From Zoogloea sp. (lineage in GTDB: Bacteria; Pseudomonadota; Gammaproteobacteria; Burkholderiales; Rhodocyclaceae): DNA of 64,000 nucleotides. The DNA is taken from positions 1-64,000 of the forward strand of contig NZ_JAKLLN010000005.1 in assembly GCF_023150065.1 (NCBI RefSeq). Reading direction: 5' to 3'. The position numbers and the translations under genes were made by a program. A model generated the notes under the pieces. It had not been told where the DNA came from, ran no database searches, and saw nothing but the letters and a program-made list of their open reading frames with translations. Below are positions 1-64,000 of this stretch, piece by piece; position 1 is the first letter of the stretch, and each line of letters starts with the position of its first letter.

Positions 1-77
1 AACCGCCCGGTGCGGACCCGCATGCCGGGTGGTGTGGGAGGGGAACGGTCAGATTATCTGACCGCCCCTATCCCGAT
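1..77 (+). ncRNA. Group II intron 3' end (domains V and VI), partial
   Basis: The first 34 bases fold as a group II intron domain V: CCGCCCGG pairs with the CCGGGTGG side and a short GC-rich inner stem caps it. After a GTGGGAGGGG linker, CGGTCAG/CTGACCG forms a domain VI hairpin, and the segment ends in CCCTATCCCGAT, a typical bacterial group II intron 3' end. The reverse transcriptase/maturase ORF would lie upstream, outside the window. This is pattern recognition of a known ribozyme family; the exact class was not determined and the 3' splice point is good to a few bases. Confidence 0.72.
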
Positions 78-211
78 TAAAACAACAAACAACAACACTC
101 GCAGAAACACCGTAGCAGGCGTCTACGGCTTCCACTGCGGAACCAATACCACCTCAAAAGCCCAGGCTGCAGCCATCATCATCGATGACTGCAGCTGTCT
201 ACGGTCGCTGC
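78..211. other. Unassigned segment between intron end and IS3
   Basis: This stretch would be the 3' exon side of the group II intron. It begins with an A/C-rich run and shows no ORF, recognisable RNA or repeat that I can support. The forward ORF starting near base 10 in the track is a shadow that runs antisense into the IS3 transposase. Confidence 0.4.
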
Positions 212-240
212 TGAATTGCCCCGGATTTCCTAGACGCTCC
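212..240. repeat. IS3 terminal inverted repeat, left
   Basis: TGAATTGCCCCGGATTTCCT at this end is matched, with a few mismatches, by the reverse complement of the right end (TGAATCGTCCCGGGTTTCCT). Confidence 0.85.
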
Positions 241-1190
241 CGTTCCTCAAAAGATACCGCCGTTCGTACTCGATCGGCGACAGTTGGTCGTTGTTGTTGT
301 GCCTGCGATTCGGGTTGTAGAACAGCTCAATGTAATCGAACACATCCGCACGGGGGTCATCTCATCTCGGGTCGGGTAGATTCGGGGCTTGATCCGCTCC
401 CGCTTGAGGAGCTGGAAGAAGCTCTCAACCACCGCGTTGTCGTGGCAGTTCCCGCGCCGGCTCATGCTGGGCTTGAGTCGATGCGCTTTCAGGAAATCCT
501 GCCAGTCATGGCTGCTGAACTGGCTGCCCTGGGCGACATGCACCAGCACCTCCTGCACAGGTTTGCGGCGCCAGACGGCCATCAGCAAGGTGCCGATGGC
601 CAGATCGCGGGTGATCTGCCCCCCATCGACTAACCGACGATCTGGCGTGAGAACAGATCGAGCACCACCGACAGGTACAGCCACCCTTCGTGGGTTCGGA
701 TGTAAGTGATGTCGGTTACCCACGCCGTGTTGGGCTAGGCCACGTCGAACGCCGGCTTCAGGTGGTTCGGTGCCACCACGGCTGGCTTTCCGCTGCGCAA
801 CCCCGGCCGACGTGTGTAGCCCGTCTGGGACTTCCAGCCGGCCTGGCGCATTAGCCGGGCGACCCGATGCTTGCCGCAGCGTTTGCCTAGGGTGCGCAGA
901 CCTTGCGATAGCCATACACCCGTCCGCTCTCGATCCAGGGTTGATGCGCGAGGACGCTCACGCGCCGGTCGTCCTGACTGCGCTTCGAGTGAGGCTCGCG
1001 GCGCCACGCGTAGTAGCCGCTGTGATGCACCGCCAGCACCGCGCACAGGCGCCGCACCGGGTGATGCGCTTCCTGGCCCTGAATGAACGCGTACTTCACC
1101 CGGACTGCCTGGGAAAGTACGCGGCGGCCTTTCTTAGAATGTCGCGCTCCTCGGTCACCCGACGCAGTTCCGCCTTCAGGCGCCGGATCT
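230..1190 (-). pseudogene. IS3 transposase orfB (DDE integrase), frameshifted
   Basis: Pieces of one IS3 OrfB protein are spread over at least three reading frames. The N-terminal part contains KYAFIQGQEAHHPVRRLC, the middle TLGKRCGKHRVARLMRQAG, and the C-terminal part GGQITRDLAIGTLLMAVWRR with the catalytic-core text SMSRRGNCHDNAVVESFFQL. A further frame slip occurs after IYPTRDE, yet the original C-terminus RYLLRNGSV and its stop codon can still be read inside the left inverted repeat. An intact OrfB of this group is roughly 280-300 residues, so the gene is dead through indels rather than truncation. Confidence 0.9.
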
Positions 1191-1386
1191 CGTCGGACTG
1201 GCTGTCCTGCTGGGCGCGCTGCGCAGGTGGAACCCCGTAGCGTTTGATCCACGCGTACTGGCTGTGGCTGCTAACGCCAAGCCGGGCCGCCACTTCAGCG
1301 ACCGGATGACCTCGCTCCGTCACTTGCCGTACTGCCTCGGCCTTGAACTCTCCAGTGAAGCGTTGCTGCGACTTCTTCGTTTCCAT
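1096..1386 (-). CDS. IS3-family transposase orfA
   Basis: A 96-residue OrfA that appears intact. It opens with QRFTGEFKAEAVRQVTERGH, the usual IS3 helix-turn-helix, continues through VAARLGVSSHSQYAWIKRYG, and ends in a leucine-zipper-like region (DEIRRLKAELRRVTEERDIL) that in this family mediates multimerisation. In IS3 elements OrfA and OrfB are normally joined by a programmed -1 frameshift near the ILRKAAAYF stretch, where the sequence is A-rich. OrfA alone binds the ends but does not transpose; its partner is broken here. Confidence 0.88.
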   Translation of the reverse strand: METKKSQQRFTGEFKAEAVRQVTERGHPVAEVAARLGVSSHSQYAWIKRYGVPPAQRAQQDSQSDEIRRLKAELRRVTEERDILRKAAAYFPRQSG

Positions 1387-1420
1387 GAACGCCTCCGATT
1401 TGCCTCCGTTGTGAGGCTAC

Positions 1421-1449
1421 AGGGTGTCTAGGAAACCCGGGACGATTCA
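1421..1449. repeat. IS3 terminal inverted repeat, right
   Basis: The reverse complement reads TGAATCGTCCCGGGTTTCCT and mirrors the left terminus. The two ends fix the element at 212-1449. Confidence 0.85.
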
Positions 1450-1516
1450 GTCGGTGGCGTCGCTCGGGATGCAGGCTTGAGCGGACACTATCCTCATCCT
1501 GATGGTGCGGGTTTTC

Positions 1517-1538
1517 GGTGAGGCGCGCTCGCCTCACC
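1517..1538 (-). terminator. Hairpin downstream of the MFS gene
   Basis: GGTGAGGCG and CGCCTCACC form a perfect 9-bp stem around a 4-nt loop, 40 bases beyond the stop of the minus-strand MFS gene. There is no T tract on either strand, so intrinsic termination is only a possibility. Confidence 0.35.
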
Positions 1539-1577
1539 ACCGTCTGCCCATCATTGTTTTCAGTGTGTTATGGACCT

Positions 1578-2768
1578 TCAGTCTTCAGGCTGGACTTGCC
1601 GCTGGAGGGCCACCAGCAGGAGCATGCCGGCGGCCATGACCCAGGCTGCGACGATCAGTGCGCCCTGGTAGCTACCGGTCGCTGTTGCGATGTAGCCTGC
1701 CATGGCGGGGGCGACGATCTGTGCGACACCGTAGCTGAGGGTCAGCCGGGCCATGGCTTTTGCTGGGTTTGCGGGAAAGCAGCGTCCGATGATCGAAAGG
1801 GTCAGGCTGACGATGCCGACAAAAGTGCCACCGTAAAGTACGGCGCTGAGCAGGTTGGCTGTTGTGCCGTCACTCAGGGCAGGCAGAAGGATGGAGACAA
1901 TCTGCAGGCCATAGGCGAGGAGCAGGGCGGGGATCTGGCCCAGATTGCTGGCGATGCGATCCCAGAGAAAGCAGGAGGGGGCGGCCGCCAGGCCGACGAT
2001 GACCCATACCCATCCCCCTTTACCTGCCAGAAGTGGCAGTTTCTCGACAATGGCAATGATGAACGTGGCGCTGATCACATAGCCGAATCCGGCACAGAAA
2101 TAGGCGGCGATGAACAGCTGCATCCAGCGCTTGGAAGGGGCTGCGGGCAAGGCCTTGGCAGCCTGGGTGGCGATGGCGGCTGGGGCGGGCAGCCAGAACC
2201 AGGCTGGCAGGAAGAACGCGACGCCGAGCAGGCCGAGACCGATCCACTGGCCATCCCAGGCGAGATTGCCCACCATGGCGGCGACTGCCAACCCGGATAC
2301 CACGATACCCAGCCCGATGCCGGCGAAATGCAGGCCGAGCTCGGGGCGATGACCGTGGCGGATCAGCCAGTTCAGGACCAGTCCTGAAGCGATCAGCAGT
2401 CCTGCCGTACTCGATAGCCCGGAGACGAAGCGCAGGGCGACCCACAGGTTGATGTCCTGGGTCATGCCCATCGCGGCGGTGCTGACGACTGCGACGACCA
2501 GGCCGATTCGGTAGAGCCGGAACTTGCGGCTCAGATCGCTGATGGTGGCGGCAATCAGGGCGCCGGTGATGTAGCCCACGTAGTTGAAGGTGGCCAGCCA
2601 GCCGCCGGCCAGATCGGTCAGGCCGGCTTCTCCCCGCATGATCGGCAGAAGCGGGGTGTAGGCGAAGCGTGCCAGCCCCACGGTGAGGATCAGGGCGCAG
2701 ATACCTGCAAAAATCACGCGGTAGCGATCGGCCGCACCGGGAGTGGAAAGGGCGTTGGAAGCCTGCAT
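1578..2768 (-). CDS. YbfB/YjiJ-type MFS transporter
   Basis: A 396-residue inner-membrane protein with about twelve hydrophobic segments and few long loops. It starts with a short polar stretch and then VIFAGICALILTVGLARFAY, in which GLARFAYTPLLPIM is the signature of the YbfB/YjiJ branch of the major facilitator superfamily (MFS_4). The central basic loop lies near residues 195-215. The substrate is not known for most members. It is divergent from an AraC-type regulator, an arrangement common for transporters controlled by their neighbour. The start ATG is the only one that precedes TM1 closely. Confidence 0.82.
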   Translation of the reverse strand: MQASNALSTPGAADRYRVIFAGICALILTVGLARFAYTPLLPIMRGEAGLTDLAGGWLATFNYVGYITGALIAATISDLSRKFRLYRIGLVVAVVSTAAMGMTQDINLWVALRFVSGLSSTAGLLIASGLVLNWLIRHGHRPELGLHFAGIGLGIVVSGLAVAAMVGNLAWDGQWIGLGLLGVAFFLPAWFWLPAPAAIATQAAKALPAAPSKRWMQLFIAAYFCAGFGYVISATFIIAIVEKLPLLAGKGGWVWVIVGLAAAPSCFLWDRIASNLGQIPALLLAYGLQIVSILLPALSDGTTANLLSAVLYGGTFVGIVSLTLSIIGRCFPANPAKAMARLTLSYGVAQIVAPAMAGYIATATGSYQGALIVAAWVMAAGMLLLVALQRQVQPED

Positions 2769-2838
2769 GCTGTTCTCTCTTTATCGGGTTTTATGTTCAG
2801 CATGCTAGGCCTTGGCGCGCTGGGCTGCTTTCGATAGC

Positions 2839-3669
2839 ATGACTTTATGTGTTGATGAGCCGACAGATCTGAAGATGGCACCCTTGAATTTTGACGCTGG
2901 CTGGACCTCGGTCGAGGTACCCGAGATCGAAAGTCTGTCCCGACCAGTGCGGCTGCGCTCGCAGAGCTTGCCCGCACGGCACATCTTTCCGATGCATTCC
3001 CATCGCTGGAATCAGTTCGTTTATGCGACGGCTGGCACCCTGGTGGTGACGGTCGAGGATTGCTGGTACGTCATTACCCCGGAGCAGGCGATCTGGGTAC
3101 CGACTGGGGTTGTGCACACCACAGGTGCCTTGCATGGCGCCGAGTTCCGCAATCTGTACGTGGCTGATCAGCCGGGTCTCGGCATGCCGCACCGCTGTAC
3201 CGTGCTCTCGGTCACGCCATTTCTGCGCGCCTTGATCGTCGAGTTGGTGGATATCGACCGACGAGGTGAGGAGGAGCGCTACATCACCCGGGTCAATCAG
3301 CTCATCCTGGATCAGTTACGTCGACTTCCGGTGCAGGATCTGCGCCTGCCCTGGCCCCGCAGCCCTCAGCTGAGGCGCTTGTGTGAGGCGCTCTATGCCA
3401 GTCCGGCGGATCCGCGCGGAGTGGATGAGTGGGGGGCGGAGCTGGGGGCATCCGCCCGTACCCTGGCCCGGCGCTTCGAGCGGGAGCTGGGGATCAGCCT
3501 GAGGGAATGGCGTCATCGCCTGAGGTTGTTCCGTGCCCTGGAGTGGTTGGGTGCAGGGCGCAGCGTGACCGAGATCGCGCTGGAGCTGGGCTATGCGTCG
3601 ACCTCGGCCTTCACCTACATGTTTCGACAAGAGATGGGATGCAGCCCCACCGAATGGCGTGGAAAGTGA
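2839..3669 (+). CDS. AraC-family transcriptional regulator (cupin sensor domain)
   Basis: The N-terminal half is a cupin-like effector domain (LPARHIFPMHSHRWNQFVYA, then VITPEQAIWVPTGVVHTT). The C-terminal 100 residues hold the two helix-turn-helix motifs of AraC/XylS proteins, ending GRSVTEIALELGYASTSAFT and MFRQEMGCSPTEWRGK. The track begins at a TTG (2812); I prefer the ATG at 2839, and the ATG at 2875 also fits. About 276 residues is normal for this subgroup. It reads away from the MFS gene over a short shared control region and is likely to regulate it. It converges with the antiporter gene, with two bases between the stops. Confidence 0.85.
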   Translation: MTLCVDEPTDLKMAPLNFDAGWTSVEVPEIESLSRPVRLRSQSLPARHIFPMHSHRWNQFVYATAGTLVVTVEDCWYVITPEQAIWVPTGVVHTTGALHGAEFRNLYVADQPGLGMPHRCTVLSVTPFLRALIVELVDIDRRGEEERYITRVNQLILDQLRRLPVQDLRLPWPRSPQLRRLCEALYASPADPRGVDEWGAELGASARTLARRFERELGISLREWRHRLRLFRALEWLGAGRSVTEIALELGYASTSAFTYMFRQEMGCSPTEWRGK

Positions 3670-3671
3670 TG

Positions 3672-5378
3672 TCAATGTGCCTGCTGCTCAGTCAGCCGGC
3701 TGGCCACGTGGCGGGCCATGCTGGCGGCCAGCTCCTGCTCGGCAACGAAGACCTCGCCCAGCTTCTCCTTGCGCAACAGGGTGGCGCCGTCTTCGGTTTC
3801 CGATCGGAGTACGGCCTCGATGCCGGGGTTGAGTTTGCGAGCAATATCCACCATCTTGCGACTGGATACGGGGTCGGGAATGGTCACGACCAGCATGGCA
3901 GCCTTGGTGATATGGGCCTGGACCAGCACGATGGGGTCGGAAGCATCCCCCGTCACGGCCGCCTTGCCGCGCTTGCGCAGCGCCTCCACAACCTCCCGGT
4001 TGCTGTCTGCCACCACGTAGTGGATATGGGCTCGATCCAGAGTCGCTGCGATGTGCCGGCCAACCCGCCCACAGCCGACGAGGACCACCTGGTCGGACAG
4101 CAGTTTGCGGTCGGTGGACATGGGCAGGGCGGCGAGGGGGTCGTCACGCAGATCCAGTTTGCGGGCCCAGGCCGAGCGGGCCCTGGCCCACGACTGCGCC
4201 GGGCCGATGGCGGCAAAGAGCAGGGCATTCAGAGCGATTGAGATCAGCGCGCCGGCCAGGATCAGGTTCTGTCCTTCAAGGCTCAGCAGACCCAGGCTCA
4301 GGCCGAGGCCCGCCAGAATGAAGGAGAACTCGCCGATCTGGGCGAGGCTGGCCCCTACCGTGAGGGCCGTGTTGAGGGGATAGCGGAAGGCCAGCACCAG
4401 GCCCACCGCGGCTACGGTCTTGCCGACCAGGATGATGGCGACCACAGCCAGCACCCGCAAAGGCTCATCCATCAACATCCGGGGGTCGAAGAGCATGCCC
4501 ACCGACACGAAAAACAGCACCGAGAAGGCGTCCCGCAGGGGGAGCGAGTCTTCTGCCGCGCGATGGCTGAACTCGGATTCACGCATCATCATCCCGGCAA
4601 AGAAGGCGCCCAGGGCGAAGGACACGTCGAACAGGGCTGCCGATGCGTAGGCTACCCCTACGGAGGCGGTGATCACGCACAGGGTGAACAGCTCCCGGGA
4701 GCCGGTGCGAGCCACCAGCCACAGCAGGCGCGGGAAGGCCCGTCCGCCCACGATCAGCATCAAGGCGATGAAGGCGGACACCTTGGCCAGGGTCAGGCCG
4801 ATGGTCAGGGCCAAGGCCTTGTAGTCGGCGCCGGAGGCAGTTTCACTGCCACCAAGCAGGGGGGCAAGGGCGGGCAGCAGTACCAGCACCAGTACCATCG
4901 CCAGGTCTTCCACTACCAGCCAGCCCACTGCGATGCGTCCGTTGGTCGAGTCCAGCAGACCCTTGGCCTCCAGGGCCCGCAGCAGCACCACCGTGCTGGC
5001 CACCGACAGGGCGAGACCGAACACCACGGCTTCGCCGGTCGGCCAGCCCCACCACAAAGCCGTGGCAGCGCCGAGGAGGGTGGCCACGGTGATCTGCACG
5101 ATCGCTCCGGGCACCGCTATCTTGCGTACGGCGAGCAGGTCACCCAGGGAGAAGTGGAGGCCGACGCCGAACATCAGCAACATCACGCCGATCTCCGCCA
5201 GCTGGCCGGCCAGGGCCAGATCTCCGACGAAGCCTGGTGTGCCCGGGCCGATGGCAACACCGGCCAGCAGGTAGCCGACCAACGGTGGCATGCGCAGACG
5301 CGACGCAATCAGTCCAAGGACCATGGCGAGGCCGAAACCGGCGGCAATCAGGGCAATCAGCGAAACGTTATGGGGCAT
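3672..5378 (-). CDS. ybaL: YbaL-like cation:proton antiporter (CPA2) with TrkA-N domain
   Basis: A 568-residue protein close in length to E. coli YbaL (558). The first 390 residues form the Na+/H+ exchanger membrane domain with about twelve hydrophobic helices; GLIASRLRMPPLVGYLLAG and GVGLHFSLGDLLAVRK are typical of the KefB/KefC/YbaL group. A cytosolic RCK/TrkA-N domain follows with the nucleotide-binding motif VVLVGCGRVGRHIA and the acidic end VVADSNREV. The likely role is K+ or Na+ efflux coupled to proton entry, gated by a nucleotide. There is no KefF/KefG-type ancillary gene directly fused, although the next minus-strand gene upstream is a flavodoxin-fold protein. Confidence 0.85.
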   Translation of the reverse strand: MPHNVSLIALIAAGFGLAMVLGLIASRLRMPPLVGYLLAGVAIGPGTPGFVGDLALAGQLAEIGVMLLMFGVGLHFSLGDLLAVRKIAVPGAIVQITVATLLGAATALWWGWPTGEAVVFGLALSVASTVVLLRALEAKGLLDSTNGRIAVGWLVVEDLAMVLVLVLLPALAPLLGGSETASGADYKALALTIGLTLAKVSAFIALMLIVGGRAFPRLLWLVARTGSRELFTLCVITASVGVAYASAALFDVSFALGAFFAGMMMRESEFSHRAAEDSLPLRDAFSVLFFVSVGMLFDPRMLMDEPLRVLAVVAIILVGKTVAAVGLVLAFRYPLNTALTVGASLAQIGEFSFILAGLGLSLGLLSLEGQNLILAGALISIALNALLFAAIGPAQSWARARSAWARKLDLRDDPLAALPMSTDRKLLSDQVVLVGCGRVGRHIAATLDRAHIHYVVADSNREVVEALRKRGKAAVTGDASDPIVLVQAHITKAAMLVVTIPDPVSSRKMVDIARKLNPGIEAVLRSETEDGATLLRKEKLGEVFVAEQELAASMARHVASRLTEQQAH

Positions 5379-5469
5379 GTCGGAAAAGGGGTGGGGTCAA
5401 GGGCATCCGCCTGTTCGATGTCAGACAGCCCAGCCGGTTCTTGAAAAATTCGAGCTTCTGCCTGGAAGC

Positions 5470-5976
5470 TCAAAAGGCCCCCATGGCCAGGCCTGCGGCA
5501 AAGGCAGCGCCAAGCTCCTCGCCCTTCAGCAGATCGGAGGCGGGGACATGTTTGGGTGCAAGGATGGCTTCGGGCGTCTGGGCCCGGGTGCAGATGATCA
5601 GTGGCGGAGCGATGTCGCGCAAACGCCAGCCCGTGGCGATCCGTGCAATCTGGCGCGCGGCATTGCTGCCGTCACTGCCGGCACAGATCAGTGTTGCATA
5701 GGGACGGCCATTGATCCGGTCCAGGACAGGATAGTAACAGCGGTCGAAGAAATCCTTCATCAGACCGGCGATGGCAGCCAGATTTTCCGGTGTCGCGAAG
5801 ACATAGCCGTCGGCGGCCAGTACGTCGTCCGGGCCTGCGTCGGGCGCGCGCAGCACACGCACCTCGACCCCGGGCTCGGTGCCGGCACCCTGCGCCACGG
5901 CGTCGATCATCTGATGCGTGGCACCGGTCATGGAGTGGTAGATGAGCAGCAGGGTCTTGCGGGAGGGGTCGGGCAT
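5470..5976 (-). CDS. Flavodoxin-fold NAD(P)H-dependent oxidoreductase
   Basis: A 168-residue protein that starts KTLLLIYHSMTGATHQMIDA, the FMN-phosphate loop of flavodoxin/NADPH-dependent FMN reductase proteins (S-x-T-G-x-T). YVFATPENLAAIAGLMKDFF is the second flavin-contact region. It is probably a soluble FMN protein reducing flavin or quinone. It lies 91 bases upstream of the antiporter in the same direction, so co-transcription is possible. KefF-type ancillary proteins of K+ efflux systems share this fold, but the sequence is closer to general flavodoxin-like reductases, so that role is only a guess. Confidence 0.72.
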   Translation of the reverse strand: MPDPSRKTLLLIYHSMTGATHQMIDAVAQGAGTEPGVEVRVLRAPDAGPDDVLAADGYVFATPENLAAIAGLMKDFFDRCYYPVLDRINGRPYATLICAGSDGSNAARQIARIATGWRLRDIAPPLIICTRAQTPEAILAPKHVPASDLLKGEELGAAFAAGLAMGAF

Positions 5977-6214
5977 GGTCTGAGGGCCTGAGCGGGCGTA
6001 ACTGCCTGAGTGTGAGACTAGGCGGCACCCCGACGGTGGTCAATCGTGCCTTCCCCTGATACGGGGCCTGGCCCTGCGGCCGCCGCCTTTGCGCCACGTC
6101 AAGGGGAGCGGCGGTACGCCCGCTAAGATGAGGGCATTGTTGCGCTGCATAGCCCCGCAGCAGACGGGGCCCGCGGATTGGGGGAGACGCCTCACCTTCC
6201 AGCTGGGAGTAGCA

Positions 6215-9784
<3,570 letters not shown>

Positions 9785-9793
9785 GAGCCCGCC

Positions 9794-10807
9794 ATGATCG
9801 ACCTGTCCACCGATTACCTTGGCCTGCGCCTCAAAAACCCCCTGGTGCCCTCGGCCTCACCGCTTTCAAAATCCCTCGATTCCCTGCTGCTCCTCGAGGA
9901 TGCGGGGGCTGCTGCGGTGGTGCTGCACTCCCTGTATGAGGAGGAGCTCATCGCCGAGGACGCCATGACCGAGCGCTTCCTGCTCCACGGTGAGCTCCAC
10001 GACGCCGAGGCCACCGGCTTCCTGCCCGACCATGGCAATTTCCAGGGTGCCCTCGAGCGCTACCTGGAGCATCTGCGTCTGGCCAAGCTGCGCCTCGGCA
10101 TCCCGGTGATCGCCAGCCTCAACGGCGTCACGCCCTCGGGGTGGATCGACCTGGGCAAGGAGCTGCAGAGCGCCGGCGCCGACGCCCTCGAGCTGAACGT
10201 CTATCACGTGGCTGCCGACCCCCTGGAAAGCGGCGACGCGGTGGAGGCCCGCTATGTCGCCCTGCTCACCGAGCTGCGTCGGGTGGTGGAGATTCCGGTG
10301 GTCATGAAGCTGTCGCCCTTCTTCTCGTCGCTGCCCCATTTCGTCCAGCGCCTGGAAGAGGCCGGCGCCGCTGGCGTGGCTCTGTTCAACCGTTTCTTCC
10401 AGCCCGACATCGACCTGCAGACCCGGGAGATGGTCGAGCAACTGCACCTGTCGAGCCGCGAAGAGGCCCTGCTGCGCATCCGCTGGATCGCCATCCTGCG
10501 CAGCCACACGTCCATCACCCTGGCGGCCACCGGCGGCGTGTATGGGCATGAAGAGGCCATGAAGCTGCTCCTCGCCGGGGCCGACGTGGTGCATCTGGCG
10601 TCGTGTCTGCTGGCCCATGGCCCGGCACATCTGGGGCACATCCTGCGGGGCATGGCGGCGTGGATGGAGGAGGGGGAATACGCCTCCGTCGCCCAGCTCA
10701 AGGCCAGCATGAGCCTGGGCCATCTGCGCGACCCGAGTGCCCTGGTGCGCCAGTCCTACATCCGGGTGCTGGACAGCTTCACCCCCAGGGCGGGGGTGTG
10801 GCGATAA
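9794..10807 (+). CDS. Dihydroorotate dehydrogenase-like protein
   Basis: A 337-residue FMN-dependent TIM-barrel protein of the DHODH superfamily. It begins MIDLSTDYLGLRLKNPLVPS, where the LKNPL(V/I)xAS motif is diagnostic, and has LELNVYHV, a VVMKLSPF strand and AATGGVYG near the C-terminus. It directly follows nifJ with a 9-bp gap and its own GGAG, so the two are an operon. The same PFOR-DHODH pairing is known in other bacteria. Its reaction there is not established, so I do not call it pyrD; a role in pyrimidine synthesis or an electron-transfer side reaction are both open. Confidence 0.85.
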   Translation: MIDLSTDYLGLRLKNPLVPSASPLSKSLDSLLLLEDAGAAAVVLHSLYEEELIAEDAMTERFLLHGELHDAEATGFLPDHGNFQGALERYLEHLRLAKLRLGIPVIASLNGVTPSGWIDLGKELQSAGADALELNVYHVAADPLESGDAVEARYVALLTELRRVVEIPVVMKLSPFFSSLPHFVQRLEEAGAAGVALFNRFFQPDIDLQTREMVEQLHLSSREEALLRIRWIAILRSHTSITLAATGGVYGHEEAMKLLLAGADVVHLASCLLAHGPAHLGHILRGMAAWMEEGEYASVAQLKASMSLGHLRDPSALVRQSYIRVLDSFTPRAGVWR

Positions 10808-10810
10808 GGG

Positions 10811-11413
10811 CTACAGCCGGGTCGAGGCCCGGCTGCGGGCGTCCTGCAAGGCCTTCTGGCCGGTCTGGTGGAATGCCTTCTTTCTGTCTGCGGCCGCTGC
10901 AGGCGCAGGGGCGACGAGCATCGCCTGGCTGACTGCACCGGGTTCGGCCAGCCCCGCGGGGCCACCATCCCAGAACACGTGCCCGGCTTCTTCCTGGCAG
11001 TCCACCTCGCCAAAGGCGATGCAGCGGGTGTAGGCCTGCTTGATGGCGTCCTGCCGGTCGGCGGAGAAGGCATAGCCGAAGCGTTGGTCGTCCTCCGAGC
11101 GGGCCAGCACGATGGCGATGAAACCGGGGCCGTCATAGTGGGCCACCATCTCGCAGCTGCCCTTGGCCTTGTTGTGCTGCAGGGTGCTGCGGCAGGTGCT
11201 CATGGCGGTGGCCACGGCGTCGCCGGGCTTGCTGGCACCGTAAGACCAGGCCAGATTCACCCGCCCGCCGTCGTCGCGGATGGCCACGATGGCGCTGGCG
11301 GCCTGACTGTCGGGGATGGGGGCCAGGGCCAGCAAGCCGAGGGACAGCCCAATGCCCCTGATAAGCCGGGAACTCACGGCCGGCCAGGAGAAAGACGGGA
11401 AAAGAGGCTTCAA
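10811..11413 (-). CDS. Exported hypothetical protein (possible DUF4189-like repeats)
   Basis: A 200-residue protein with an N-terminal signal sequence (GIGLSLGLLALAPIPDSQA, cleavage after QAA likely). The mature part has two similar halves, each with a Trp/Phe-Gly-Tyr or WSYGAS-type motif followed by a cysteine helix (AVATAMSTC, DAIKQAYTRCIAFGEVDC), which recalls DUF4189. The four cysteines suggest disulfides in the periplasm. It converges with the DHODH-like gene, with 3 bases between the stops. Function unknown; family assignment is tentative. Confidence 0.6.
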   Translation of the reverse strand: MKPLFPSFSWPAVSSRLIRGIGLSLGLLALAPIPDSQAASAIVAIRDDGGRVNLAWSYGASKPGDAVATAMSTCRSTLQHNKAKGSCEMVAHYDGPGFIAIVLARSEDDQRFGYAFSADRQDAIKQAYTRCIAFGEVDCQEEAGHVFWDGGPAGLAEPGAVSQAMLVAPAPAAAADRKKAFHQTGQKALQDARSRASTRL

Positions 11414-11695
11414 GATGGAATCCTTTGTAATCAGTGATCAACCAATTGCAAAGGCAGAAGCAGACATGCGCAGGCGCTGACCGGGCTGGAGATCCAGCAT
11501 GCGGGCAACCCGGCTATCCCGTTTGATCGGGACCCGTGGCTTTGCGTCCTGCAGTTGCCTGCAGTTTGCCTTTAATGGCTACAGACTAGCACCGTGATTT
11601 CAAATGTGAACCAGCGTAAAACACGGGCCGTGACATGCGCCACGTACCACCGCCACATGGGGTAGGAATGGGGTCGAAGGCGATCAGCGACACTT

Positions 11696-11725
11696 GCGGT
11701 GAGTACCGACAAAGCCGACAAAAGC
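11696..11725 (+). promoter_or_regulatory. Degenerate NifA upstream activator site at nifE
   Basis: GCG-N10-ACA (11696-11711) keeps only one half of the TGT-N10-ACA NifA site. Its reverse complement extends into TTTGTCGGCTTTGTCGG, a sequence also present at the iscS activator site. It lies 109 bp upstream of the -24 GG. The match is partial, so binding is inferred from the shared flank rather than from the half-sites. Confidence 0.45.
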
Positions 11726-11817
11726 GCTGTCGCAAAGTCGCCAGAGGAGCCTGGATGGCCGCCTTAGGGTGATCTCAAGATACTGTAGGGAAAAGGGTTT
11801 TCCGGTTTCTGGCGGTG

Positions 11818-11834
11818 CTGGCGCGGAATCTGCA
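11818..11834 (+). promoter_or_regulatory. Sigma-54 (-24/-12) promoter for nifE operon
   Basis: CTGGCGCGGAATCTGCA matches YTGGCACGN4TTGCW with two mismatches and keeps the essential GG and GC with 12-bp spacing. Transcription would begin near 11845, about 25 bases before the nifE ATG. The rest of the 457-bp gap (11414-11870) has no gene that I can support. Confidence 0.8.
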
Positions 11835-11870
11835 TAGAAAGGGCATCCCCACCTTTTTCTGGAGATTCCG

Positions 11871-13277
11871 ATGGATGCCCGAGTGTCGGCGAAGATCCAG
11901 TCCGTGTTCGAGGAACCGGCCTGCGAGCACAACCAGAACAAGGACGAAAAGGCCCGCAAGAAGGGCTGCACCAAGCAGCTCTCGCCCGGTGCCGCGGCAG
12001 GTGGTTGCGCCTTCGACGGGGCCAAGATCGCCCTGCAGCCCATCGCCGATGTGGCCCACCTGGTGCACGGCCCGATAGCCTGCGAAGGCAACTCCTGGGA
12101 CAACCGCAATTCCTCCACCAGCGGCCCCCAGCTCTACCGCACCGGCTTCACCACCGACATCGGCGAGCTGGACGTGATCTACGGGGGCGAGAAGCGCCTC
12201 TTCAAGTCGATCCGCGAAATCATCGAAAAGTACGACCCGCCGGCCGTCTTTGTGTACCAGACCTGCGTCACCGCCCTGATTGGCGACGACATCGAGGCGG
12301 TGTGCAAGCGCGCGGCCGAGAAGTTCGGCAAGCCGGTGGTGCCCGTGAATGCGCCGGGCTTCGTCGGCCCCAAGAACCTGGGCAACAAGCTGGGGGCCGA
12401 GGCGCTGCTCGACTACGTGATCGGCACCGAAGAGCCCGAGCTGACCACGCCCTACGACATCAACATCATCGGCGAGTACAACCTGGCCGGCGAGCTGTGG
12501 CAGATCCGCCCGCTCCTGGACGCCCTGGGCATCCGCATCCTGTCGTGCATCTCCGGCGATGGCCGCTACCACGAAGTAGCCCAGAGCCACCGGGCCCGGG
12601 CGGCGATGATGGTGTGCTCCAAGTCGATGATCAACGTCGCCCGCAAGATGGAGGAGCGCTACGGTATCCCCTTCTTCGAGGGCTCGTTCTACGGCATCGA
12701 GGACATGAGCGACACCCTGCGTCAGCTGGCCCGGCTGCTGGTGCAGCGTGGTGCCCCGGCAGATCTGCTGGCGCGCACCGAGGCCCTGATCGCCGTCGAA
12801 GAGAAGCGCGCCTGGGATCGCATCGCCGCCTACCGCCCGCGCCTGGAGGGCAAGAAGGTGCTGCTCATCACCGGCGGCGTGAAGAGCTGGTCGGTGGTGG
12901 CGGCCCTGCAGGAGGCCGGCCTCGAAGTGGTGGGCACCAGCGTCAAGAAGTCCACCAAGGAAGACAAGGAGAAGATCAAGGAGATCATGGGTGAGGACGC
13001 CCACATGATCGACGACATGACCCCCCGAGAGATGTTCAAGATGCTCCGCGACGCCCGCGCCGACATCATGCTCTCCGGCGGGCGCAGCCAATTTGTAGCC
13101 CTCAAGGCCAAGATGCCGTGGCTCGACATCAACCAGGAACGCCACTACGCCTACGCCGGCTACGAGGGCATGGTCGACCTGGTGCGGGAGATCTCCAAGA
13201 CCCTGTTCAACCCGGTGTGGGAGCAGGTGCGGGCGCCGGCTCCGTGGGAGACGCCGGCCCTCGAGGAGGCGTGCTGA
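11871..13277 (+). CDS. nifE: Nitrogenase FeMo-cofactor biosynthesis scaffold NifE
   Basis: A 468-residue NifD paralogue that forms the NifE2N2 scaffold on which the NifB-cofactor becomes FeMo-co. Cluster-ligand cysteines are visible in [15 protein letters not shown], in [17 protein letters not shown] and in [12 protein letters not shown]. The C-terminal domain has [19 protein letters not shown] and [20 protein letters not shown]. The ATG follows GGAG by a normal distance and lies 26 bases after the predicted start of the sigma-54 transcript. nifN begins one base after the nifE stop, so the two subunits are translationally linked. Confidence 0.96.
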
Positions 13278-13278
13278 G

Positions 13279-14697
13279 ATGGCCACCGTCCTCGATAGCA
13301 AGAAGGCCTGCGCGGTCAATCCGCTGAAGATGAGCCAGCCCCTGGGGGCCTGCTACGCCTTCCTTGGCCTCTCCAACACCATGCCGATGATGCACGGCTC
13401 CCAGGGCTGTACGTCCTTTGGTCTGGTGCTGCTGGTGCGCCACTTCAAGGAGGCCATCCCGATGCAGACCACCGCCATGAACGAGGTCAGCACCATCCTC
13501 GGCGGCATGGACAACATCGAGCAGGCCGTGCTCAACATCAAGAAGCGCGCCAACCCGGCCCTCATCGCCATCGCCTCCACCGGCCTCACCGAGACCAAGG
13601 GCGACGACGTGGACGCCTACCTGCGCCTGATCCGCGCCAAACACGGCGAAACCCTGGCCGGCACCGAGATCGTCTATGTGTCTACGCCGGACTACGTGGG
13701 CGCCTTCCAGGACGGCTGGGCCGCCGCCATCAAGGCCCTCGTCGCGGCCTTCGTGGTGCCGGCCGAAACCCCCGTGGCTGGCCGCATCGGCGTGCTGCCC
13801 GGCGCCCACCTGACCCCGGCGGACCTGGAGGAAGTGCGCGAGCTGATCGAATGCTTCGGCCTCAATGCAGTGCTGGTGCCGGACGTGTCCGGCTCCCTCG
13901 ACGGCCACATCCCCGAGGATTTCACCCCCACCACCCTGGGCGGGGCGACCCTGGGCGACATCCGCGGCCTGGGCGCCTGCGAACATGTGATCGCCATTGG
14001 CGAGCAGATGCGCGGGGCCGTCGAGCGCCTGGAAGCCGTGGGGGTGCCCTGCACCCTGTTCGACCGGCTCACCGGCCTCACCGCCACCGATGCCCTGGTG
14101 GCCCTGCTCATGCGCCTGTCGGGCAAGCCGGCGCCGGCGCGCCTGAAACGCCAGCGCGGCCAGCTCCAGGACGCCATGCTCGATGGTCACTTCCACCTGG
14201 GCGGCAAGCGCGTCGCCATCGGCGCCGAGCCCGACCTGCTGTTCGCCCTGTCGTCGCTGATCGCCGAGATGGGCGGGGAGGTGGCCGCCGCCGTCACCAC
14301 CACCCATTCGCCGCTGCTGGCCCGGGTGCCCACCACCGAAGTGCTGGTGGGCGACCTGGAAGACCTGGAAATGCGCGCGGTGGGCTGCGACCTGCTCATC
14401 ACCCACGCCCACGGGCGCCAGGCCGCCACGCGCCTGGGCATCCCCCTGTTCCGCGCCGGTATCCCCCAGTTCGACCGCATCGGCACTGCGCATCAGCTCA
14501 GCGTCGGCTACCGGGGCAGCCGCGACCTGATCTTCCAGCTTGCCAACATCTTCCTGGCCCACATGCACGCCCACGGCCCCGAAGACTGGCCCCTGCCCGC
14601 CGAGGCCGTGGCCGCCGCCCGGGGCCAGCCCGCTGCCGGCTGCGGCTGCGGCAGCAGCATTTCCGACGAAGTCGTCATTCCGATCATTCCCGCCTGA
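13279..14697 (+). CDS. nifN: Nitrogenase FeMo-cofactor biosynthesis scaffold NifN
   Basis: A 472-residue NifK paralogue, the partner of NifE. It has the expected N-terminal text KACAVNPLKMSQPLGACYA and MHGSQGCTSFGLVLLVRHFK, with the cysteines that in NifEN hold the [4Fe-4S] clusters, and GVLPGAHLTPADLEEVRELI in the second domain. The C-terminus ends in a small cysteine-rich tail (AAGCGCGSS) before the stop, which is longer in cysteine than usual and may be incidental. It sits between nifE and nifX in the standard order. Confidence 0.95.
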   Translation: MATVLDSKKACAVNPLKMSQPLGACYAFLGLSNTMPMMHGSQGCTSFGLVLLVRHFKEAIPMQTTAMNEVSTILGGMDNIEQAVLNIKKRANPALIAIASTGLTETKGDDVDAYLRLIRAKHGETLAGTEIVYVSTPDYVGAFQDGWAAAIKALVAAFVVPAETPVAGRIGVLPGAHLTPADLEEVRELIECFGLNAVLVPDVSGSLDGHIPEDFTPTTLGGATLGDIRGLGACEHVIAIGEQMRGAVERLEAVGVPCTLFDRLTGLTATDALVALLMRLSGKPAPARLKRQRGQLQDAMLDGHFHLGGKRVAIGAEPDLLFALSSLIAEMGGEVAAAVTTTHSPLLARVPTTEVLVGDLEDLEMRAVGCDLLITHAHGRQAATRLGIPLFRAGIPQFDRIGTAHQLSVGYRGSRDLIFQLANIFLAHMHAHGPEDWPLPAEAVAAARGQPAAGCGCGSSISDEVVIPIIPA

Positions 14698-14707
14698 GGA
14701 GCCCGTC

Positions 14708-15109
14708 ATGAAAATCGCATTCGCCACCCAGGACAAGGAGCGCGTTGACGCGCACTTCGGCTGGGCCAAGTACATCGCCATCTACGAGATCAACGCCGAG
14801 GGCTACCGCTACCTGGAGACCCACGACTTCGGCGGCGAGCTGGCCGAGGACGGCAACGAGGACAAGCTGGCCCCCAAGCTGGACGTGATCATGGACTGCG
14901 CCATCGTCTACGTGGCGGCCATCGGCGGCTCGGCCGCCGCCCGCGTGGTGGCCTGCAAGATCCACCCGGTCAAGGTGGCCGGGCCGGAACCCATCCTCGA
15001 CATCCTCGACAAGCTGCAGGACGTGCTCAAGGGCACTCCGCCGCCGTGGCTGCGCAAGACCCTCGCCAAAGGCGAGGAGAAAACTTACGACTTTGAAGAA
15101 GAGGCCTGA
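14708..15109 (+). CDS. nifX: Nitrogenase cofactor carrier NifX
   Basis: A 133-residue NifX/NafY-fold protein that binds and passes on NifB-co or VK-cluster during FeMo-co assembly. The start at 14708 follows GAGGAGCCCGTC; the track ORF is extended in frame into the nifN tail. The core reads KIAFATQDKERVDAHFGWAK, the conserved N-terminus of the family, then YVAAIGGSAAARVVACKIHP. It is 10 bases after nifN and 3 bases before the next gene, clearly in one operon. Confidence 0.94.
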   Translation: MKIAFATQDKERVDAHFGWAKYIAIYEINAEGYRYLETHDFGGELAEDGNEDKLAPKLDVIMDCAIVYVAAIGGSAAARVVACKIHPVKVAGPEPILDILDKLQDVLKGTPPPWLRKTLAKGEEKTYDFEEEA

Positions 15110-15112
15110 AAA

Positions 15113-15577
15113 ATGACTGATGTAGCTGAAGCCACCGACGTGATGCAGGACCCGTTCATCCGCGAACTGGTCAAGCAATGGCGCGCCCAGGACACCCACG
15201 GCGCCTGGGAAGGCAAGACCGACGCCATGCTCCTCGACCCCTACGTGCTGGATGCCGAGAAGCGCAAGGAACTGCCCATGATGGCCGACCCCGACCCGGA
15301 AACCCTGTGGCGCATGGAGCTGTTCTACAACGCCATCGCCCTCTCCATCGAGCGCGAGACCAAGGTGATGGTCAGCCCCATGCTCAAGATGCACCACGAA
15401 GGCTTCGGCCGTCAGGTGCTCATCGCCGGGCGCCTGATCGTCTTCAACAAGCAGGTGCGCGATGCCCACCGCTTCGGCTTCAACAGCCTCGAAAAGCTCT
15501 CGGCTGCTGGCACCAAGGCCGTGACCGACGCGGTGGAGATGATCCGCAAGTTTCCCGACGTGGCCAACTATTCCTGA
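15113..15577 (+). CDS. NifX-associated nitrogen fixation protein (DUF269 family)
   Basis: A 154-residue protein of the NifX-associated family that follows nifX in most nif clusters. Diagnostic text: [20 protein letters not shown] near the N-terminus, [20 protein letters not shown] in the middle, and [20 protein letters not shown] at the end. The exact step is not settled; genetic position points to cofactor delivery. It is translated 3 bases after nifX. Confidence 0.92.
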
Positions 15578-15590
15578 CCGGAGCCCGACC

Positions 15591-15788
15591 ATGGAAGACC
15601 TCGACGCCCTCAAGGCCCGCGCCAAGAAGCTCAACGCCCAGGCCACCCAGGCCAAGATGGACCTGCACGACCTGTCCGAAGAGCTGCCGACCAACTGGGA
15701 ACAGATCCTGGAAGTCGCCCAGCGTGCCTACGACGCCCACAAGAACCTGATGGCCGCCCGCAAGGAACTGGCCGCCGCGAGCGCCTGA
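15591..15788 (+). CDS. Small nif-associated helical protein (DUF683/CCE_0567 family)
   Basis: A 65-residue, all-helical protein (EDLDALKARAKKLNAQATQA, then KMDLHDLSEELPTNWEQILE) matching the small DUF683 proteins found between the NifX-associated gene and fdxB in many diazotrophs. The family forms dimers of helical hairpins and has been linked to metal handling, but its role is unproven. The 14-bp spacing to the gene before it, with a GGAG, supports the start. Confidence 0.88.
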   Translation: MEDLDALKARAKKLNAQATQAKMDLHDLSEELPTNWEQILEVAQRAYDAHKNLMAARKELAAASA

Positions 15789-15820
15789 ACGGCGCCGCCC
15801 TTACCCCCAGGAGAGCAGAC

Positions 15821-16126
15821 ATGGCTGATTTTTCCGTCACCCTGCCGAGCGGCGAGATCTGGGTTCCCCAGTTCGTCGCCGACCTCAACCAGGAAAAGTG
15901 CATCGGCTGCGCCCGCTGCGTGCGGGTGTGCGCCCGGGAGGTGCTCGAACTCGTCGGCGTCAATGAAGACGGCGACGTGATCCACATCGATCCCGATGGC
16001 GATGACGACGAAGAGTACGAAAAGAAGGTCATGACCATCGCCCACAAGGAAAACTGCGTGGGCTGCCAGGCCTGTTCCAAGGTCTGCCCCAAGAAGTGCT
16101 ACACCCACGAGGCCGTCCAGGTCTGA
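15821..16126 (+). CDS. fdxB: Nif-specific 2[4Fe-4S] ferredoxin III (FdxB)
   Basis: A 101-residue ferredoxin with two cluster motifs, CIGCARCVRVCAREVLEL and CVGCQACSKVCPKKC, and the usual long acidic insertion between them (DGDDDEEYEKKV). This is the ferredoxin III family encoded in nifENX operons, thought to donate electrons or clusters for cofactor assembly rather than to the Fe protein. A clear AGGAGAG lies before the ATG. Confidence 0.94.
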   Translation: MADFSVTLPSGEIWVPQFVADLNQEKCIGCARCVRVCAREVLELVGVNEDGDVIHIDPDGDDDEEYEKKVMTIAHKENCVGCQACSKVCPKKCYTHEAVQV

Positions 16127-16164
16127 TTTCGTAAGGCATGCACGCCACCGAGGAGGCCCGCGCC

Positions 16165-16680
16165 ATGAACGACATCTCCCGCAGCTACCTTGCCGCCCGC
16201 GCCGCCCTGCCGCCCACGCGGCTGGTGCCGGCCTGGCTGGCCCTGGCCCTGGAAACCGAGTTCGGCGAACAGGCCGGCGTCATCGCCGCCCTATGGACGG
16301 CCCGCCACCCGGCGGTGGTCCGCGAGGACGGCTCCACCGGCATCGACGACCGCCATGAAGAGTACGGCGACCTCCTCGAACTCCTCCTCGAGGGCGCCGC
16401 CACCAGCAGCGCCCACACCGTCGCCATCGCCCGCTGGATCGCCCTGTCGTGCTTCGGGGCCGACCACCTGTGGGAAGACCTCGGCCTACCCGAACGCCCG
16501 GCCCTCGGCGCCCTCATCGCCCGCCACTTCCCGGCCCTGCACGCCAGAAACGTGCACAACCTGCGCTGGAAGAAGTTCTTCTACAAACAACTCTGCGACC
16601 GCGCCCAGGTAAGAGCCTGCCGCGCGCCGAGCTGCGCCGAGTGTTCGGAATATGCGGGGTGTTTTGAAGGAGCTGCATAA
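16165..16680 (+). CDS. nifQ: Molybdenum-delivery protein NifQ
   Basis: The C-terminal signature is clear: NLRWKKFFYKQLCDRAQ followed by a C-x4-C-x2-C-x5-C motif (CRAPSCAECSEYAGC), which in NifQ binds the [Mo-Fe3-S4] precursor passed to NifEN/NifH. I take the ATG at 16165 (MNDISRSYL), preceded by GAGGAGG, rather than the ATG at 16138; the protein is then 171 residues, normal for NifQ. It closes the nifE operon. The end of the operon is not marked by a clear terminator. Confidence 0.92.
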   Translation: MNDISRSYLAARAALPPTRLVPAWLALALETEFGEQAGVIAALWTARHPAVVREDGSTGIDDRHEEYGDLLELLLEGAATSSAHTVAIARWIALSCFGADHLWEDLGLPERPALGALIARHFPALHARNVHNLRWKKFFYKQLCDRAQVRACRAPSCAECSEYAGCFEGAA

Positions 16681-16864
16681 GTCGGACCGAGCTCCTCTTT
16701 CCTGATCTCCGAGCACTATCGGGATATCGCGCCTATTTGCGTCAGCCTCCGGCAGGGCCGTGATTGTGCAGCGCACTTGCCGCTAGATTGCCGTGCAGCA
16801 AGCCTTGCCCGCAGAGGTGAGGATGCAATCACGCATAGTCTCGATACACGCAAAGGAGGACGCA

Positions 16865-17629
16865 ATGGTTGGAATGCTCGAAAACAAGGTCGGGGTCATC
16901 ACGGGAGCAGGGCAGGGCATCGGGCGCGAGTCGGCCCTGGTGATGGCGCGGGAAGGGGCCCGCCTGATCGTCAGCGACATCAATCTGGAAGGGGTCGACG
17001 AGACCGCCCATCTCATCAGCCTGGCAGGGGGGACGGTGCTTCCGCTGAAGGTGGACGTGGCGCGGGGCGAGGATCTCCAGGCTTTGATCGAGCTCGCCGT
17101 GAGCCACTTCGGCCGACTCGACTGTGCCTTCAACAATGCCGGTATCTCCGGTGAAGGGGCGCTGCTGGCCGATTTCTCCGAAGAAGGGTTCGACCTGCTG
17201 ATGGCGGTGAACCTGAAGGCAGTGTGGCGTGCCATGAAGCTGCAGATCCGGCAGATGCTCAAGCAAGGTGGGGGTGGTGCCATCGTCAACACCTCGTCGG
17301 TGGGCGGGCTGGTGGGCAAGGAGCATCTGTCGGTCTACTGCGCCACCAAGCACGCCGTCCTCGGGCTCACCAAGTCGGCCGCCCTCGAATATGGCGCCAA
17401 GGGCGTGCGGGTCAATGCGGTGTGCCCGGGGGTAGTCCGCACCCCCATGGTGGAGGCCGTCATCAGTGGCACGGGCACCTCACTCGATGATTGGAGCAAG
17501 CTCCAGCCCATCGGCCGCTTCGGTACCCCATCGGAAATCGGCGAGGCGGTGGCCTGGCTGTGCTCCGATCGTGCTTCGCTGGTGCATGGCCACGCCCTGG
17601 TGGCGGACGGCGGCCTGACCTGCGCCTGA
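16865..17629 (+). CDS. SDR-family oxidoreductase
   Basis: A 254-residue classical short-chain dehydrogenase. Cofactor site GVITGAGQGIGRES, with a nearby acidic residue (VSDINLEG) that favours NAD. Active-site elements are CAFNNAGISG, IVNTSSVGGLVG and SVYCATKHAVLG (Y-x3-K). The start at 16865 follows a perfect AAGGAGG; the track start lies upstream. It is separated from nifQ by 184 bp and begins the catabolic block. A substrate cannot be read from sequence; position next to cupin dioxygenase-like genes suggests alcohol or ketone interconversion on an aromatic side chain. Confidence 0.85.
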   Translation: MVGMLENKVGVITGAGQGIGRESALVMAREGARLIVSDINLEGVDETAHLISLAGGTVLPLKVDVARGEDLQALIELAVSHFGRLDCAFNNAGISGEGALLADFSEEGFDLLMAVNLKAVWRAMKLQIRQMLKQGGGGAIVNTSSVGGLVGKEHLSVYCATKHAVLGLTKSAALEYGAKGVRVNAVCPGVVRTPMVEAVISGTGTSLDDWSKLQPIGRFGTPSEIGEAVAWLCSDRASLVHGHALVADGGLTCA

Positions 17630-17631
17630 CC

Positions 17632-17687
17632 GGGCGACGCGCGTCGCCCACGCCCGGCGGGCGGCGCATCCGCGTGCCCGCCGGGCG
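17632..17687. terminator. Two GC-rich hairpins after the SDR gene
   Basis: GGGCGACG/CGTCGCCC with a 2-nt loop is followed at once by CGCCCGGCGGGC/GCCCGCCGGGCG with a 13-nt loop. Neither ends in a T tract. A role in terminating or stabilising the SDR transcript is likely but not shown. Confidence 0.45.
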
Positions 17688-17810
17688 CCCTGGCCGTAAA
17701 TTGAGCGATTTCTGCAAAGTCACCCCCTGCCGTCGGAACGCCGGGTCATTACAATGGGGGATATAACAAAAGTAGTATCCACTAAAGAGACATCCCATCA
17801 GGAGGAGACA

Positions 17811-18722
17811 ATGACGGGATTGCTTTCGTCGACCCCGCAGCTCATTGAGCACGCCACTGCATCACGTCCCGACTACGTGCTGGAGGGCCGCAATGGCGAC
17901 ATATTTGGCGCCCGCTGGAATCACCCGGCCGGTGAGTCCCAGCTCAGGCGCAATGCCGAGCATGTCCTGGTCTATCACCTGTCGGGCAACACCGACGTTG
18001 AACGCCTGCAGCAAGGGGTGGTCACGGGTTTTCGCTCCCGCGTCGGAACGGTGACCTTCATGCCCCGTGATTCCGAATCCGACTGGCGGCTGGGGGGCAA
18101 TACCCAGGTCATCCATCTTTACCTGCGCCAGACCCTGCTCGACGATTTTGCCCGGGATGTCCTGGAGCGTGAGGCATGTCCCGAGATCGAAGACTTCTTC
18201 GCCATTTCCGATACCTGGCTGGACGGCTTCTTTCGGATGCTGGCCAGTGAGGCACCCCCTTCGGCGGCCAGCGGCAACCGCCTGGAGACCCTGGTGCTCG
18301 ATCAGGTCCAGAGCCTGCTGGTGAGCCACCTGGTCACCCGCTATGCGCGGGAGCGTCCGCCCAACGGTGAGCGGGCGCCAATGTCCGGCGGCAAGGCCAG
18401 CCAGCTGCGGCAGAGCGTTCTGAAGAAGATCAATGCGCTGATTCACGAGCGCCTCCACGAGGACATCTCCCTCAAGGATCTGGCCGAGCTTGCCTGCATT
18501 TCGAAGGACCACTTTTTGCGTGCCTTTCGCGATACGGTCGGGCAGACGCCCTATCACTATTTGCTGTCCCAGCGGCTGGAACGGGCCAAGATGCTGCTGC
18601 GCGAGGAGCCCGGTGTGCCGGTGGCGGAAGTGGCGCGGCGTTGCGGGTTCAAGAATCTGAGCCACTTCTCGGCAACCTTCCGGCGAATGACCGGGGTCAG
18701 CCCCAAAGGCTATCGCAACTGA
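17811..18722 (+). CDS. AraC-family regulator (AraC-binding-like N-terminal domain)
   Basis: A 303-residue activator. Residues 195-303 contain the AraC/XylS DNA-binding domain: LKDLAELACISKDHFLRAFR as the first HTH and VPVAEVARRCGFKNLSHFSA as the second, ending TGVSPKGYRN. The N-terminal half lacks the usual cupin histidines and resembles the AraC-binding-like domain of HpaA/FeaR-type regulators. The start at 17811 has AGGAGGAGACA in front; the track ORF begins earlier. It converges with cupin gene 1 and is the obvious candidate to control the two cupins and the export genes. Confidence 0.85.
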   Translation: MTGLLSSTPQLIEHATASRPDYVLEGRNGDIFGARWNHPAGESQLRRNAEHVLVYHLSGNTDVERLQQGVVTGFRSRVGTVTFMPRDSESDWRLGGNTQVIHLYLRQTLLDDFARDVLEREACPEIEDFFAISDTWLDGFFRMLASEAPPSAASGNRLETLVLDQVQSLLVSHLVTRYARERPPNGERAPMSGGKASQLRQSVLKKINALIHERLHEDISLKDLAELACISKDHFLRAFRDTVGQTPYHYLLSQRLERAKMLLREEPGVPVAEVARRCGFKNLSHFSATFRRMTGVSPKGYRN

Positions 18723-18732
18723 GCAAGCATGG

Positions 18733-18764
18733 ACCGGACCGCCAGGCCAGCAAGGCGGTCCGGT
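18733..18764. terminator. Bidirectional hairpin between convergent genes
   Basis: ACCGGACCGCC and GGCGGTCCGGT form a perfect 11-bp stem with a 10-nt loop, midway between the ends of the AraC gene and the minus-strand cupin gene. No T tract follows on either strand. Confidence 0.6.
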
Positions 18765-18775
18765 GTGGCGCGGGT

Positions 18776-19264
18776 CTAGCGATGCACGCCGTGCGCCACG
18801 CCGTCTCGTTCGGCCATTTCCAGCATCACTTTGTAATCGATGATTCCGGCAATGGAACCGTCCGGCGCCAGCCCGGCGATGGGCCCGTCGAAAACGCAGA
18901 ACAGCACGCAGCCATTCTTCGAGCGCGGCTGGTGGATATCGCCGGCGGGCTCGAACATGTAGTTCCCGGTCACTCCGATATCCGACTCCTCGTAATAGAC
19001 ATCACCTTCCATCACCATCACCTCAATGGCGCCAATATGCTGGTGAATGGGCGCCTCCACGCCGGGAAGCACTTTCAGCATGCAGGTAAAGCCGCCGGTG
19101 CGGGAATTGACGCTCAATAGCTTGTATTCGACACCCTCCATGGCGTAAGGGCGCCACGGAATCGTGTCTATTTTCTGGAACTTCGGATAGGGCAGGGTGA
19201 TCCTGTCGCGTGCAGTGCTTTTCCCTTCCTGTCCGATGCGCTCGTTGCTCAGGGTGATGCTCAT
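18776..19264 (-). CDS. Cupin protein, 2,4'-dihydroxyacetophenone dioxygenase-like
   Basis: A 162-residue single-domain cupin. Metal-site residues are visible in APIHQHIGAIEVMVMEGDVY (H-x-H then E) and GDIHQPRS (second-motif His). The closest named family I recognise is the 2,4'-dihydroxyacetophenone dioxygenase/ChrR-like cupins, which use a metal to cleave a C-C bond next to a ketone, but many relatives are uncharacterised. The start follows AGGAGGAGAACACG. It is a paralogue of the divergent cupin at 19582, with the same length and layout. Confidence 0.75.
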   Translation of the reverse strand: MSITLSNERIGQEGKSTARDRITLPYPKFQKIDTIPWRPYAMEGVEYKLLSVNSRTGGFTCMLKVLPGVEAPIHQHIGAIEVMVMEGDVYYEESDIGVTGNYMFEPAGDIHQPRSKNGCVLFCVFDGPIAGLAPDGSIAGIIDYKVMLEMAERDGVAHGVHR

Positions 19265-19581
19265 CGTGTTCTCCTCCTGTTAAAGGCGTGTCTGTGGTGT
19301 GTTTCTCCATGGCGCCCGCGCGCAGGTCGCGGTCTTTTCCGGATATGCGCCGATCTCGATATTAGGCGCCGTCACCAGGCCGTGCCCCTATTCGAGGCAA
19401 ATCGCCGCGACTAATACAAAGCCGCGATATATCGACAGTCAGGAGCTGCCATTTGCGAAAAATCGGCAGCTTTTGCGATATCGGGCAGATTCCCGACGGC
19501 CTGTGTTTGTGCGCTGCGCTCGCAGTTAGATTTCGCCTCGCCGGCTTATTGACCGGAATACAAATAAACAGGAGACACACT
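19265..19581. promoter_or_regulatory. Divergent control region between the two cupins, with direct repeats
   Basis: The 317-bp gap holds no gene. At 19452-19469 and 19472-19488 it has a tandem pair, TTTGCGAAAAATCGGCAG and TTTGCGATATCGGGCAG, whose left edges are 20 bp apart. Tandem half-sites about two helical turns apart are the usual target of AraC-family activators, and one is encoded beside the region. No strong -35/-10 or sigma-54 sequence was found. Confidence 0.55.
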
Positions 19582-20070
19582 ATGACCAGCACCGCCATCG
19601 GCCATTCCCCAGCCGCCGACATTGACCTCACCCACCGCCACGGCAAGGATTTCGTGAACCTCTCCGCAGTGCCGTGGACGCCCTGGGTCATGGACGGTAC
19701 CTATTTCAAGCTCTTGGCCGTCAACGAATTGTCGGGTGGCTTCTCGATGCTGCTCAAAGTCGATCCTGGCGTTCAGGCGCCGGTGCATGCACATATCGGT
19801 TCGGCCGAGGCCTATCTGGTCGAAGGAGGCTTCTATTACGAAGAGGACGATCCTGGCTACGAGGGCTACTACACCTACGAACGCGGTGGTTCCGTGCACC
19901 AGCCCGTGTCGCCCCAGGGATGCGTGATGTTCGCGGTCACGCACGGGCCGCTGGCTGGCTGCAACCCGGACGGTTCAATCGGCGCCGTGGTCGATTGCCG
20001 TCTGATGCTGAAGCTGGCCGAGGCCAATGGCGTCGCCAGCCACGTCGTGCAGATCGTCTCCGGCCGCTGA
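19582..20070 (+). CDS. Cupin protein, 2,4'-dihydroxyacetophenone dioxygenase-like (paralogue)
   Basis: A 162-residue cupin with APVHAHIGSAEAYLVEGGFY and GGSVHQPVSPQGCVMF, the same metal motifs as its divergent neighbour. The two proteins align along their whole length (for instance PWxPxxM(E/D)GxxxKLL(S/A)VN near residue 40), so they arose by duplication. The start at 19582 follows AGGAGACACACT. It leads the plus-strand run DUF1302, DUF1329, YCF48, RND, SDR. It may act on a related ketone, or form a heteromer with the first cupin; neither is shown. Confidence 0.75.
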   Translation: MTSTAIGHSPAADIDLTHRHGKDFVNLSAVPWTPWVMDGTYFKLLAVNELSGGFSMLLKVDPGVQAPVHAHIGSAEAYLVEGGFYYEEDDPGYEGYYTYERGGSVHQPVSPQGCVMFAVTHGPLAGCNPDGSIGAVVDCRLMLKLAEANGVASHVVQIVSGR

Positions 20071-20111
20071 GCCCCAGCTTGCCCCTCCCTCCATCTCCCC
20101 AAGGAGTGCAG

Positions 20112-21977
20112 ATGAACGGCAAACCTTTCAGACCCGGCCTTCGCCGGGCCGCCATTGCTGCAGCCCTTGCCGCTTTCGGCAGTGGCGCCAGCGCAGGCGA
20201 ATTCACGCTCGGTGACGGCGTCACGGGCTCCTGGACCCTCAACGCAGCCCTCGGCACCAGTGTCCGCATGCAGGGGCGCGATGCCGCGTTGACGTCCTTC
20301 GGCAATGCCAACCATAACGGCGGCCGGCCGGGTACCGGTGGCGGTAGCACCGACGATGGCGACCTCAACTTCAAGCGTGGCGATGTCACTTCCACGACCC
20401 TCAAGGTGGTGGGTGACATGGAGCTGCGTTATCAGAACTACGGTGCCCTGGTTCGCGCCAAGGCCTGGCACGACTTCACCCTGGCCAGCAAGAAGGTTCA
20501 GCACGGCAGTTTCGACAACGGCTATGCGCCCGATCAGCGTCTCGACGACAGTCATTTCGACCGTGCCGCGAGGTTCAGTGGTGCCGATCTGCTCGACGCC
20601 TTTGTCTATGGCAACTGGGCACTGGGCAATGACAGCAAGCTCAATCTGCGCCTGGGCAACCAGGTGGTGAACTGGGGGGAGAGTATCTTCATCCAGGGCG
20701 TCAACGTGGTGAGTCCCATCGATGTGCCGGCAGCCCGGCGCGCCGGCGCCCAGGTGCGCGAGATCCTGCTGCCCGTACCCTTGCTCTACGGCAACCTGGG
20801 TCTGGCCGGTGGTGTGAGCGTCGAGGCCTTCTACCAGCTCCAGTGGAAGAAGACCGTGATCGACGGTTGCGGCACCTTCTTTTCGCCGGCCGACGTCATC
20901 AACTGTGGCGGCTCCCAGTTCGGCCCCGATGTCTTCTCCGACCGGGAGCAGTACCACGGTGTGGCCGCGCTGGGGGGGCTGAACCTGCGCTCGCTGCGCC
21001 AGGCCGACGCCAAGCCGTCGAACGCAGGGCAGTTCGGTCTCGCCCTGCACTGGCTGGAGCCGAGCAGCGAGACCGATGTGGGCCTCTACTACATCAACTA
21101 TCACACCCGCACGCCCTATCTGAGCCTTTCCAGCAAGCCTTCAGAGGCGAGTTCGTTTTATGGGTCGGTGGCACCCCTGTCCTATCTGCTTGACTACTCG
21201 GCCGAGAACATCCAGACCTACGGCCTCAGTCTGTCGAACACCCTGGGGGGCGTGTCGGTGATGGCCGAGCTGTCCTACACGCGTGACCTGCCGGTGCAGG
21301 TCAATGGCGGGGATCTGGTGCAGTTCGGCGTGTCCGGCGGTACCCAGGGGCCCCTGGCCGGCAAGCGCGTCTATGACCCGGCGGGGGCCACCATCCAGGG
21401 CTACGACCGCATGGACAAGGTCCAACTGCAGTTTGGCGCCATCAATGTCTTCAGCCAGGTGCTCGGCGCCCAGTCCCTGCTGGCGGTCGGCGAGGTGGGC
21501 ATGAGCTGGTTGCCCAACCTGCCTGATGCGGCGACGGATGTGCGCTATGGCCGTGCCTTCACCTTCGGTACCGCCTGGCATCAGGCCTACACCAGCCCGG
21601 CACTGTCCACCCGCGATGGCTGCAATGCGGCCAACAGTGCCGGCATGGTGACGCCCGCCAACTGCGCACAGAGCGGTTTCGTCAGCGCGTTCTCGTGGGG
21701 CTATCGCCTGCTCGGGGAGCTCGAGTATCCCAATGCCGTTGTGGGCTGGACCGCAAAGCCCCGGCTGTACTGGGCTCATGACGTAAAGGGCAATGCTGCC
21801 GACGGCGCCTTCATCGAGCACAGGCGCACCCTGGGTAGCGGCATCTCCCTGTCGCGCCTCGAAAACGGCCGCCGCCTCACCCTGGACCTCGCCTACACCC
21901 GCTTCATCGATGCTGCCCGCTGGGACACCAACCGCGACAAGGACTTTCTTGCCGCCAGCGTCAGCGTCGCCTTCTAA
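20112..21977 (+). CDS. DUF1302 outer-membrane protein
   Basis: A 621-residue exported protein. The start at 20112 has AAGGAG in front and gives a signal peptide, AAIAAALAAFGSGASAG. The mature part is rich in alternating aromatic/polar strands with many Gly, Asn and Ser, and ends DKDFLAASVSVAF, a terminal Phe typical of outer-membrane beta-barrels. It matches the DUF1302 family. These genes are normally found with DUF1329 and RND genes, as here, and are thought to build a path for hydrophobic compounds. The large ORF start in the track is an in-frame extension into the cupin gene. Confidence 0.85.
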   Translation: MNGKPFRPGLRRAAIAAALAAFGSGASAGEFTLGDGVTGSWTLNAALGTSVRMQGRDAALTSFGNANHNGGRPGTGGGSTDDGDLNFKRGDVTSTTLKVVGDMELRYQNYGALVRAKAWHDFTLASKKVQHGSFDNGYAPDQRLDDSHFDRAARFSGADLLDAFVYGNWALGNDSKLNLRLGNQVVNWGESIFIQGVNVVSPIDVPAARRAGAQVREILLPVPLLYGNLGLAGGVSVEAFYQLQWKKTVIDGCGTFFSPADVINCGGSQFGPDVFSDREQYHGVAALGGLNLRSLRQADAKPSNAGQFGLALHWLEPSSETDVGLYYINYHTRTPYLSLSSKPSEASSFYGSVAPLSYLLDYSAENIQTYGLSLSNTLGGVSVMAELSYTRDLPVQVNGGDLVQFGVSGGTQGPLAGKRVYDPAGATIQGYDRMDKVQLQFGAINVFSQVLGAQSLLAVGEVGMSWLPNLPDAATDVRYGRAFTFGTAWHQAYTSPALSTRDGCNAANSAGMVTPANCAQSGFVSAFSWGYRLLGELEYPNAVVGWTAKPRLYWAHDVKGNAADGAFIEHRRTLGSGISLSRLENGRRLTLDLAYTRFIDAARWDTNRDKDFLAASVSVAF

Positions 21978-21987
21978 GGACAAAGAC

Positions 21988-23346
21988 ATGATCCGCGTTC
22001 GTTCTTCCGCATGGCACCTCGCTGCCTTCCTGCTGCCCCTTGCCGTGGGCAGCGCCCAGGCCGCGCTCAGTGCCGCCGACCTTGCCCGTCTGGGCAAGGA
22101 CCTCACCCCCGTCGGTGCCGAGCGTGCCGGCAATGCGGCCGGCACCATACCGGCGTGGACCGGTGGCCTTGCCAAGGCTCCCGCCGGCTTCGACATCACC
22201 CAGGGCCACGCCAACCCCTACGCCAGTGAAAAGCCCCTGTACACCATCACCGCGCAGAACTGGGAGCAGTACAAGAAGGTGCTCTCCGACGGGCATATCG
22301 CCATGCTCAAGCGCTACCCGGACAGCTACCGTCTCAACGTCTATCCGACCCACCGCAGCGCGGCCCTGCCACCGGCCGAATACGAGCGCATCCGCGATCA
22401 GGCCGCCAAGGTGACAGTCTCGGCCAGCGGCACCGGCCTGGATCACTGGGAGCAGAGCCCCGTGCCCTTTCCCATTCCGGCCAACGGCCTCGAGGCCATC
22501 TGGAATCACGAGGTGCGCTCCCGGGCCGGCGGCATTCAGCGCCGCCACCTGATCGGGGCGGTGAACCCCAATGGCAGTTTCAACGCCTATGGCGTCGACG
22601 AGAGCTGGATCTTCAGCCAGAACATGGACCGCCAGGAGAACAACCGCTTCTGGTACTTCATGGCGCGGATGTACTCGCCGGCCGACGTCAGCGGCGAGGT
22701 GGTGATGGTGCACGAGCCCCTCGACTTTGCCCGCGACGGTCGCCTCGCCTGGGTCTACAACGCCGGCCTACGCCGCGTCCGCCGCGCGCCGCAGATCATC
22801 TACGACTCGCCGGGTAGCTTCTCGGAAGGGACGCGCACCGAGGACGACTACGACATGTTCAACGGGCCGACCGACCGCTACAACTGGAAGTTGGTGGGCA
22901 AGCGGGAAATGCTGATCCCGTACAACAGCTATGCCATCCACTCCAAGAAGCTCAAGGCCCGTGACGTGGTCAAGCCGCACCATCTGGACCCCGCGCTGAC
23001 CCGCTACGAGCTGCACCGGGTGTGGGTGGTGGAGGCCACGTTGAAGGAAGGCATGCGCCACATTTACGGCAAGCGCGTGTTCTACATCGACGAGGACAGC
23101 TGGACCATCGCCGTCAAGGAGCAGTACGACGGCCGTGGCCAGTTGTGGCGGGTGGGGGAGGCGCAGCTGATGCAGTACTACGACGTGCCCTTGCCCTACT
23201 ACGCCTTCGAGAACATGTATGACCTGCAGGACGGCCGCTACTACGTGGCCGGCCTCAGCAACGAGGAAGGGCCGTGGCGCTTTGGCGCCAAGGCCCGGCG
23301 CGCAGACTTCGACCCCGACGCGCTGCGCCGCAGCGGCACCAAGTAA
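21988..23346 (+). CDS. DUF1329 periplasmic/outer-membrane-associated protein
   Basis: A 452-residue protein with signal peptide HLAAFLLPLAVGSAQAA. Family text: LTPVGAERAGNAAGTIPAWT and GGIQRRHLIGAVNPNG, with the C-terminal YVAGLSNEEGPWRFGAKARR. DUF1329 proteins have a LolA/LolB-like fold in part, so carrying lipophilic ligand across the periplasm is a reasonable guess. It begins 10 bases after DUF1302, in the fixed gene order of these clusters. Confidence 0.87.
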   Translation: MIRVRSSAWHLAAFLLPLAVGSAQAALSAADLARLGKDLTPVGAERAGNAAGTIPAWTGGLAKAPAGFDITQGHANPYASEKPLYTITAQNWEQYKKVLSDGHIAMLKRYPDSYRLNVYPTHRSAALPPAEYERIRDQAAKVTVSASGTGLDHWEQSPVPFPIPANGLEAIWNHEVRSRAGGIQRRHLIGAVNPNGSFNAYGVDESWIFSQNMDRQENNRFWYFMARMYSPADVSGEVVMVHEPLDFARDGRLAWVYNAGLRRVRRAPQIIYDSPGSFSEGTRTEDDYDMFNGPTDRYNWKLVGKREMLIPYNSYAIHSKKLKARDVVKPHHLDPALTRYELHRVWVVEATLKEGMRHIYGKRVFYIDEDSWTIAVKEQYDGRGQLWRVGEAQLMQYYDVPLPYYAFENMYDLQDGRYYVAGLSNEEGPWRFGAKARRADFDPDALRRSGTK

Positions 23347-23416
23347 GCAGCGGCTACGACCGCGCACTCCGGACGCGCCGGTTTTGCTGGCGCGTCCTGC
23401 CCACAGGGATATCACC

Positions 23417-24577
23417 ATGACACGCTTTCCCCTCGCCACGCTGGGCGTGGCGGCGGCTCTCGCCGTCGCAGCCAGCGCGGGGGCCGGTCTCGCCCAGCGG
23501 ACCGCAGCCCCGCCCATTGACCTGCTGGAGACTCCGGCACCCCAGAGCCCGCGCGCCGCCGGGCAGATGATGAACGGCTTGACCCGCGCTGGTGAGCGCC
23601 TTGTTGCCGTTGGGGCCCGCGGCACCATCGTGTATTCCGACGATGACGGACGCAGTTGGCATCAGGCCGCAGTGCCCGTGGCCGTGATGCTCACCGCCCT
23701 GCATTTTCCAACGCCCAGGCTGGGCTGGGCGGTGGGCCACGACGGCGTGATCCTGCACACCCAGGATGGCGGCGTCACCTGGCAGCGCCAATTTGACGGT
23801 CACCAGGCCAACATCCAGATGCTGGTATGGGCAAAAGCCCAGGTGGAGCGCGCCCGGCAGGCCCTGGCAGCAGCCACCGAGGGCCAGCGTCAGGCGGCCG
23901 AGGATGCCCTGGCTGCAGCCGAGGACAGCCTGGCCGGCTTTGAGCAGTCCGTCGGCTTCGGCCCCTCTCAGCCCTTCATGGGGGTGTGGTTCGGCGACCC
24001 GCAGAAGGGGTATGCCGTGGGGGCCTTCGGCATGGCCTTTGTCACCCGGGATGGCGGCCGACAGTGGACGCTGCTATCCGACCGCCTGCCCAACCCTGAA
24101 GGCCTGCATTTGTATGCCCTCAGCGCGCCAGCCCCCGGGGTGCTGCTGATTGCCGGGGAGCGGGGCCTGCTGCTGCGTTCGTCCGACGGTGGCGAGCGTT
24201 GGCAGGCGCAAACCGGCCTGGCAGAGGGCGGGTTGTATGGTCTGGCCAGCCTGGCGGACGGCAGCAGGTTGTTCGCTTTCGGCTTTGATGGCGTGGTGCT
24301 GCAGAGCTCCGATCTGGGGCAGCGCTGGCAGGCCATCGACAGCGGCACCCGCAGCGCCCTCTACGGTGCCGCACTGGCCGGCAGCGAGCTGATCCTGGTG
24401 GGCAACAATGGCACCCGTCTGCGCCTGACCGGCAATCGTTTCGAGACGCTGCCCAGTCCCGATGGCCGCCCCCTTGGTGGCGCTGCTTTCGGCAAGGACG
24501 GCTGGGTGCTGGCCGGCTGGGGTGGGCTCACCCGGGAGCCCACTCGCCCGGGCGCAGGAGGTGAGCATCATGAGTGA
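23417..24577 (+). CDS. YCF48/BNR-repeat periplasmic protein
   Basis: A 386-residue exported protein (signal TLGVAAALAVAASAGAGLAQ). It contains at least five BNR/Asp-box type repeats: YSDDDGRSWHQ, HTQDGGVTWQRQ, VTRDGGRQWTLL, RSSDGGERWQAQ and QSSDLGQRWQAI, which predict a beta-propeller of the YCF48/HCF136 group. An Ala/Gln-rich helical insertion (WAKAQVERARQALAAATEGQ) sits near residue 140. Its last 8 bases overlap the RND gene, so the two are translated together. It is probably an accessory or assembly factor of the RND exporter. Confidence 0.82.
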   Translation: MTRFPLATLGVAAALAVAASAGAGLAQRTAAPPIDLLETPAPQSPRAAGQMMNGLTRAGERLVAVGARGTIVYSDDDGRSWHQAAVPVAVMLTALHFPTPRLGWAVGHDGVILHTQDGGVTWQRQFDGHQANIQMLVWAKAQVERARQALAAATEGQRQAAEDALAAAEDSLAGFEQSVGFGPSQPFMGVWFGDPQKGYAVGAFGMAFVTRDGGRQWTLLSDRLPNPEGLHLYALSAPAPGVLLIAGERGLLLRSSDGGERWQAQTGLAEGGLYGLASLADGSRLFAFGFDGVVLQSSDLGQRWQAIDSGTRSALYGAALAGSELILVGNNGTRLRLTGNRFETLPSPDGRPLGGAAFGKDGWVLAGWGGLTREPTRPGAGGEHHE

Positions 24578-26969
24578 GATTGACGCTGTGTCCCGCCCCA
24601 TGCCACACGGCGGCCTGCTGAAGCGCATCGAGCGCTGGCTGGAGGGGGCGCTGTTCGCTCATCGCACCGCTACCGTCCTCGTCTTCGCGGTGCTGACCGT
24701 GGCCCTGGGCTGGTCCGCCCTCGGCCTGCGGCCCGACGCCAGCTTCGAGAAGATGATCCCGGTCCATCATCCGGCCATCGCCAACTACCTGACCCACGAG
24801 GACAACCTGCGGGGCCTCTCCAATGTGGTGAGGGTGGTGGTGGAGAACCGCAAGGGCGACATCTTCGACCCGGCCTTCCAGGAGGTGCTGCGCAAGGTCA
24901 ACGACGAGGTGTTCTACATCCCCGGCGTGGACCGGGCCGGCATGCGCTCCCTGTGGACGCCCAATGTGATGTGGGGCGAGGTGACGGCCGAGGGCTTCGA
25001 GGCCGGGCCGGTCATCCCCGATGGCTACGACGGATCACCGCCGGCCATCGAGCAGCTCCGGCGCAACGTCTTCCGCTCCGGTGAGGTGGGCACCCTGGTG
25101 GCCAACGATCTGCGCTCGGCCCTGATCCTGGTGCCGCTTATGGAGCGTGACCCGGACAGCGGCGAACGCCTGGACTACGCGCGCTTTGCGTCGGATCTCG
25201 AGGAGAAGATCCGCGCCCGCTACGCCAGCGACGGGGTGGACATCCGCATCGTCGGCTTTGCCAAGGTCATTGGCGAGCTGATTGACGGGGCCCTGCCCAT
25301 CCTCGGCTACTTTGTGCTCACCCTGGTCCTCACTGCCGCCTTGCTGCTGTGGTACTCGCGCTGCCTGCGCAGTACCCTGACCACCCTGCTGTGCTGCCTG
25401 ATCGCCGTGGTGTGGCAACTCGGCATCGTGCGCCTGCTGGGCTACGGACTGGACCCGTATTCCATCCTGGTGCCCTTCCTCACCTTTGCCATCGGCATCA
25501 GCCACGCGGTGCAGAACATCAACACCACCGCCAACGCCATGCTCGACGGGGCCGACAGGGTGGAGGCGGCGCGGCGCTCCTTCCGCACCCTGTTCGTGGC
25601 CGGCACCGTGGCCCTGCTGTGCGACGCGGTGGGCTTTGCGACCTTGCTGGTGATCCGTATCGGCGTGATCCAGGAACTGGCCATCTCGGCCAGCATTGGT
25701 GTAGCGGTGATCATCTTCAGCAAGATGTTCCTGTTGCCCGTGCTGATGTCCTGGACTGGCGTGTCGCCCGCAGCGATCGCCCATGCCCGGTCTCGCCGGG
25801 CGCACCTGTCCTGGCTGTGGCAGTGGGTGGCCGCCTGTGCCCGGCCCCGGCCGGCCATCGCGGTGACCGTGGCCGGTGCGGTGCTACTGGCCGTGGGGGC
25901 CTGGGGCGCGCGCAGCCTGCAGATCGGCGATCTGGACCCCGGCGCGCCGGAGCTGCGCACCGACTCCCGCTACAACCGCGATGCCGCCTATCTGGTGGAG
26001 CACTACACCACCAGCACCGATGTCTTCGTGGTGATGGCCGAGACCCCGCCCCAGGGGTGCCGCGACTATCAGGTCCTGGCCGGCATGGACCTGCTGGCGG
26101 CCGAGTTGGAGCGGGTACCCGGCGTGCAGCGCAGCGTGTCCATGTCCGACTTTGCCTACCGGGTGCTGGCGGCCAACAACGAGGGCAACCCCAAGTGGTA
26201 TGCCATCAGCCGCAACAAGTACGCCCTCGGCGGCGCCTTCCAGAAGACACCCAAGGAGTACATCGGCAACGGCTGCGCAATGACGCCCCTGGTGGTCTAT
26301 CTGAACGACCACAAGGCCGCCACCCTCGCTGCCGTGATGACCACCGTGCGCGACTTTGCCGCCCGGCATGACTCCGACAAGGTGCGCTTTACCCTGGTGG
26401 GTGGGAATGCCGGTATCGAGGCGGCCACCAACGAGGTCATCCGCGATGCCGACCACACCATGTTGCTACTGGTGTATGCCATCGTCGCCGTGCTGCTGCT
26501 GATCGAGTTCCGCTCGGTGCGGGTGACAGCCTGCATCGTCCTCCCCCTCTACATCACTTCGGTGCTGTGCGAGGCCATCATGGCCTGGATGGGCTTGGGG
26601 GTGAAGGTGGCGACCCTGCCGGTGATCGCCCTCGGGGTGGGCATCGGGGTGGATTACGGCATCTACATCTACAACCGTCTCCAGTCCTATCTGGATCACG
26701 GCCATCCGCTGGCCGAGGCCTACCTGCTCACCGTGGCCACCACCGGGCGCGCAGTGGCCTTCACCGGCCTGACCCTGGCGGTGGGCGTGCTCACCTGGAT
26801 CGGCTCGGCCATCAAGTTCCAGGCCGACATGGGCCTGCTGCTGACCTTCATGTTCCTGTGGAACATGGTGGGGGCCCTAGTACTGCTGCCGGCCCTGGCG
26901 CGTCTGCTGCTGCCCGCACCTCCGCCGGCGGTGCAGGCCCCGCTCTCCAAACCCGTTCCCCAACCTTGA
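24570..26969 (+). CDS. RND-superfamily (MMPL-like) exporter
   Basis: A 799-residue inner-membrane protein with two RND repeats: TM1 near residue 30, a large periplasmic loop, a helix bundle near residues 240-420, then the same arrangement again to residue 785. The motif VIALGVGIGVDYGIYIYNRL in the second half is typical of the MMPL/HpnN branch. It is shorter than AcrB-type pumps and has no membrane-fusion partner here; DUF1302/DUF1329 take that place. Export or import of a hydrophobic substrate powered by the proton gradient is inferred. Confidence 0.86.
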   Translation: MSEIDAVSRPMPHGGLLKRIERWLEGALFAHRTATVLVFAVLTVALGWSALGLRPDASFEKMIPVHHPAIANYLTHEDNLRGLSNVVRVVVENRKGDIFDPAFQEVLRKVNDEVFYIPGVDRAGMRSLWTPNVMWGEVTAEGFEAGPVIPDGYDGSPPAIEQLRRNVFRSGEVGTLVANDLRSALILVPLMERDPDSGERLDYARFASDLEEKIRARYASDGVDIRIVGFAKVIGELIDGALPILGYFVLTLVLTAALLLWYSRCLRSTLTTLLCCLIAVVWQLGIVRLLGYGLDPYSILVPFLTFAIGISHAVQNINTTANAMLDGADRVEAARRSFRTLFVAGTVALLCDAVGFATLLVIRIGVIQELAISASIGVAVIIFSKMFLLPVLMSWTGVSPAAIAHARSRRAHLSWLWQWVAACARPRPAIAVTVAGAVLLAVGAWGARSLQIGDLDPGAPELRTDSRYNRDAAYLVEHYTTSTDVFVVMAETPPQGCRDYQVLAGMDLLAAELERVPGVQRSVSMSDFAYRVLAANNEGNPKWYAISRNKYALGGAFQKTPKEYIGNGCAMTPLVVYLNDHKAATLAAVMTTVRDFAARHDSDKVRFTLVGGNAGIEAATNEVIRDADHTMLLLVYAIVAVLLLIEFRSVRVTACIVLPLYITSVLCEAIMAWMGLGVKVATLPVIALGVGIGVDYGIYIYNRLQSYLDHGHPLAEAYLLTVATTGRAVAFTGLTLAVGVLTWIGSAIKFQADMGLLLTFMFLWNMVGALVLLPALARLLLPAPPPAVQAPLSKPVPQP

Positions 26970-26983
26970 AGGAATTGAAAGCC

Positions 26984-27790
26984 ATGACACTCACCGAACG
27001 CAGCATGCTGGACCTCACGGGCCGTGTCGCCCTCGTCACCGGGGGCGCCTCCGGCATTGGCCGGGCCTCGGCCCACGCGCTGGCCGCCCAGGGGGCACGG
27101 GTCATCATTGCCGATATCAACGAAGCCGGCGGCGTGGAGACCGCCGAAGCCATCGGCAACGCCGCCGGCTTCGTGCATCTGGATGTCACCGACGAAGCCG
27201 CCTGGTGCCGGGCGCTGGATTACGTGATCTCCACCGAGGGAGGGCTCGACATCCTCGCCAACGTGGCCGGTATCGGCACCGGTGGGGACTTCGAGGATCT
27301 GGCCCTGAGGGACTGGAACCGCATGATGGCGGTCAATGCCACCGGCCCCTACCTTGGCTGCAAACACGCCATCCGTGCCATGGCCGGCAGCGGTCGGCCG
27401 GGGGCTATCATCAATGTAGGCTCCATCGCCGCCGACCGGGCCGCGCCGGATCTGGTGGGCTACTGCGCCAGCAAAGGGGCCCTGCGCATGCTCAGCAAGT
27501 CCGTGGCCCTGCACTGTGCCCACAAGGGCTATCCGATCCGCTGCAACGCTGTCCATCCCACCTATGTGGACAGCGAGATGCTGGACCCCATCGCCGATCT
27601 CTATGGCAGCCGGGAGGCCATGGTGCAGGACATGTCCAGGCTGGTGCCCCTGGGCCGTCTCGCCAAACCGGCGGACATTGCGGCTGCGGTCGTCTTCCTG
27701 GCCTCCGATGGGGCGGCGATGATCACCGGGACCGAGCTGTTCGTGGATGGCGGCCACACGGCTGGCGTCCCGCCGTCGCACTTTGCCTGA
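26984..27790 (+). CDS. SDR-family oxidoreductase
   Basis: A 268-residue classical SDR. VALVTGGASGIGRASAHALA binds NAD(P), ILANVAGIGTGG and INVGSIAADRAAPDLVGYCA contain the Asn, Ser and Tyr of the active site (Y-x3-K in YCASKGAL). VIIADINEAGG suggests NAD preference. The start at 26984 follows AAGGAATTG, 14 bases after the RND stop. It resembles cyclopentanol or 3-alpha/3-beta hydroxysteroid dehydrogenases, but these names cannot be separated without a search. It ends the plus-strand catabolic block. Confidence 0.84.
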   Translation: MTLTERSMLDLTGRVALVTGGASGIGRASAHALAAQGARVIIADINEAGGVETAEAIGNAAGFVHLDVTDEAAWCRALDYVISTEGGLDILANVAGIGTGGDFEDLALRDWNRMMAVNATGPYLGCKHAIRAMAGSGRPGAIINVGSIAADRAAPDLVGYCASKGALRMLSKSVALHCAHKGYPIRCNAVHPTYVDSEMLDPIADLYGSREAMVQDMSRLVPLGRLAKPADIAAAVVFLASDGAAMITGTELFVDGGHTAGVPPSHFA

Positions 27791-27848
27791 ACGCCTTGGC
27801 CCGGTGCTTCACCCGCGCCGGGCGGTGTTGGTCGCCCTCAAGCACGCG

Positions 27849-28433
27849 TCATTTTGCCAACTTGACGCACTGCACAGACTCCGCCATCCGCATGACCCAG
27901 TCTTTGCCGATGGCGGCTTTGCCATCGTTTTCCACAGATAGCGAAACCGACCCTGCCGCCGGATCCCATCCCACCCCCCATCTGGTGTTCTTGGGGTTTG
28001 CCCTATCGACCACCAGCGCGATGGTGGCTCTTTGCCCATTCACCTTTGCGTTATAGGCCTCTTCGCTCCGGTAAGAACGCGCACTTGACCGATCGAAGAT
28101 GGAAAGCATGACCCTCCTGTCCGGACCGGTTCGAAAGAAGAACGTGTCCTGGGCGTGCCCGCTTTCGCTGACACCTTTCTCCACCACCAGGAGACTGGAT
28201 CTGCAATCGAAACGCGAGTTCGTCGGCCGCGAATCAAGCGCCTTGCGTAGCCCCTCGGTCACCCGTGTATGCGCGTAAGCTTTTGAAAGGATGAAGTAAC
28301 CGTCGGGGCTGACTGAGCGGTCTTCCCAGAAGGTGCGTTTGGCCAGCTCCCGCAGTTGATCGTCTTCCACGTCTGCGAAGCAGAAATGGGGTGCGATGGA
28401 GAGAAACGCGCACAGAACATGGCGTGCATTCAT
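27849..28433 (-). CDS. Exported hypothetical protein
   Basis: A 194-residue protein. The ATG at 28433 gives a signal peptide (LCAFLSIAPHFCFA, cleavage before DVEDD); the track ORF is 119 residues longer but that part is antisense to VirK. The mature protein has two cysteines (FDCRSS, VQCVKL), one likely disulfide. I recognise no family. It converges with the SDR gene. Confidence 0.6.
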   Translation of the reverse strand: MNARHVLCAFLSIAPHFCFADVEDDQLRELAKRTFWEDRSVSPDGYFILSKAYAHTRVTEGLRKALDSRPTNSRFDCRSSLLVVEKGVSESGHAQDTFFFRTGPDRRVMLSIFDRSSARSYRSEEAYNAKVNGQRATIALVVDRANPKNTRWGVGWDPAAGSVSLSVENDGKAAIGKDWVMRMAESVQCVKLAK

Positions 28434-28576
28434 TTCGCGCTCGCCCCCTTGTTGATCCAATTTGCAGTGTTCAGCATCCGACCGTGCAGGAAAGCTGTGT
28501 TGAGAAAGGCCGGAATGGTAATGCATATGTCCTTTCAGGGGGCGTGGTGCGGGCGCGACCGTGGTTTCAACTGGCC

Positions 28577-29569
28577 TCAGGCCGCCATCACTTCGGGCGC
28601 TTCCGTATCGCCGGGCCGGGGCCGCCTGAGCATGTTGGGCAGGCCCGGGTGGCTCGCCGGATGCGCCAGTGCCCGGGCGGCCTGATCGGCAAGGGCGTCC
28701 AGCAGGGCATAGCGGCGGCGATACATGGCGCGTTTCTGCATGGGCATCTCTTCCGGGCTGCGGCGGCGCCCCTGAAGGGGGATCCGCCAATGGCCGTCGT
28801 CGCCCAGCCGTGCGCCGTGCTCCTGCCAGAAGGCGCGGTAGTCGAAGCTGAACTCATCGATCTTCTTCTTGTACTGGGTGACCTGGTTGCAGCTGTCTAT
28901 GCCAACGATGCGCGTCACCCCCCATTGGGCGCACAGCAGGCGCAGCACCTCCAGCAGCAGGGCATGGGGGCGCAGGCCATGGCACTGCTTGGTCAGGCTG
29001 CGGATCGTCTCCCGGTTACTGCCGTCGGTACGCTTGAGCCCCTGCAGCGAGGCGATGAGCAGGGTATCCGCGGCCGTGAAGCCGAAGCTCAGGTTGAAGA
29101 GGGGGCGCGCGTCGGCGTCGTACAGGCACAGGGCCCAATAGCCCTCGATGCGCGTCGGGACGTTGAGGGTCAGATCCACCGCGCAGCCTGGGGCCTGGGC
29201 CACGCGCAGGCTGCTCCCGCTGGCCAACTGCCCGCACAGCAGGGGGCCAAAGTGGCCAGCCGCCGCGTCCAGATCGGCGATCATGGCGTGAAAGCGCTGA
29301 CGCAGGCCGAAGCGCCGATCCAGATAGCGCCGATAGAACACGTAAAAGCTGCGCCTGTCGGCGTCCAGCAGGCGCGCCCAGGCAGGGTGGCGGTCCAGGG
29401 CCTGCAGCAGCAGGCGGCGCTCGGGCGTGGTGAACCACGCGAGCAGACGGTACTTGAGGCGATGGAACACCCGCCGCGTACGGGCCGGCCCCAGCACGTC
29501 GGGCAGAGGCGGCCAGCTGGCGGCTGGGGTGGTTGGGGCGACGCGGGTGAAGGCATGAAGCGAGGACAT
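28577..29569 (-). CDS. VirK/YbjX (DUF535) family protein
   Basis: A 330-residue protein with the DUF535 features: EGYWALCLYDADARPLFNLS followed by FTAADTLLIASLQG, KQCHGLRPHALLLEVLRLLC, and QVTQYKKKIDEFSFDYRAFW before PQ/LQGRRRSPEEMP. VirK/YbjX proteins are linked to envelope stress or peptide resistance in enterobacteria; the mechanism is unknown. It is the last gene of ordinary chromosomal composition before the integron. Confidence 0.82.
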   Translation of the reverse strand: MSSLHAFTRVAPTTPAASWPPLPDVLGPARTRRVFHRLKYRLLAWFTTPERRLLLQALDRHPAWARLLDADRRSFYVFYRRYLDRRFGLRQRFHAMIADLDAAAGHFGPLLCGQLASGSSLRVAQAPGCAVDLTLNVPTRIEGYWALCLYDADARPLFNLSFGFTAADTLLIASLQGLKRTDGSNRETIRSLTKQCHGLRPHALLLEVLRLLCAQWGVTRIVGIDSCNQVTQYKKKIDEFSFDYRAFWQEHGARLGDDGHWRIPLQGRRRSPEEMPMQKRAMYRRRYALLDALADQAARALAHPASHPGLPNMLRRPRPGDTEAPEVMAA

Positions 29570-29714
29570 GGCGGCACGAACGGAGTGAAGGGTGCTGATG
29601 CCGACTGTACCGATGAAGCCTTAACGCGCACTTGCCTGGATCTTGCAATGGACTGACAGGCGGGGGTGGATGGGGTGGGAGGAGGGGGCGCCCTATCGGT
29701 GAGTTGCGGGGGGC

Positions 29715-29948
29715 TGGATTGACGTGGTGCTACTTGTGTTGCGCATCACCGCCAGTGCGCCCCGAACCGCCTCCGCCTTGCCCATCTTTCAAGGGTGCCG
29801 CTTGTCATGAAAAGCGATGTGGCGTTTAATCCATCCCACATAAGCCTGCTTGGTTCGCAGATCGTAGTGCTTGACCTGATCCGCTCTCAAACCCGATCCA
29901 GCAAGCCGGGCAACGAGGTCGGGCCGCAAGAAGGGTAGACGACATCAT
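29715..29948 (-). pseudogene. intI: Integron integrase intI, N-terminal remnant
   Basis: On the minus strand the three frames together read as the start of an integron tyrosine recombinase: LLDRV, stop, ERIR in one frame, then HYDLRTKQAYVGWIKRH with FHDKRHP before a TGA in the next, then GKAEAV and LAVMRN. The consensus IntI N-terminus is LLDQVRERIR-x-x-HYSLRTEQAYVDWIKRFI-x-FHGKRHP. At least two frameshifts and two stops are present, and nothing beyond about residue 70 of roughly 330 remains; the catalytic R-H-R-Y part is gone. It points away from the cassettes, as intI does in integrons. Confidence 0.85.
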
Positions 29949-30056
29949 GGCGGATTTCTTCGATAATTTTTTTGTATACAAAGATTTAGTGAGTTACGGC
30001 AGCTTGGGCGACAGTCGTGTAAGACACCAGAGGCGTCAGATGTCGTCTACTTCACG
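29949..30056 (+). promoter_or_regulatory. Putative attI and integron promoter region
   Basis: This lies between the intI remnant and the first GTTAGGC core, where attI, Pc and P-intI are expected. It contains a perfect 12-bp palindrome, TTTGTATACAAA (29971-29982). A 12-bp inverted repeat, GTAGACGACATC at about 29936 and GATGTCGTCTAC at about 30040, brackets the region. The right copy abuts the recombination core CTTCACGTTAGGC. No confident -35/-10 for Pc. Confidence 0.65.
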
Positions 30057-30071
30057 TTAGGCATCAGCAAA

Positions 30072-30515
30072 ATGCAACGCGTCGTTGATCTGGAGCTCTG
30101 GTCGTTACCAAAGACACCTCTGCTTGAAGGCAAGGCCGTGGCTCAAGCATGTCGCTTGGCCACAAATGTGTCGCCTGAGATCGTTCTCGGTTTGAGTTTC
30201 GTGCCAGATGAAAAAGACATAACGAACCTCGACTTGATTTTTGCAGAGAATCCCTTGATAGAAATCGCATTCAAGAGCTTCTGCCGTGAGCAAGGCCTTG
30301 CAAGCGAGCCAAGCAACACGAATTCGGCGGCACGTTTCATAGCGTCCTCAGAAGGTCAACTTTTGGCTTGGTTGCACTTTCCGGCAGAGCCTGCGGGCAA
30401 AAGCATGGCGCTTTCTGTCTGCCGTTGGGCGGCAAACTCTGGTTATGTCATTCGTTCAGGTCAGAGTGAACACGCCCTCTCGGAATCAGAGGTTGAAGCG
30501 CTATGGGAAGGCTGA
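30072..30515 (+). CDS. Cassette 1 hypothetical protein
   Basis: A 147-residue soluble protein of unknown family, 15 bases after the attI/cassette junction. No signal peptide or membrane segment. Mixed alpha/beta text with three cysteines (AQACRL, KSFCRE, LSVCRWAANSGYV). The stop codon is followed immediately by the R'' box of attC1. As first cassette it would be the best expressed from an integron promoter, if that still works. Confidence 0.75.
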   Translation: MQRVVDLELWSLPKTPLLEGKAVAQACRLATNVSPEIVLGLSFVPDEKDITNLDLIFAENPLIEIAFKSFCREQGLASEPSNTNSAARFIASSEGQLLAWLHFPAEPAGKSMALSVCRWAANSGYVIRSGQSEHALSESEVEALWEG

Positions 30516-30573
30516 TGCCAACATTTCACTCCACGCGACAGCCTTCGGCGGCGCGTGAATTCAGGCGTTAGGC
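30516..30573 (+). other. attC site 1
   Basis: R'' TGCCAAC and R' GTTAGGC frame a stem built on CACGCG/CGCGTG. Length 58 bp. Confidence 0.8.
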
Positions 30574-30580
30574 GCCATCA

Positions 30581-31099
30581 ATGATTCCCAATCTCCCGAT
30601 TGCCACTGACAACATCTATAAGTTCGCATGCTTGTTCGGCCTTGCAATCATCATTGCTTCAATACTCTCCTTCGTTAGCGTCTATTCCTCAACGCTCGAT
30701 AGAAAGGTGGCACTTAGCGAGGTAGTTATTTCTCTTGAAGCCAAGGAGCAACTAACAAAGGCTGAAGAAAACACTCTCGAACTGAACAAGAAGCTTGTTG
30801 AAGTCGCACAGAGAAATGAACGCTTCGCTCAAAGCATCATTGGCGGTGCTTTTGCAGTTGGGTTATTGCTCAGCATTTACGGTGCATATCATTGGCACAC
30901 CAAGATTCAGGCTCGTGATGACTTGCTCGCAACTTTGCAGATTGAAAGAATTCGAGCCGAGATCGCTAAGCTGCAACTTGATACGAATCGACTCAATAGC
31001 TCTGCGGGTGAGCAGACTGAACAGCAAGTAGTCGCTAAGAAAAATAACGTCCGGGTTCAACAGGAAAATGAAACAAAAACTACAGAACATATCGCCTAA
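30581..31099 (+). CDS. Cassette 2 membrane protein with coiled coils
   Basis: A 172-residue protein with two membrane segments (FACLFGLAIIIASILSFVSV near residue 15 and IIGGAFAVGLLLSIYGAYHW near residue 87). Between them (ALSEVVISLEAKEQLTKAEE on) and after them (ATLQIERIRAEIAKLQLDTN) are charged, heptad-like helices that should form coiled coils. No family recognised. The TAA stop is inside the R'' box GCCTAAC of attC2. Confidence 0.75.
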   Translation: MIPNLPIATDNIYKFACLFGLAIIIASILSFVSVYSSTLDRKVALSEVVISLEAKEQLTKAEENTLELNKKLVEVAQRNERFAQSIIGGAFAVGLLLSIYGAYHWHTKIQARDDLLATLQIERIRAEIAKLQLDTNRLNSSAGEQTEQQVVAKKNNVRVQQENETKTTEHIA

Positions 31100-31183
31100 C
31101 ACTGCGGTCAAGGCCGCTCCCTTCGGTCGCTGGGCGCTGCGCGATAAACCGCCGCGCAGCGCCCCTTACCAACAACGTTGGGC
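31094..31183 (+). other. attC site 2
   Basis: R'' GCCTAAC to R' GTTGGGC, 90 bp. GCGCTGCGCG and CGCGCAGCGC form a perfect 10-bp stem. Confidence 0.88.
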
Positions 31184-31196
31184 CTAATACTTAGCG

Positions 31197-31649
31197 ATGG
31201 ATGCTCAAGACCCTCGTCTCCGTGAAATCTGGCTCCAAAAGGTGGTGCCGGTTGTATATCGCCAAGTCCGCCCAGAGCCAGTACTGCTGCGTATTCCTTA
31301 TGCGCAGAACAACTTTGAGTGGGTTCGTGGCGAGAAGCGCCACAAGCCTGACTGGAACGCAAAGTTCAAGTGTTGGGAAACGCCCGTTTCTTGGTTCGAT
31401 GAACTCATCGAGCGAACGCTTCGGAAGTTCGGGAAGGTCTACGTCATTCAGCTCTTTAAAGAACATCAGAAGTGCGCGCCGGCCTGTTGGAATGCAAAAG
31501 GCTTTCATTGTGAGTGCTCTTGCATGGGAGCCAACCACGGATCGGGCCATCCCGGTGGTCGGTGGCATGAGGTTTCAGAGACGTTTGCCTTTCAATGGGG
31601 GGCGCGCAAGTACTCATGCCGGCTTATCACTGCCGATGCTGCCCGTTAG
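31197..31649 (+). CDS. Cassette 3 cysteine/histidine-rich hypothetical protein
   Basis: A 150-residue protein. The N-terminal half reads PEPVLLRIPYAQNNFEWVRG and KPDWNAKFKCWETPVSWFDE, resembling DUF5710-type 'cooked substrate' modules only loosely. The C-terminal half has a tight cysteine/histidine group, CAPACWNAKGFHCECSCMGA with NHGSGHPGGRWHEV after it, that could bind a metal. I have seen this C-terminal pattern only in proteins of unknown function. An overlapping +1-frame ORF in the track (31201-31740) is its shadow. Confidence 0.75.
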   Translation: MDAQDPRLREIWLQKVVPVVYRQVRPEPVLLRIPYAQNNFEWVRGEKRHKPDWNAKFKCWETPVSWFDELIERTLRKFGKVYVIQLFKEHQKCAPACWNAKGFHCECSCMGANHGSGHPGGRWHEVSETFAFQWGARKYSCRLITADAAR

Positions 31650-31718
31650 GCCCAACCCATCATTCCACCGGACCTTGCGCATAGATCCGCGCAAGGCCGG
31701 TGAATTCAAATGTTATGC
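31650..31718 (+). other. attC site 3
   Basis: R'' GCCCAAC to R' GTTATGC, 69 bp. The stem pairs CCGGACCTTGCGC with GCGCAAGGCCGG and leaves one extra base on one strand, as attC sites do. The R' box departs from GTTRRRY at one position. Confidence 0.85.
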
Positions 31719-32290
31719 CTCAAGGAGCCTCTGTGGCTAATATCCCAACATACAAGGCGCTTCAGAAGTGCTATGACGCAAAATCCGCTGAAGTAAAAAG
31801 TCATTTCGGCCATCTTCCCCAGTTAATCGCTGACGGCCTCCCGTATGAAATTGCAATCGCGTACGTTTTCCTGAAAATTGAACAAGCTCAAAACAGAGCA
31901 CTATATGGCGGGGTCGTTAAGGTCCATCGCTGTAATGCGGAGTTCGCAAGGCGTTTGATGAATTTTCAACACCTAACCCGAGATGGGTTCAAAGAGCTCT
32001 ACAAAAATGTATTCGGCCGCGCTCTTCCAAAAGCAACAGCAGATTTAATGGCTGATGCGGAAAGTTCTCGCGACAAAGTTATTCACGGCAAGGATGTAAC
32101 GGATAGTGAGCTTCGTGGAGCTATTGCTGATGTCCTAGCTTATGCTGAGGCCTTCAATTCGGAAGTTAACGACGTTGCAGGCTTTAAACCGCTAGGCAAC
32201 ATGCGCGGCTTTAAGGGACGCGCCGAACCTCTCGACACACGTACTAGCAAATGGTTAATGCGAGGGCTTGGCTTTGGCGTTAAGGCATAA
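31715..32290 (+). CDS. Cassette 4 HEPN-like protein
   Basis: A 191-residue helical protein. Its ATG (31715) lies inside the R' core GTTATGC of the preceding attC, so recombination would place the start codon. AESSRDKVIHGKDVTDSELR contains R-x4-H, the ribonuclease motif of HEPN domains, set in a helix pair as expected. The C-terminus (GFKGRAEPLDTRTSKWLMRG) is a conserved-looking tail that I have seen on HEPN cassette proteins. RNase toxin or RNA-linked defence is inferred; no antitoxin partner is in the same cassette. The stop overlaps R'' of attC4. The track start at 31700 is a GTG. Confidence 0.7.
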   Translation: MPQGASVANIPTYKALQKCYDAKSAEVKSHFGHLPQLIADGLPYEIAIAYVFLKIEQAQNRALYGGVVKVHRCNAEFARRLMNFQHLTRDGFKELYKNVFGRALPKATADLMADAESSRDKVIHGKDVTDSELRGAIADVLAYAEAFNSEVNDVAGFKPLGNMRGFKGRAEPLDTRTSKWLMRGLGFGVKA

Positions 32291-32380
32291 CACTGCAGTC
32301 GAGAGGGACAGCCAACAAGCTGCGCTTGTTCGTCCCCTCCGCGCTTCGCGCTCCGGCTGCCCCTCACTTCCACGTTGGGC
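32285..32380 (+). other. attC site 4
   Basis: R'' GCATAAC to R' GTTGGGC, 96 bp. CAACAAGC and GCTTGTTC/G with the flanking GGGAC and GTCCC make a long imperfect stem. Confidence 0.83.
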
Positions 32381-32404
32381 GCCGCAAATTATGCTTGTCG
32401 CAGT

Positions 32405-32785
32405 ATGGGGAGTAAATTAGTGAATATCGTGCGCCATGCAGTTACGTTAAGTGTCGCCACCCTGGCTCTGGCCATGGCCGGTTGCGCCATTACAAAGGAA
32501 ACCCACATGCCAGATGGGAGCAAGGGTTACAGCATTAGTTGTGACGGCGCGGCGGTAGGAATTAACGTATGTTTTGAAAAAGCAGGTGATCTTTGCGGCG
32601 CCTCTGGTTATGACCTCGTTACTCGAGAAGGTCAAATTATTCCTTTCGGGGTTAGCTCCGCAAGTGTATATGGAACGCCATCACAAATTCAGGGCCAGAG
32701 TTTTGCAACTTATGGTTCATTCAATAGTAAGAGCATAATGATTAGGTGCCGTAACCGGACATCCGGCAGTGTCCCAGAAAATTAG
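32405..32785 (+). CDS. Cassette 5 small lipoprotein
   Basis: A 126-residue protein. The ATG at 32405 gives a lipoprotein signal: TLSVATLALAMAGC with lipobox LAMAGC and the lipidated Cys near residue 26. The mature part has four further cysteines (ISCDGAAVGINVCFEKAGDLC and IRCRNR), likely two disulfides. The +2 residue after Cys is Ile, so outer-membrane sorting is expected. Family not recognised. The TTG start offered by the track is inside attC4. Confidence 0.72.
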   Translation: MGSKLVNIVRHAVTLSVATLALAMAGCAITKETHMPDGSKGYSISCDGAAVGINVCFEKAGDLCGASGYDLVTREGQIIPFGVSSASVYGTPSQIQGQSFATYGSFNSKSIMIRCRNRTSGSVPEN

Positions 32786-32793
32786 AACATCAT

Positions 32794-32863
32794 GCCCAAC
32801 CCATCACTCCACGGGACGCTGCGCGATGAAGCCGAGCATCGCCCGTGAATTCAGATGTTGGGC
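32794..32863 (+). other. attC site 5
   Basis: R'' GCCCAAC to R' GTTGGGC, exact complements of each other, 70 bp, with an ACGGG/CCCGT-based stem. Confidence 0.85.
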
Positions 32864-32881
32864 GTTTATCAAGGAGACACA

Positions 32882-33556
32882 ATGAAAAGGGTTTCATGTT
32901 CTGTTGCAACCATATTCATGGTTGCTATTCTCTTGGCCGGATGCGCCTCTGAGAGAGTGATTTCCCCCAACATATCCGGCTCATCACGCACCGGTCTCAT
33001 AGTCTCTCCCGCAATTCTTGGTGCCGTATACGACGGACGGGCCTCGCAAGAACCGAATGATGCAGCGGCCATCCTTCAAGGCGACCTGAGTCGCATTTAT
33101 GGTACGTCTATTGAGTGGACGGACTATTTCGCAAAAACGCCTGCCGGTCGAGTCTCCGCACGAATCCGAATTGTTACGCTAGGCTCCTCTTTCGGAAATC
33201 GCTTGGTATCTTCAGTAGCCTTCGCAAATGCGGTCGGTTCTGCACAGGCAAGCGCAACAGGCCCTTGGGGCCCTGTTGTTGGTTCTGTATCATCCGAGCA
33301 GTCGGTTCTCGCCGGCTCATTTTCAGGCGAGGGTTGGTGGAATGGAGCTGCGTGGGTTGACTTGGAAGTGCAAGACAATCGAGGGAAAAAGCCAGTTGCA
33401 TTCACAGTGCCTATTGTCGCAGAGCATCGTGAGTCAAATATGTGGGGCTACGCATCGGGAGATAAAGCAGCAAAGGTGGCATGGGATCGCGTCGGAATTC
33501 AACTTACTAGGGCTTTGGATGCAATCGCTCGCACAGTCCGCGACCAACAGCCATGA
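32882..33556 (+). CDS. Cassette 6 lipoprotein
   Basis: A 224-residue protein starting MKRVSCSVATIFMVAILLAG with lipobox LLAGC. The ATG at 32882 has AAGGAGACACA in front, the best ribosome site in the array. The mature part includes RVSARIRIVTLGSSFGNRLV and GEGWWNGAAWVDLEVQDNRG, beta-rich, and ends in an amphipathic helix. Resembles curli-assembly or peptidoglycan-binding lipoproteins only in general layout; no family is claimed. Second lipoprotein in the array. Confidence 0.75.
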   Translation: MKRVSCSVATIFMVAILLAGCASERVISPNISGSSRTGLIVSPAILGAVYDGRASQEPNDAAAILQGDLSRIYGTSIEWTDYFAKTPAGRVSARIRIVTLGSSFGNRLVSSVAFANAVGSAQASATGPWGPVVGSVSSEQSVLAGSFSGEGWWNGAAWVDLEVQDNRGKKPVAFTVPIVAEHRESNMWGYASGDKAAKVAWDRVGIQLTRALDAIARTVRDQQP

Positions 33557-33609
33557 GAAAGCACGCTGCGCGATAAAGCCGCGCAGCGCCGGTTAGCTTC
33601 ACGTTAGGT
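33541..33609 (+). other. attC site 6
   Basis: R' GTTAGGT is clear and GCTGCGCG/CGCGCAGC forms the stem. The R'' box (GACCAAC) is imperfect and overlaps the end of the preceding ORF. Confidence 0.7.
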
Positions 33610-33617
33610 GTCATCAA

Positions 33618-34310
33618 ATGGCCGCCCCAGTTTTCGAGCTAATTGACAACTCCACATTTCGGTTTGGAGAGCGAGTCGTCTCCGGCCATTTCAGCGATCT
33701 GCCGTTTCACGGAAAGTACCGCTATGTGGTGGAGGGAACGTCGGATGAGCGAGCTCGAATTCCCCAGCAGTTATTTTTTCACGACTTTATAGATATTCGC
33801 CCTGCAGATCTTCCGAACGGCATTTCTATTACCCTGCAACGCCCAAGGTCTGAATTTCGGCAGGTCAATTTTGCGGAGATCAAGAAGGTTGATGACCAAT
33901 CTGTACTTGTCATCATCCTGTGCTTTGACTACGTGGACTGGCATCTTCCTATCAACCTTCAGCTCTTTTCCGAGCGCTACCGTGACTCACTTCTGCGCCA
34001 AGTCGACAGCGCGGTTGAGGCTCACATCGACCAAGCCGATTTTGGCCTATTTATCAATTGCTCAATTTCGGTTGCGTCCGACGTCACGTTTCTTGCCGCT
34101 TACCGAAAGGCCGATAGCCAGATACTCGCAACCTACCGAAAGTGTCTTGAAGATCTCTACAAGACGCAGCCAGCCAAAAATGAGACAAAGCCGGCCAAAA
34201 CTGATGATTCTGAGGGGGCGAAGTGGTGGTTCCGTTATGTAATCGTTCCCGTTGTAGGCAGCGGCGCCGTTGCAGCAATCGCTGCGGGATTAATGGCCTT
34301 TGTGAAATGA
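33618..34310 (+). CDS. Cassette 7 tail-anchored hypothetical protein
   Basis: A 230-residue protein, mostly soluble, with one C-terminal membrane segment (YVIVPVVGSGAVAAIAAGLM) followed by only four residues, so it is probably tail-anchored in the inner membrane with its bulk in the cytoplasm. A Lys/Pro-rich linker (TQPAKNETKPAKTDDSEGAK) precedes it. The N-terminal half is beta-rich. No family recognised. Confidence 0.72.
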   Translation: MAAPVFELIDNSTFRFGERVVSGHFSDLPFHGKYRYVVEGTSDERARIPQQLFFHDFIDIRPADLPNGISITLQRPRSEFRQVNFAEIKKVDDQSVLVIILCFDYVDWHLPINLQLFSERYRDSLLRQVDSAVEAHIDQADFGLFINCSISVASDVTFLAAYRKADSQILATYRKCLEDLYKTQPAKNETKPAKTDDSEGAKWWFRYVIVPVVGSGAVAAIAAGLMAFVK

Positions 34311-34314
34311 TGGT

Positions 34315-34383
34315 GCCTAACCTTTCGGCGCACACCGGCCTTGCGCGAAAAGCCGCGCAAGGCCGGTAATCTCCACGTTAGCT
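34315..34383 (+). other. attC site 7
   Basis: R'' GCCTAAC to R' GTTAGCT, 69 bp. ACCGGCCTTGCGCG pairs perfectly with CGCGCAAGGCCGGT around AAAAGC. Confidence 0.88.
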
Positions 34384-34387
34384 GTCC

Positions 34388-35011
34388 ATGGAATCATCAC
34401 TCAAACCAAACCCGAACGGATTTGCAGTTGACCCGTTTGGCTACAGCGCGCTCGCATGGCACAAGTGGGGATTGCTGGCGTGTGCAAATGGCTTCGACAT
34501 AGACATATCCAAGCCGCCAACTGTCGCTGATCTGAAGAATCCAGTTCTTTGGCTATGTCACGCCGATGCGCTAACTGAAGCAGCTATCTGCTTGGTAAAG
34601 AATTCGCCGAATTTTGACAACACATCTCCAGATTTAAGGACGATCTGTCATAGTCAATATCACGCAGTAGCGTTGATGCTAGTCGGCTATAGTCTTGAGG
34701 TCTGTTTGAAGGCCATGGTCTTGATCAAACTTGGACTAGATGAATTCATACGGCAAGAAAGGAGCTATTTTCACCACCGGCTAGAAGAACTAGCTGATTT
34801 CATTCCGGACCTTAATGAGAAGGAGTTGGCGATCTTGAAATGCCTTTCTCACTTTGTTGTTTGGGCCGGTCGTTATCCGGACCCAGGCTCAAAGCGCATG
34901 AGCGATGCAGTGGATGTATTTGAAATATCTGAACAACACAAGATAAATGCCAAAGACCTTTTCTATCTGGCTGCAAAGGTAAGCCAGCATGTCAAGACAG
35001 TTGTTGACTAG
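34388..35011 (+). CDS. Cassette 8 HEPN-like protein
   Basis: A 207-residue helical protein. QYHAVALMLVGYSLEVCLKA is the helix found in many HEPN and AbiV-like proteins (G-Y-x-L-E-x-x-L-K), and RSYFHHRLEELADFIPDL carries an R-x4-H downstream, as in HEPN ribonucleases. It starts only 5 bases after the attC7 core. Together with cassette 4 it makes two unrelated-looking HEPN candidates in one array. Family call is from motif only. Confidence 0.68.
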   Translation: MESSLKPNPNGFAVDPFGYSALAWHKWGLLACANGFDIDISKPPTVADLKNPVLWLCHADALTEAAICLVKNSPNFDNTSPDLRTICHSQYHAVALMLVGYSLEVCLKAMVLIKLGLDEFIRQERSYFHHRLEELADFIPDLNEKELAILKCLSHFVVWAGRYPDPGSKRMSDAVDVFEISEQHKINAKDLFYLAAKVSQHVKTVVD

Positions 35012-35080
35012 ACAGCTAGTCCATCACTCCACTGGGCCTGCGCGAAAAGCCGCGCAGGCCCGAGAAATGAAACGTTAGAC
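35012..35080 (+). other. attC site 8 (last)
   Basis: R' GTTAGAC at 35074 and an 11-bp perfect stem GGGCCTGCGCG/CGCGCAGGCCC. The R'' side (AGCTAGT) is worn. No further attC was found to the right. Confidence 0.78.
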
Positions 35081-35257
35081 GGAAAGTTCATGTATCCATG
35101 GGCGTGCCAACCAAGAAACAGCTCTTTCGTTGTGGACCGCCGACGGCGAGGTTGTCTGCCCGGTTGCTCGGGGTGCAGCTATGCTCATGTGGTCTTTGCT
35201 CCTTCACTCTTCGTCAAAGGCTCTCGGGCAAAGCCAGCATAGGGGAGAAAACGAGCT

Positions 35258-35581
35258 ATGAACCTTCTTTTCGTCTGTAGTGAGAACCGGCTGCGGAGCC
35301 CGACTGCTGAGGAGGTGTTCTCCAAGTACCCTGGCGTCAGTACCATCGGTGCGGGCACCAATGCAGATGCAGAAACAACCGTCTCCGGGGATCTCATTGA
35401 GTGGGCCGATGTGGTCCTGGTGATGGAGAAAAGTCACAGGAACAAGATTTCAAAGAAGTACAAAGAGCAGCTAAAGGGGAAGCGGCTGGTATGCCTGGAT
35501 ATTCCGGACATATACGCACGCATGGACCCAGATCTGGTGAAATTGCTCGAAGCCAGGGTCAAGAGATATGTTCGTTTCTGA
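35258..35581 (+). CDS. Low-molecular-weight protein tyrosine phosphatase-like protein
   Basis: A 107-residue protein that starts MNLLFVCSENRLRSPTAEEV. CSENRLRS is the C-x5-R-S phosphate loop of low-molecular-weight tyrosine phosphatases, and CLDIPDIYARMDPDL supplies the conserved aspartate region (D-x-P). It is shorter than the classical 150-residue enzymes, as is usual for this compact subfamily. GGGGAGAAAACGAGCT precedes the ATG. It is outside the attC array. The 177 bases between attC8 and this gene contain only a poor ORF (35098) and no feature I can support. Confidence 0.78.
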   Translation: MNLLFVCSENRLRSPTAEEVFSKYPGVSTIGAGTNADAETTVSGDLIEWADVVLVMEKSHRNKISKKYKEQLKGKRLVCLDIPDIYARMDPDLVKLLEARVKRYVRF

Positions 35582-35696
35582 ATGGGCGAAAGTAAGCAGG
35601 CGTCCCAGGTGACACCCACGAAACCGCAGCCTTTTGTCTGCGCTTGCGCTTCAACCTCCGGCGCCAAGACCCCAACCCCACGCAGCATTGCGAACA

Positions 35697-36140
35697 ATGT
35701 CAGAAGCCCGGATTCATTGCGATAGTTGCGGGAAGACACTTCCAAACCCTCAGGCTGTTTGTCCAGCTTGCGATGCGCAGCTGGAGCGCGAGTTGAAGAC
35801 CTCCGCAAGTGGCAAACACCTGTGCCCCGTGTGCTCGCAGGGATTCGACAGACCCATCTTTGAACTCTGGCCGCGCGGAGCAAAGTGGTACACCCCAAGG
35901 CAGATGAAGCCGACCTGCCCGCACTGTAAGGCGTTCTTGCTGGATCGGAGAAATCCCCCCCTTCCTGCAAAGCTCATCTGGCTGTTTGCAGGCGTCACCG
36001 TAGTGGGCTACCTGGCGGTTCCGTCGCGTTATGAAGAGCCGGTCTTGGGCGTCATGCTGGCAATCTATGCTGTGGGTTCGTGGCGCTTTCGCGGGATCCG
36101 TGTCAATGACCGAGAGCGCTATGGCAGGGGTGAGGCCTGA
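35697..36140 (+). CDS. Zinc-ribbon membrane protein
   Basis: A 147-residue protein. It begins with a zinc ribbon (IHCDSCGKTLPNPQAVCPAC, C-x2-C...C-x2-C), has two more CxxC pairs (LCPVCS, TCPHCK), and ends with two membrane helices (LIWLFAGVTVVGYLAVPSRY and VLGVMLAIYAVGSWRF). The ATG at 35697 is preferred because the track start adds a low-complexity Pro-rich stretch. Function unknown. Confidence 0.62.
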   Translation: MSEARIHCDSCGKTLPNPQAVCPACDAQLERELKTSASGKHLCPVCSQGFDRPIFELWPRGAKWYTPRQMKPTCPHCKAFLLDRRNPPLPAKLIWLFAGVTVVGYLAVPSRYEEPVLGVMLAIYAVGSWRFRGIRVNDRERYGRGEA

Positions 36141-36213
36141 CCCTCCAATGAAGCCCCCGTCAAGCAGCCTTGTCCCAATCACCGGCCGTCAGGCCGGTTT
36201 TCCTTGATCCGAC

Positions 36214-36570
36214 TCACCCCTGCTGAAACTCAAACAACCCCGGGGCCCCTTCCTTGTACACCCGCAACCACATCAACGTAGCCGGCACCAGGGCCCGGAT
36301 TGCGAACCACAGGGCTTCGTCGTGGGTTGCCGGATCGGCGTTGAGTTGTTCAGGAAGGGCGCGCCAGGTGTTCCAGTCGAGTTCGGCGAACTGCTGGCGC
36401 TGGGCGTCGGGGAGGTCGGCGAGGTTGGTGGCCATGACGCCCACCAGGCGGGCCATTTCGGCGCGGGCCAGGCGGGAGCGGCGGAAGGTGGCTTCGTCCA
36501 TGTCTTCGGCCAGCACCAGGGCGTCGGTGCCGGCGTTGACGATGTTGGCGAGGAGGGCGGCGATGATCAT
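36214..36570 (-). CDS. Hypothetical protein, last gene of the nifV-fix operon
   Basis: A 118-residue helical protein (MIIAALLANIVNAGTDALVL start; RLARAEMARLVGVMATNLAD; ends MWLRVYKEGAPGLFEFQQG). Its ATG overlaps the TGA of the TPR gene (ATGA), so it is translated by coupling. The much longer track ORF is a frame extension. No cysteine, no signal peptide, no family known to me. Operon position says nitrogen-fixation accessory, with no further evidence. Confidence 0.7.
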   Translation of the reverse strand: MIIAALLANIVNAGTDALVLAEDMDEATFRRSRLARAEMARLVGVMATNLADLPDAQRQQFAELDWNTWRALPEQLNADPATHDEALWFAIRALVPATLMWLRVYKEGAPGLFEFQQG

Positions 36571-37130
36571 TGGGTGCCGCCTTTCTTGAGGCGATCCAGG
36601 TAGCTGTCGCCCGTGGGGCCGGGGCGTTTGCCGGGCCGGGTGTCGGGGGCGGAGGCGTCCTTGAGGCTGGCGATGACGCTGGCGCCCATGTTGTCGGCGG
36701 GGTCGAGCTGGGCGGCTTTTTCGAGCAGGGCCTGGGCTTCGGCCCGGTCGCCGCGGCGCAGCCGGATGAAGGCCAGAGCCTTGAGGGTGAACAGCCAGAA
36801 GCGGGCCGGGCCGATGGCGCTGAAGTCGGCGTCGCCGCCCTGGACTTCGCGCCAGTGGCGGCCGATGCGGGCTTGTCCGGCGGCGGCATGCAGGCCGTCG
36901 CGGGCGCAGCGTTCGGCGTCTTCGAGGCGCTTGCGGTAGAAGTAGAACTTGTACTGGGCGAAGTACACCGGCAGGCAGTCGGGGGCCGACAGGCGGGCGC
37001 TCCACAGCAGGGCTTCGGCCTTGGTGGGGTCGGCGTGGGCGGCGGCGGCTTCGTGGAGCAGCCGGTTGACGCTCTCCGGCGCGTCACCGCCGAAGAGCGC
37101 CCGGGAGCTTTCGCCGGTAAAGAGGTTCAC
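36567..37130 (-). CDS. TPR-type protein in the nifV-fix operon
   Basis: A 187-residue protein. A GTG start at 37130 overlaps the stop of the ferredoxin gene (GTGA), and its own stop overlaps the next ATG. Helical repeats of TPR type are visible: TKAEALLWSARLSAPDCLPV, FYFYRKRLEDAERCARDGLH and LALAFIRLRRGDRAEAQALL-like text (KALAFIRLRRGDRAEAQALL). The C-terminus is disordered and Pro/Gly-rich (APDTRPGKRPGPTGDSYLDR). A protein-binding scaffold for a nif or Fix component is the likely role. Confidence 0.78.
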   Translation of the reverse strand: MNLFTGESSRALFGGDAPESVNRLLHEAAAAHADPTKAEALLWSARLSAPDCLPVYFAQYKFYFYRKRLEDAERCARDGLHAAAGQARIGRHWREVQGGDADFSAIGPARFWLFTLKALAFIRLRRGDRAEAQALLEKAAQLDPADNMGASVIASLKDASAPDTRPGKRPGPTGDSYLDRLKKGGTQ

Positions 37131-37450
37131 CAGACGGCCGCCGGTGCCTGCAGGCGGGTGACCACTTCGTCGCCTTCCAGGTGTTTGTCGAAGATCTCGA
37201 CCACGTCGTCCTTGGTGACGCCGGCGTACATCACGCCTTCGGGGTAGACCAGCACGTTGGGGCCGCTGTCGCAGGGGCCGAGGCAGCCCGAGTAGGTGAC
37301 GCCGATGTGCTCGTAGGCGTTGCGCTTCTGCAGCTCGCCCCAGAAGGTCTGCAGAATTTCGTTGCAGCCCTTGGCGGCGCAGGAGCCACGGGGGTGGCCG
37401 GGGGGGCGCTGCTGGGCGCAGACGAAGACGTGTTTTTTCGGTTTTGCCAT
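37127..37450 (-). CDS. Thioredoxin-like [2Fe-2S] ferredoxin
   Basis: A 107-residue protein of the Shethna protein I/thioredoxin-like [2Fe-2S] ferredoxin family. Cluster cysteines follow C-x12-C (CAQQRPPGHPRGSC) and C-x3-C (GCLGPCDSGPNVLVYPEG). In Azotobacter a protein of this family is co-regulated with nitrogenase. Here it lies in the nif-fix operon and could be an electron partner for FixABCX or NifJ, or a protective protein; the sequence does not decide. Confidence 0.87.
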   Translation of the reverse strand: MAKPKKHVFVCAQQRPPGHPRGSCAAKGCNEILQTFWGELQKRNAYEHIGVTYSGCLGPCDSGPNVLVYPEGVMYAGVTKDDVVEIFDKHLEGDEVVTRLQAPAAVW

Positions 37451-37484
37451 GATGCTTCTCCGTTGGGGTGATCCGGCCTGGGGC

Positions 37485-37943
37485 TCAAGCGGATGCGACG
37501 CGGTCGATGAGCTTTTCGAGTTCGGCCACGTGCTCGGCCTCTTCTTCGGCGAACTCGGTGGCCATGCGCTTGACCTTGATGTTGTTGCTGACCGCGGCGA
37601 TGCCGGCGTAGAAGGCGTGGCCGCGGCGCTCGGCCAGCAGCGCCAGCTCCAGGGCGCCGAGCACGTCCAGGAAGCCGTCGACGCCTTCCCAGCCGGCGTT
37701 CTCGGGGCTGATGCCGTCGGGCCAGCGCAGCTGGTCGGGGCGCAGCTCGGGGACGACCCGGAAGCCGCCCCGTTCCATGGCCTCGGCCAGGTGCTTGCGC
37801 GAGAAGCCGGCCATTTTCCGGAAGAACTCCGCCACGTCGGTGTTGCCGGCGGTCTTCATGTCTTCCGTCAGCGACTCGTAGTGGCGGGCGGCCTCCCGCT
37901 CCAGCTGGATGGCGTGGGCGAGAAACAGGTGGATGTCATCCAT
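37485..37943 (-). CDS. Ferritin/rubrerythrin-like diiron protein
   Basis: A 152-residue four-helix protein. Helix pairs HLFLAHAIQLEREAARHYES and MATEFAEEEAEHVAELEKLI carry Glu and E-x-x-H residues in the ferritin-like arrangement, with FFRKMAGFSRKHLAEA and LLAERRGHAFYAG as the other two helices. There is no rubredoxin domain. In a nif operon it may store iron or scavenge peroxide/oxygen near nitrogenase; that is inference. It follows fixX by 15 bases. Confidence 0.78.
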   Translation of the reverse strand: MDDIHLFLAHAIQLEREAARHYESLTEDMKTAGNTDVAEFFRKMAGFSRKHLAEAMERGGFRVVPELRPDQLRWPDGISPENAGWEGVDGFLDVLGALELALLAERRGHAFYAGIAAVSNNIKVKRMATEFAEEEAEHVAELEKLIDRVASA

Positions 37944-37958
37944 GATGGGGTCCGTTTC

Positions 37959-38255
37959 TCAGCCGAACTTGAACAGGATGCCGTGCCCGCCGCGGGGGTA
38001 TTCCCATTCCACGTTGGACAGCTCGGTGCAGATGATCCGGCAGCTGCCGCATTCCAGGCAGCCGTCGGTGATCAGGGTGACCGCGCCGTTGCCTTCCGCC
38101 TTGTAGCAGGCGGCGGGGCAGACGTAGGTGCAGGACTGGCTCTTGCATTCGTTGCGGCACAGATCCGGCTGGCGGATCTTGATGTGCGGGCGGCCGTGGT
38201 CGACCTTGTAGCGGTTCTGGAAGAGTTTCTCTTCCACATTCACGACGGTGCTCAT
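37959..38255 (-). CDS. fixX: Ferredoxin-like protein FixX
   Basis: A 98-residue ferredoxin of the FixX family. CKSQSCTYVCPAACY and CLECGSCRIICTEL are visible, the second being a normal four-cysteine motif. It works with FixC (ETF:quinone oxidoreductase-like). The ATG at 38255 overlaps the fixC stop, and the track start five residues upstream is less likely. In FixABCX, this complex bifurcates electrons from NADH to quinone and ferredoxin/flavodoxin. Confidence 0.94.
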   Translation of the reverse strand: MSTVVNVEEKLFQNRYKVDHGRPHIKIRQPDLCRNECKSQSCTYVCPAACYKAEGNGAVTLITDGCLECGSCRIICTELSNVEWEYPRGGHGILFKFG

Positions 38256-39556
38256 CTGAAGGCCCTCCACAGCTTGAATGCGTCGCCCGCCAGGCCGGCC
38301 AGGCTGCGCGATTTACGGAAGCTGGAGAAGATTTCCTTCTCCTTGGTTTTCTTGTCGATGCCGTCCACCGTCAGCATGGTGCGGGCGGCGCGGTTGACCA
38401 GCTCGGGGTAGGTGGTGAAGAACTGGCTGTTGTCGTGGAACACGCTGGGCATGTCCCGGTACTTGTGCAGGTCCTTCATCACGAAGGATTCGTCCAGGGC
38501 GGCCTTGTAGCCGGCCAGCTGTTTGGCCTTGAAGCCCTTGCCGGCGGCCTTGGCAGCGATGGCGGTTTCGGCGGCCAGGCGGCCGGTGGTCATGGCCAGG
38601 TTGGAGCCTTCCCGATGCACGGCATTCACGAAGCCGCCCGAGTCGCCGACGATCATCCAGCCGTTGCCGAAGGTCTTGGGCACGGCGTGGAAGCCGCCTT
38701 CGGGGATGAGGTGGGCGCAGTATTCCTTCATCTCGCCGCCGGCGATCATGGGGGCGATGGAGGGGTGGGCCTTCATTTTCTCCAGCATGGTGTAGGGCGA
38801 GGTGCGGTTGGGGTTGCCCTTGAAGTCGGAGAGCATGCAGCCGACGCCCAGGGTGATCGAATCCTTGTTGGTGTAGAGAAAGCCGGTGCCCATCAGGCCG
38901 TCGGTGATCTTGCCGAACATCTCGATCACCACGCCCTCTTCGTCCTTGACGTTGAAGCGGGCCTCGATGGTTTCCTGGGGCATGAAGAGGATTTCCTTCA
39001 CCGCCAGGGCCACGTTGCCGGCCTGGATCTCGCCGTGGAAGCCGGCCTTGCGGGCCAGGGTGGAGTTGACCCCGTCGGCCAGGATCACCACGTCGGCAAA
39101 CACTTCGCCGCCCTGGCGGTCGCAGCGCACGCCCACCACCTGGTCGCCGTCCATGATCAGGCTGTCCACCGTGGTCTCGCAGATCACCAGGGCGCCGGCC
39201 TCCTTCACCTTCGACGAGAACCACTTGTCGAACTGGGCGCGGATGATGGTGTAGCGGTTGTAGGGGGGCTTGTTGTAGTCGTCGGAGCGGAAGTGGGTGC
39301 CGACGAAGGATTCGTCATCCAGCACCCACATGCGCTGCTCGATGATGTGGCGCTCGAGGGGGGCATCCTCGCGGAAGTCGGGGATGATCTGCTCCAGGGC
39401 GTTGGCGTACAGGATGGCGCCCTGCACGTTCTTCGAGCCGGGGTATTCGCCCCGCTCGATCTGCAGCACCGACAGGCCGGCCTTGGCCGCGGTGTAGGCA
39501 GCGGCGTTGCCCGAGGGGCCCGCGCCGACAACGATGACGTCGAATTTCTCGCTCAT
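38252..39556 (-). CDS. fixC: Flavoprotein-quinone oxidoreductase FixC
   Basis: A 434-residue FAD protein. It starts MSEKFDVIVVGAGPSGNAAA, a Rossmann GxGxxG FAD site, and has ADVVILADGVNSTLARKAGF and GNGWMIVGDSGGFVNAVHRE, typical of FixC/ETF-QO. It receives electrons from FixAB and reduces quinone and, with FixX, the low-potential branch. The track ORF of 778 residues is the same frame running on into fixB antisense text. Confidence 0.95.
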   Translation of the reverse strand: MSEKFDVIVVGAGPSGNAAAYTAAKAGLSVLQIERGEYPGSKNVQGAILYANALEQIIPDFREDAPLERHIIEQRMWVLDDESFVGTHFRSDDYNKPPYNRYTIIRAQFDKWFSSKVKEAGALVICETTVDSLIMDGDQVVGVRCDRQGGEVFADVVILADGVNSTLARKAGFHGEIQAGNVALAVKEILFMPQETIEARFNVKDEEGVVIEMFGKITDGLMGTGFLYTNKDSITLGVGCMLSDFKGNPNRTSPYTMLEKMKAHPSIAPMIAGGEMKEYCAHLIPEGGFHAVPKTFGNGWMIVGDSGGFVNAVHREGSNLAMTTGRLAAETAIAAKAAGKGFKAKQLAGYKAALDESFVMKDLHKYRDMPSVFHDNSQFFTTYPELVNRAARTMLTVDGIDKKTKEKEIFSSFRKSRSLAGLAGDAFKLWRAFR

Positions 39557-39576
39557 GATGGGTCTCCGGTGGGCGC

Positions 39577-40674
39577 TCAGGCGGCCTTGCGGCTGCGCAT
39601 GGCAATGTGTTCGCGGAAGGTGTCGGTGAGCACCGGCAGCACCTGCATGGCGTTGCCGACGATGCCGTGGTGGGCGAAGTCGAAAATCGGGGCGTTGGCG
39701 TCGGTGTTGATCGCCACGATCACGTCGGCGCCCTCCATGCCCACCCGGTGCTGGATGGCCCCCGAGATGCCGGCGGCGATGTAGAGCTTGGGGCGCACCG
39801 TCTTGCCGGTCTGGCCCACCTGACGCTCCGCATCCACCCAGCCGGACTGGACCACCGGGCGGGTGGCGCCCACCTCGGCGCCGAGCACCTTGGCCAGGTC
39901 CCAGATCAGCTTGAAGTTGTCGGGCGTCTTGAGGCCCTTGCCGCCGGACACGATGATGTCGGCGTAGGCCAGGTTGACCTTGTTGCTGTTCTCGTCGGCG
40001 ATGAAGTCGAGCAGCTTGGTGACGATGTCGGTTTCGATCATGCCGAGGGTGTCCTCGACGATGCTGCCGCTGCGTGCCGGGTCGGCGTCGGGCATGCGCA
40101 TCACGCGGGGGCGCACGGTGGCCATCTGCGGCCGGTAGGCCAGGGTCATGATGGTGCACAGCAGGGAGCCGCCGAAGGTCGGGCGGGTGGCGGCCAGGGC
40201 CCGGGTGGCCGGGTCGATGCGCAGCTCGGTGCAGTCGGCGGTGAGGCCGGTGGCCAGGGTGGTGGCCACCGAGCCGGCGAGGTCGCGGCCCATGGTGGTG
40301 GCACCCAGCAGCACGATCTCGGGCTGGTACTTGTTCACCAGGTCGGTCATGCCCTTGGTGAAGGGCTCGTTGCGGTAGCCCTTGAGCACCGGGTCGCGGA
40401 CGATGTAGCAGTTCTCGGCGCCGAAGGTGTAGGCCTCCCGGGCGATGGTGTCGAGGGGTTCGTCGGGGCCGCCCATGATCACGCCGGACAGGGACACCCC
40501 CAGGGTGTCGGCCAGCTTGCGGCCTTCGCCGAGCAGCTCCCAGGACACCGAGTGGGCCTCGCCCCGGTCGTGTTCGATGAACACCCACACGCCCTTGTAG
40601 GCTTTCAGGTGCTCGGGCAGTTCCAGGTTGCGGCCGCCCCGGGCGGCGGGCTTCTTGACTTCGGCGTCGCTCAT
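39577..40674 (-). CDS. fixB: Electron-transfer flavoprotein alpha subunit FixB
   Basis: A 365-residue ETF alpha-type protein. The C-terminal FAD domain has [40 protein letters not shown] and [20 protein letters not shown], the usual ETF-alpha motifs, and [20 protein letters not shown] starts the N-terminal domain. [16 protein letters not shown] is a short basic leader seen in some nif FixB proteins. Partner of FixA; 31 bases separate the two. Confidence 0.95.
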
Positions 40675-40705
40675 GGCAGGTTTCCTTTCGCGTCTTGTCG
40701 TGGGG

Positions 40706-41554
40706 TCACACCGAGGCCTTGGCGAGGATGTCGCGCTCAAGGGTCGGGTGCTGGGTGAAGATCTTCTGGATGACGTTGAGGGCCACATCCCTCGGGGTGG
40801 CGTCATCGACGGACTGCATCAGGGCCTTCTCGGCGCGGGGCGTCGGGCCAAAGACCTTGCTCACCACCGTGGGCGAGCCCTTCAGGCCGATCTTGGTGAC
40901 GTCCTCGATGCCGGCGGCCTCCTTGTTCCACTTGCGCACCGGGTAGCGGGCGGCGTGGATCATGTTTTCCAGCGGGGCGAAGCGCATCTCGTTGGTGCCT
41001 TCGAGCATGGTGATCAGGCAGGGCACGGCGGTCTTCAGCACCTGCACGCCGCCTTCGGCGCGGCGCTCCACGGTGATGGTGTCGTTCTCCAGGTCCAGGT
41101 CGGCGATGCGCGATACGTAGGTGAGCAGCTGCAGGCCCAGGCGCTTGGCGATGCCGGGGCCCACCTGGGCGGTGTCGCCGTCGATGGTCTGCTTGCCGGT
41201 GAACACGATGTCCACCTTCTGCTCCTTGCTGATCTGGCGCACCGCGGCGGCCAGGGCGTAGGAGGTGGCCAGGGTGTCGGCACCGGCGAAGGAGCGGTCG
41301 GTGACCAGCACGGCGTCGTCGGCACCGAAGGAGATGCACTTCTTCAGCGCGTCCTCGGCCTGGGGCGGGCCCATGCACAGCATGGTGACCTTGCCGCCGA
41401 ACTTGTCCTTGAGGCGCAGGGCTTCTTCCAGGGCGAACAGGTCGTAGGGGTTGACGATGGCCGGTACACCCTGGCGCATGATGGTGTTGGTCACCGGGTG
41501 GACGCGGATCTGCGCCGAATCCGGGACCTGCTTGATACAGACGACGATGTGCAT
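40706..41554 (-). CDS. fixA: Electron-transfer flavoprotein beta subunit FixA
   Basis: A 282-residue ETF beta-type protein, starting [40 protein letters not shown] and [20 protein letters not shown] are the nucleotide/flavin contact regions; FixA carries the bifurcating FAD and meets NADH. First of the four fix genes, 17 bases after nifW. Confidence 0.95.
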
Positions 41555-41571
41555 GGCGGCTGTCCTGTGAT

Positions 41572-41904
41572 TTAGCTGGCGGAGGGGAGGGTGGCGCGCA
41601 GGCTGTCGAGGCTGACCTGCTGGCGGCCTTCGGTCTCCTGGAACACCTTGAAGACCTTTTCCTGGGCCGGGGTGGAGCGCACGAAGTCGTCGTAGGCGGC
41701 GACCAGGTGGCTGCGGTAGCGGCCGAACAGCTCGCTGCCGGTCAGGGCGCTCAGGTCGGCATCCCGGCGCAGGTACTGATAGAAGCGCTTGAGGATGTGC
41801 AGCCGGCTCACATGGACCACCTTCTGGTCGAAGGGCACGGCAAAGAAGTGGAGGAATTCCTCTGCGGAGGAGAGCTTGGCGAGTTCGCCGGTCAGTTCGT
41901 TCAT
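41572..41904 (-). CDS. nifW: Nitrogenase-stabilising/protective protein NifW
   Basis: A 110-residue NifW. The family core is present: LAKLSSAEEFLHFFAVPFDQ, then VVHVSRLHILKRFYQYL. NifW binds the MoFe protein during late maturation and supports activity under oxygen. The start at 41904 lies 4 bases after the cysE stop; the track extends upstream in frame. Confidence 0.93.
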   Translation of the reverse strand: MNELTGELAKLSSAEEFLHFFAVPFDQKVVHVSRLHILKRFYQYLRRDADLSALTGSELFGRYRSHLVAAYDDFVRSTPAQEKVFKVFQETEGRQQVSLDSLRATLPSAS

Positions 41905-41908
41905 GGCG

Positions 41909-42727
41909 TCAGGCTCCTGGTGCGGTGGGGGCGGCGGCCTTCCAGCTACCGTCAAAGGTGGGTTGCGAGCAGGTGTCGTCGCAGGTCCGGCAGGCGCCGT
42001 CTGCATGGGTGGGTTCGCCCTTGAGCTGGGCGATTTCCCGTTCCATCTGGGCGATCCGGTCGAGCAGGCAGCCAATCGCCTTGCCGACCGGGTCGGGTAT
42101 CTGGTGGTGGTCCAGGTCGATGCCGTGGGCGATGCGCCGCCCTTCCTTGGGCAGCACCATGCGGCCGGGGATACCGACCACCGTCATGCCGGGGCGCACT
42201 GCGTCGATGACCACCGAGTTGGCCGCCACCCGGGCGTTGTCGCCCACGGTGATGGGGCCGAGGATCTTGGCGCCGGCGCCCACCACCACCCCGTTGCCGA
42301 GGGTCGGGTGGCGCTTGCCGGGGTTCCAGGTGGTGCCGCCCAGGGTGACGCCGTGATACAGGGTCACGTCGTCACCGATCACCGCCGTCTCGCCGATCAC
42401 CACGCCGGCGCCGTGGTCGATGAAGAAGCGGCGGCCGATGACGGCACCCGGATGGATGTCCACATTGGTCACGAAGCGGGCCACGAAGGACAGGGCGCGG
42501 GCGGCGTAGCGCCAGTTGCCCCGCCACAGGCGATGGGCCACCCGGTAGAGCATCAGGGCCTGCACGCCGGGGTAGATGGTGAGCAGCTCCAGGGTGTTGC
42601 GGGCGGCCGGGTCGCGGGCAAAGACGCAGGCCACGTCTTCGCGCAGGGTGGCGAAGAAGCCCGGCGTGGCGCCCTCGGCGGCGACGCTGTCGGCGAGGAT
42701 CTTCATGTCGGGTTCCCTGGGGCTCAT
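41909..42727 (-). CDS. cysE: Nif-associated serine O-acetyltransferase (CysE/NifP)
   Basis: A 272-residue SAT with left-handed beta-helix hexapeptide repeats ([40 protein letters not shown]). It makes O-acetylserine for cysteine, meeting the sulfur demand of Fe-S assembly; the nif copy is called nifP in Azotobacter. A C-terminal tail adds a cysteine group, CRTCDDTC, not needed for SAT activity. The ATG (42727) overlaps the nifV stop as ATGA. Confidence 0.92.
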
Positions 42728-43863
42728 GATGCGCTGCCCTCGCAACGGCTGACTTCAAGGAGGAAGCGGGCCAGCTCGCCGGCGGAAGGGGAGCGCTTGG
42801 TGCAGGTGGCGTGGTCGCGGATGCGTTCGAGCAGGCCGTGGGCCTCCTGGTCGGACACCAGCACGCCGAGCTGGGCGTAGGCGGCAATCACCGCCCGGGA
42901 GCCGGAGTGCTTGCCCAGCACGGTGCGGTGGCTGCGCCCCAGCTCGGCGGGGTCGAAGCCCTGGTAGGTGCGCGGGTCCTTCAGCAGGCCATCCACGTGC
43001 AGGCCGGCCTCGTGGGTGAACACAGCCTCGCCGACGATGCTCTTGTTGGCGGCCACGCTGCGCCCGGAGGCTTCGGCCACCAGGGCCGAGATGGCCGGCA
43101 GGGCGTGGGTGTCGATGCCGCAGTCGATGCCGTGGAGGTGGCGCAGGCCCATCACGATCTCTTCCAGCGGGGCGTTGCCGGCGCGCTCACCCAGGCCATT
43201 GACGGTGGTGTTGGCGTGGCTGGCGCCGGCCCGGAAGGCCGCCAGGGTGTTGGCCGTGGCCAGGCCCAGGTCGTCGTGGGCGTGCATCTCGATGTCCATG
43301 TCCACCCGGCGGCGCAGGGCGGCGATGGCGTCGTGGGTGGAGAAGGGGTCGAGGATGCCGAGGGTGTCGGCGTAGCGCAGGCGCGTGGCACCGGCCCGCT
43401 GGGCGGCCTCGGCCACCCGGGCCAGGAAGGACGGATCGGCGCGGGACGAATCCTCGCAGCCCACCGACACGGCGTAGCCCAGGTCACGCCCTTGGCGCAC
43501 GTAGCGCCCCACCCGCTCCAGCACCCAGTCGCGGCTGCGCTTGAGCTTGGTGGTGATATGGATGTCGGACACCGGGATGGACAGGTTGAGCGTATCCACC
43601 GGGCACTGGCGGGCGGCGGCCAGATCGGTGTCGGTCATGCGGCACCACACCATCAGGCTGGCCGGCAGGCGCATGCGGGCGATCTCGCCGATGGCCTCGA
43701 TCTCCACGGCTCCCATCGCCGGAATGCCAATCTCCATCTCCTGCACCCCCACATCGGCGAGGGCCTGGGCGATGGCGCACTTTTCCTCGACGGTGAAGGC
43801 CACGCCAGCGGTCTGTTCGCCGTCGCGCAGGGTGGTGTCGTTGATGGTGGGCAGCGGGTTCAT
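42724..43863 (-). CDS. nifV: Homocitrate synthase NifV
   Basis: A 379-residue alpha-isopropylmalate/homocitrate synthase family protein. It starts [20 protein letters not shown], with metal-binding [20 protein letters not shown] and [20 protein letters not shown]. It makes homocitrate, the organic ligand of FeMo-co. It is the first gene of the nif-fix operon, with the sigma-54 promoter about 20 bases upstream of its transcript start. Confidence 0.95.
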
Positions 43864-43892
43864 GGTCGGTGGTGTCCTTTCACCACCAGACC

Positions 43893-43909
43893 AGCAAAGG
43901 CCGTGCCAT
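43893..43909 (-). promoter_or_regulatory. Sigma-54 (-24/-12) promoter for nifV-cysE-nifW-fixABCX
   Basis: On the minus strand, ATGGCACGGCCTTTGCT matches the -24/-12 consensus at all conserved positions (TGGCACG-N4-TTGCT). GG at 43907-43906 and GC at 43895-43894 have the required spacing. The start point would be near 43882, about 19 bases before the nifV ATG. Confidence 0.93.
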
Positions 43910-44000
43910 CTGGGGATGGCGATTTAGTGCGCTGATTTACAAGGGTTTAATTATTGCGGCGTGATGTAGGGCGAGGGGGGCGGGATGTGGCTGTAGGCTT

Positions 44001-44016
44001 TGTCGGGTTCCGCACA
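44001..44016 (-). promoter_or_regulatory. NifA upstream activator site (TGT-N10-ACA) for nifV
   Basis: TGTCGGGTTCCGCACA is a perfect TGT-N10-ACA site 94 bp upstream of the -24 GG, the normal distance for NifA. Its flank, GGCTTTGTCGG, recurs at the iscS and nifE sites. Confidence 0.88.
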
Positions 44017-44058
44017 GGGGAGCGGCGGCGGATGCGGGAGGTATGTAGGGGACATGCA

Positions 44059-44142
44059 GGGGCGGCTCCAGCCGCCCGTGGACGCGGATCAACGGACTGT
44101 GCCTGCTTTACGGGTGAAGGCGGCTGAAACCGCCCCTACACA
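44059..44142. repeat. Pair of GC-rich palindromic repeats
   Basis: GGGGCGGCTCCAGCCGCCC (44059-44077) and AGGCGGCTGAAACCGCCCCT (44118-44137) are two related short palindromes in opposite order, of the GTAGGGGCGGTT-AGCCGCC kind widely scattered in betaproteobacterial intergenic DNA. They lie upstream of the nifV control region and downstream of the OsmC gene. Confidence 0.65.
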
Positions 44143-44161
44143 TCGCCCGCCACACCTTGAT

Positions 44162-44635
44162 CTAAGGCATGCTCTCCCGCGGCTCGCACCGGACCTCGCT
44201 CTTTACCGAATTGGCGATGAAGCACTCCTCGTGCGCCCGGTGATGGAGCTCGTCCAGCTCGGCCCTGGTCGGCTGCCTGTCTCCTGAGAAACGCACTTCG
44301 GGGCGCAGGGTGACGACGGTCATCATCAGCTTGCGCTCTGCGTTCCTGGCCATCACCCCCTCGGCCGCGTCGTGGTAGTGATCGACGATGAAACCCTGGT
44401 CGGCCGCAATGTTGAGGAACCACAGTATGTGGCAACTCGACAGCGCCGCGACGAAGGCCTCCTCCGGATCGACGGCGTCGATGGCCGAACAGGGCGGGGG
44501 GACTACATGGGGCGACGACGAACTGGCGACTTCAATGCCACCATCGAAGCGGAGGATGTGCTTGCGGCTGTAGCGGTTGTCGATGAATTTCTGGCCGTCG
44601 CGGGACCAGATCACTTCTGCGGTGTAGAGGGCCAT
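44162..44635 (-). CDS. OsmC/Ohr-family protein
   Basis: A 157-residue OsmC-like protein. SAIDAVDPEEAFVAALSSCH with the first redox cysteine and a second in AHEECFIANSVKS match the OsmC fold, in which the two cysteines reduce organic peroxides. The start MALYTAEVIWSRDGQKFIDN (44635) is typical for the family; the track ORF extends further. It lies back-to-front beyond the nifV promoter and need not belong to the nif regulon. Confidence 0.82.
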   Translation of the reverse strand: MALYTAEVIWSRDGQKFIDNRYSRKHILRFDGGIEVASSSSPHVVPPPCSAIDAVDPEEAFVAALSSCHILWFLNIAADQGFIVDHYHDAAEGVMARNAERKLMMTVVTLRPEVRFSGDRQPTRAELDELHHRAHEECFIANSVKSEVRCEPRESMP

Positions 44636-44803
44636 GGGTGGGTCCAGAGTTTTGCCGGGGATCAGAGCTTGGTCATGAGGAAGTATGGACCTTTCTGCCG
44701 TCAGCTTTCCAAAAAGCCTGGACAGGACGCTGGTCTTCGGAGGAGGGGGGCGCGAAGCCAAGCAGTTCTCCGACACATCCGGGTTGATATGCGACTTTTG
44801 AGC

Positions 44804-45343
44804 CTAGCCTTGCCGGGAAATATGACGAGATAGCTCGGTCTTGAATTGATGAAAAGCCGAAGGCTCATTAAAAGCACGGCGCGGGATGATGAATGAAACG
44901 ACCGGGTCAAGAAAAACGTAGAGGTAGTCACGGTCCTCCTCAATCGCGAGAATGTCGGTCCATGCAAACCTGGATTCGGTTGACCGCTGCCGGTGCAGTA
45001 GGTGCCCGTCCTCCACCTTGAAAGTCTGGGGGGAGCAATAGTAGCCGCCCTTTCTAAAAAGAGCGCGCTTGTAAGCCAGAGCGTGTATGTGGGGATTGAT
45101 GGCCAGCATGATGATCCCTGTCAGTGCCAGACCTAGTCCCCAGTAAAGCGGTTTTTGGCTTATGCAGCCGTATTCCATTCCGTATCGATAGATAAGCATC
45201 TGTCCGAAGCCGATCAGCAGGCCATAGAGGCAGCCCCATCCCGTTGAGAAGAAACGCAAGAGAGAGCGCTTGACCACTTTGCGTCGTGTGTAGAGGGTGC
45301 TCTTCTTATAGTCCTCGGGTGTGAGTTGGAATGTGATTTCCAT
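44804..45343 (-). CDS. YcxB-like membrane protein
   Basis: A 179-residue protein. Two membrane helices (FFSTGWGCLYGLLIGFGQML and LYWGLGLALTGIIMLAINPH) follow a basic N-terminus (EDYKKSTLYTRRKVVKRSLL). The C-terminal half (FKVEDGHLLHRQRSTESRFA then IEEDRDYLYVFLDPVVSFII) is the YcxB-like C-terminal domain, and RRAF is the usual end motif. Unknown function. The ATG at 45343 is preferred over the TTG in the track. Confidence 0.72.
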   Translation of the reverse strand: MEITFQLTPEDYKKSTLYTRRKVVKRSLLRFFSTGWGCLYGLLIGFGQMLIYRYGMEYGCISQKPLYWGLGLALTGIIMLAINPHIHALAYKRALFRKGGYYCSPQTFKVEDGHLLHRQRSTESRFAWTDILAIEEDRDYLYVFLDPVVSFIIPRRAFNEPSAFHQFKTELSRHISRQG

Positions 45344-45346
45344 CAA

Positions 45347-45480
45347 GTCTTAATCCTGTGTAGGGAGCACGAAGAACTCAGTGTTGGCGTGGTGTGGAAG
45401 CAGATGAGGGCATTTTTTGCCTCTAACTGCAAGGCGGGTGGAGAGCGATTGCCTTTGAGTCCTGATGGCTGTCCGTACCT
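45347..45480. other. Gap without recognisable genes
   Basis: Between the YcxB-like gene and the left end of the IS21 remnant I see no ORF with family support, no RNA and no clear regulatory site. Confidence 0.4.
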
Positions 45481-46652
45481 GTTTAAAACTGACCAGGGGT
45501 ACCGGTTGAGTTTTGACCAGGGGCGATAGCCGCCCGTCATTCAGACGGCTGTGGATAAGTCTATCGGGTTTTCCTTCCTGGAAACCTCCCTCCACACCAA
45601 TGGCGAGATGCGTGTTGTCGATGTGCCCTCCGCGCAGGGCGCATCGGGACTCCGTCAGAAGGGCTCCGTGTCCTCAGCCGCTCCCGGCGCTCGAACTAGT
45701 GGTTGCGGGCCACACTTACCAGGCAGGTGCTGGAGACGTGCCCCGGCTCTTCCACGTAGCCGGCGAACGCCGTCACCATGGGCATCAGTTGCGGCTGCTC
45801 GTGCTCAAGTATCTCGGCAACCGAGAGCGCGTACTCCGGATGACGGATTTCCTGCCAGAGGGCCTGGCAGCGGGCCAGCAGCCAGGCGTTCAGCTCCGCG
45901 AAGCTACTGAACCGCTTCCTGCCAGATGCGCCGCCGGCTGTCCTGCACGTTCTTCTCGGCGACGCCTTTCTCTCAGCCACTGGCGACGTTGCAGAAATCG
46001 GTGTCAAACGGGTAGTGCGAACACATCGCCGCAAAGCGGGCATTGACCACCCGACCCTTGCCCTTCTTGATCCTGTCGACGGCGGTCTTCATGTTGTCGT
46101 AGATCCCCTGCCGGGGAATGCCGCCCAGGGCCGCAAAGTTCCGCGTGTGGGCATCGAGCAGCATCTCGTGGCCCTGGCTGGGTTAGGCGACCAGCACGAA
46201 GGCGCGGCTCGGCGCATTTGCCCCCACCTCAAGTCGCCAGTCCCGAATGAAGTCGGTGAATACGGTATAGCCCCCGTGGAGCCCAAGCCCCTGAGTTCGG
46301 CCAGCAGTGCCTTGCCGCTGCGACGGTCCCGCCTGGGCGGCCGGGCGTCCGCTTCAAGGGCCTGGATCAAGGTGGCCTGGTACGGCCCGAGCTTCCCCGG
46401 CGTGGACTCCCGCCGGTAAGCCGGCGACGCCCCCTCCGCGGCCTTCAACCACTTCTTCACCGTGTTGCGCGACAAACCCGTCCGCCGTGAAATCTCCGAA
46501 CGGGACAGTCCTCCCGGTAATACATCCGTCTGACCTTGCCCCGCATTTCCATGGTGATCACCTCGCTTCCTCTGCCTAAAAAAGAGGCAGGGAGGTTAAA
46601 CACCCTGGTCAAATTTCAGCCGGAAGTCACCCTGATAGATAGTCAGTTTTCG
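45481..46652 (-). mobile_element. IS21-family insertion sequence remnant
   Basis: The outer ends are related inverted sequences: the left end reads AAAACTGACCAGGGG then GGTTGAGTTTTGACCAGGGG, and the right end on the other strand reads AAAACTGACTATC, CAGGGTGAC and CGGCTGAAATTTGACCAGGG. Such repeated ends are usual for IS21. Between them only a damaged istA remains; istB, which should follow it, is absent, so an internal deletion has occurred near 45531-45690. Confidence 0.75.
45697..46552 (-). pseudogene. istA: IS21 transposase istA, frameshifted and truncated
   Basis: An IstA can be followed across three frames: MEMRGKVRRMYYRE at the start, then (after a shift) GLSRSEISRRTGLS-type text into SRNTVKKWLKAAEGASPAYR, then MLLDAHTRNFAALGGIPRQG with IYDNMKTAVDRIKKGKGRVV, and finally HPEYALSVAEILEHEQPQLM, ending VSVARNH with a stop. 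Full IstA is near 500 residues; the C-terminal DNA-binding part is missing. Confidence 0.85.
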
Positions 46653-46846
46653 GCCGGCAACAACAGCATGGTGGGCCTGATGCGGCGCCGCAGCATGGCG
46701 GCCAATCACGGCATACTCTTTGTGTTCACTTAGGCACAGAGCCATTGCATGTGGATGAGGGACACCCTGCCACCGCCCGCCCACGTGGGGAGGGGCAGCA
46801 ATGTGTGGGGGGGGGGCGCTTTGTGCCCTCCTGGGGTGGATGTTGC
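46653..46846. other. Gap between IS21 remnant and fdx
   Basis: Nothing supported. The small minus-strand ORF 46596-46784 crosses the IS end and has no recognisable content. A G-rich run (about 46806-46818) lies just downstream of fdx. Confidence 0.35.
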
Positions 46847-47184
46847 TCAGCCGTGTTCCCGGGCGTGGTTGCGGGAGTGTTTGGGGATTTCGATGAGGAG
46901 GTCGCCGTCGCCGAGCTTGACGCAGCAGGCGAGGCGGGAGTCGGCCTGGAGGGCCCAGGCGGAATCCAGCTGGTCTTCTTCCAGATCATTGCTGGGGGGC
47001 ACGCTGGCGCCGCCCTGGCGGATGTAGACGTGGCAGGTGGCGCAGGCGGCCACCTTTTCGCAGGCGTGTTCGAGGGGCACGCCGTGGGCCAGCAGGGCGT
47101 CGCACAGGGATTGGCCGGGCTTGGACGCGAAGGTGACGCCGTCGGGGCACAGGTGGGGGTGGGGCAGGACGCGGACGGTGCTCA

Positions 47185-47185
<1 letters not shown>
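46847..47185 (-). CDS. fdx: ISC-type [2Fe-2S] ferredoxin Fdx
   Basis: A 112-residue adrenodoxin-type ferredoxin. Cysteines follow C-x5-C-x2-C (CEKVAACATC) with the fourth in SRLACCVKL. It gives electrons for cluster assembly on IscU. The ATG at 47185 overlaps the hscA stop (TGATG). Last gene of the nif-linked isc operon. Confidence 0.93.
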
Positions 47186-49062
<1,877 letters not shown>

Positions 49063-49084
49063 GATGGTCTCTCCCTTTACACGT

Positions 49085-49408
49085 TCAGACGGCGAAGCTC
49101 TCGCCGCAGCCGCATTCGGCCTTGGCATTGGGGTTGTTGAACTTGAAGCCTTCGTTGAGCCCTTCGCGCACGAAGTCCAGCTCGGTGCCCTCCAGGTAGG
49201 GCAGGCTGCGCGGGTCTACCAGCAGCTTGACGCCACCGCTTTCGAAGATCAGGTCTTCGGGCTGGCTCTCGTCGGCAAACTCAAGGGCGTAGGCCATGCC
49301 GGAGCAGCCGCTGGTCTTGACGGCGAGGCGCAGGCCGACGCCCTTGCCGCGCTTGTCGAGGGTTTTCTGGATGTGCCGGGCAGCTTTCTCGGTGACGGTG
49401 ATGCTCAT
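49085..49408 (-). CDS. iscA: Fe-S assembly A-type protein IscA
   Basis: A 107-residue A-type carrier. [20 protein letters not shown] gives the first cysteine and [11 protein letters not shown] the C-x-C pair. The start is [17 protein letters not shown] at 49408; the track adds 18 residues of untranslated spacer. Second of two adjacent A-type proteins. Confidence 0.92.
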
Positions 49409-49418
49409 GATGGCGACC

Positions 49419-49772
49419 TCACATGGAGAAGGAGCTGCCGCAGCCACAGGTGCTGGTGGCATTGGGGTTGCGGATGACGAAGCGCGAGCCTTCGAGGCCG
49501 TCCTCGTAATCGATCTCGGCGCCCATCAGGTACTGGGTGCTCATGGAGTCGATGAGGAGGGTGACGCCGGACTGCTCGATGCGCAGGTCGTCCTCGTTGG
49601 CCACTTCGTCGAAGGAGAAGCCGTACTGGAAGCCGGAGCAGCCGCCGCCGCTCACATAGACGCGCAGCTTGAGCTCGGTGTTGCCTTCTTCGGCGATCAG
49701 TTCGGCCACCTTGCCGGCAGCGGCGGTGGTGAAGACGACGGGGGCGGGCATTTCGGTGACAGCGGTATTCAT
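49419..49772 (-). CDS. Fe-S assembly A-type protein, ErpA-like
   Basis: A 117-residue A-type carrier with [20 protein letters not shown] and [11 protein letters not shown]. The [11 protein letters not shown] and [11 protein letters not shown] text is closer to ErpA than to IscA. It may be the one that hands [4Fe-4S] clusters to nitrogenase-related targets, but that is inference. Located between iscU and iscA. Confidence 0.87.
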
Positions 49773-49783
49773 GGCATGACTCC

Positions 49784-50209
49784 TCAGGGGGCGACGGGGG
49801 CGCAGATCGGGGTTTCGGTTTCGGTGCTGCTGCCGTGCTTGGCGCGGTAGTCGGCGACGGCGGCCTTGATGGCATCCTCGGCGAGGATCGAGCAGTGGAT
49901 CTTCACCGGGGGCAGGGCCAGCTCCTCGGCGATCTCGGTGTTCTTGATCTCGAGGGCCTCGCTCAGGGTCTTGCCCTTCACCCATTCGGTGACCAGGGAG
50001 CTGGAGGCAATCGCCGAGCCGCAGCCGTAGGTCTTGAACTTGGCGTCCTCGATGACGCCCTCGGCGGACACCTTGATCTGCAGGCGCATCACGTCGCCGC
50101 AGGCCGGGGCGCCGACCATGCCGGTGCCCACGTCCTCGTCGTCCTTGCCGAAGGCGCCGACGTTGCGGGGGTTCTCGTAGTGTTCGATGACTTTTTCGCT
50201 ATAGGCCAT
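49784..50209 (-). CDS. iscU: Fe-S cluster scaffold IscU
   Basis: A 141-residue IscU. The three ligand cysteines are seen in [25 protein letters not shown] and [14 protein letters not shown], with the assembly aspartate in the first and the HscA-binding LPPVK just before the third. The C-terminus is about a dozen residues longer ([15 protein letters not shown]) than E. coli IscU and carries an extra cysteine. This is IscU rather than the multi-domain NifU. Confidence 0.95.
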
Positions 50210-50245
50210 GAGGGTTCTCCGGGGGGCTCTGTCGGGTTGCTGGGG

Positions 50246-51460
50246 TCAGTGGGCGGCCCACTGGATGCTGTCGAGATCGATGCCCTCGCGCACCATCTCC
50301 CACAGGGGGGAGAGCTCGCGCAGCTTGGCAACGGCCTCGCCGAGGAGGGCGATGGTGGTGTCCACCTCGGCTTCGGTGGTGAAGCGGCCGATGGAGAAGC
50401 GGATCGAGCTGTGGGCCAGTTCGTCGCTGCGGCCGAGGGCGCGCAGCACGTAGGAGGGCTCCAGGCTGGCGGAGGTGCAGGCCGAACCGGACGACACCGC
50501 CAGCTGCTTGATGCCCATCAGCAGGGATTCGCCCTCCACGTAGTTGAAGCTGACGTTGAGGTTGTGGGGCACGCGGGCATCCAGGTCGCCGTTGAGGTAC
50601 ACCTCGTCCATGGCGGACAGGCCGGCCCACAGGCGGTCGCGCAGCCAGCGGATGCGCTCGTTCTCGGCGGCCATGCCGGCCCAGGCGATGGCGTAGGCCT
50701 CGCCCATGCCGACGATCTGGTGGGTGGCCAGGGTGCCGGAGCGCAGGCCGCGCTCGTGGCCACCGCCGTGGATCAGGGCCTCGAGGCGCACCCGGGGCTT
50801 GCGCCGCACGTAGAGGGCGCCGATGCCCTTGGGGCCGTAGGTCTTGTGGGCCGAGAGGGAGAGCAGGTCGATGGGCGTCTTGTCCATGTCGATCTCCACC
50901 TTGCCGGCGGCCTGGGCCGCATCCACGTGGTAGATCACGCCCCTGGCGCGGCACAGGGCGCCGATGGCCGCCACGTCCTGGATCACGCCGATCTCGTTGT
51001 TCACATACATGGTGGACACCAGCACTGTGTCCGGGCGCATGGCGGCGGCAAGCTTGTCCAGGTCGATGAGGCCGTTGGGCTCCACGTCCAGGTAGGTGAC
51101 GCTGAAGCCCTCGCGTTCCAGTTCGCGGCAGGTGTCGAGTACCGACTTGTGCTCGGTCTTCGGGGTGATCAGGTGCTTGCCGCGGGAGGCGGCGTAGAAG
51201 CGCGCGGCGCCCTTGATGGCCAGGTTGTTGGATTCGGTGGCGCCGGAGGTCCACACGATCTCCCTGGGGTCGGCGCCGATCAGGGTGGCCACCTGTTCGC
51301 GGGCGTTCTCCACCGCCTCCTCGGCTGCCCAGCCGTAGGCGTGGGAGCGGCTGGCCGGGTTGCCGAAGAGCTCGGTGAGGTAGGGAATCATCTTCGCCGC
51401 CACCCGGGCGTCCACCGGGGTGGTTGCGGCGTAATCGAGATAGATCGGTTGGGTCGTCAT
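50246..51460 (-). CDS. iscS: Cysteine desulfurase IscS
   Basis: A 404-residue class V PLP enzyme. PLP lysine in [20 protein letters not shown], and the mobile-loop cysteine in [20 protein letters not shown], the IscS pattern. [20 protein letters not shown] is the N-terminus. It leads the operon behind a sigma-54 promoter, so it fills the place of NifS. Confidence 0.95.
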
Positions 51461-51498
51461 GGGCCTTGTTCTCCGCTGGGGGCTTTTGCGGGGACTTC

Positions 51499-51514
51499 AG
51501 CAACTTCGGTGCCA
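51499..51514 (-). promoter_or_regulatory. Sigma-54 (-24/-12) promoter for the isc operon
   Basis: On the minus strand, TGGCACCGAAGTTGCT fits the -24/-12 consensus with GG and GC 12 bp apart. Start of transcription would be near 51488, 28 bases before the iscS ATG. Confidence 0.92.
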
Positions 51515-51607
51515 TGCCCGGATGGATGATGCAGGTCTTTGAATTAAAAGGAATGTAGGATTTCCGTCAGGGCGATTTGCGGATTTTTGGCGTGGCTTTG
51601 TCGGCTT

Positions 51608-51623
51608 TGTCGGCTTCCACACA
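51608..51623 (-). promoter_or_regulatory. NifA upstream activator site (TGT-N10-ACA) for the isc operon
   Basis: TGTCGGCTTCCACACA is a perfect NifA site 95 bp upstream of the -24 GG. Flank GGCTTTGTCGGCTTTGTCGG recurs at nifE. As it is in the space shared with nifA it could also act on nifA, which starts 294 bp to the right. Apart from this, the promoter above and the weak element below, the 456-bp gap has no gene. Confidence 0.88.
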
Positions 51624-51813
51624 GGTGCGCTGCCGACATTGCCCGGCGGGCGCGTGAGGGGCACCACGGCGGGGCGTGATGCGCTTGAAAGGGGCGCAGA
51701 AGGGCCGCCGCAGCGGGGTGTTGGCAAGGTACTGGTGGCCTTGATTTTTTGTGCAGCGCCGTAAATCAAGGCGCTCCGCCCGATGGCGCCCTGTCAATGC
51801 CCCTACGGCGTGT

Positions 51814-51829
51814 AGGTATAAGCCTTGCT
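51814..51829 (+). promoter_or_regulatory. Possible promoter for nifA
   Basis: AGGTATAAGCCTTGCT has GG and GC at sigma-54 spacing and a perfect TTGCT, but a poor -24 half (AGGTAT for TGGCAC). The same bases hold a TATAA that could be a sigma-70 -10 with TGTCAA near -35. I cannot choose between them. Confidence 0.35.
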
Positions 51830-51916
51830 TGGGTTCATCCCCATATCCCCTCGCGGCGACCCTTTTCCCGCGATCCAAGCCGGCACGCTGCCCGGCGTTT
51901 TATCAGGAGGCTCGCT

Positions 51917-53551
<1,635 letters not shown>

Positions 53552-53677
53552 AGGGGCCGAGCGGGTTTGCCGTTTGGTCGTTTTCCTTTGTTGTTAATTT
53601 GAGTTTCGTGCGGCTGCTGCAGTCCTTATATACTCGGCAGTCCGATATGCGCTTCATCTAACGCTGCCGCTCCGCCC

Positions 53678-54967
53678 ATGTCAAAAGCCGAACATCTGCC
53701 CCCTTACACCGGGGCCACGCTGCCTGCTGCAGAGGTGCTTTTTGATCAACTGGCGGATGCGGTCTATCTGATTGATCCCGAGTCGTCCCGCATCGTGTGG
53801 GGCAACCGCAAGGCCTGGGACAGCCTGGGCCTGAGCCGTGAGGACGTGCTCGACCACAGCGTGCTGAGCCTGCAGATGGACGTGCATGGCCTGCCCCAGT
53901 GGTCCGAGATCGCCGCGGCCATCCGCAGCACCGACTGTTTCCGCTTCAATGGCCGGCATCGCCACCAGCAGGGTCACGAGGTGGCGGTGGAGGTCAATAC
54001 CACCCACTTTGAACTCGACGGCCGCAGCTACTTCCTGTCGGTGGCCCGGGACATGACCCGCCGGGTCGCCCAGGAGGCCGGCGCCCTCCACCGGGAAAAG
54101 CAGCTGTGGTTCGCCCTCAACGAGGCCAGCGACGGCCTGTGGGACTGGGAGGTGCCCACCGGGGTGCTGTTCTTCAGCCCCCAGCTCAAACGCATGCTAG
54201 GCTACGGCCCCGACGAGATGGCCCCCGTGCTCGCCACCTGGAGCGACAACGTGCATCCCGACGATGCGCCGGCCGTGATGGCCGTGCTGGACGAGCACCT
54301 GCAGGGCAAGCGTTCCCGCTACGAGGCCGAGTACCGCATCCGCAACCGCAACGGCCATTACATCTGGGTGCACGACCGAGGCCGTGTCTGCGAATACGGC
54401 CCGGACGGCGCCCCCGTCCGCGTGGTCGGCATGGTGCAGGACATCAGCGATCGCAAACAGATGGAGCTGCAACTGCAGGCGCTGGCTTCCAGCGACACCC
54501 TCACCGGCCTGGCGAACCGTCACCAGGGCAGCACCTTCCTCAAGTCCCAGAGCGAGCTGTGTCAGCGTCTGGGCCTGCCCCTCGGCCTGGCCTTCATCGA
54601 CATCGACAACTTCAAGGGCATCAACGACGTCTACGGCCACCTGACCGGCGACCGGGTATTGCAGCAGGTCGGGCAGGCCGTGAAGGGGGCCGTGCGGGGC
54701 TCCGACATGGTGTGCCGGTGGGGCGGCGAGGAGTTCATCGTGATTGCCCCCAATACCACCACCGGGCAGATGTCCCTGGTCGCGGAAAAGGTGCGCCTTG
54801 CCGTGCTCCACGATCTCGCCGGGGAGCAGCCGGAGGTGACGATCAGCGTGGGGGTGGCATCCGCCGCCGGCCGCGCCATCGACCTCAATGCGCTGATGGC
54901 CAGCGCCGATTCCGCCCTCTACCGGGCCAAGGAGTTGGGCCGCAACCGGGTGGAAGTGTCGGTCTGA
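53678..54967 (+). CDS. PAS-PAS-GGDEF diguanylate cyclase
   Basis: A 429-residue cytosolic protein with two PAS domains (near 20-135, AVYLIDPESSRIVWGNRKAW; and near 140-265, GLWDWEVPTGVLFFSPQLKR, with a PAC end) and a GGDEF domain. The active-site motif is GGEEF (RWGGEEFIVI) and the RxxD inhibitory site (RGSD) is present, so synthesis of c-di-GMP with product feedback is expected. It has no EAL domain. Placed after nifA and before the chemosensory genes, but with its own intergenic space on both sides. Confidence 0.9.
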   Translation: MSKAEHLPPYTGATLPAAEVLFDQLADAVYLIDPESSRIVWGNRKAWDSLGLSREDVLDHSVLSLQMDVHGLPQWSEIAAAIRSTDCFRFNGRHRHQQGHEVAVEVNTTHFELDGRSYFLSVARDMTRRVAQEAGALHREKQLWFALNEASDGLWDWEVPTGVLFFSPQLKRMLGYGPDEMAPVLATWSDNVHPDDAPAVMAVLDEHLQGKRSRYEAEYRIRNRNGHYIWVHDRGRVCEYGPDGAPVRVVGMVQDISDRKQMELQLQALASSDTLTGLANRHQGSTFLKSQSELCQRLGLPLGLAFIDIDNFKGINDVYGHLTGDRVLQQVGQAVKGAVRGSDMVCRWGGEEFIVIAPNTTTGQMSLVAEKVRLAVLHDLAGEQPEVTISVGVASAAGRAIDLNALMASADSALYRAKELGRNRVEVSV

Positions 54968-54989
54968 GCGACGACACCCGGGCGGCGGG

Positions 54990-55024
54990 AGCCCCCGTCT
55001 GATGCCTGCCTTGGAGCGGGGGCT
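54990..55024 (+). terminator. Hairpin after the diguanylate cyclase
   Basis: AGCCCCCG pairs with CGGGGGCT over a 19-nt loop, starting 22 bases after the stop. The following bases (TCGGTGTAGG) are not T-rich. Confidence 0.4.
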
Positions 55025-55146
55025 TCGGTGTAGGTGATGCCCTACTCTGGGCAAAGGGTTCGCCGATCACAAATCCGGGTACGCTGATAGACCCCGTTTC
55101 CGGACGGGAACGACAATTCGGACACGCCGCCGATTTGATCGTTTCG

Positions 55147-57228
55147 ATGCTCCTCCGCCTCTCCGCCTTCCTCTCCAATCTCCGCGCTTCGCCTCAGCCT
55201 GGTGCCTTGCTCGTTCTCCTTGTCACGACCCTGGTGACCGGCGTGGCCTGGAGCGTCGCATATGTGCGTGCGGGAAAGACGGCCGAGCAAGGCCTGGCAC
55301 AACAGGCGGAGGTGATCCGCCAGGCGATAGTCCGGCGTATCGAGGATTACAGCGTGCTCCTGGCCCGATGCGCCGAGCCAAGCCGGGCGGAGCGGCTTGA
55401 GCCGGAGGGTGATGGCCTCCGTCCGGGCTACCTGCCCGCCACCGCCCTCGGGTCGGACACCGTCTTGGCGGACTGGCTTCACAGCCTCTCGGTAGATGGC
55501 GGGCCGCGCCTGTCTCCGGTGATGCGCTGGCCTGATGGCAGCAAGCCGGAGCCCGGGTTGGCCCTGGCCGCCGGTGCTCGGGATGGCCTGCGTGCCAGGG
55601 GCTTTGTTTACCTCCCTCTGGCGCTGGATGAACTGCTTCAGGATATCCCGGGGGTAGGGCGAGCCGGGGTGTCCGTACAGCTGTCGGATACGTCGCCGGG
55701 TGGAGAGCCGCCGCGCGTCCTTTTCCGCTCCGCCAGTCAGGTCCCGAAGGATGCGCCCCGGGTCAGCCTTCCGGTTGGACTGCCCGGGCGGACCTGGAGC
55801 CTCGAAGTGGCCGGCTACCCCCTCTCGACGGGGTTTGACCCGGCTTACCTTGGCGTGCTCGGCCTGGGTGTCAATGGTCTGCTGTTCGCAGGCGTGCTGG
55901 CTTTGCGTCGTCAGCCAGAACCCACGGCAGGTGATGACATCGGGCCGCAAGATGCAGAGTCCGGCCACCCGTCGCCCTCGGGGCCCGGGGGAGGCGGAGC
56001 GGTGGAGTGTGACAATCCCGGTGAGCAAAGCCGCTTCTTCTCCCACGTCAGCGAGGAGATCCGCGGCGCGCTGCAGACCATCACCCTCTCGACCCGTCTG
56101 TGCCTGGATGCCCGGGTCAGCGAATTGCAGCGGGAATACCTGGAGTGTTCGCTCAGGACCAGCAGCCAGCTGGTGGATACGCTCAATGGCGTGCTCGACC
56201 TGCTGATGATCGAGGCCGGGGAGTTGAGGGTGACGGAGGAGAACTTCGAAGTCCGCCCGCTGATCCTGGAGCTTGCCGAACTCACCGAGGCCTGGCTTCA
56301 AGGCAAGGATGTGCGCCTGGCGTGGTCGCTCGCGGATGACGTGCCCGCTGTCCTGCAGGGTGATCGGAGCTTGTTGTACAAGGCACTCTTCAGCCTGTGC
56401 AGAAACGCGGCCCGTTGTTCGAGCACCGGGCAGATCTGCATTGACTGCCGCCTGGCCCGCTGGGAAGGGGTCAATGCCGTTCTTGATTTCTGTGTCGAGG
56501 GCGGTTCCGCAGACGATCTCGAAGCCCGGCCGGCCATGCGCTCCGACGTACCGGAGGGCATGGCCGGGCCGGGCTTTGGTTTGGCTGTGAGTCGACGCCT
56601 GGTTGAGCTGCAGGGGGGCACCCTGTGGGTGGGCGAGGCCAGCGGCGGCGGCTCGGTGGTGCATTTCACCCTTCCCTTTGCCCCGGCGACGAGCACCAGT
56701 GCCAAGGGGCGGGAGCCGCGCAGCGTCGTGCGGCGACGGGGAAATCCGTGGCAGGTCACGGGGGCTCCACTGGGGGCCCACGTGCTCGTGGTCGATGACA
56801 ATTCGGTGAATCGATATGTGGCGCGGGAGATGTTGACCCGGATGGGCCTGAGCGTCAGCGAGGCAAGCACGGGCCTGGATGCCCTGCAACGTCTACGCGA
56901 AGGTGGTGTGGACCTGGTGTTGATGGATCTGCGCATGCCCGACATGGGGGGCTGCGAAGCCGTTCGCCTGGTGCGGGGCATCCCGGCGTTACGCACACTG
57001 CCCATCATTGCCATGACGGCCAATGCCTCCTCGGCAGTGGCGGCCGAATGCCGTGATTCCGGCATGGATGACCTGCTCATCAAGCCAGTCGATCCCTCCA
57101 GCCTGAGCATGGTGCTGAGTCGTCATCTGGGGCGTCCGGAGTCCCATGCTTCTTCCGATCCCGGCAGTGGTCCATTCCACGGTGTGTTTGTCTCCCTCTC
57201 CAGTGCTTCGAATCAAAGGAAAGACTGA
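55147..57228 (+). CDS. Degenerate hybrid histidine kinase with receiver domain
   Basis: A 693-residue membrane protein: TM1 near residues 20-42, a periplasmic domain to about 235, TM2 (GVLGLGVNGLLFAGVLALRR), then a kinase-like region and a C-terminal receiver. The H-box reads FFSHVSEEIRGALQTI where active kinases have F-x-x-x-S-H-E-I-R-T-P-L, so the phospho-acceptor His is Glu. The N-box keeps RNAA, the G1 box is not recognisable, G2 is GFGLAVSRR. The receiver is intact (HVLVVDDNSVNRYVAREMLT, LMDLRMPDMGG, KPVD). It therefore probably cannot autophosphorylate and may act as a ligand-controlled receiver. ATG at 55147 preferred over the TTG in the track. cheY follows after 3 bases. Confidence 0.85.
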   Translation: MLLRLSAFLSNLRASPQPGALLVLLVTTLVTGVAWSVAYVRAGKTAEQGLAQQAEVIRQAIVRRIEDYSVLLARCAEPSRAERLEPEGDGLRPGYLPATALGSDTVLADWLHSLSVDGGPRLSPVMRWPDGSKPEPGLALAAGARDGLRARGFVYLPLALDELLQDIPGVGRAGVSVQLSDTSPGGEPPRVLFRSASQVPKDAPRVSLPVGLPGRTWSLEVAGYPLSTGFDPAYLGVLGLGVNGLLFAGVLALRRQPEPTAGDDIGPQDAESGHPSPSGPGGGGAVECDNPGEQSRFFSHVSEEIRGALQTITLSTRLCLDARVSELQREYLECSLRTSSQLVDTLNGVLDLLMIEAGELRVTEENFEVRPLILELAELTEAWLQGKDVRLAWSLADDVPAVLQGDRSLLYKALFSLCRNAARCSSTGQICIDCRLARWEGVNAVLDFCVEGGSADDLEARPAMRSDVPEGMAGPGFGLAVSRRLVELQGGTLWVGEASGGGSVVHFTLPFAPATSTSAKGREPRSVVRRRGNPWQVTGAPLGAHVLVVDDNSVNRYVAREMLTRMGLSVSEASTGLDALQRLREGGVDLVLMDLRMPDMGGCEAVRLVRGIPALRTLPIIAMTANASSAVAAECRDSGMDDLLIKPVDPSSLSMVLSRHLGRPESHASSDPGSGPFHGVFVSLSSASNQRKD

Positions 57229-57231
57229 ATC

Positions 57232-57597
57232 ATGAAGACCATTCTGCTGGTGGACGACTCCGCCACCGTCCTGTTGTCGATCTCCAGCATCCTGACCAAG
57301 GAGGGGTACGCCGTCGAGAAGGCCTCCAGCGCCGAGGCGGGCCTGGCCTTGCTCAATACGGGCAAGAAGATCGATCTGCTCATCACCGACCTGAACATGC
57401 CAGGCATGAGCGGGATCGAGTTCATCAAGGTGGTGCGCCAGCTCGCCGCCTGTCGTTTTACGCCGATCCTGTTTCTGACCACTGAATCACAACAGGCGCG
57501 GCGTCAGGAAGCAAAGGCTGCCGGGGCCTCGGGCTGGCTGGTCAAGCCGGCCACCGCGGAACAATTGCTGGGTGCCATCAAGATGGTGCTGCGCTGA
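57232..57597 (+). CDS. cheY: CheY-like response regulator
   Basis: A 121-residue single-domain receiver: [20 protein letters not shown] (acidic pair), [20 protein letters not shown] (phosphorylated Asp), FLTTES and a KPAT lysine motif. It has no output domain. Three bases after the hybrid kinase and 8 before the MCP gene. Confidence 0.92.
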
Positions 57598-57605
57598 GGC
57601 CGGCC

Positions 57606-58868
57606 ATGATGACGTCGCGCTTGTTGGCCAGGGCCATCACGGTTGCGTTGCTGACGGCCCTGGGGGCCGGCCTGGTCGTGCTCGTCGGCAGCGCGGGTAT
57701 GCACCGGCTCAGTGAAGCCATCGGGCTCGGGCTGCCGGTCGCCGAGGCCTGCGGGGCCATGCTCATCGTGCTTGTCGCCAATCTGGCCCAGGCCACGTTT
57801 TCACGGGCTCTGTTCCGGGATGCCTTCCTCGGTGCCGCGTCCGAACCGGTGGAGAGCGACGCTGCGCGCAGCCGCCGCGAGGCCGGCGAGTGGGTGGTGG
57901 CAGAGATTGTCCAGGTCCGGCAATTCACCGTCGCCTTGCGCCAGCAGCTCGAGTCGGTGGTGGGGGCAACCGAGGGCGCGGCCCTGGCCATCGTGCAGCG
58001 CCTCTCGGACATCGACGGGAAGATCTCCGAGCTCGATCAACTGGTCGCCGATTCCGTTGTTGATTCGGGCCGGGCGGCGTCCGACTCGGCCCGCGAGATC
58101 GACAACAACAAGGCCTTGATTGCCTCGATGAACGCCTATATCGCCTTCCGCATGGAGGAGTCCGCCCGCGACCGCGACCGTGTGGTGGAGGTGACCGCCG
58201 AGGCCGAGTCCCTGGGCCGTCTGGTCAAGCTGATCCGCAGCATCTCCAGTCAGACCAACCTCCTGGCGCTCAACGCCGCCATCGAGGCGGCCCGTGCCGG
58301 AGCGGCCGGGCGGGGCTTTGCGGTGGTTGCGGACGAGGTGCGCAAGCTCTCCGGCGAGACCGACAAGGCGGTCGAGCAGATCAATCAGGGGATTGTCGGG
58401 GTGGCCGACGCCATCAACAGTCAGTTCCGCGACAAGATTGCCCAGGACAAGATCGATGAAGAGAAGGGCCGCCTGCAGCATTTTGCGGCCCAGCTGGATG
58501 GCCTGAACGAGAAGTACGGTGCGCTCATTGAAGGCCAGACCCGGGTCGCCCTGTCCATCGGTCATACCAGTCGTGAGCTCAAGCTGCAATTCATGGATGC
58601 GATGGCGAGTGTGCAGTTCCAGGATCTGACACGTCAGCAACTGGAGCAGGTGTCGGCCACCCTCGATCATCTGGATGCCCATTTCTCACACCTGAGCGAA
58701 CGCCTTGAGCGGGCCGACGATGCCGCATTCGAGGCCCGTTCCCTGGTGGGCAGCCTGGACCGGATCTTCGACAGCTATGTCATGGATTCCCAGCGTCAGC
58801 ACCACCGCCAGGCGCTGGGCCAGAGCGCGCCGCGTACCGAGACGCTGCCGACGGTTGAACTCTTCTAG
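57606..58868 (+). CDS. Methyl-accepting chemotaxis protein without HAMP
   Basis: A 420-residue receptor. Two close N-terminal membrane helices ([20 protein letters not shown] and [18 protein letters not shown]) leave almost no periplasmic domain. There is no HAMP. The signalling hairpin tip is [20 protein letters not shown] followed by [20 protein letters not shown]. The C-terminal 140 residues extend beyond the normal MCP end ([16 protein letters not shown], then [20 protein letters not shown]), a region resembling CheA-binding-associated QxxDxxxQ motifs. It may sense internal cues. Confidence 0.88.
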
Positions 58869-58877
58869 GAGCAGACG

Positions 58878-59189
58878 ATGACTGGACAGGCGAGCACCAC
58901 GCTGACCATCGAAGGGCCCTTGTGCATCTACACCGCGGTGGACAACAAGCTTCGCCTGATGGAAGCCCTGCACCGCAGCGCAGTGCTGGAGGTGGATCTG
59001 TCGCGAGTGGATGAGTTCGACAGCGCCGGCTTCCAGTTGCTCGTGCTGGTGCGGCGTGAGGGCTTGCGGCTGGGCCGGACGGTCCGCCTGTGCGGCCACT
59101 CGGCCGCAGTCCGTGATGTTCTGGTTTTCTACAACTTCGATGCCTATTTCGGTGAGCCGATGGTGCTTTCGGCCGGGCAGGGACAGTGA
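58878..59189 (+). CDS. STAS-domain protein (anti-sigma antagonist type) 1
   Basis: A 103-residue STAS domain. VLEVDLSRVDEFDSAGFQLL matches the phosphorylatable Ser region of SpoIIAA-like and MlaB-like proteins (D-S-A-G). It lies 9 bases after an MCP and 9 before cheA, in one operon. STAS proteins are not parts of the enterobacterial Che pathway; here one may connect the array to a partner-switching or c-di-GMP output, or be phosphorylated by CheA. Confidence 0.85.
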   Translation: MTGQASTTLTIEGPLCIYTAVDNKLRLMEALHRSAVLEVDLSRVDEFDSAGFQLLVLVRREGLRLGRTVRLCGHSAAVRDVLVFYNFDAYFGEPMVLSAGQGQ

Positions 59190-59198
59190 GACAGACCC

Positions 59199-61379
59199 AT
59201 GAGTGATGATATCCATGGCGTATTCGTGCAGGAGGCCCGGGAGCGTCTCGACGAGATGGAGGCGGGGCTGCTGCGCCTGGAGCAGGGCGATCCGGACCCG
59301 GAGATCCTCCACGGGATCTTCCGTGCCGCCCACACCATCAAGGGGGCGGCAGGCATCGTCGAGCTGACCGGCATTGAAGCCTTCACCCACGTACTCGAGA
59401 ATCTGCTTGATCGTCTGCGCAACCTGGAGATCTCGGCTGACGTGGGGCTGGTGAGCTTGTTGCTGCGGTGTTGTGATCACCTGGACGCCCTGGTGAAACG
59501 CGTCGAGGTTGGCATGATCGATCCGGACCCGACACTCGATGCGCAAGGTGATGCGCTTGTGACTGCCTTGCGGAACATGGCCGGGCAGGCTGCCGGCCCG
59601 CACCCGGTGGCGCTGTCAAGGACTGAAGAGGGTGTCCTGCTGCGGGACGGAGACGCCGCAGCGATGAACGACTGCTGGCATGTTTCCATTCGATTCGGTC
59701 GTGACGTGCTGCGGAACGGCATGGACCCGCTGGCTTTCCTGCGCTATCTGCAGGGGCTGGGTGACATCGTCCATCTGGCAACCCTGGTGGATGGCATGCC
59801 CGAACCGGCGGACATGGATCCGGAGAGTTGCTACCTGGGATTTGAGATCAGCCTGCGCAGTGAAGCCGGGAAGGCCGCCATCGAGCAGGTCTTCCAGTTC
59901 GTGCAGGACGACTGCGAGCTGCGCATCCTTCCACCCAACAGCCGGGTCAGTGAATACATTGACCTGATTGCCAGCCTGCCCGAGGAGACCCTGCGCCTGG
60001 GAGAAATCCTGCTCCGCTGCGGCGCGCTGACCGCGGAGGAACTGGCCCGTGGCCTGGCCCTGCAGGCGCAGGGTGCGGACTGCGGTGATTCCCCGGCCCA
60101 GCCCCTCGGCGAAATCCTCGTGGCGAGCAATCAGGTCCAGACCGAGATCGTCGAGGCGGCTGCAGCAAAGCAGAAGTCGGTCGCCGAGCGCAAGGCGGTC
60201 GATGCGCGCCTCATCCGCGTTCAGGCCGAGAAGCTCGATCAGTTGATCGACTTGGTCGGCGAATTGGTGATTGCCGGTGCGGCGGCCAATCTGATGGCCC
60301 GGAGCAGCGGTCAGGCTGGCCTGGTGGAGTCGACCTCGATGCTGTCCCGGCTGGTCGAGAGCATTCGCGATTCCGCACTGCAGCTGCGCATGGTGCAGAT
60401 CGGCGAGACATTCAACCGCTTTCAACGCGTGGTGCGTGATGTCTCGCGGGATCTGGGCAAGGACGTCGCGCTGGTGGTCAGCGGCGGCGAGACCGAGCTG
60501 GACAAATCGGTGGTGGAAAAGATCGGCGATCCGCTGATGCACCTCGTGCGCAATGCGATGGACCACGGTATCGAGTCGGCCGATCTGCGCCAGGCCCGGG
60601 GCAAGCCCGCACGCGGTTGCCTGCGCCTGCATGCCGCCCATGACTCCGGCAGCATCCTGATCGAGGTCAGTGACGATGGTGGCGGGCTGAACCGGGCGCG
60701 CATCCTTGCCAAGGCCATCGAGCGCGGCATCGTACAGGCGGGTGCCGAGCTGGCCGATCACGAGATCTGCAATCTCATCTTCGAGCCCGGCTTCTCCACG
60801 GCGGACAAGGTCACCAATCTGTCGGGCCGCGGGGTCGGCATGGATGTGGTGCGCAAGAACATCCAGGCCTTGCGGGGGACCGTGGAGGTGAGTTCGGTGG
60901 AGGGGCAGGGGAGTTGTTTCAATATTCGTCTCCCTCTGACCCTGGCCATCATCGATGGATTTCTCGCCGGGGTTGGACGTGCCTCCTACGTGCTGCCCCT
61001 TGAGAGCGTCGTCGAGTGTCTCGAACTGCGTGGTGGCAGTTGGGAGCGTGACTACCTGGATCTGCGTGGCGAGGTGCTCCCCTTTGTCCGTCTGCGCGAG
61101 CTCTTCGAGATCGCCGGGCCCGGCCCGACGCGGGAGAACGTCATCGTCGTGAAGAGCGGCGGCAGCAAGGTCGGCATCGTTGTGGATGCGCTGCAGGGTG
61201 AGTGCCAGACCGTCATCAAACCCCTCGCCACCCTTTTCAGGAATCTGCGCGGGATCGCCGGCTCCACCATCCTCGGCAGCGGGGATGTTGCGCTGATCCT
61301 GGATGTGGATGCCATCGTCCGGATCGCCGCGGGTGGCGAGCAGAAACGCCTGCTGACCAGCGTCAGCATGGACCGATAA
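59199..61379 (+). CDS. cheA: Chemotaxis histidine kinase CheA
   Basis: A 726-residue CheA. N-terminal HPt with the phospho-His in FRAAHTIKGAAGIVELTG; a middle region with LGEILLRCGALTAEELARGL and LGEILVASNQVQTEIVEAAA, two copies of a helical repeat seen in some environmental CheA proteins; dimerisation (EKLDQLIDLVGELVIAGAAA); ATPase (HLVRNAMDHGIESADLRQAR, FSTADKVTNLSGRGVGMDVV); C-terminal CheW-like domain (LPLESVVECLELRGGSWERD). No receiver at the C-terminus. Confidence 0.94.
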   Translation: MSDDIHGVFVQEARERLDEMEAGLLRLEQGDPDPEILHGIFRAAHTIKGAAGIVELTGIEAFTHVLENLLDRLRNLEISADVGLVSLLLRCCDHLDALVKRVEVGMIDPDPTLDAQGDALVTALRNMAGQAAGPHPVALSRTEEGVLLRDGDAAAMNDCWHVSIRFGRDVLRNGMDPLAFLRYLQGLGDIVHLATLVDGMPEPADMDPESCYLGFEISLRSEAGKAAIEQVFQFVQDDCELRILPPNSRVSEYIDLIASLPEETLRLGEILLRCGALTAEELARGLALQAQGADCGDSPAQPLGEILVASNQVQTEIVEAAAAKQKSVAERKAVDARLIRVQAEKLDQLIDLVGELVIAGAAANLMARSSGQAGLVESTSMLSRLVESIRDSALQLRMVQIGETFNRFQRVVRDVSRDLGKDVALVVSGGETELDKSVVEKIGDPLMHLVRNAMDHGIESADLRQARGKPARGCLRLHAAHDSGSILIEVSDDGGGLNRARILAKAIERGIVQAGAELADHEICNLIFEPGFSTADKVTNLSGRGVGMDVVRKNIQALRGTVEVSSVEGQGSCFNIRLPLTLAIIDGFLAGVGRASYVLPLESVVECLELRGGSWERDYLDLRGEVLPFVRLRELFEIAGPGPTRENVIVVKSGGSKVGIVVDALQGECQTVIKPLATLFRNLRGIAGSTILGSGDVALILDVDAIVRIAAGGEQKRLLTSVSMDR

Positions 61380-61400
61380 CACTCAATGGAGATCAGGGAA

Positions 61401-63014
61401 ATGTTCAAGAATCTGCGGATCGGTACCCGCCTCGCCATAGGCTTCGGCCTGACCGTGCTGATGATGGTGATCCTGGCGAGTGTCGCCTATGTCCGGATCA
61501 GTCAGCTCGGTGCTTCGATTGAAGACATCACGGAGGACAAGTATCCCAAGACGGTCCAGGCCAATGACATTCTCGGCAACATCAACGTGATCGCCCGGGC
61601 CATGCGCAACTCCCTGTTGGTCAGGACGCCGGAGGAGGCACAGAAGGAACTTGAGCGCCTCATCGAGGCACGCAAGAAGATCGCCGAGGCCTTCGACCGG
61701 CTCAAGGAAACCATCCGCTCGCCGGAGGGCAAGGCTCGCCTGGATGCGGCACTGGAAACGCGCCGGATCTACATTGCGGATCAGGATCGCTTCCTTGAAT
61801 TCCAGAAGGCGGGCAAGCGCGATGAGGCAACGGATTTCCTGGTCCAGTCGGTGCGGCGCAGCCAGGGCGATTACATCAAGGCGGTCAATGAGCTGATTGT
61901 CTTCCAGGGTGGTTTGATGGCCGAGGAGGGACGTCGGGCCGGGGTCATGGCTGAGTCGGCACGCACCCAGATCCTGGTGCTGGCGGTGGTGGCCTTCCTG
62001 TTTGCCGCGGCCTTCAGCGTGTGGATCACCCGCTCCATCACCCGGCCCATCGCCGACTCCGTGGAGGCGGCCAATCGCTTGGCGGAAGGCGATCTGAGCG
62101 TCCACATCGAGGTGGATTCCAAGGACGAGATGGGGCAGCTCAAGGCAGCCATGAAGGGCATGGTGGACAAGCTCGCCCACATCATCGGGGAGGTGCGCAG
62201 CTCGGCCGACACCCTGTCGGCGGCGGCGGAGCAGGTCTCGGCCACGGCCCAGTCCCTCAGCCAGGGTTCGTCGGAGCAGGCGGCCTCCGTCGAGGAGATT
62301 TCTGCCACCGTCGAGCAGGCATCGGCCAGCGTCAGCCAGAACACCGAGAACGCCAGGGTCACCGATGGCATGGCCAGCAAGGCGGCGGACGAGGCTCAGG
62401 ATGGGGGGCGTGCGGTGAAGGATACCGTGAGTGCCATGCAGGCCATCGCCGACAAGATCGGCATCATCGATGACATTGCCTATCAGACCAATCTGCTGGC
62501 CTTGAACGCCGCCATCGAGGCGGCCCGGGCTGGCGAGCACGGGAAGGGCTTTGCCGTGGTGGCGGCCGAGGTGCGCAAGCTGGCCGAGCGCAGCCAGGTG
62601 GCGGCCCAGGAAATCGGTGGCCTCGCCAGCTCCAGTGTGAAGCAGGCCGAGAAGGCAGGCAGCCTGCTCGATGACATGGTGCCCGTCATCCGCAAGACGT
62701 CCGAGCTGGTACAGGAGATCGCGTCAGCCTCGGCGGAGCAGTCCGGTGGCATCGCCCAGATCAACAGCGCCATGAATCAGCTCAACCAGGTGACCCAGCA
62801 GAGCGCGTCGGCATCGGAGGAACTGGCGGCCACGTCCGAAGAAATGGGTGGGCAGGCCGAGCAGCTGCAGCAGCTGATGAACTTCTTCCGCCTTGGTGCG
62901 GGTGAAGGAAGCCGGGCACCCGCCGCGGCCGCCGTGCGTCCCCGTGCGCAGCATAGGGGGCGTCAGGCGAAGCTGCAGCCTGTCGAGTCCGAGCTCGATT
63001 TCGTGCGTTTCTGA
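61401..63014 (+). CDS. Methyl-accepting chemotaxis protein (4HB sensor, HAMP)
   Basis: A 537-residue transmembrane receptor from [20 protein letters not shown], with GGAGATCAGGGA before the ATG at 61401 (the track starts 5 residues earlier). A four-helix-bundle periplasmic domain (residues 35-190), TM2 ([20 protein letters not shown]), HAMP ([20 protein letters not shown]) and the signalling domain ([20 protein letters not shown]). No C-terminal NWETF-type tether. The end is basic ([14 protein letters not shown]). Confidence 0.93.
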
Positions 63015-63024
63015 GGAGATCGGG

Positions 63025-63573
63025 ATGGAGCATGTGTCCCACCTGCCGGCTGCGAGCGCCTCATCCGCGGGCAAGGCGGCCGGTCCGTGTCAGTACCTGA
63101 CCTTCTCGCTGGAAGGGCAGATCTTCGGCATCGGCATCCTGCATGTGAAGGAGATCATCGAGTATGGCAGCCTGACCGAGATCCCCATGATGCCGCCGTC
63201 GATCCGTGGTGTGATCAACCTGCGCGGTGCTGTCGTGCCGGTCATCGACCTGGCCGCCCGCTTCGGCGGTGAGCCTACCGGCGTGGGGCGCCGGACCTGC
63301 ATCATCATCATCGAGCAGCCCGAAGAAGACGGCTGCCGCGACATGGGCGTGGTGGTGGATGCGGTCAATGAGGTGATCGATATTCCCCTGTCCGACATGA
63401 CACCACCCCCGGGCTTCGGTGCCCGGGTGCGTACCGACTTCATCGACGGGATGGGGCGGGTCGGGGGACGTTTCATCATCATCCTCAATGTGCCCCGGGT
63501 GCTGTCCGTCGAGGAGATGGCCCTGCTGGATGGGCTCGGCCAGGGGGCTTTGCCCGAGGGAGGTCGCTCGTGA
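63025..63573 (+). CDS. cheW: Chemotaxis coupling protein CheW
   Basis: A 182-residue CheW with QYLTFSLEGQIFGIGILHVK, EIPMMPPSIRGVINLRGAVV and PVIDLAARFG, the standard core. It links CheA to receptors. The start at 63025 follows GAGGAGATCGGG, 10 bases after the MCP. The last 4 bases overlap the next start. Confidence 0.94.
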   Translation: MEHVSHLPAASASSAGKAAGPCQYLTFSLEGQIFGIGILHVKEIIEYGSLTEIPMMPPSIRGVINLRGAVVPVIDLAARFGGEPTGVGRRTCIIIIEQPEEDGCRDMGVVVDAVNEVIDIPLSDMTPPPGFGARVRTDFIDGMGRVGGRFIIILNVPRVLSVEEMALLDGLGQGALPEGGRS

Positions 63574-63902
63574 GCGATGCCGCACCTTCCGGTGCCGATG
63601 GCGTCGAGGTGCAGCGTGTCGGCCATGTCTGTCTGATCCGCCCCCGCGGTCGTTTCGACTACAACCTGTACGGCGCCTTCCATGCGGCCGCTCAGCGTGC
63701 GCACGCCATGGACGGGGTGTCCGAATTTCAGGTGGATCTGGACGATGTTGTCTATCTGGACAGCAGCGCCCTCGGCATGCTGCTCAAGTTCCAGGCGGAT
63801 ATTCGGCCGACAGGTGGCAGCTTGACGCTCCTCCATGCCAAGGGGGTTGTCCGCGAAATTCTCGATATCGCCAATATCCAGGCGATCATCGCCTTGCGCT
63901 GA
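63570..63902 (+). CDS. STAS-domain protein (anti-sigma antagonist type) 2
   Basis: A 110-residue STAS domain. GTG start at 63570 overlaps the cheW stop. VDLDDVVYLDSSALGMLLKF has the classic D-S-S-A-L-G motif with the likely phospho-serine, closer to SpoIIAA/RsbV than the first STAS protein. VREILDIANIQAIIALR ends the protein. Two STAS genes in one chemosensory operon is unusual. Confidence 0.87.
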   Translation: MSDAAPSGADGVEVQRVGHVCLIRPRGRFDYNLYGAFHAAAQRAHAMDGVSEFQVDLDDVVYLDSSALGMLLKFQADIRPTGGSLTLLHAKGVVREILDIANIQAIIALR

Positions 63903-63922
63903 GGGGCCCTGAGGATGCTCGA

Positions 63923-64000
63923 ATGCCGCCTGGAGCGCTGGTGATGTTCATGACGGAGACCCCATGGCTGATGCCCGGAGGGGCTGTCCTGATTGGCGTA
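63923..64000 (+). CDS. Start of an unidentified gene, cut by the window end
   Basis: An open frame runs from ATGs at 63923, 63944 or 63950 (…TETPWLMPGGAVLIGV) to the end. Too short to assign. Chemosensory operons usually continue with cheR, cheD or cheB, and STAS systems with a PP2C phosphatase; either would fit. Confidence 0.4.
   Translation, partial: MPPGALVMFMTETPWLMPGGAVLIGV

Follow-up and report, generated by a model that had tools for sequence, protein, structure and literature searches.

An FeSI-type ferredoxin and a diazotroph-restricted TPR protein behind fixX in Zoogloea: a candidate accessory pair for nitrogenase

Introduction

FeSI, or Shethna protein I, is a [2Fe-2S] protein that, although known since the 1960s, has no role assigned to it. 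In Azotobacter vinelandii its gene is located within the nif cluster, the crystal structure paper gives Cys 11, 24, 56, and 60 as the cluster ligands, and the homologue from Clostridium interacts with the MoFe protein (PMC8561814). NafH, whose gene is co-transcribed with nifW and nifZ in A. vinelandii, was the first factor known to bind the immature MoFe protein, and a nafH deletion strain has no recognised phenotype (PMC6016461). NafT (Avin_01560), another protein encoded in a nif cluster, binds the damaged MoFe protein (PMC9968304).

Here, we analyse the end of a nif operon of Zoogloea that bears on the first two of these proteins. In the window, that is, the whole 64-kb stretch of DNA that was analysed, the genes nifV, cysE, nifW, fixA, fixB, fixC, and fixX are followed on the minus strand by genes for a ferritin-like protein, a ferredoxin, a TPR protein, and a small protein (Table 1). 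The ferredoxin shares with FeSI of A. vinelandii (Avin_01520, PDB 5abr) the thioredoxin-like [2Fe-2S] fold, the four ligand cysteines, the C-terminal Trp, and the location of its gene in a nif cluster, and the two align end to end over 107 residues. Unlike the A. vinelandii gene, that of Zoogloea sits behind fixX and the ferritin-like gene and overlaps the TPR gene. One clade of the TPR family, clade W, has the same gene slot as nafH of A. vinelandii, and is likened to NafH by gene order and not by sequence. The window copy (TPR-A) is of a different clade with a different address. NafT is a nif-cluster protein like the members of the block, and has no counterpart in it. A first-pass annotation had proposed that the four genes behind fixX could form an electron or oxygen-protection module for FixABCX and nitrogenase, with the products of the last three made in fixed ratio. 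We argue that the FeSI-type ferredoxin and TPR-A are the core of the block and probably help to build or maintain nitrogenase.

Table 1. Features of the nifV-fix operon in the window, from the promoter region to the last gene.
Feature	Position	Strand	Remarks
NifA-type upstream activator TGTCGGGTTCCGCACA	44001..44016	.	TGT-N10-ACA match
Sigma-54 (-24/-12) promoter TGGCACGGCCTTTGC	43894..43908	-	About 30 nt 5' of nifV; exact match to TGGCACGNNNNTTGC
nifV	42724..43863	-	First gene of the operon; orthologues compared
cysE-type serine acetyltransferase	41909..42715	-	Hexapeptide repeats
nifW	41572..41904	-	PF03206 3e-34
fixABCX span	37959..41554	-	
fixA	40706-41554	-	
fixB	about 39577-40686	-	
fixC	38252 to about 39547	-	
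fixX	37959-38255	-	Ends 15 bp before the ferritin-like gene
Ferritin-like (rubrerythrin family) protein	37485..37943	-	152 aa; PF02915 6.5e-10; 2oh3 3.9e-20
FeSI/Shethna protein I-type [2Fe-2S] ferredoxin	37127..37450	-	107 aa; NF041613 2.8e-35; 5abr 8e-30
GTGA stop/start overlap, ferredoxin/TPR	37127..37130	-	9/9 Zoogloea genomes
TPR-A protein	36567..37130	-	187 aa, GTG start; undescribed diazotroph-specific TPR family
ATGA stop/start overlap, TPR/small	36567..36570	-	9/9 Zoogloea genomes
Small all-helical protein, putative nif accessory	36214..36570	-	118 aa; no Pfam/NCBIfam match

Results

The operon is preceded by a putative sigma-54 promoter. An exact match to TGGCACGNNNNTTGC is present once in the window, where simple arithmetic for both strands with equal, independent bases gives an expectation of about 0.03. 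The TGT-N10-ACA motif is found six times against 6.4 expected by chance; by frequency alone it is at chance level, and the site upstream of nifV is given weight because of its position 5' of the sigma-54 promoter. Given this promoter region and the lack of a convincing sigma-70 promoter in the four-gene block, the four genes are probably co-expressed with nifV under the control of NifA and RpoN. In another genus, NifA-dependent expression of TPR-A is shown by the clade A orthologue of Paraburkholderia phymatum, Bphy_7735, which drops about 56-fold in nodules of a nifA mutant (log2FC -5.82; PMC8305402). No convincing classical terminator was found in the block, and the small gene is followed on its own strand by a 7-bp GC stem that lacks a U run. 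The contig also carries nifH and nifD, about 35 kb beyond the window. Elsewhere in the window, a second sigma-54-like site with one mismatch (51500-51514, minus strand) occurs with a TGT-N10-ACA motif (51608-51623) 5' of a nifS-nifU-iscA-hscA-fdx operon, between this operon and nifA, and transposase-like remnants lie at 46015-46580, between nifV and the hscA-fdx genes.

The four reading frames behind fixX and the two stop/start overlaps are exactly where the first-pass annotation placed them, all on the minus strand, and both overlaps are retained in each of the Zoogloea genomes compared. The overlaps suggest translational coupling, but they are no proof of the fixed ratio that had been read from them. 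Named relatives with 85-98% identity of the TPR protein assign the organism to Zoogloea. The order from fixX to the small gene is common to nine Zoogloea genomes, and each of the four genes shows purifying selection in the Zoogloea comparison (median dN/dS 0.15 for the ferritin-like gene, 0.13 for the ferredoxin, 0.29 for TPR, and 0.39 for the small gene). Other nifD-carrying Zoogloea lack the block, so that the nif genes are arranged in at least two ways within the genus. The four genes also do not form a single module: neither the ferritin-like gene nor the small gene is a constant member, and the conserved core is the ferredoxin-TPR pair.

The region 3' of the small gene (30000-36200) is a variable stretch with a partly lower GC3. 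In two other Zoogloea, truncated copies of the 3' end of the small gene with about 90% DNA identity are found some way downstream (L076:14939-15067 and L077:10706-10816), which gives the appearance of a DNA insertion behind the small gene. A low-molecular-weight phosphatase-like gene (35258-35581, plus strand) adjoins the block, and L077 has a shortened copy of it next to the truncated copy of the small gene.

The ferredoxin matches the FeSI model NF041613 end to end, but its score of 120.8 bits is below the equivalog cut-off of 195, and it is therefore filed as FeSI-type and not as the Azotobacter equivalog. It contains cysteines at positions 11, 24, 29, 56, and 60, and the four ligand columns are invariant in the homologue alignment. 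By location it is a nif-cluster ferredoxin, sharing its operon with nifV and nifW. Strong FeSI homologues were found in 33 of 48 diazotrophs and in 1 of 18 non-diazotrophs. Of 83 nif-associated homologues, 82 retain the C-terminal Trp (window 37130-37138). As a docking site for TPR-A it was rejected: the residue is equally conserved where no TPR gene is adjacent, and so gives no evidence for contact with the TPR protein.

The TPR protein is poorly served by sequence models. The Pfam TPR model finds one repeat, at best 21.4 bits and thus below the cut-off of 27, and the NCBIfam search returned generic TPR noise alone. The assignment is nevertheless secure because of the predicted fold: the AlphaFold model has three TPR hairpins (helix pairs) with a core pLDDT above 90, and Foldseek matches it with a probability of 1.00 to CTPR3 and other designed or natural TPR structures (TM 0.72-0.84 by target length, E about 0.004-0.03). 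The inner helix of the third repeat is the best conserved part, with K117 and R125 each at 99%. The two terminal proteins, to which the first-pass annotation had given no function, have no assigned family, and neither of them has a match in PADLOC or PHROGs. Since neither Pfam nor NCBIfam contains a model specific to the TPR family, its members carry the annotation "hypothetical protein". NafU was rejected as the A. vinelandii equivalent of the TPR protein, as it is reported to be an inner-membrane, SlyB-like protein; NafT was likewise rejected, both for the TPR and for the small protein, as no PDB sequence match was found.

In a sample of 369 class-level genomes, the family profile (E<1e-15) detects the TPR family in 26 of 32 nifD-positive and 2 of 337 nifD-negative genomes (Fisher p 6e-32, relatedness ignored). 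Of the two nifD-negative genomes with a match, G301 contains the entire cluster nifV-cysE-TPR-nifW-nifZ-nifM-clpX, so its nifD was probably just missed in recovery, and G139 is an 81% complete genome. The TPR family is an undescribed, diazotroph-restricted family.

The tree of 114 family members contains three clades that correspond to three addresses in the nif genes, labelled by their neighbour genes (20 of the 114 members have no recognised neighbour). Clade A (support 100/99) contains all 65 copies behind a ferredoxin gene or fixX, clade W (100/99) all 17 copies directly 5' of nifW, and clade B all 12 copies behind hesB/nifB; with support of 94/81, clade B is less secure. The window copy belongs to clade A, and the same genome has a clade B copy at contig position 81957, with an iscA/hesB-type gene (itself behind nifB) on one side and nifZ on the other. 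Clade W genes are located between cysE and nifW in the order cysE-W-nifW-nifZ-nifM-clpX. The nafH region of A. vinelandii is presumably likewise flanked by cysE and by nifM-clpX, and one clade W locus (L258) has the full A. vinelandii-like order around it. As the clade W slot is the nafH slot, we infer from this synteny that NafH belongs to clade W. In one genome (G309, L050:561-1058 and 1495-1992) the order is cysE-TPR(W-like)-FeSI-TPR(A), with both clades flanking a single ferredoxin gene, an arrangement that is possibly a natural link between the two addresses.

Within the best 80 named TPR loci, FeSI is found directly 5' of TPR-A in 53 (PARTNERSHIPS), and 37 of these 53 ferredoxin-TPR loci, across the Pseudomonadota, have the GTGA overlap. 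The location of the pair allows a reading in which FixABCX is the partner: FixX would pass electrons to FeSI, scaffolded by TPR-A, and from there to NifH. In Betaproteobacteria the ferredoxin and TPR genes lie directly behind fixX in the same operon, and fixX is on the same strand in 61 of the 80 loci on the above list, which is biased toward Betaproteobacteria. TPR-A also stays behind fixX after loss of FeSI: in nodulating Paraburkholderia and in Cupriavidus the TPR gene directly follows fixX without an adjacent ferredoxin gene. The nodulating Paraburkholderia also indicate that FeSI and TPR-A are not obligate partners. Against this reading, FixX is present in 12 of 48 diazotrophs, fewer than the 33 with FeSI, and most carriers of the TPR family lack FixX. 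Methyloversatilis, Uliginosibacterium, and Methylococcus have nifW-(ferritin-like)-ferredoxin-TPR without fix genes. In the class sample, TPR-A occurs in 6 of 11 FixX-positive and 7-8 of 21 FixX-negative diazotrophs (the range reflects G300, which is uncertain and lies on a long branch); it is thus present in about half of the FixX-positive class genomes, and in most of the Betaproteobacterial fix operons retrieved. A role as the electron outlet of FixABCX is therefore unlikely. Of the module originally proposed for FixABCX and nitrogenase, the link to nitrogen fixation is supported and the specificity for FixABCX is not: the common denominator of FeSI and TPR-A is nitrogenase.

The ferritin-like gene is an optional member of the block, with strong matches in 4 of 48 diazotrophs. 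In the helix-B motif of its product, Ser48-R-K-His51, the Glu of ExxH is replaced, and all aligned relatives have Ser or Ala at this position. The window protein keeps the other ligands by motif position (Glu17, Glu105, and Glu135/His138, in helices A, C, and D), while in its relatives these are partly lost, the Methyloversatilis type lacking more of them. Because of the Ser or Ala in helix B, a canonical di-iron site is doubtful. The closest structure, a COG1633 rubrerythrin-like protein of Magnetospirillum magnetotacticum (PDB 2oh3), is homologous over 144 residues and also lacks the helix-B Glu. Protection against oxygen or oxidative stress, with the ferritin-like protein scavenging iron or peroxide and FeSI acting in the manner of Shethna protein II, would fit the rubrerythrin family match and the presence of FeSI, a [2Fe-2S] protein, in a diazotroph that tolerates oxygen. 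This function is improbable for the block: the ferredoxin is FeSI and not FeSII, with a thioredoxin-like and not an adrenodoxin-type fold, the ferritin-like gene is rare among diazotrophs, and the loss of a canonical di-iron ligand weakens the idea further.

The small protein is predicted to be all-helical (pLDDT 94) and has no significant sequence or fold match in Pfam, NCBIfam, PDB, or the fold search. Its resemblance to HEPN-fold proteins is weak, and an assignment as HEPN toxin (MNT-HEPN, PDB 7ae6) was rejected: the fold match is non-significant (E 0.23, TM 0.57), the RX4-6H motif is missing, and the sole histidine (83) is not conserved. Close relatives are found in nif clusters at differing positions: near nifHDK behind SIR2-fdx (L068, L070), in Ideonella as a gene convergent with TPR-A (L124, L132, L134), and in Methylococcus on a nif plasmid; weaker relatives occur outside nif clusters. 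Including remote relatives, the family is weakly enriched with nifD (8/32 vs 19/337 genomes, p 9e-4), and strong matches in the class sample are confined to the window genome and G363. By these gene neighbourhoods, the small protein appears to be a patchily distributed nif accessory protein. A TIGR01616 "nitrogenase-associated protein", which may be NafT, is encoded at another site of the genome (L067:11012-11461). At L067:3419-4637 (contig 207, about 87.4-88.6 kb), a nif-linked SIR2-like protein that has no NCBIfam match and a plant-type ferredoxin are encoded together; this pair recurs between nifZ/nifS and nifHDK in many diazotrophs, and SIR2 relatives are found on many rhizobial plasmids.

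That the four genes are chance passengers of the operon without a role in nitrogen fixation is very unlikely overall, and already unlikely for the ferredoxin-TPR pair, since the patchiness of the ferritin-like and small genes and the variable downstream region are outweighed by purifying selection on all four genes, the strict association of the TPR family with diazotrophs, and the repeated occurrence of small-protein relatives in nif clusters of other orders.

Discussion

In our best reading, to which we give an even chance, the operon closes with an accessory pair for nitrogenase, FeSI and TPR-A, that would act in maturation or repair of the MoFe protein, accompanied by two lineage-specific extras. 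TPR-A would be an adaptor that binds the MoFe protein or its precursor via the conserved inner helix with K117 and R125, and FeSI the redox partner that TPR-A brings to the MoFe protein. The electrons of FeSI may then be used in reductive maturation of the P-cluster or in repair of damaged MoFe protein, with the ferritin-like and small proteins as possible auxiliaries. Binding of the MoFe protein or its precursor by TPR-A is suggested, by analogy, by its presumed kinship with NafH, which binds the immature MoFe protein, and a part for FeSI by the interaction described for its Clostridium homologue.

A wider scheme for the whole family is more tentative, and we regard it as rather doubtful. Here, three TPR adaptors would be dedicated to nitrogenase, clade A with FeSI, clade B with a HesB-type carrier and NifB, and clade W (NafH) with NifW and NifZ, and each would dock its neighbour onto nascent or damaged nitrogenase. 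If true, a single adaptor family would coordinate the supply of cofactors, the maturation of the P-cluster, and redox maintenance.

The new element is a TPR family restricted to diazotrophs, with three clades that match three addresses in the nif genes; one of these addresses is the slot of nafH. With FeSI genetically tied to this family and one of its clades in the slot of nafH, two loose ends are joined into one testable hypothesis on the assembly or maintenance of nitrogenase. FeSI and its TPR partner may also be a missing accessory pair for the transfer of nitrogenase into other hosts.
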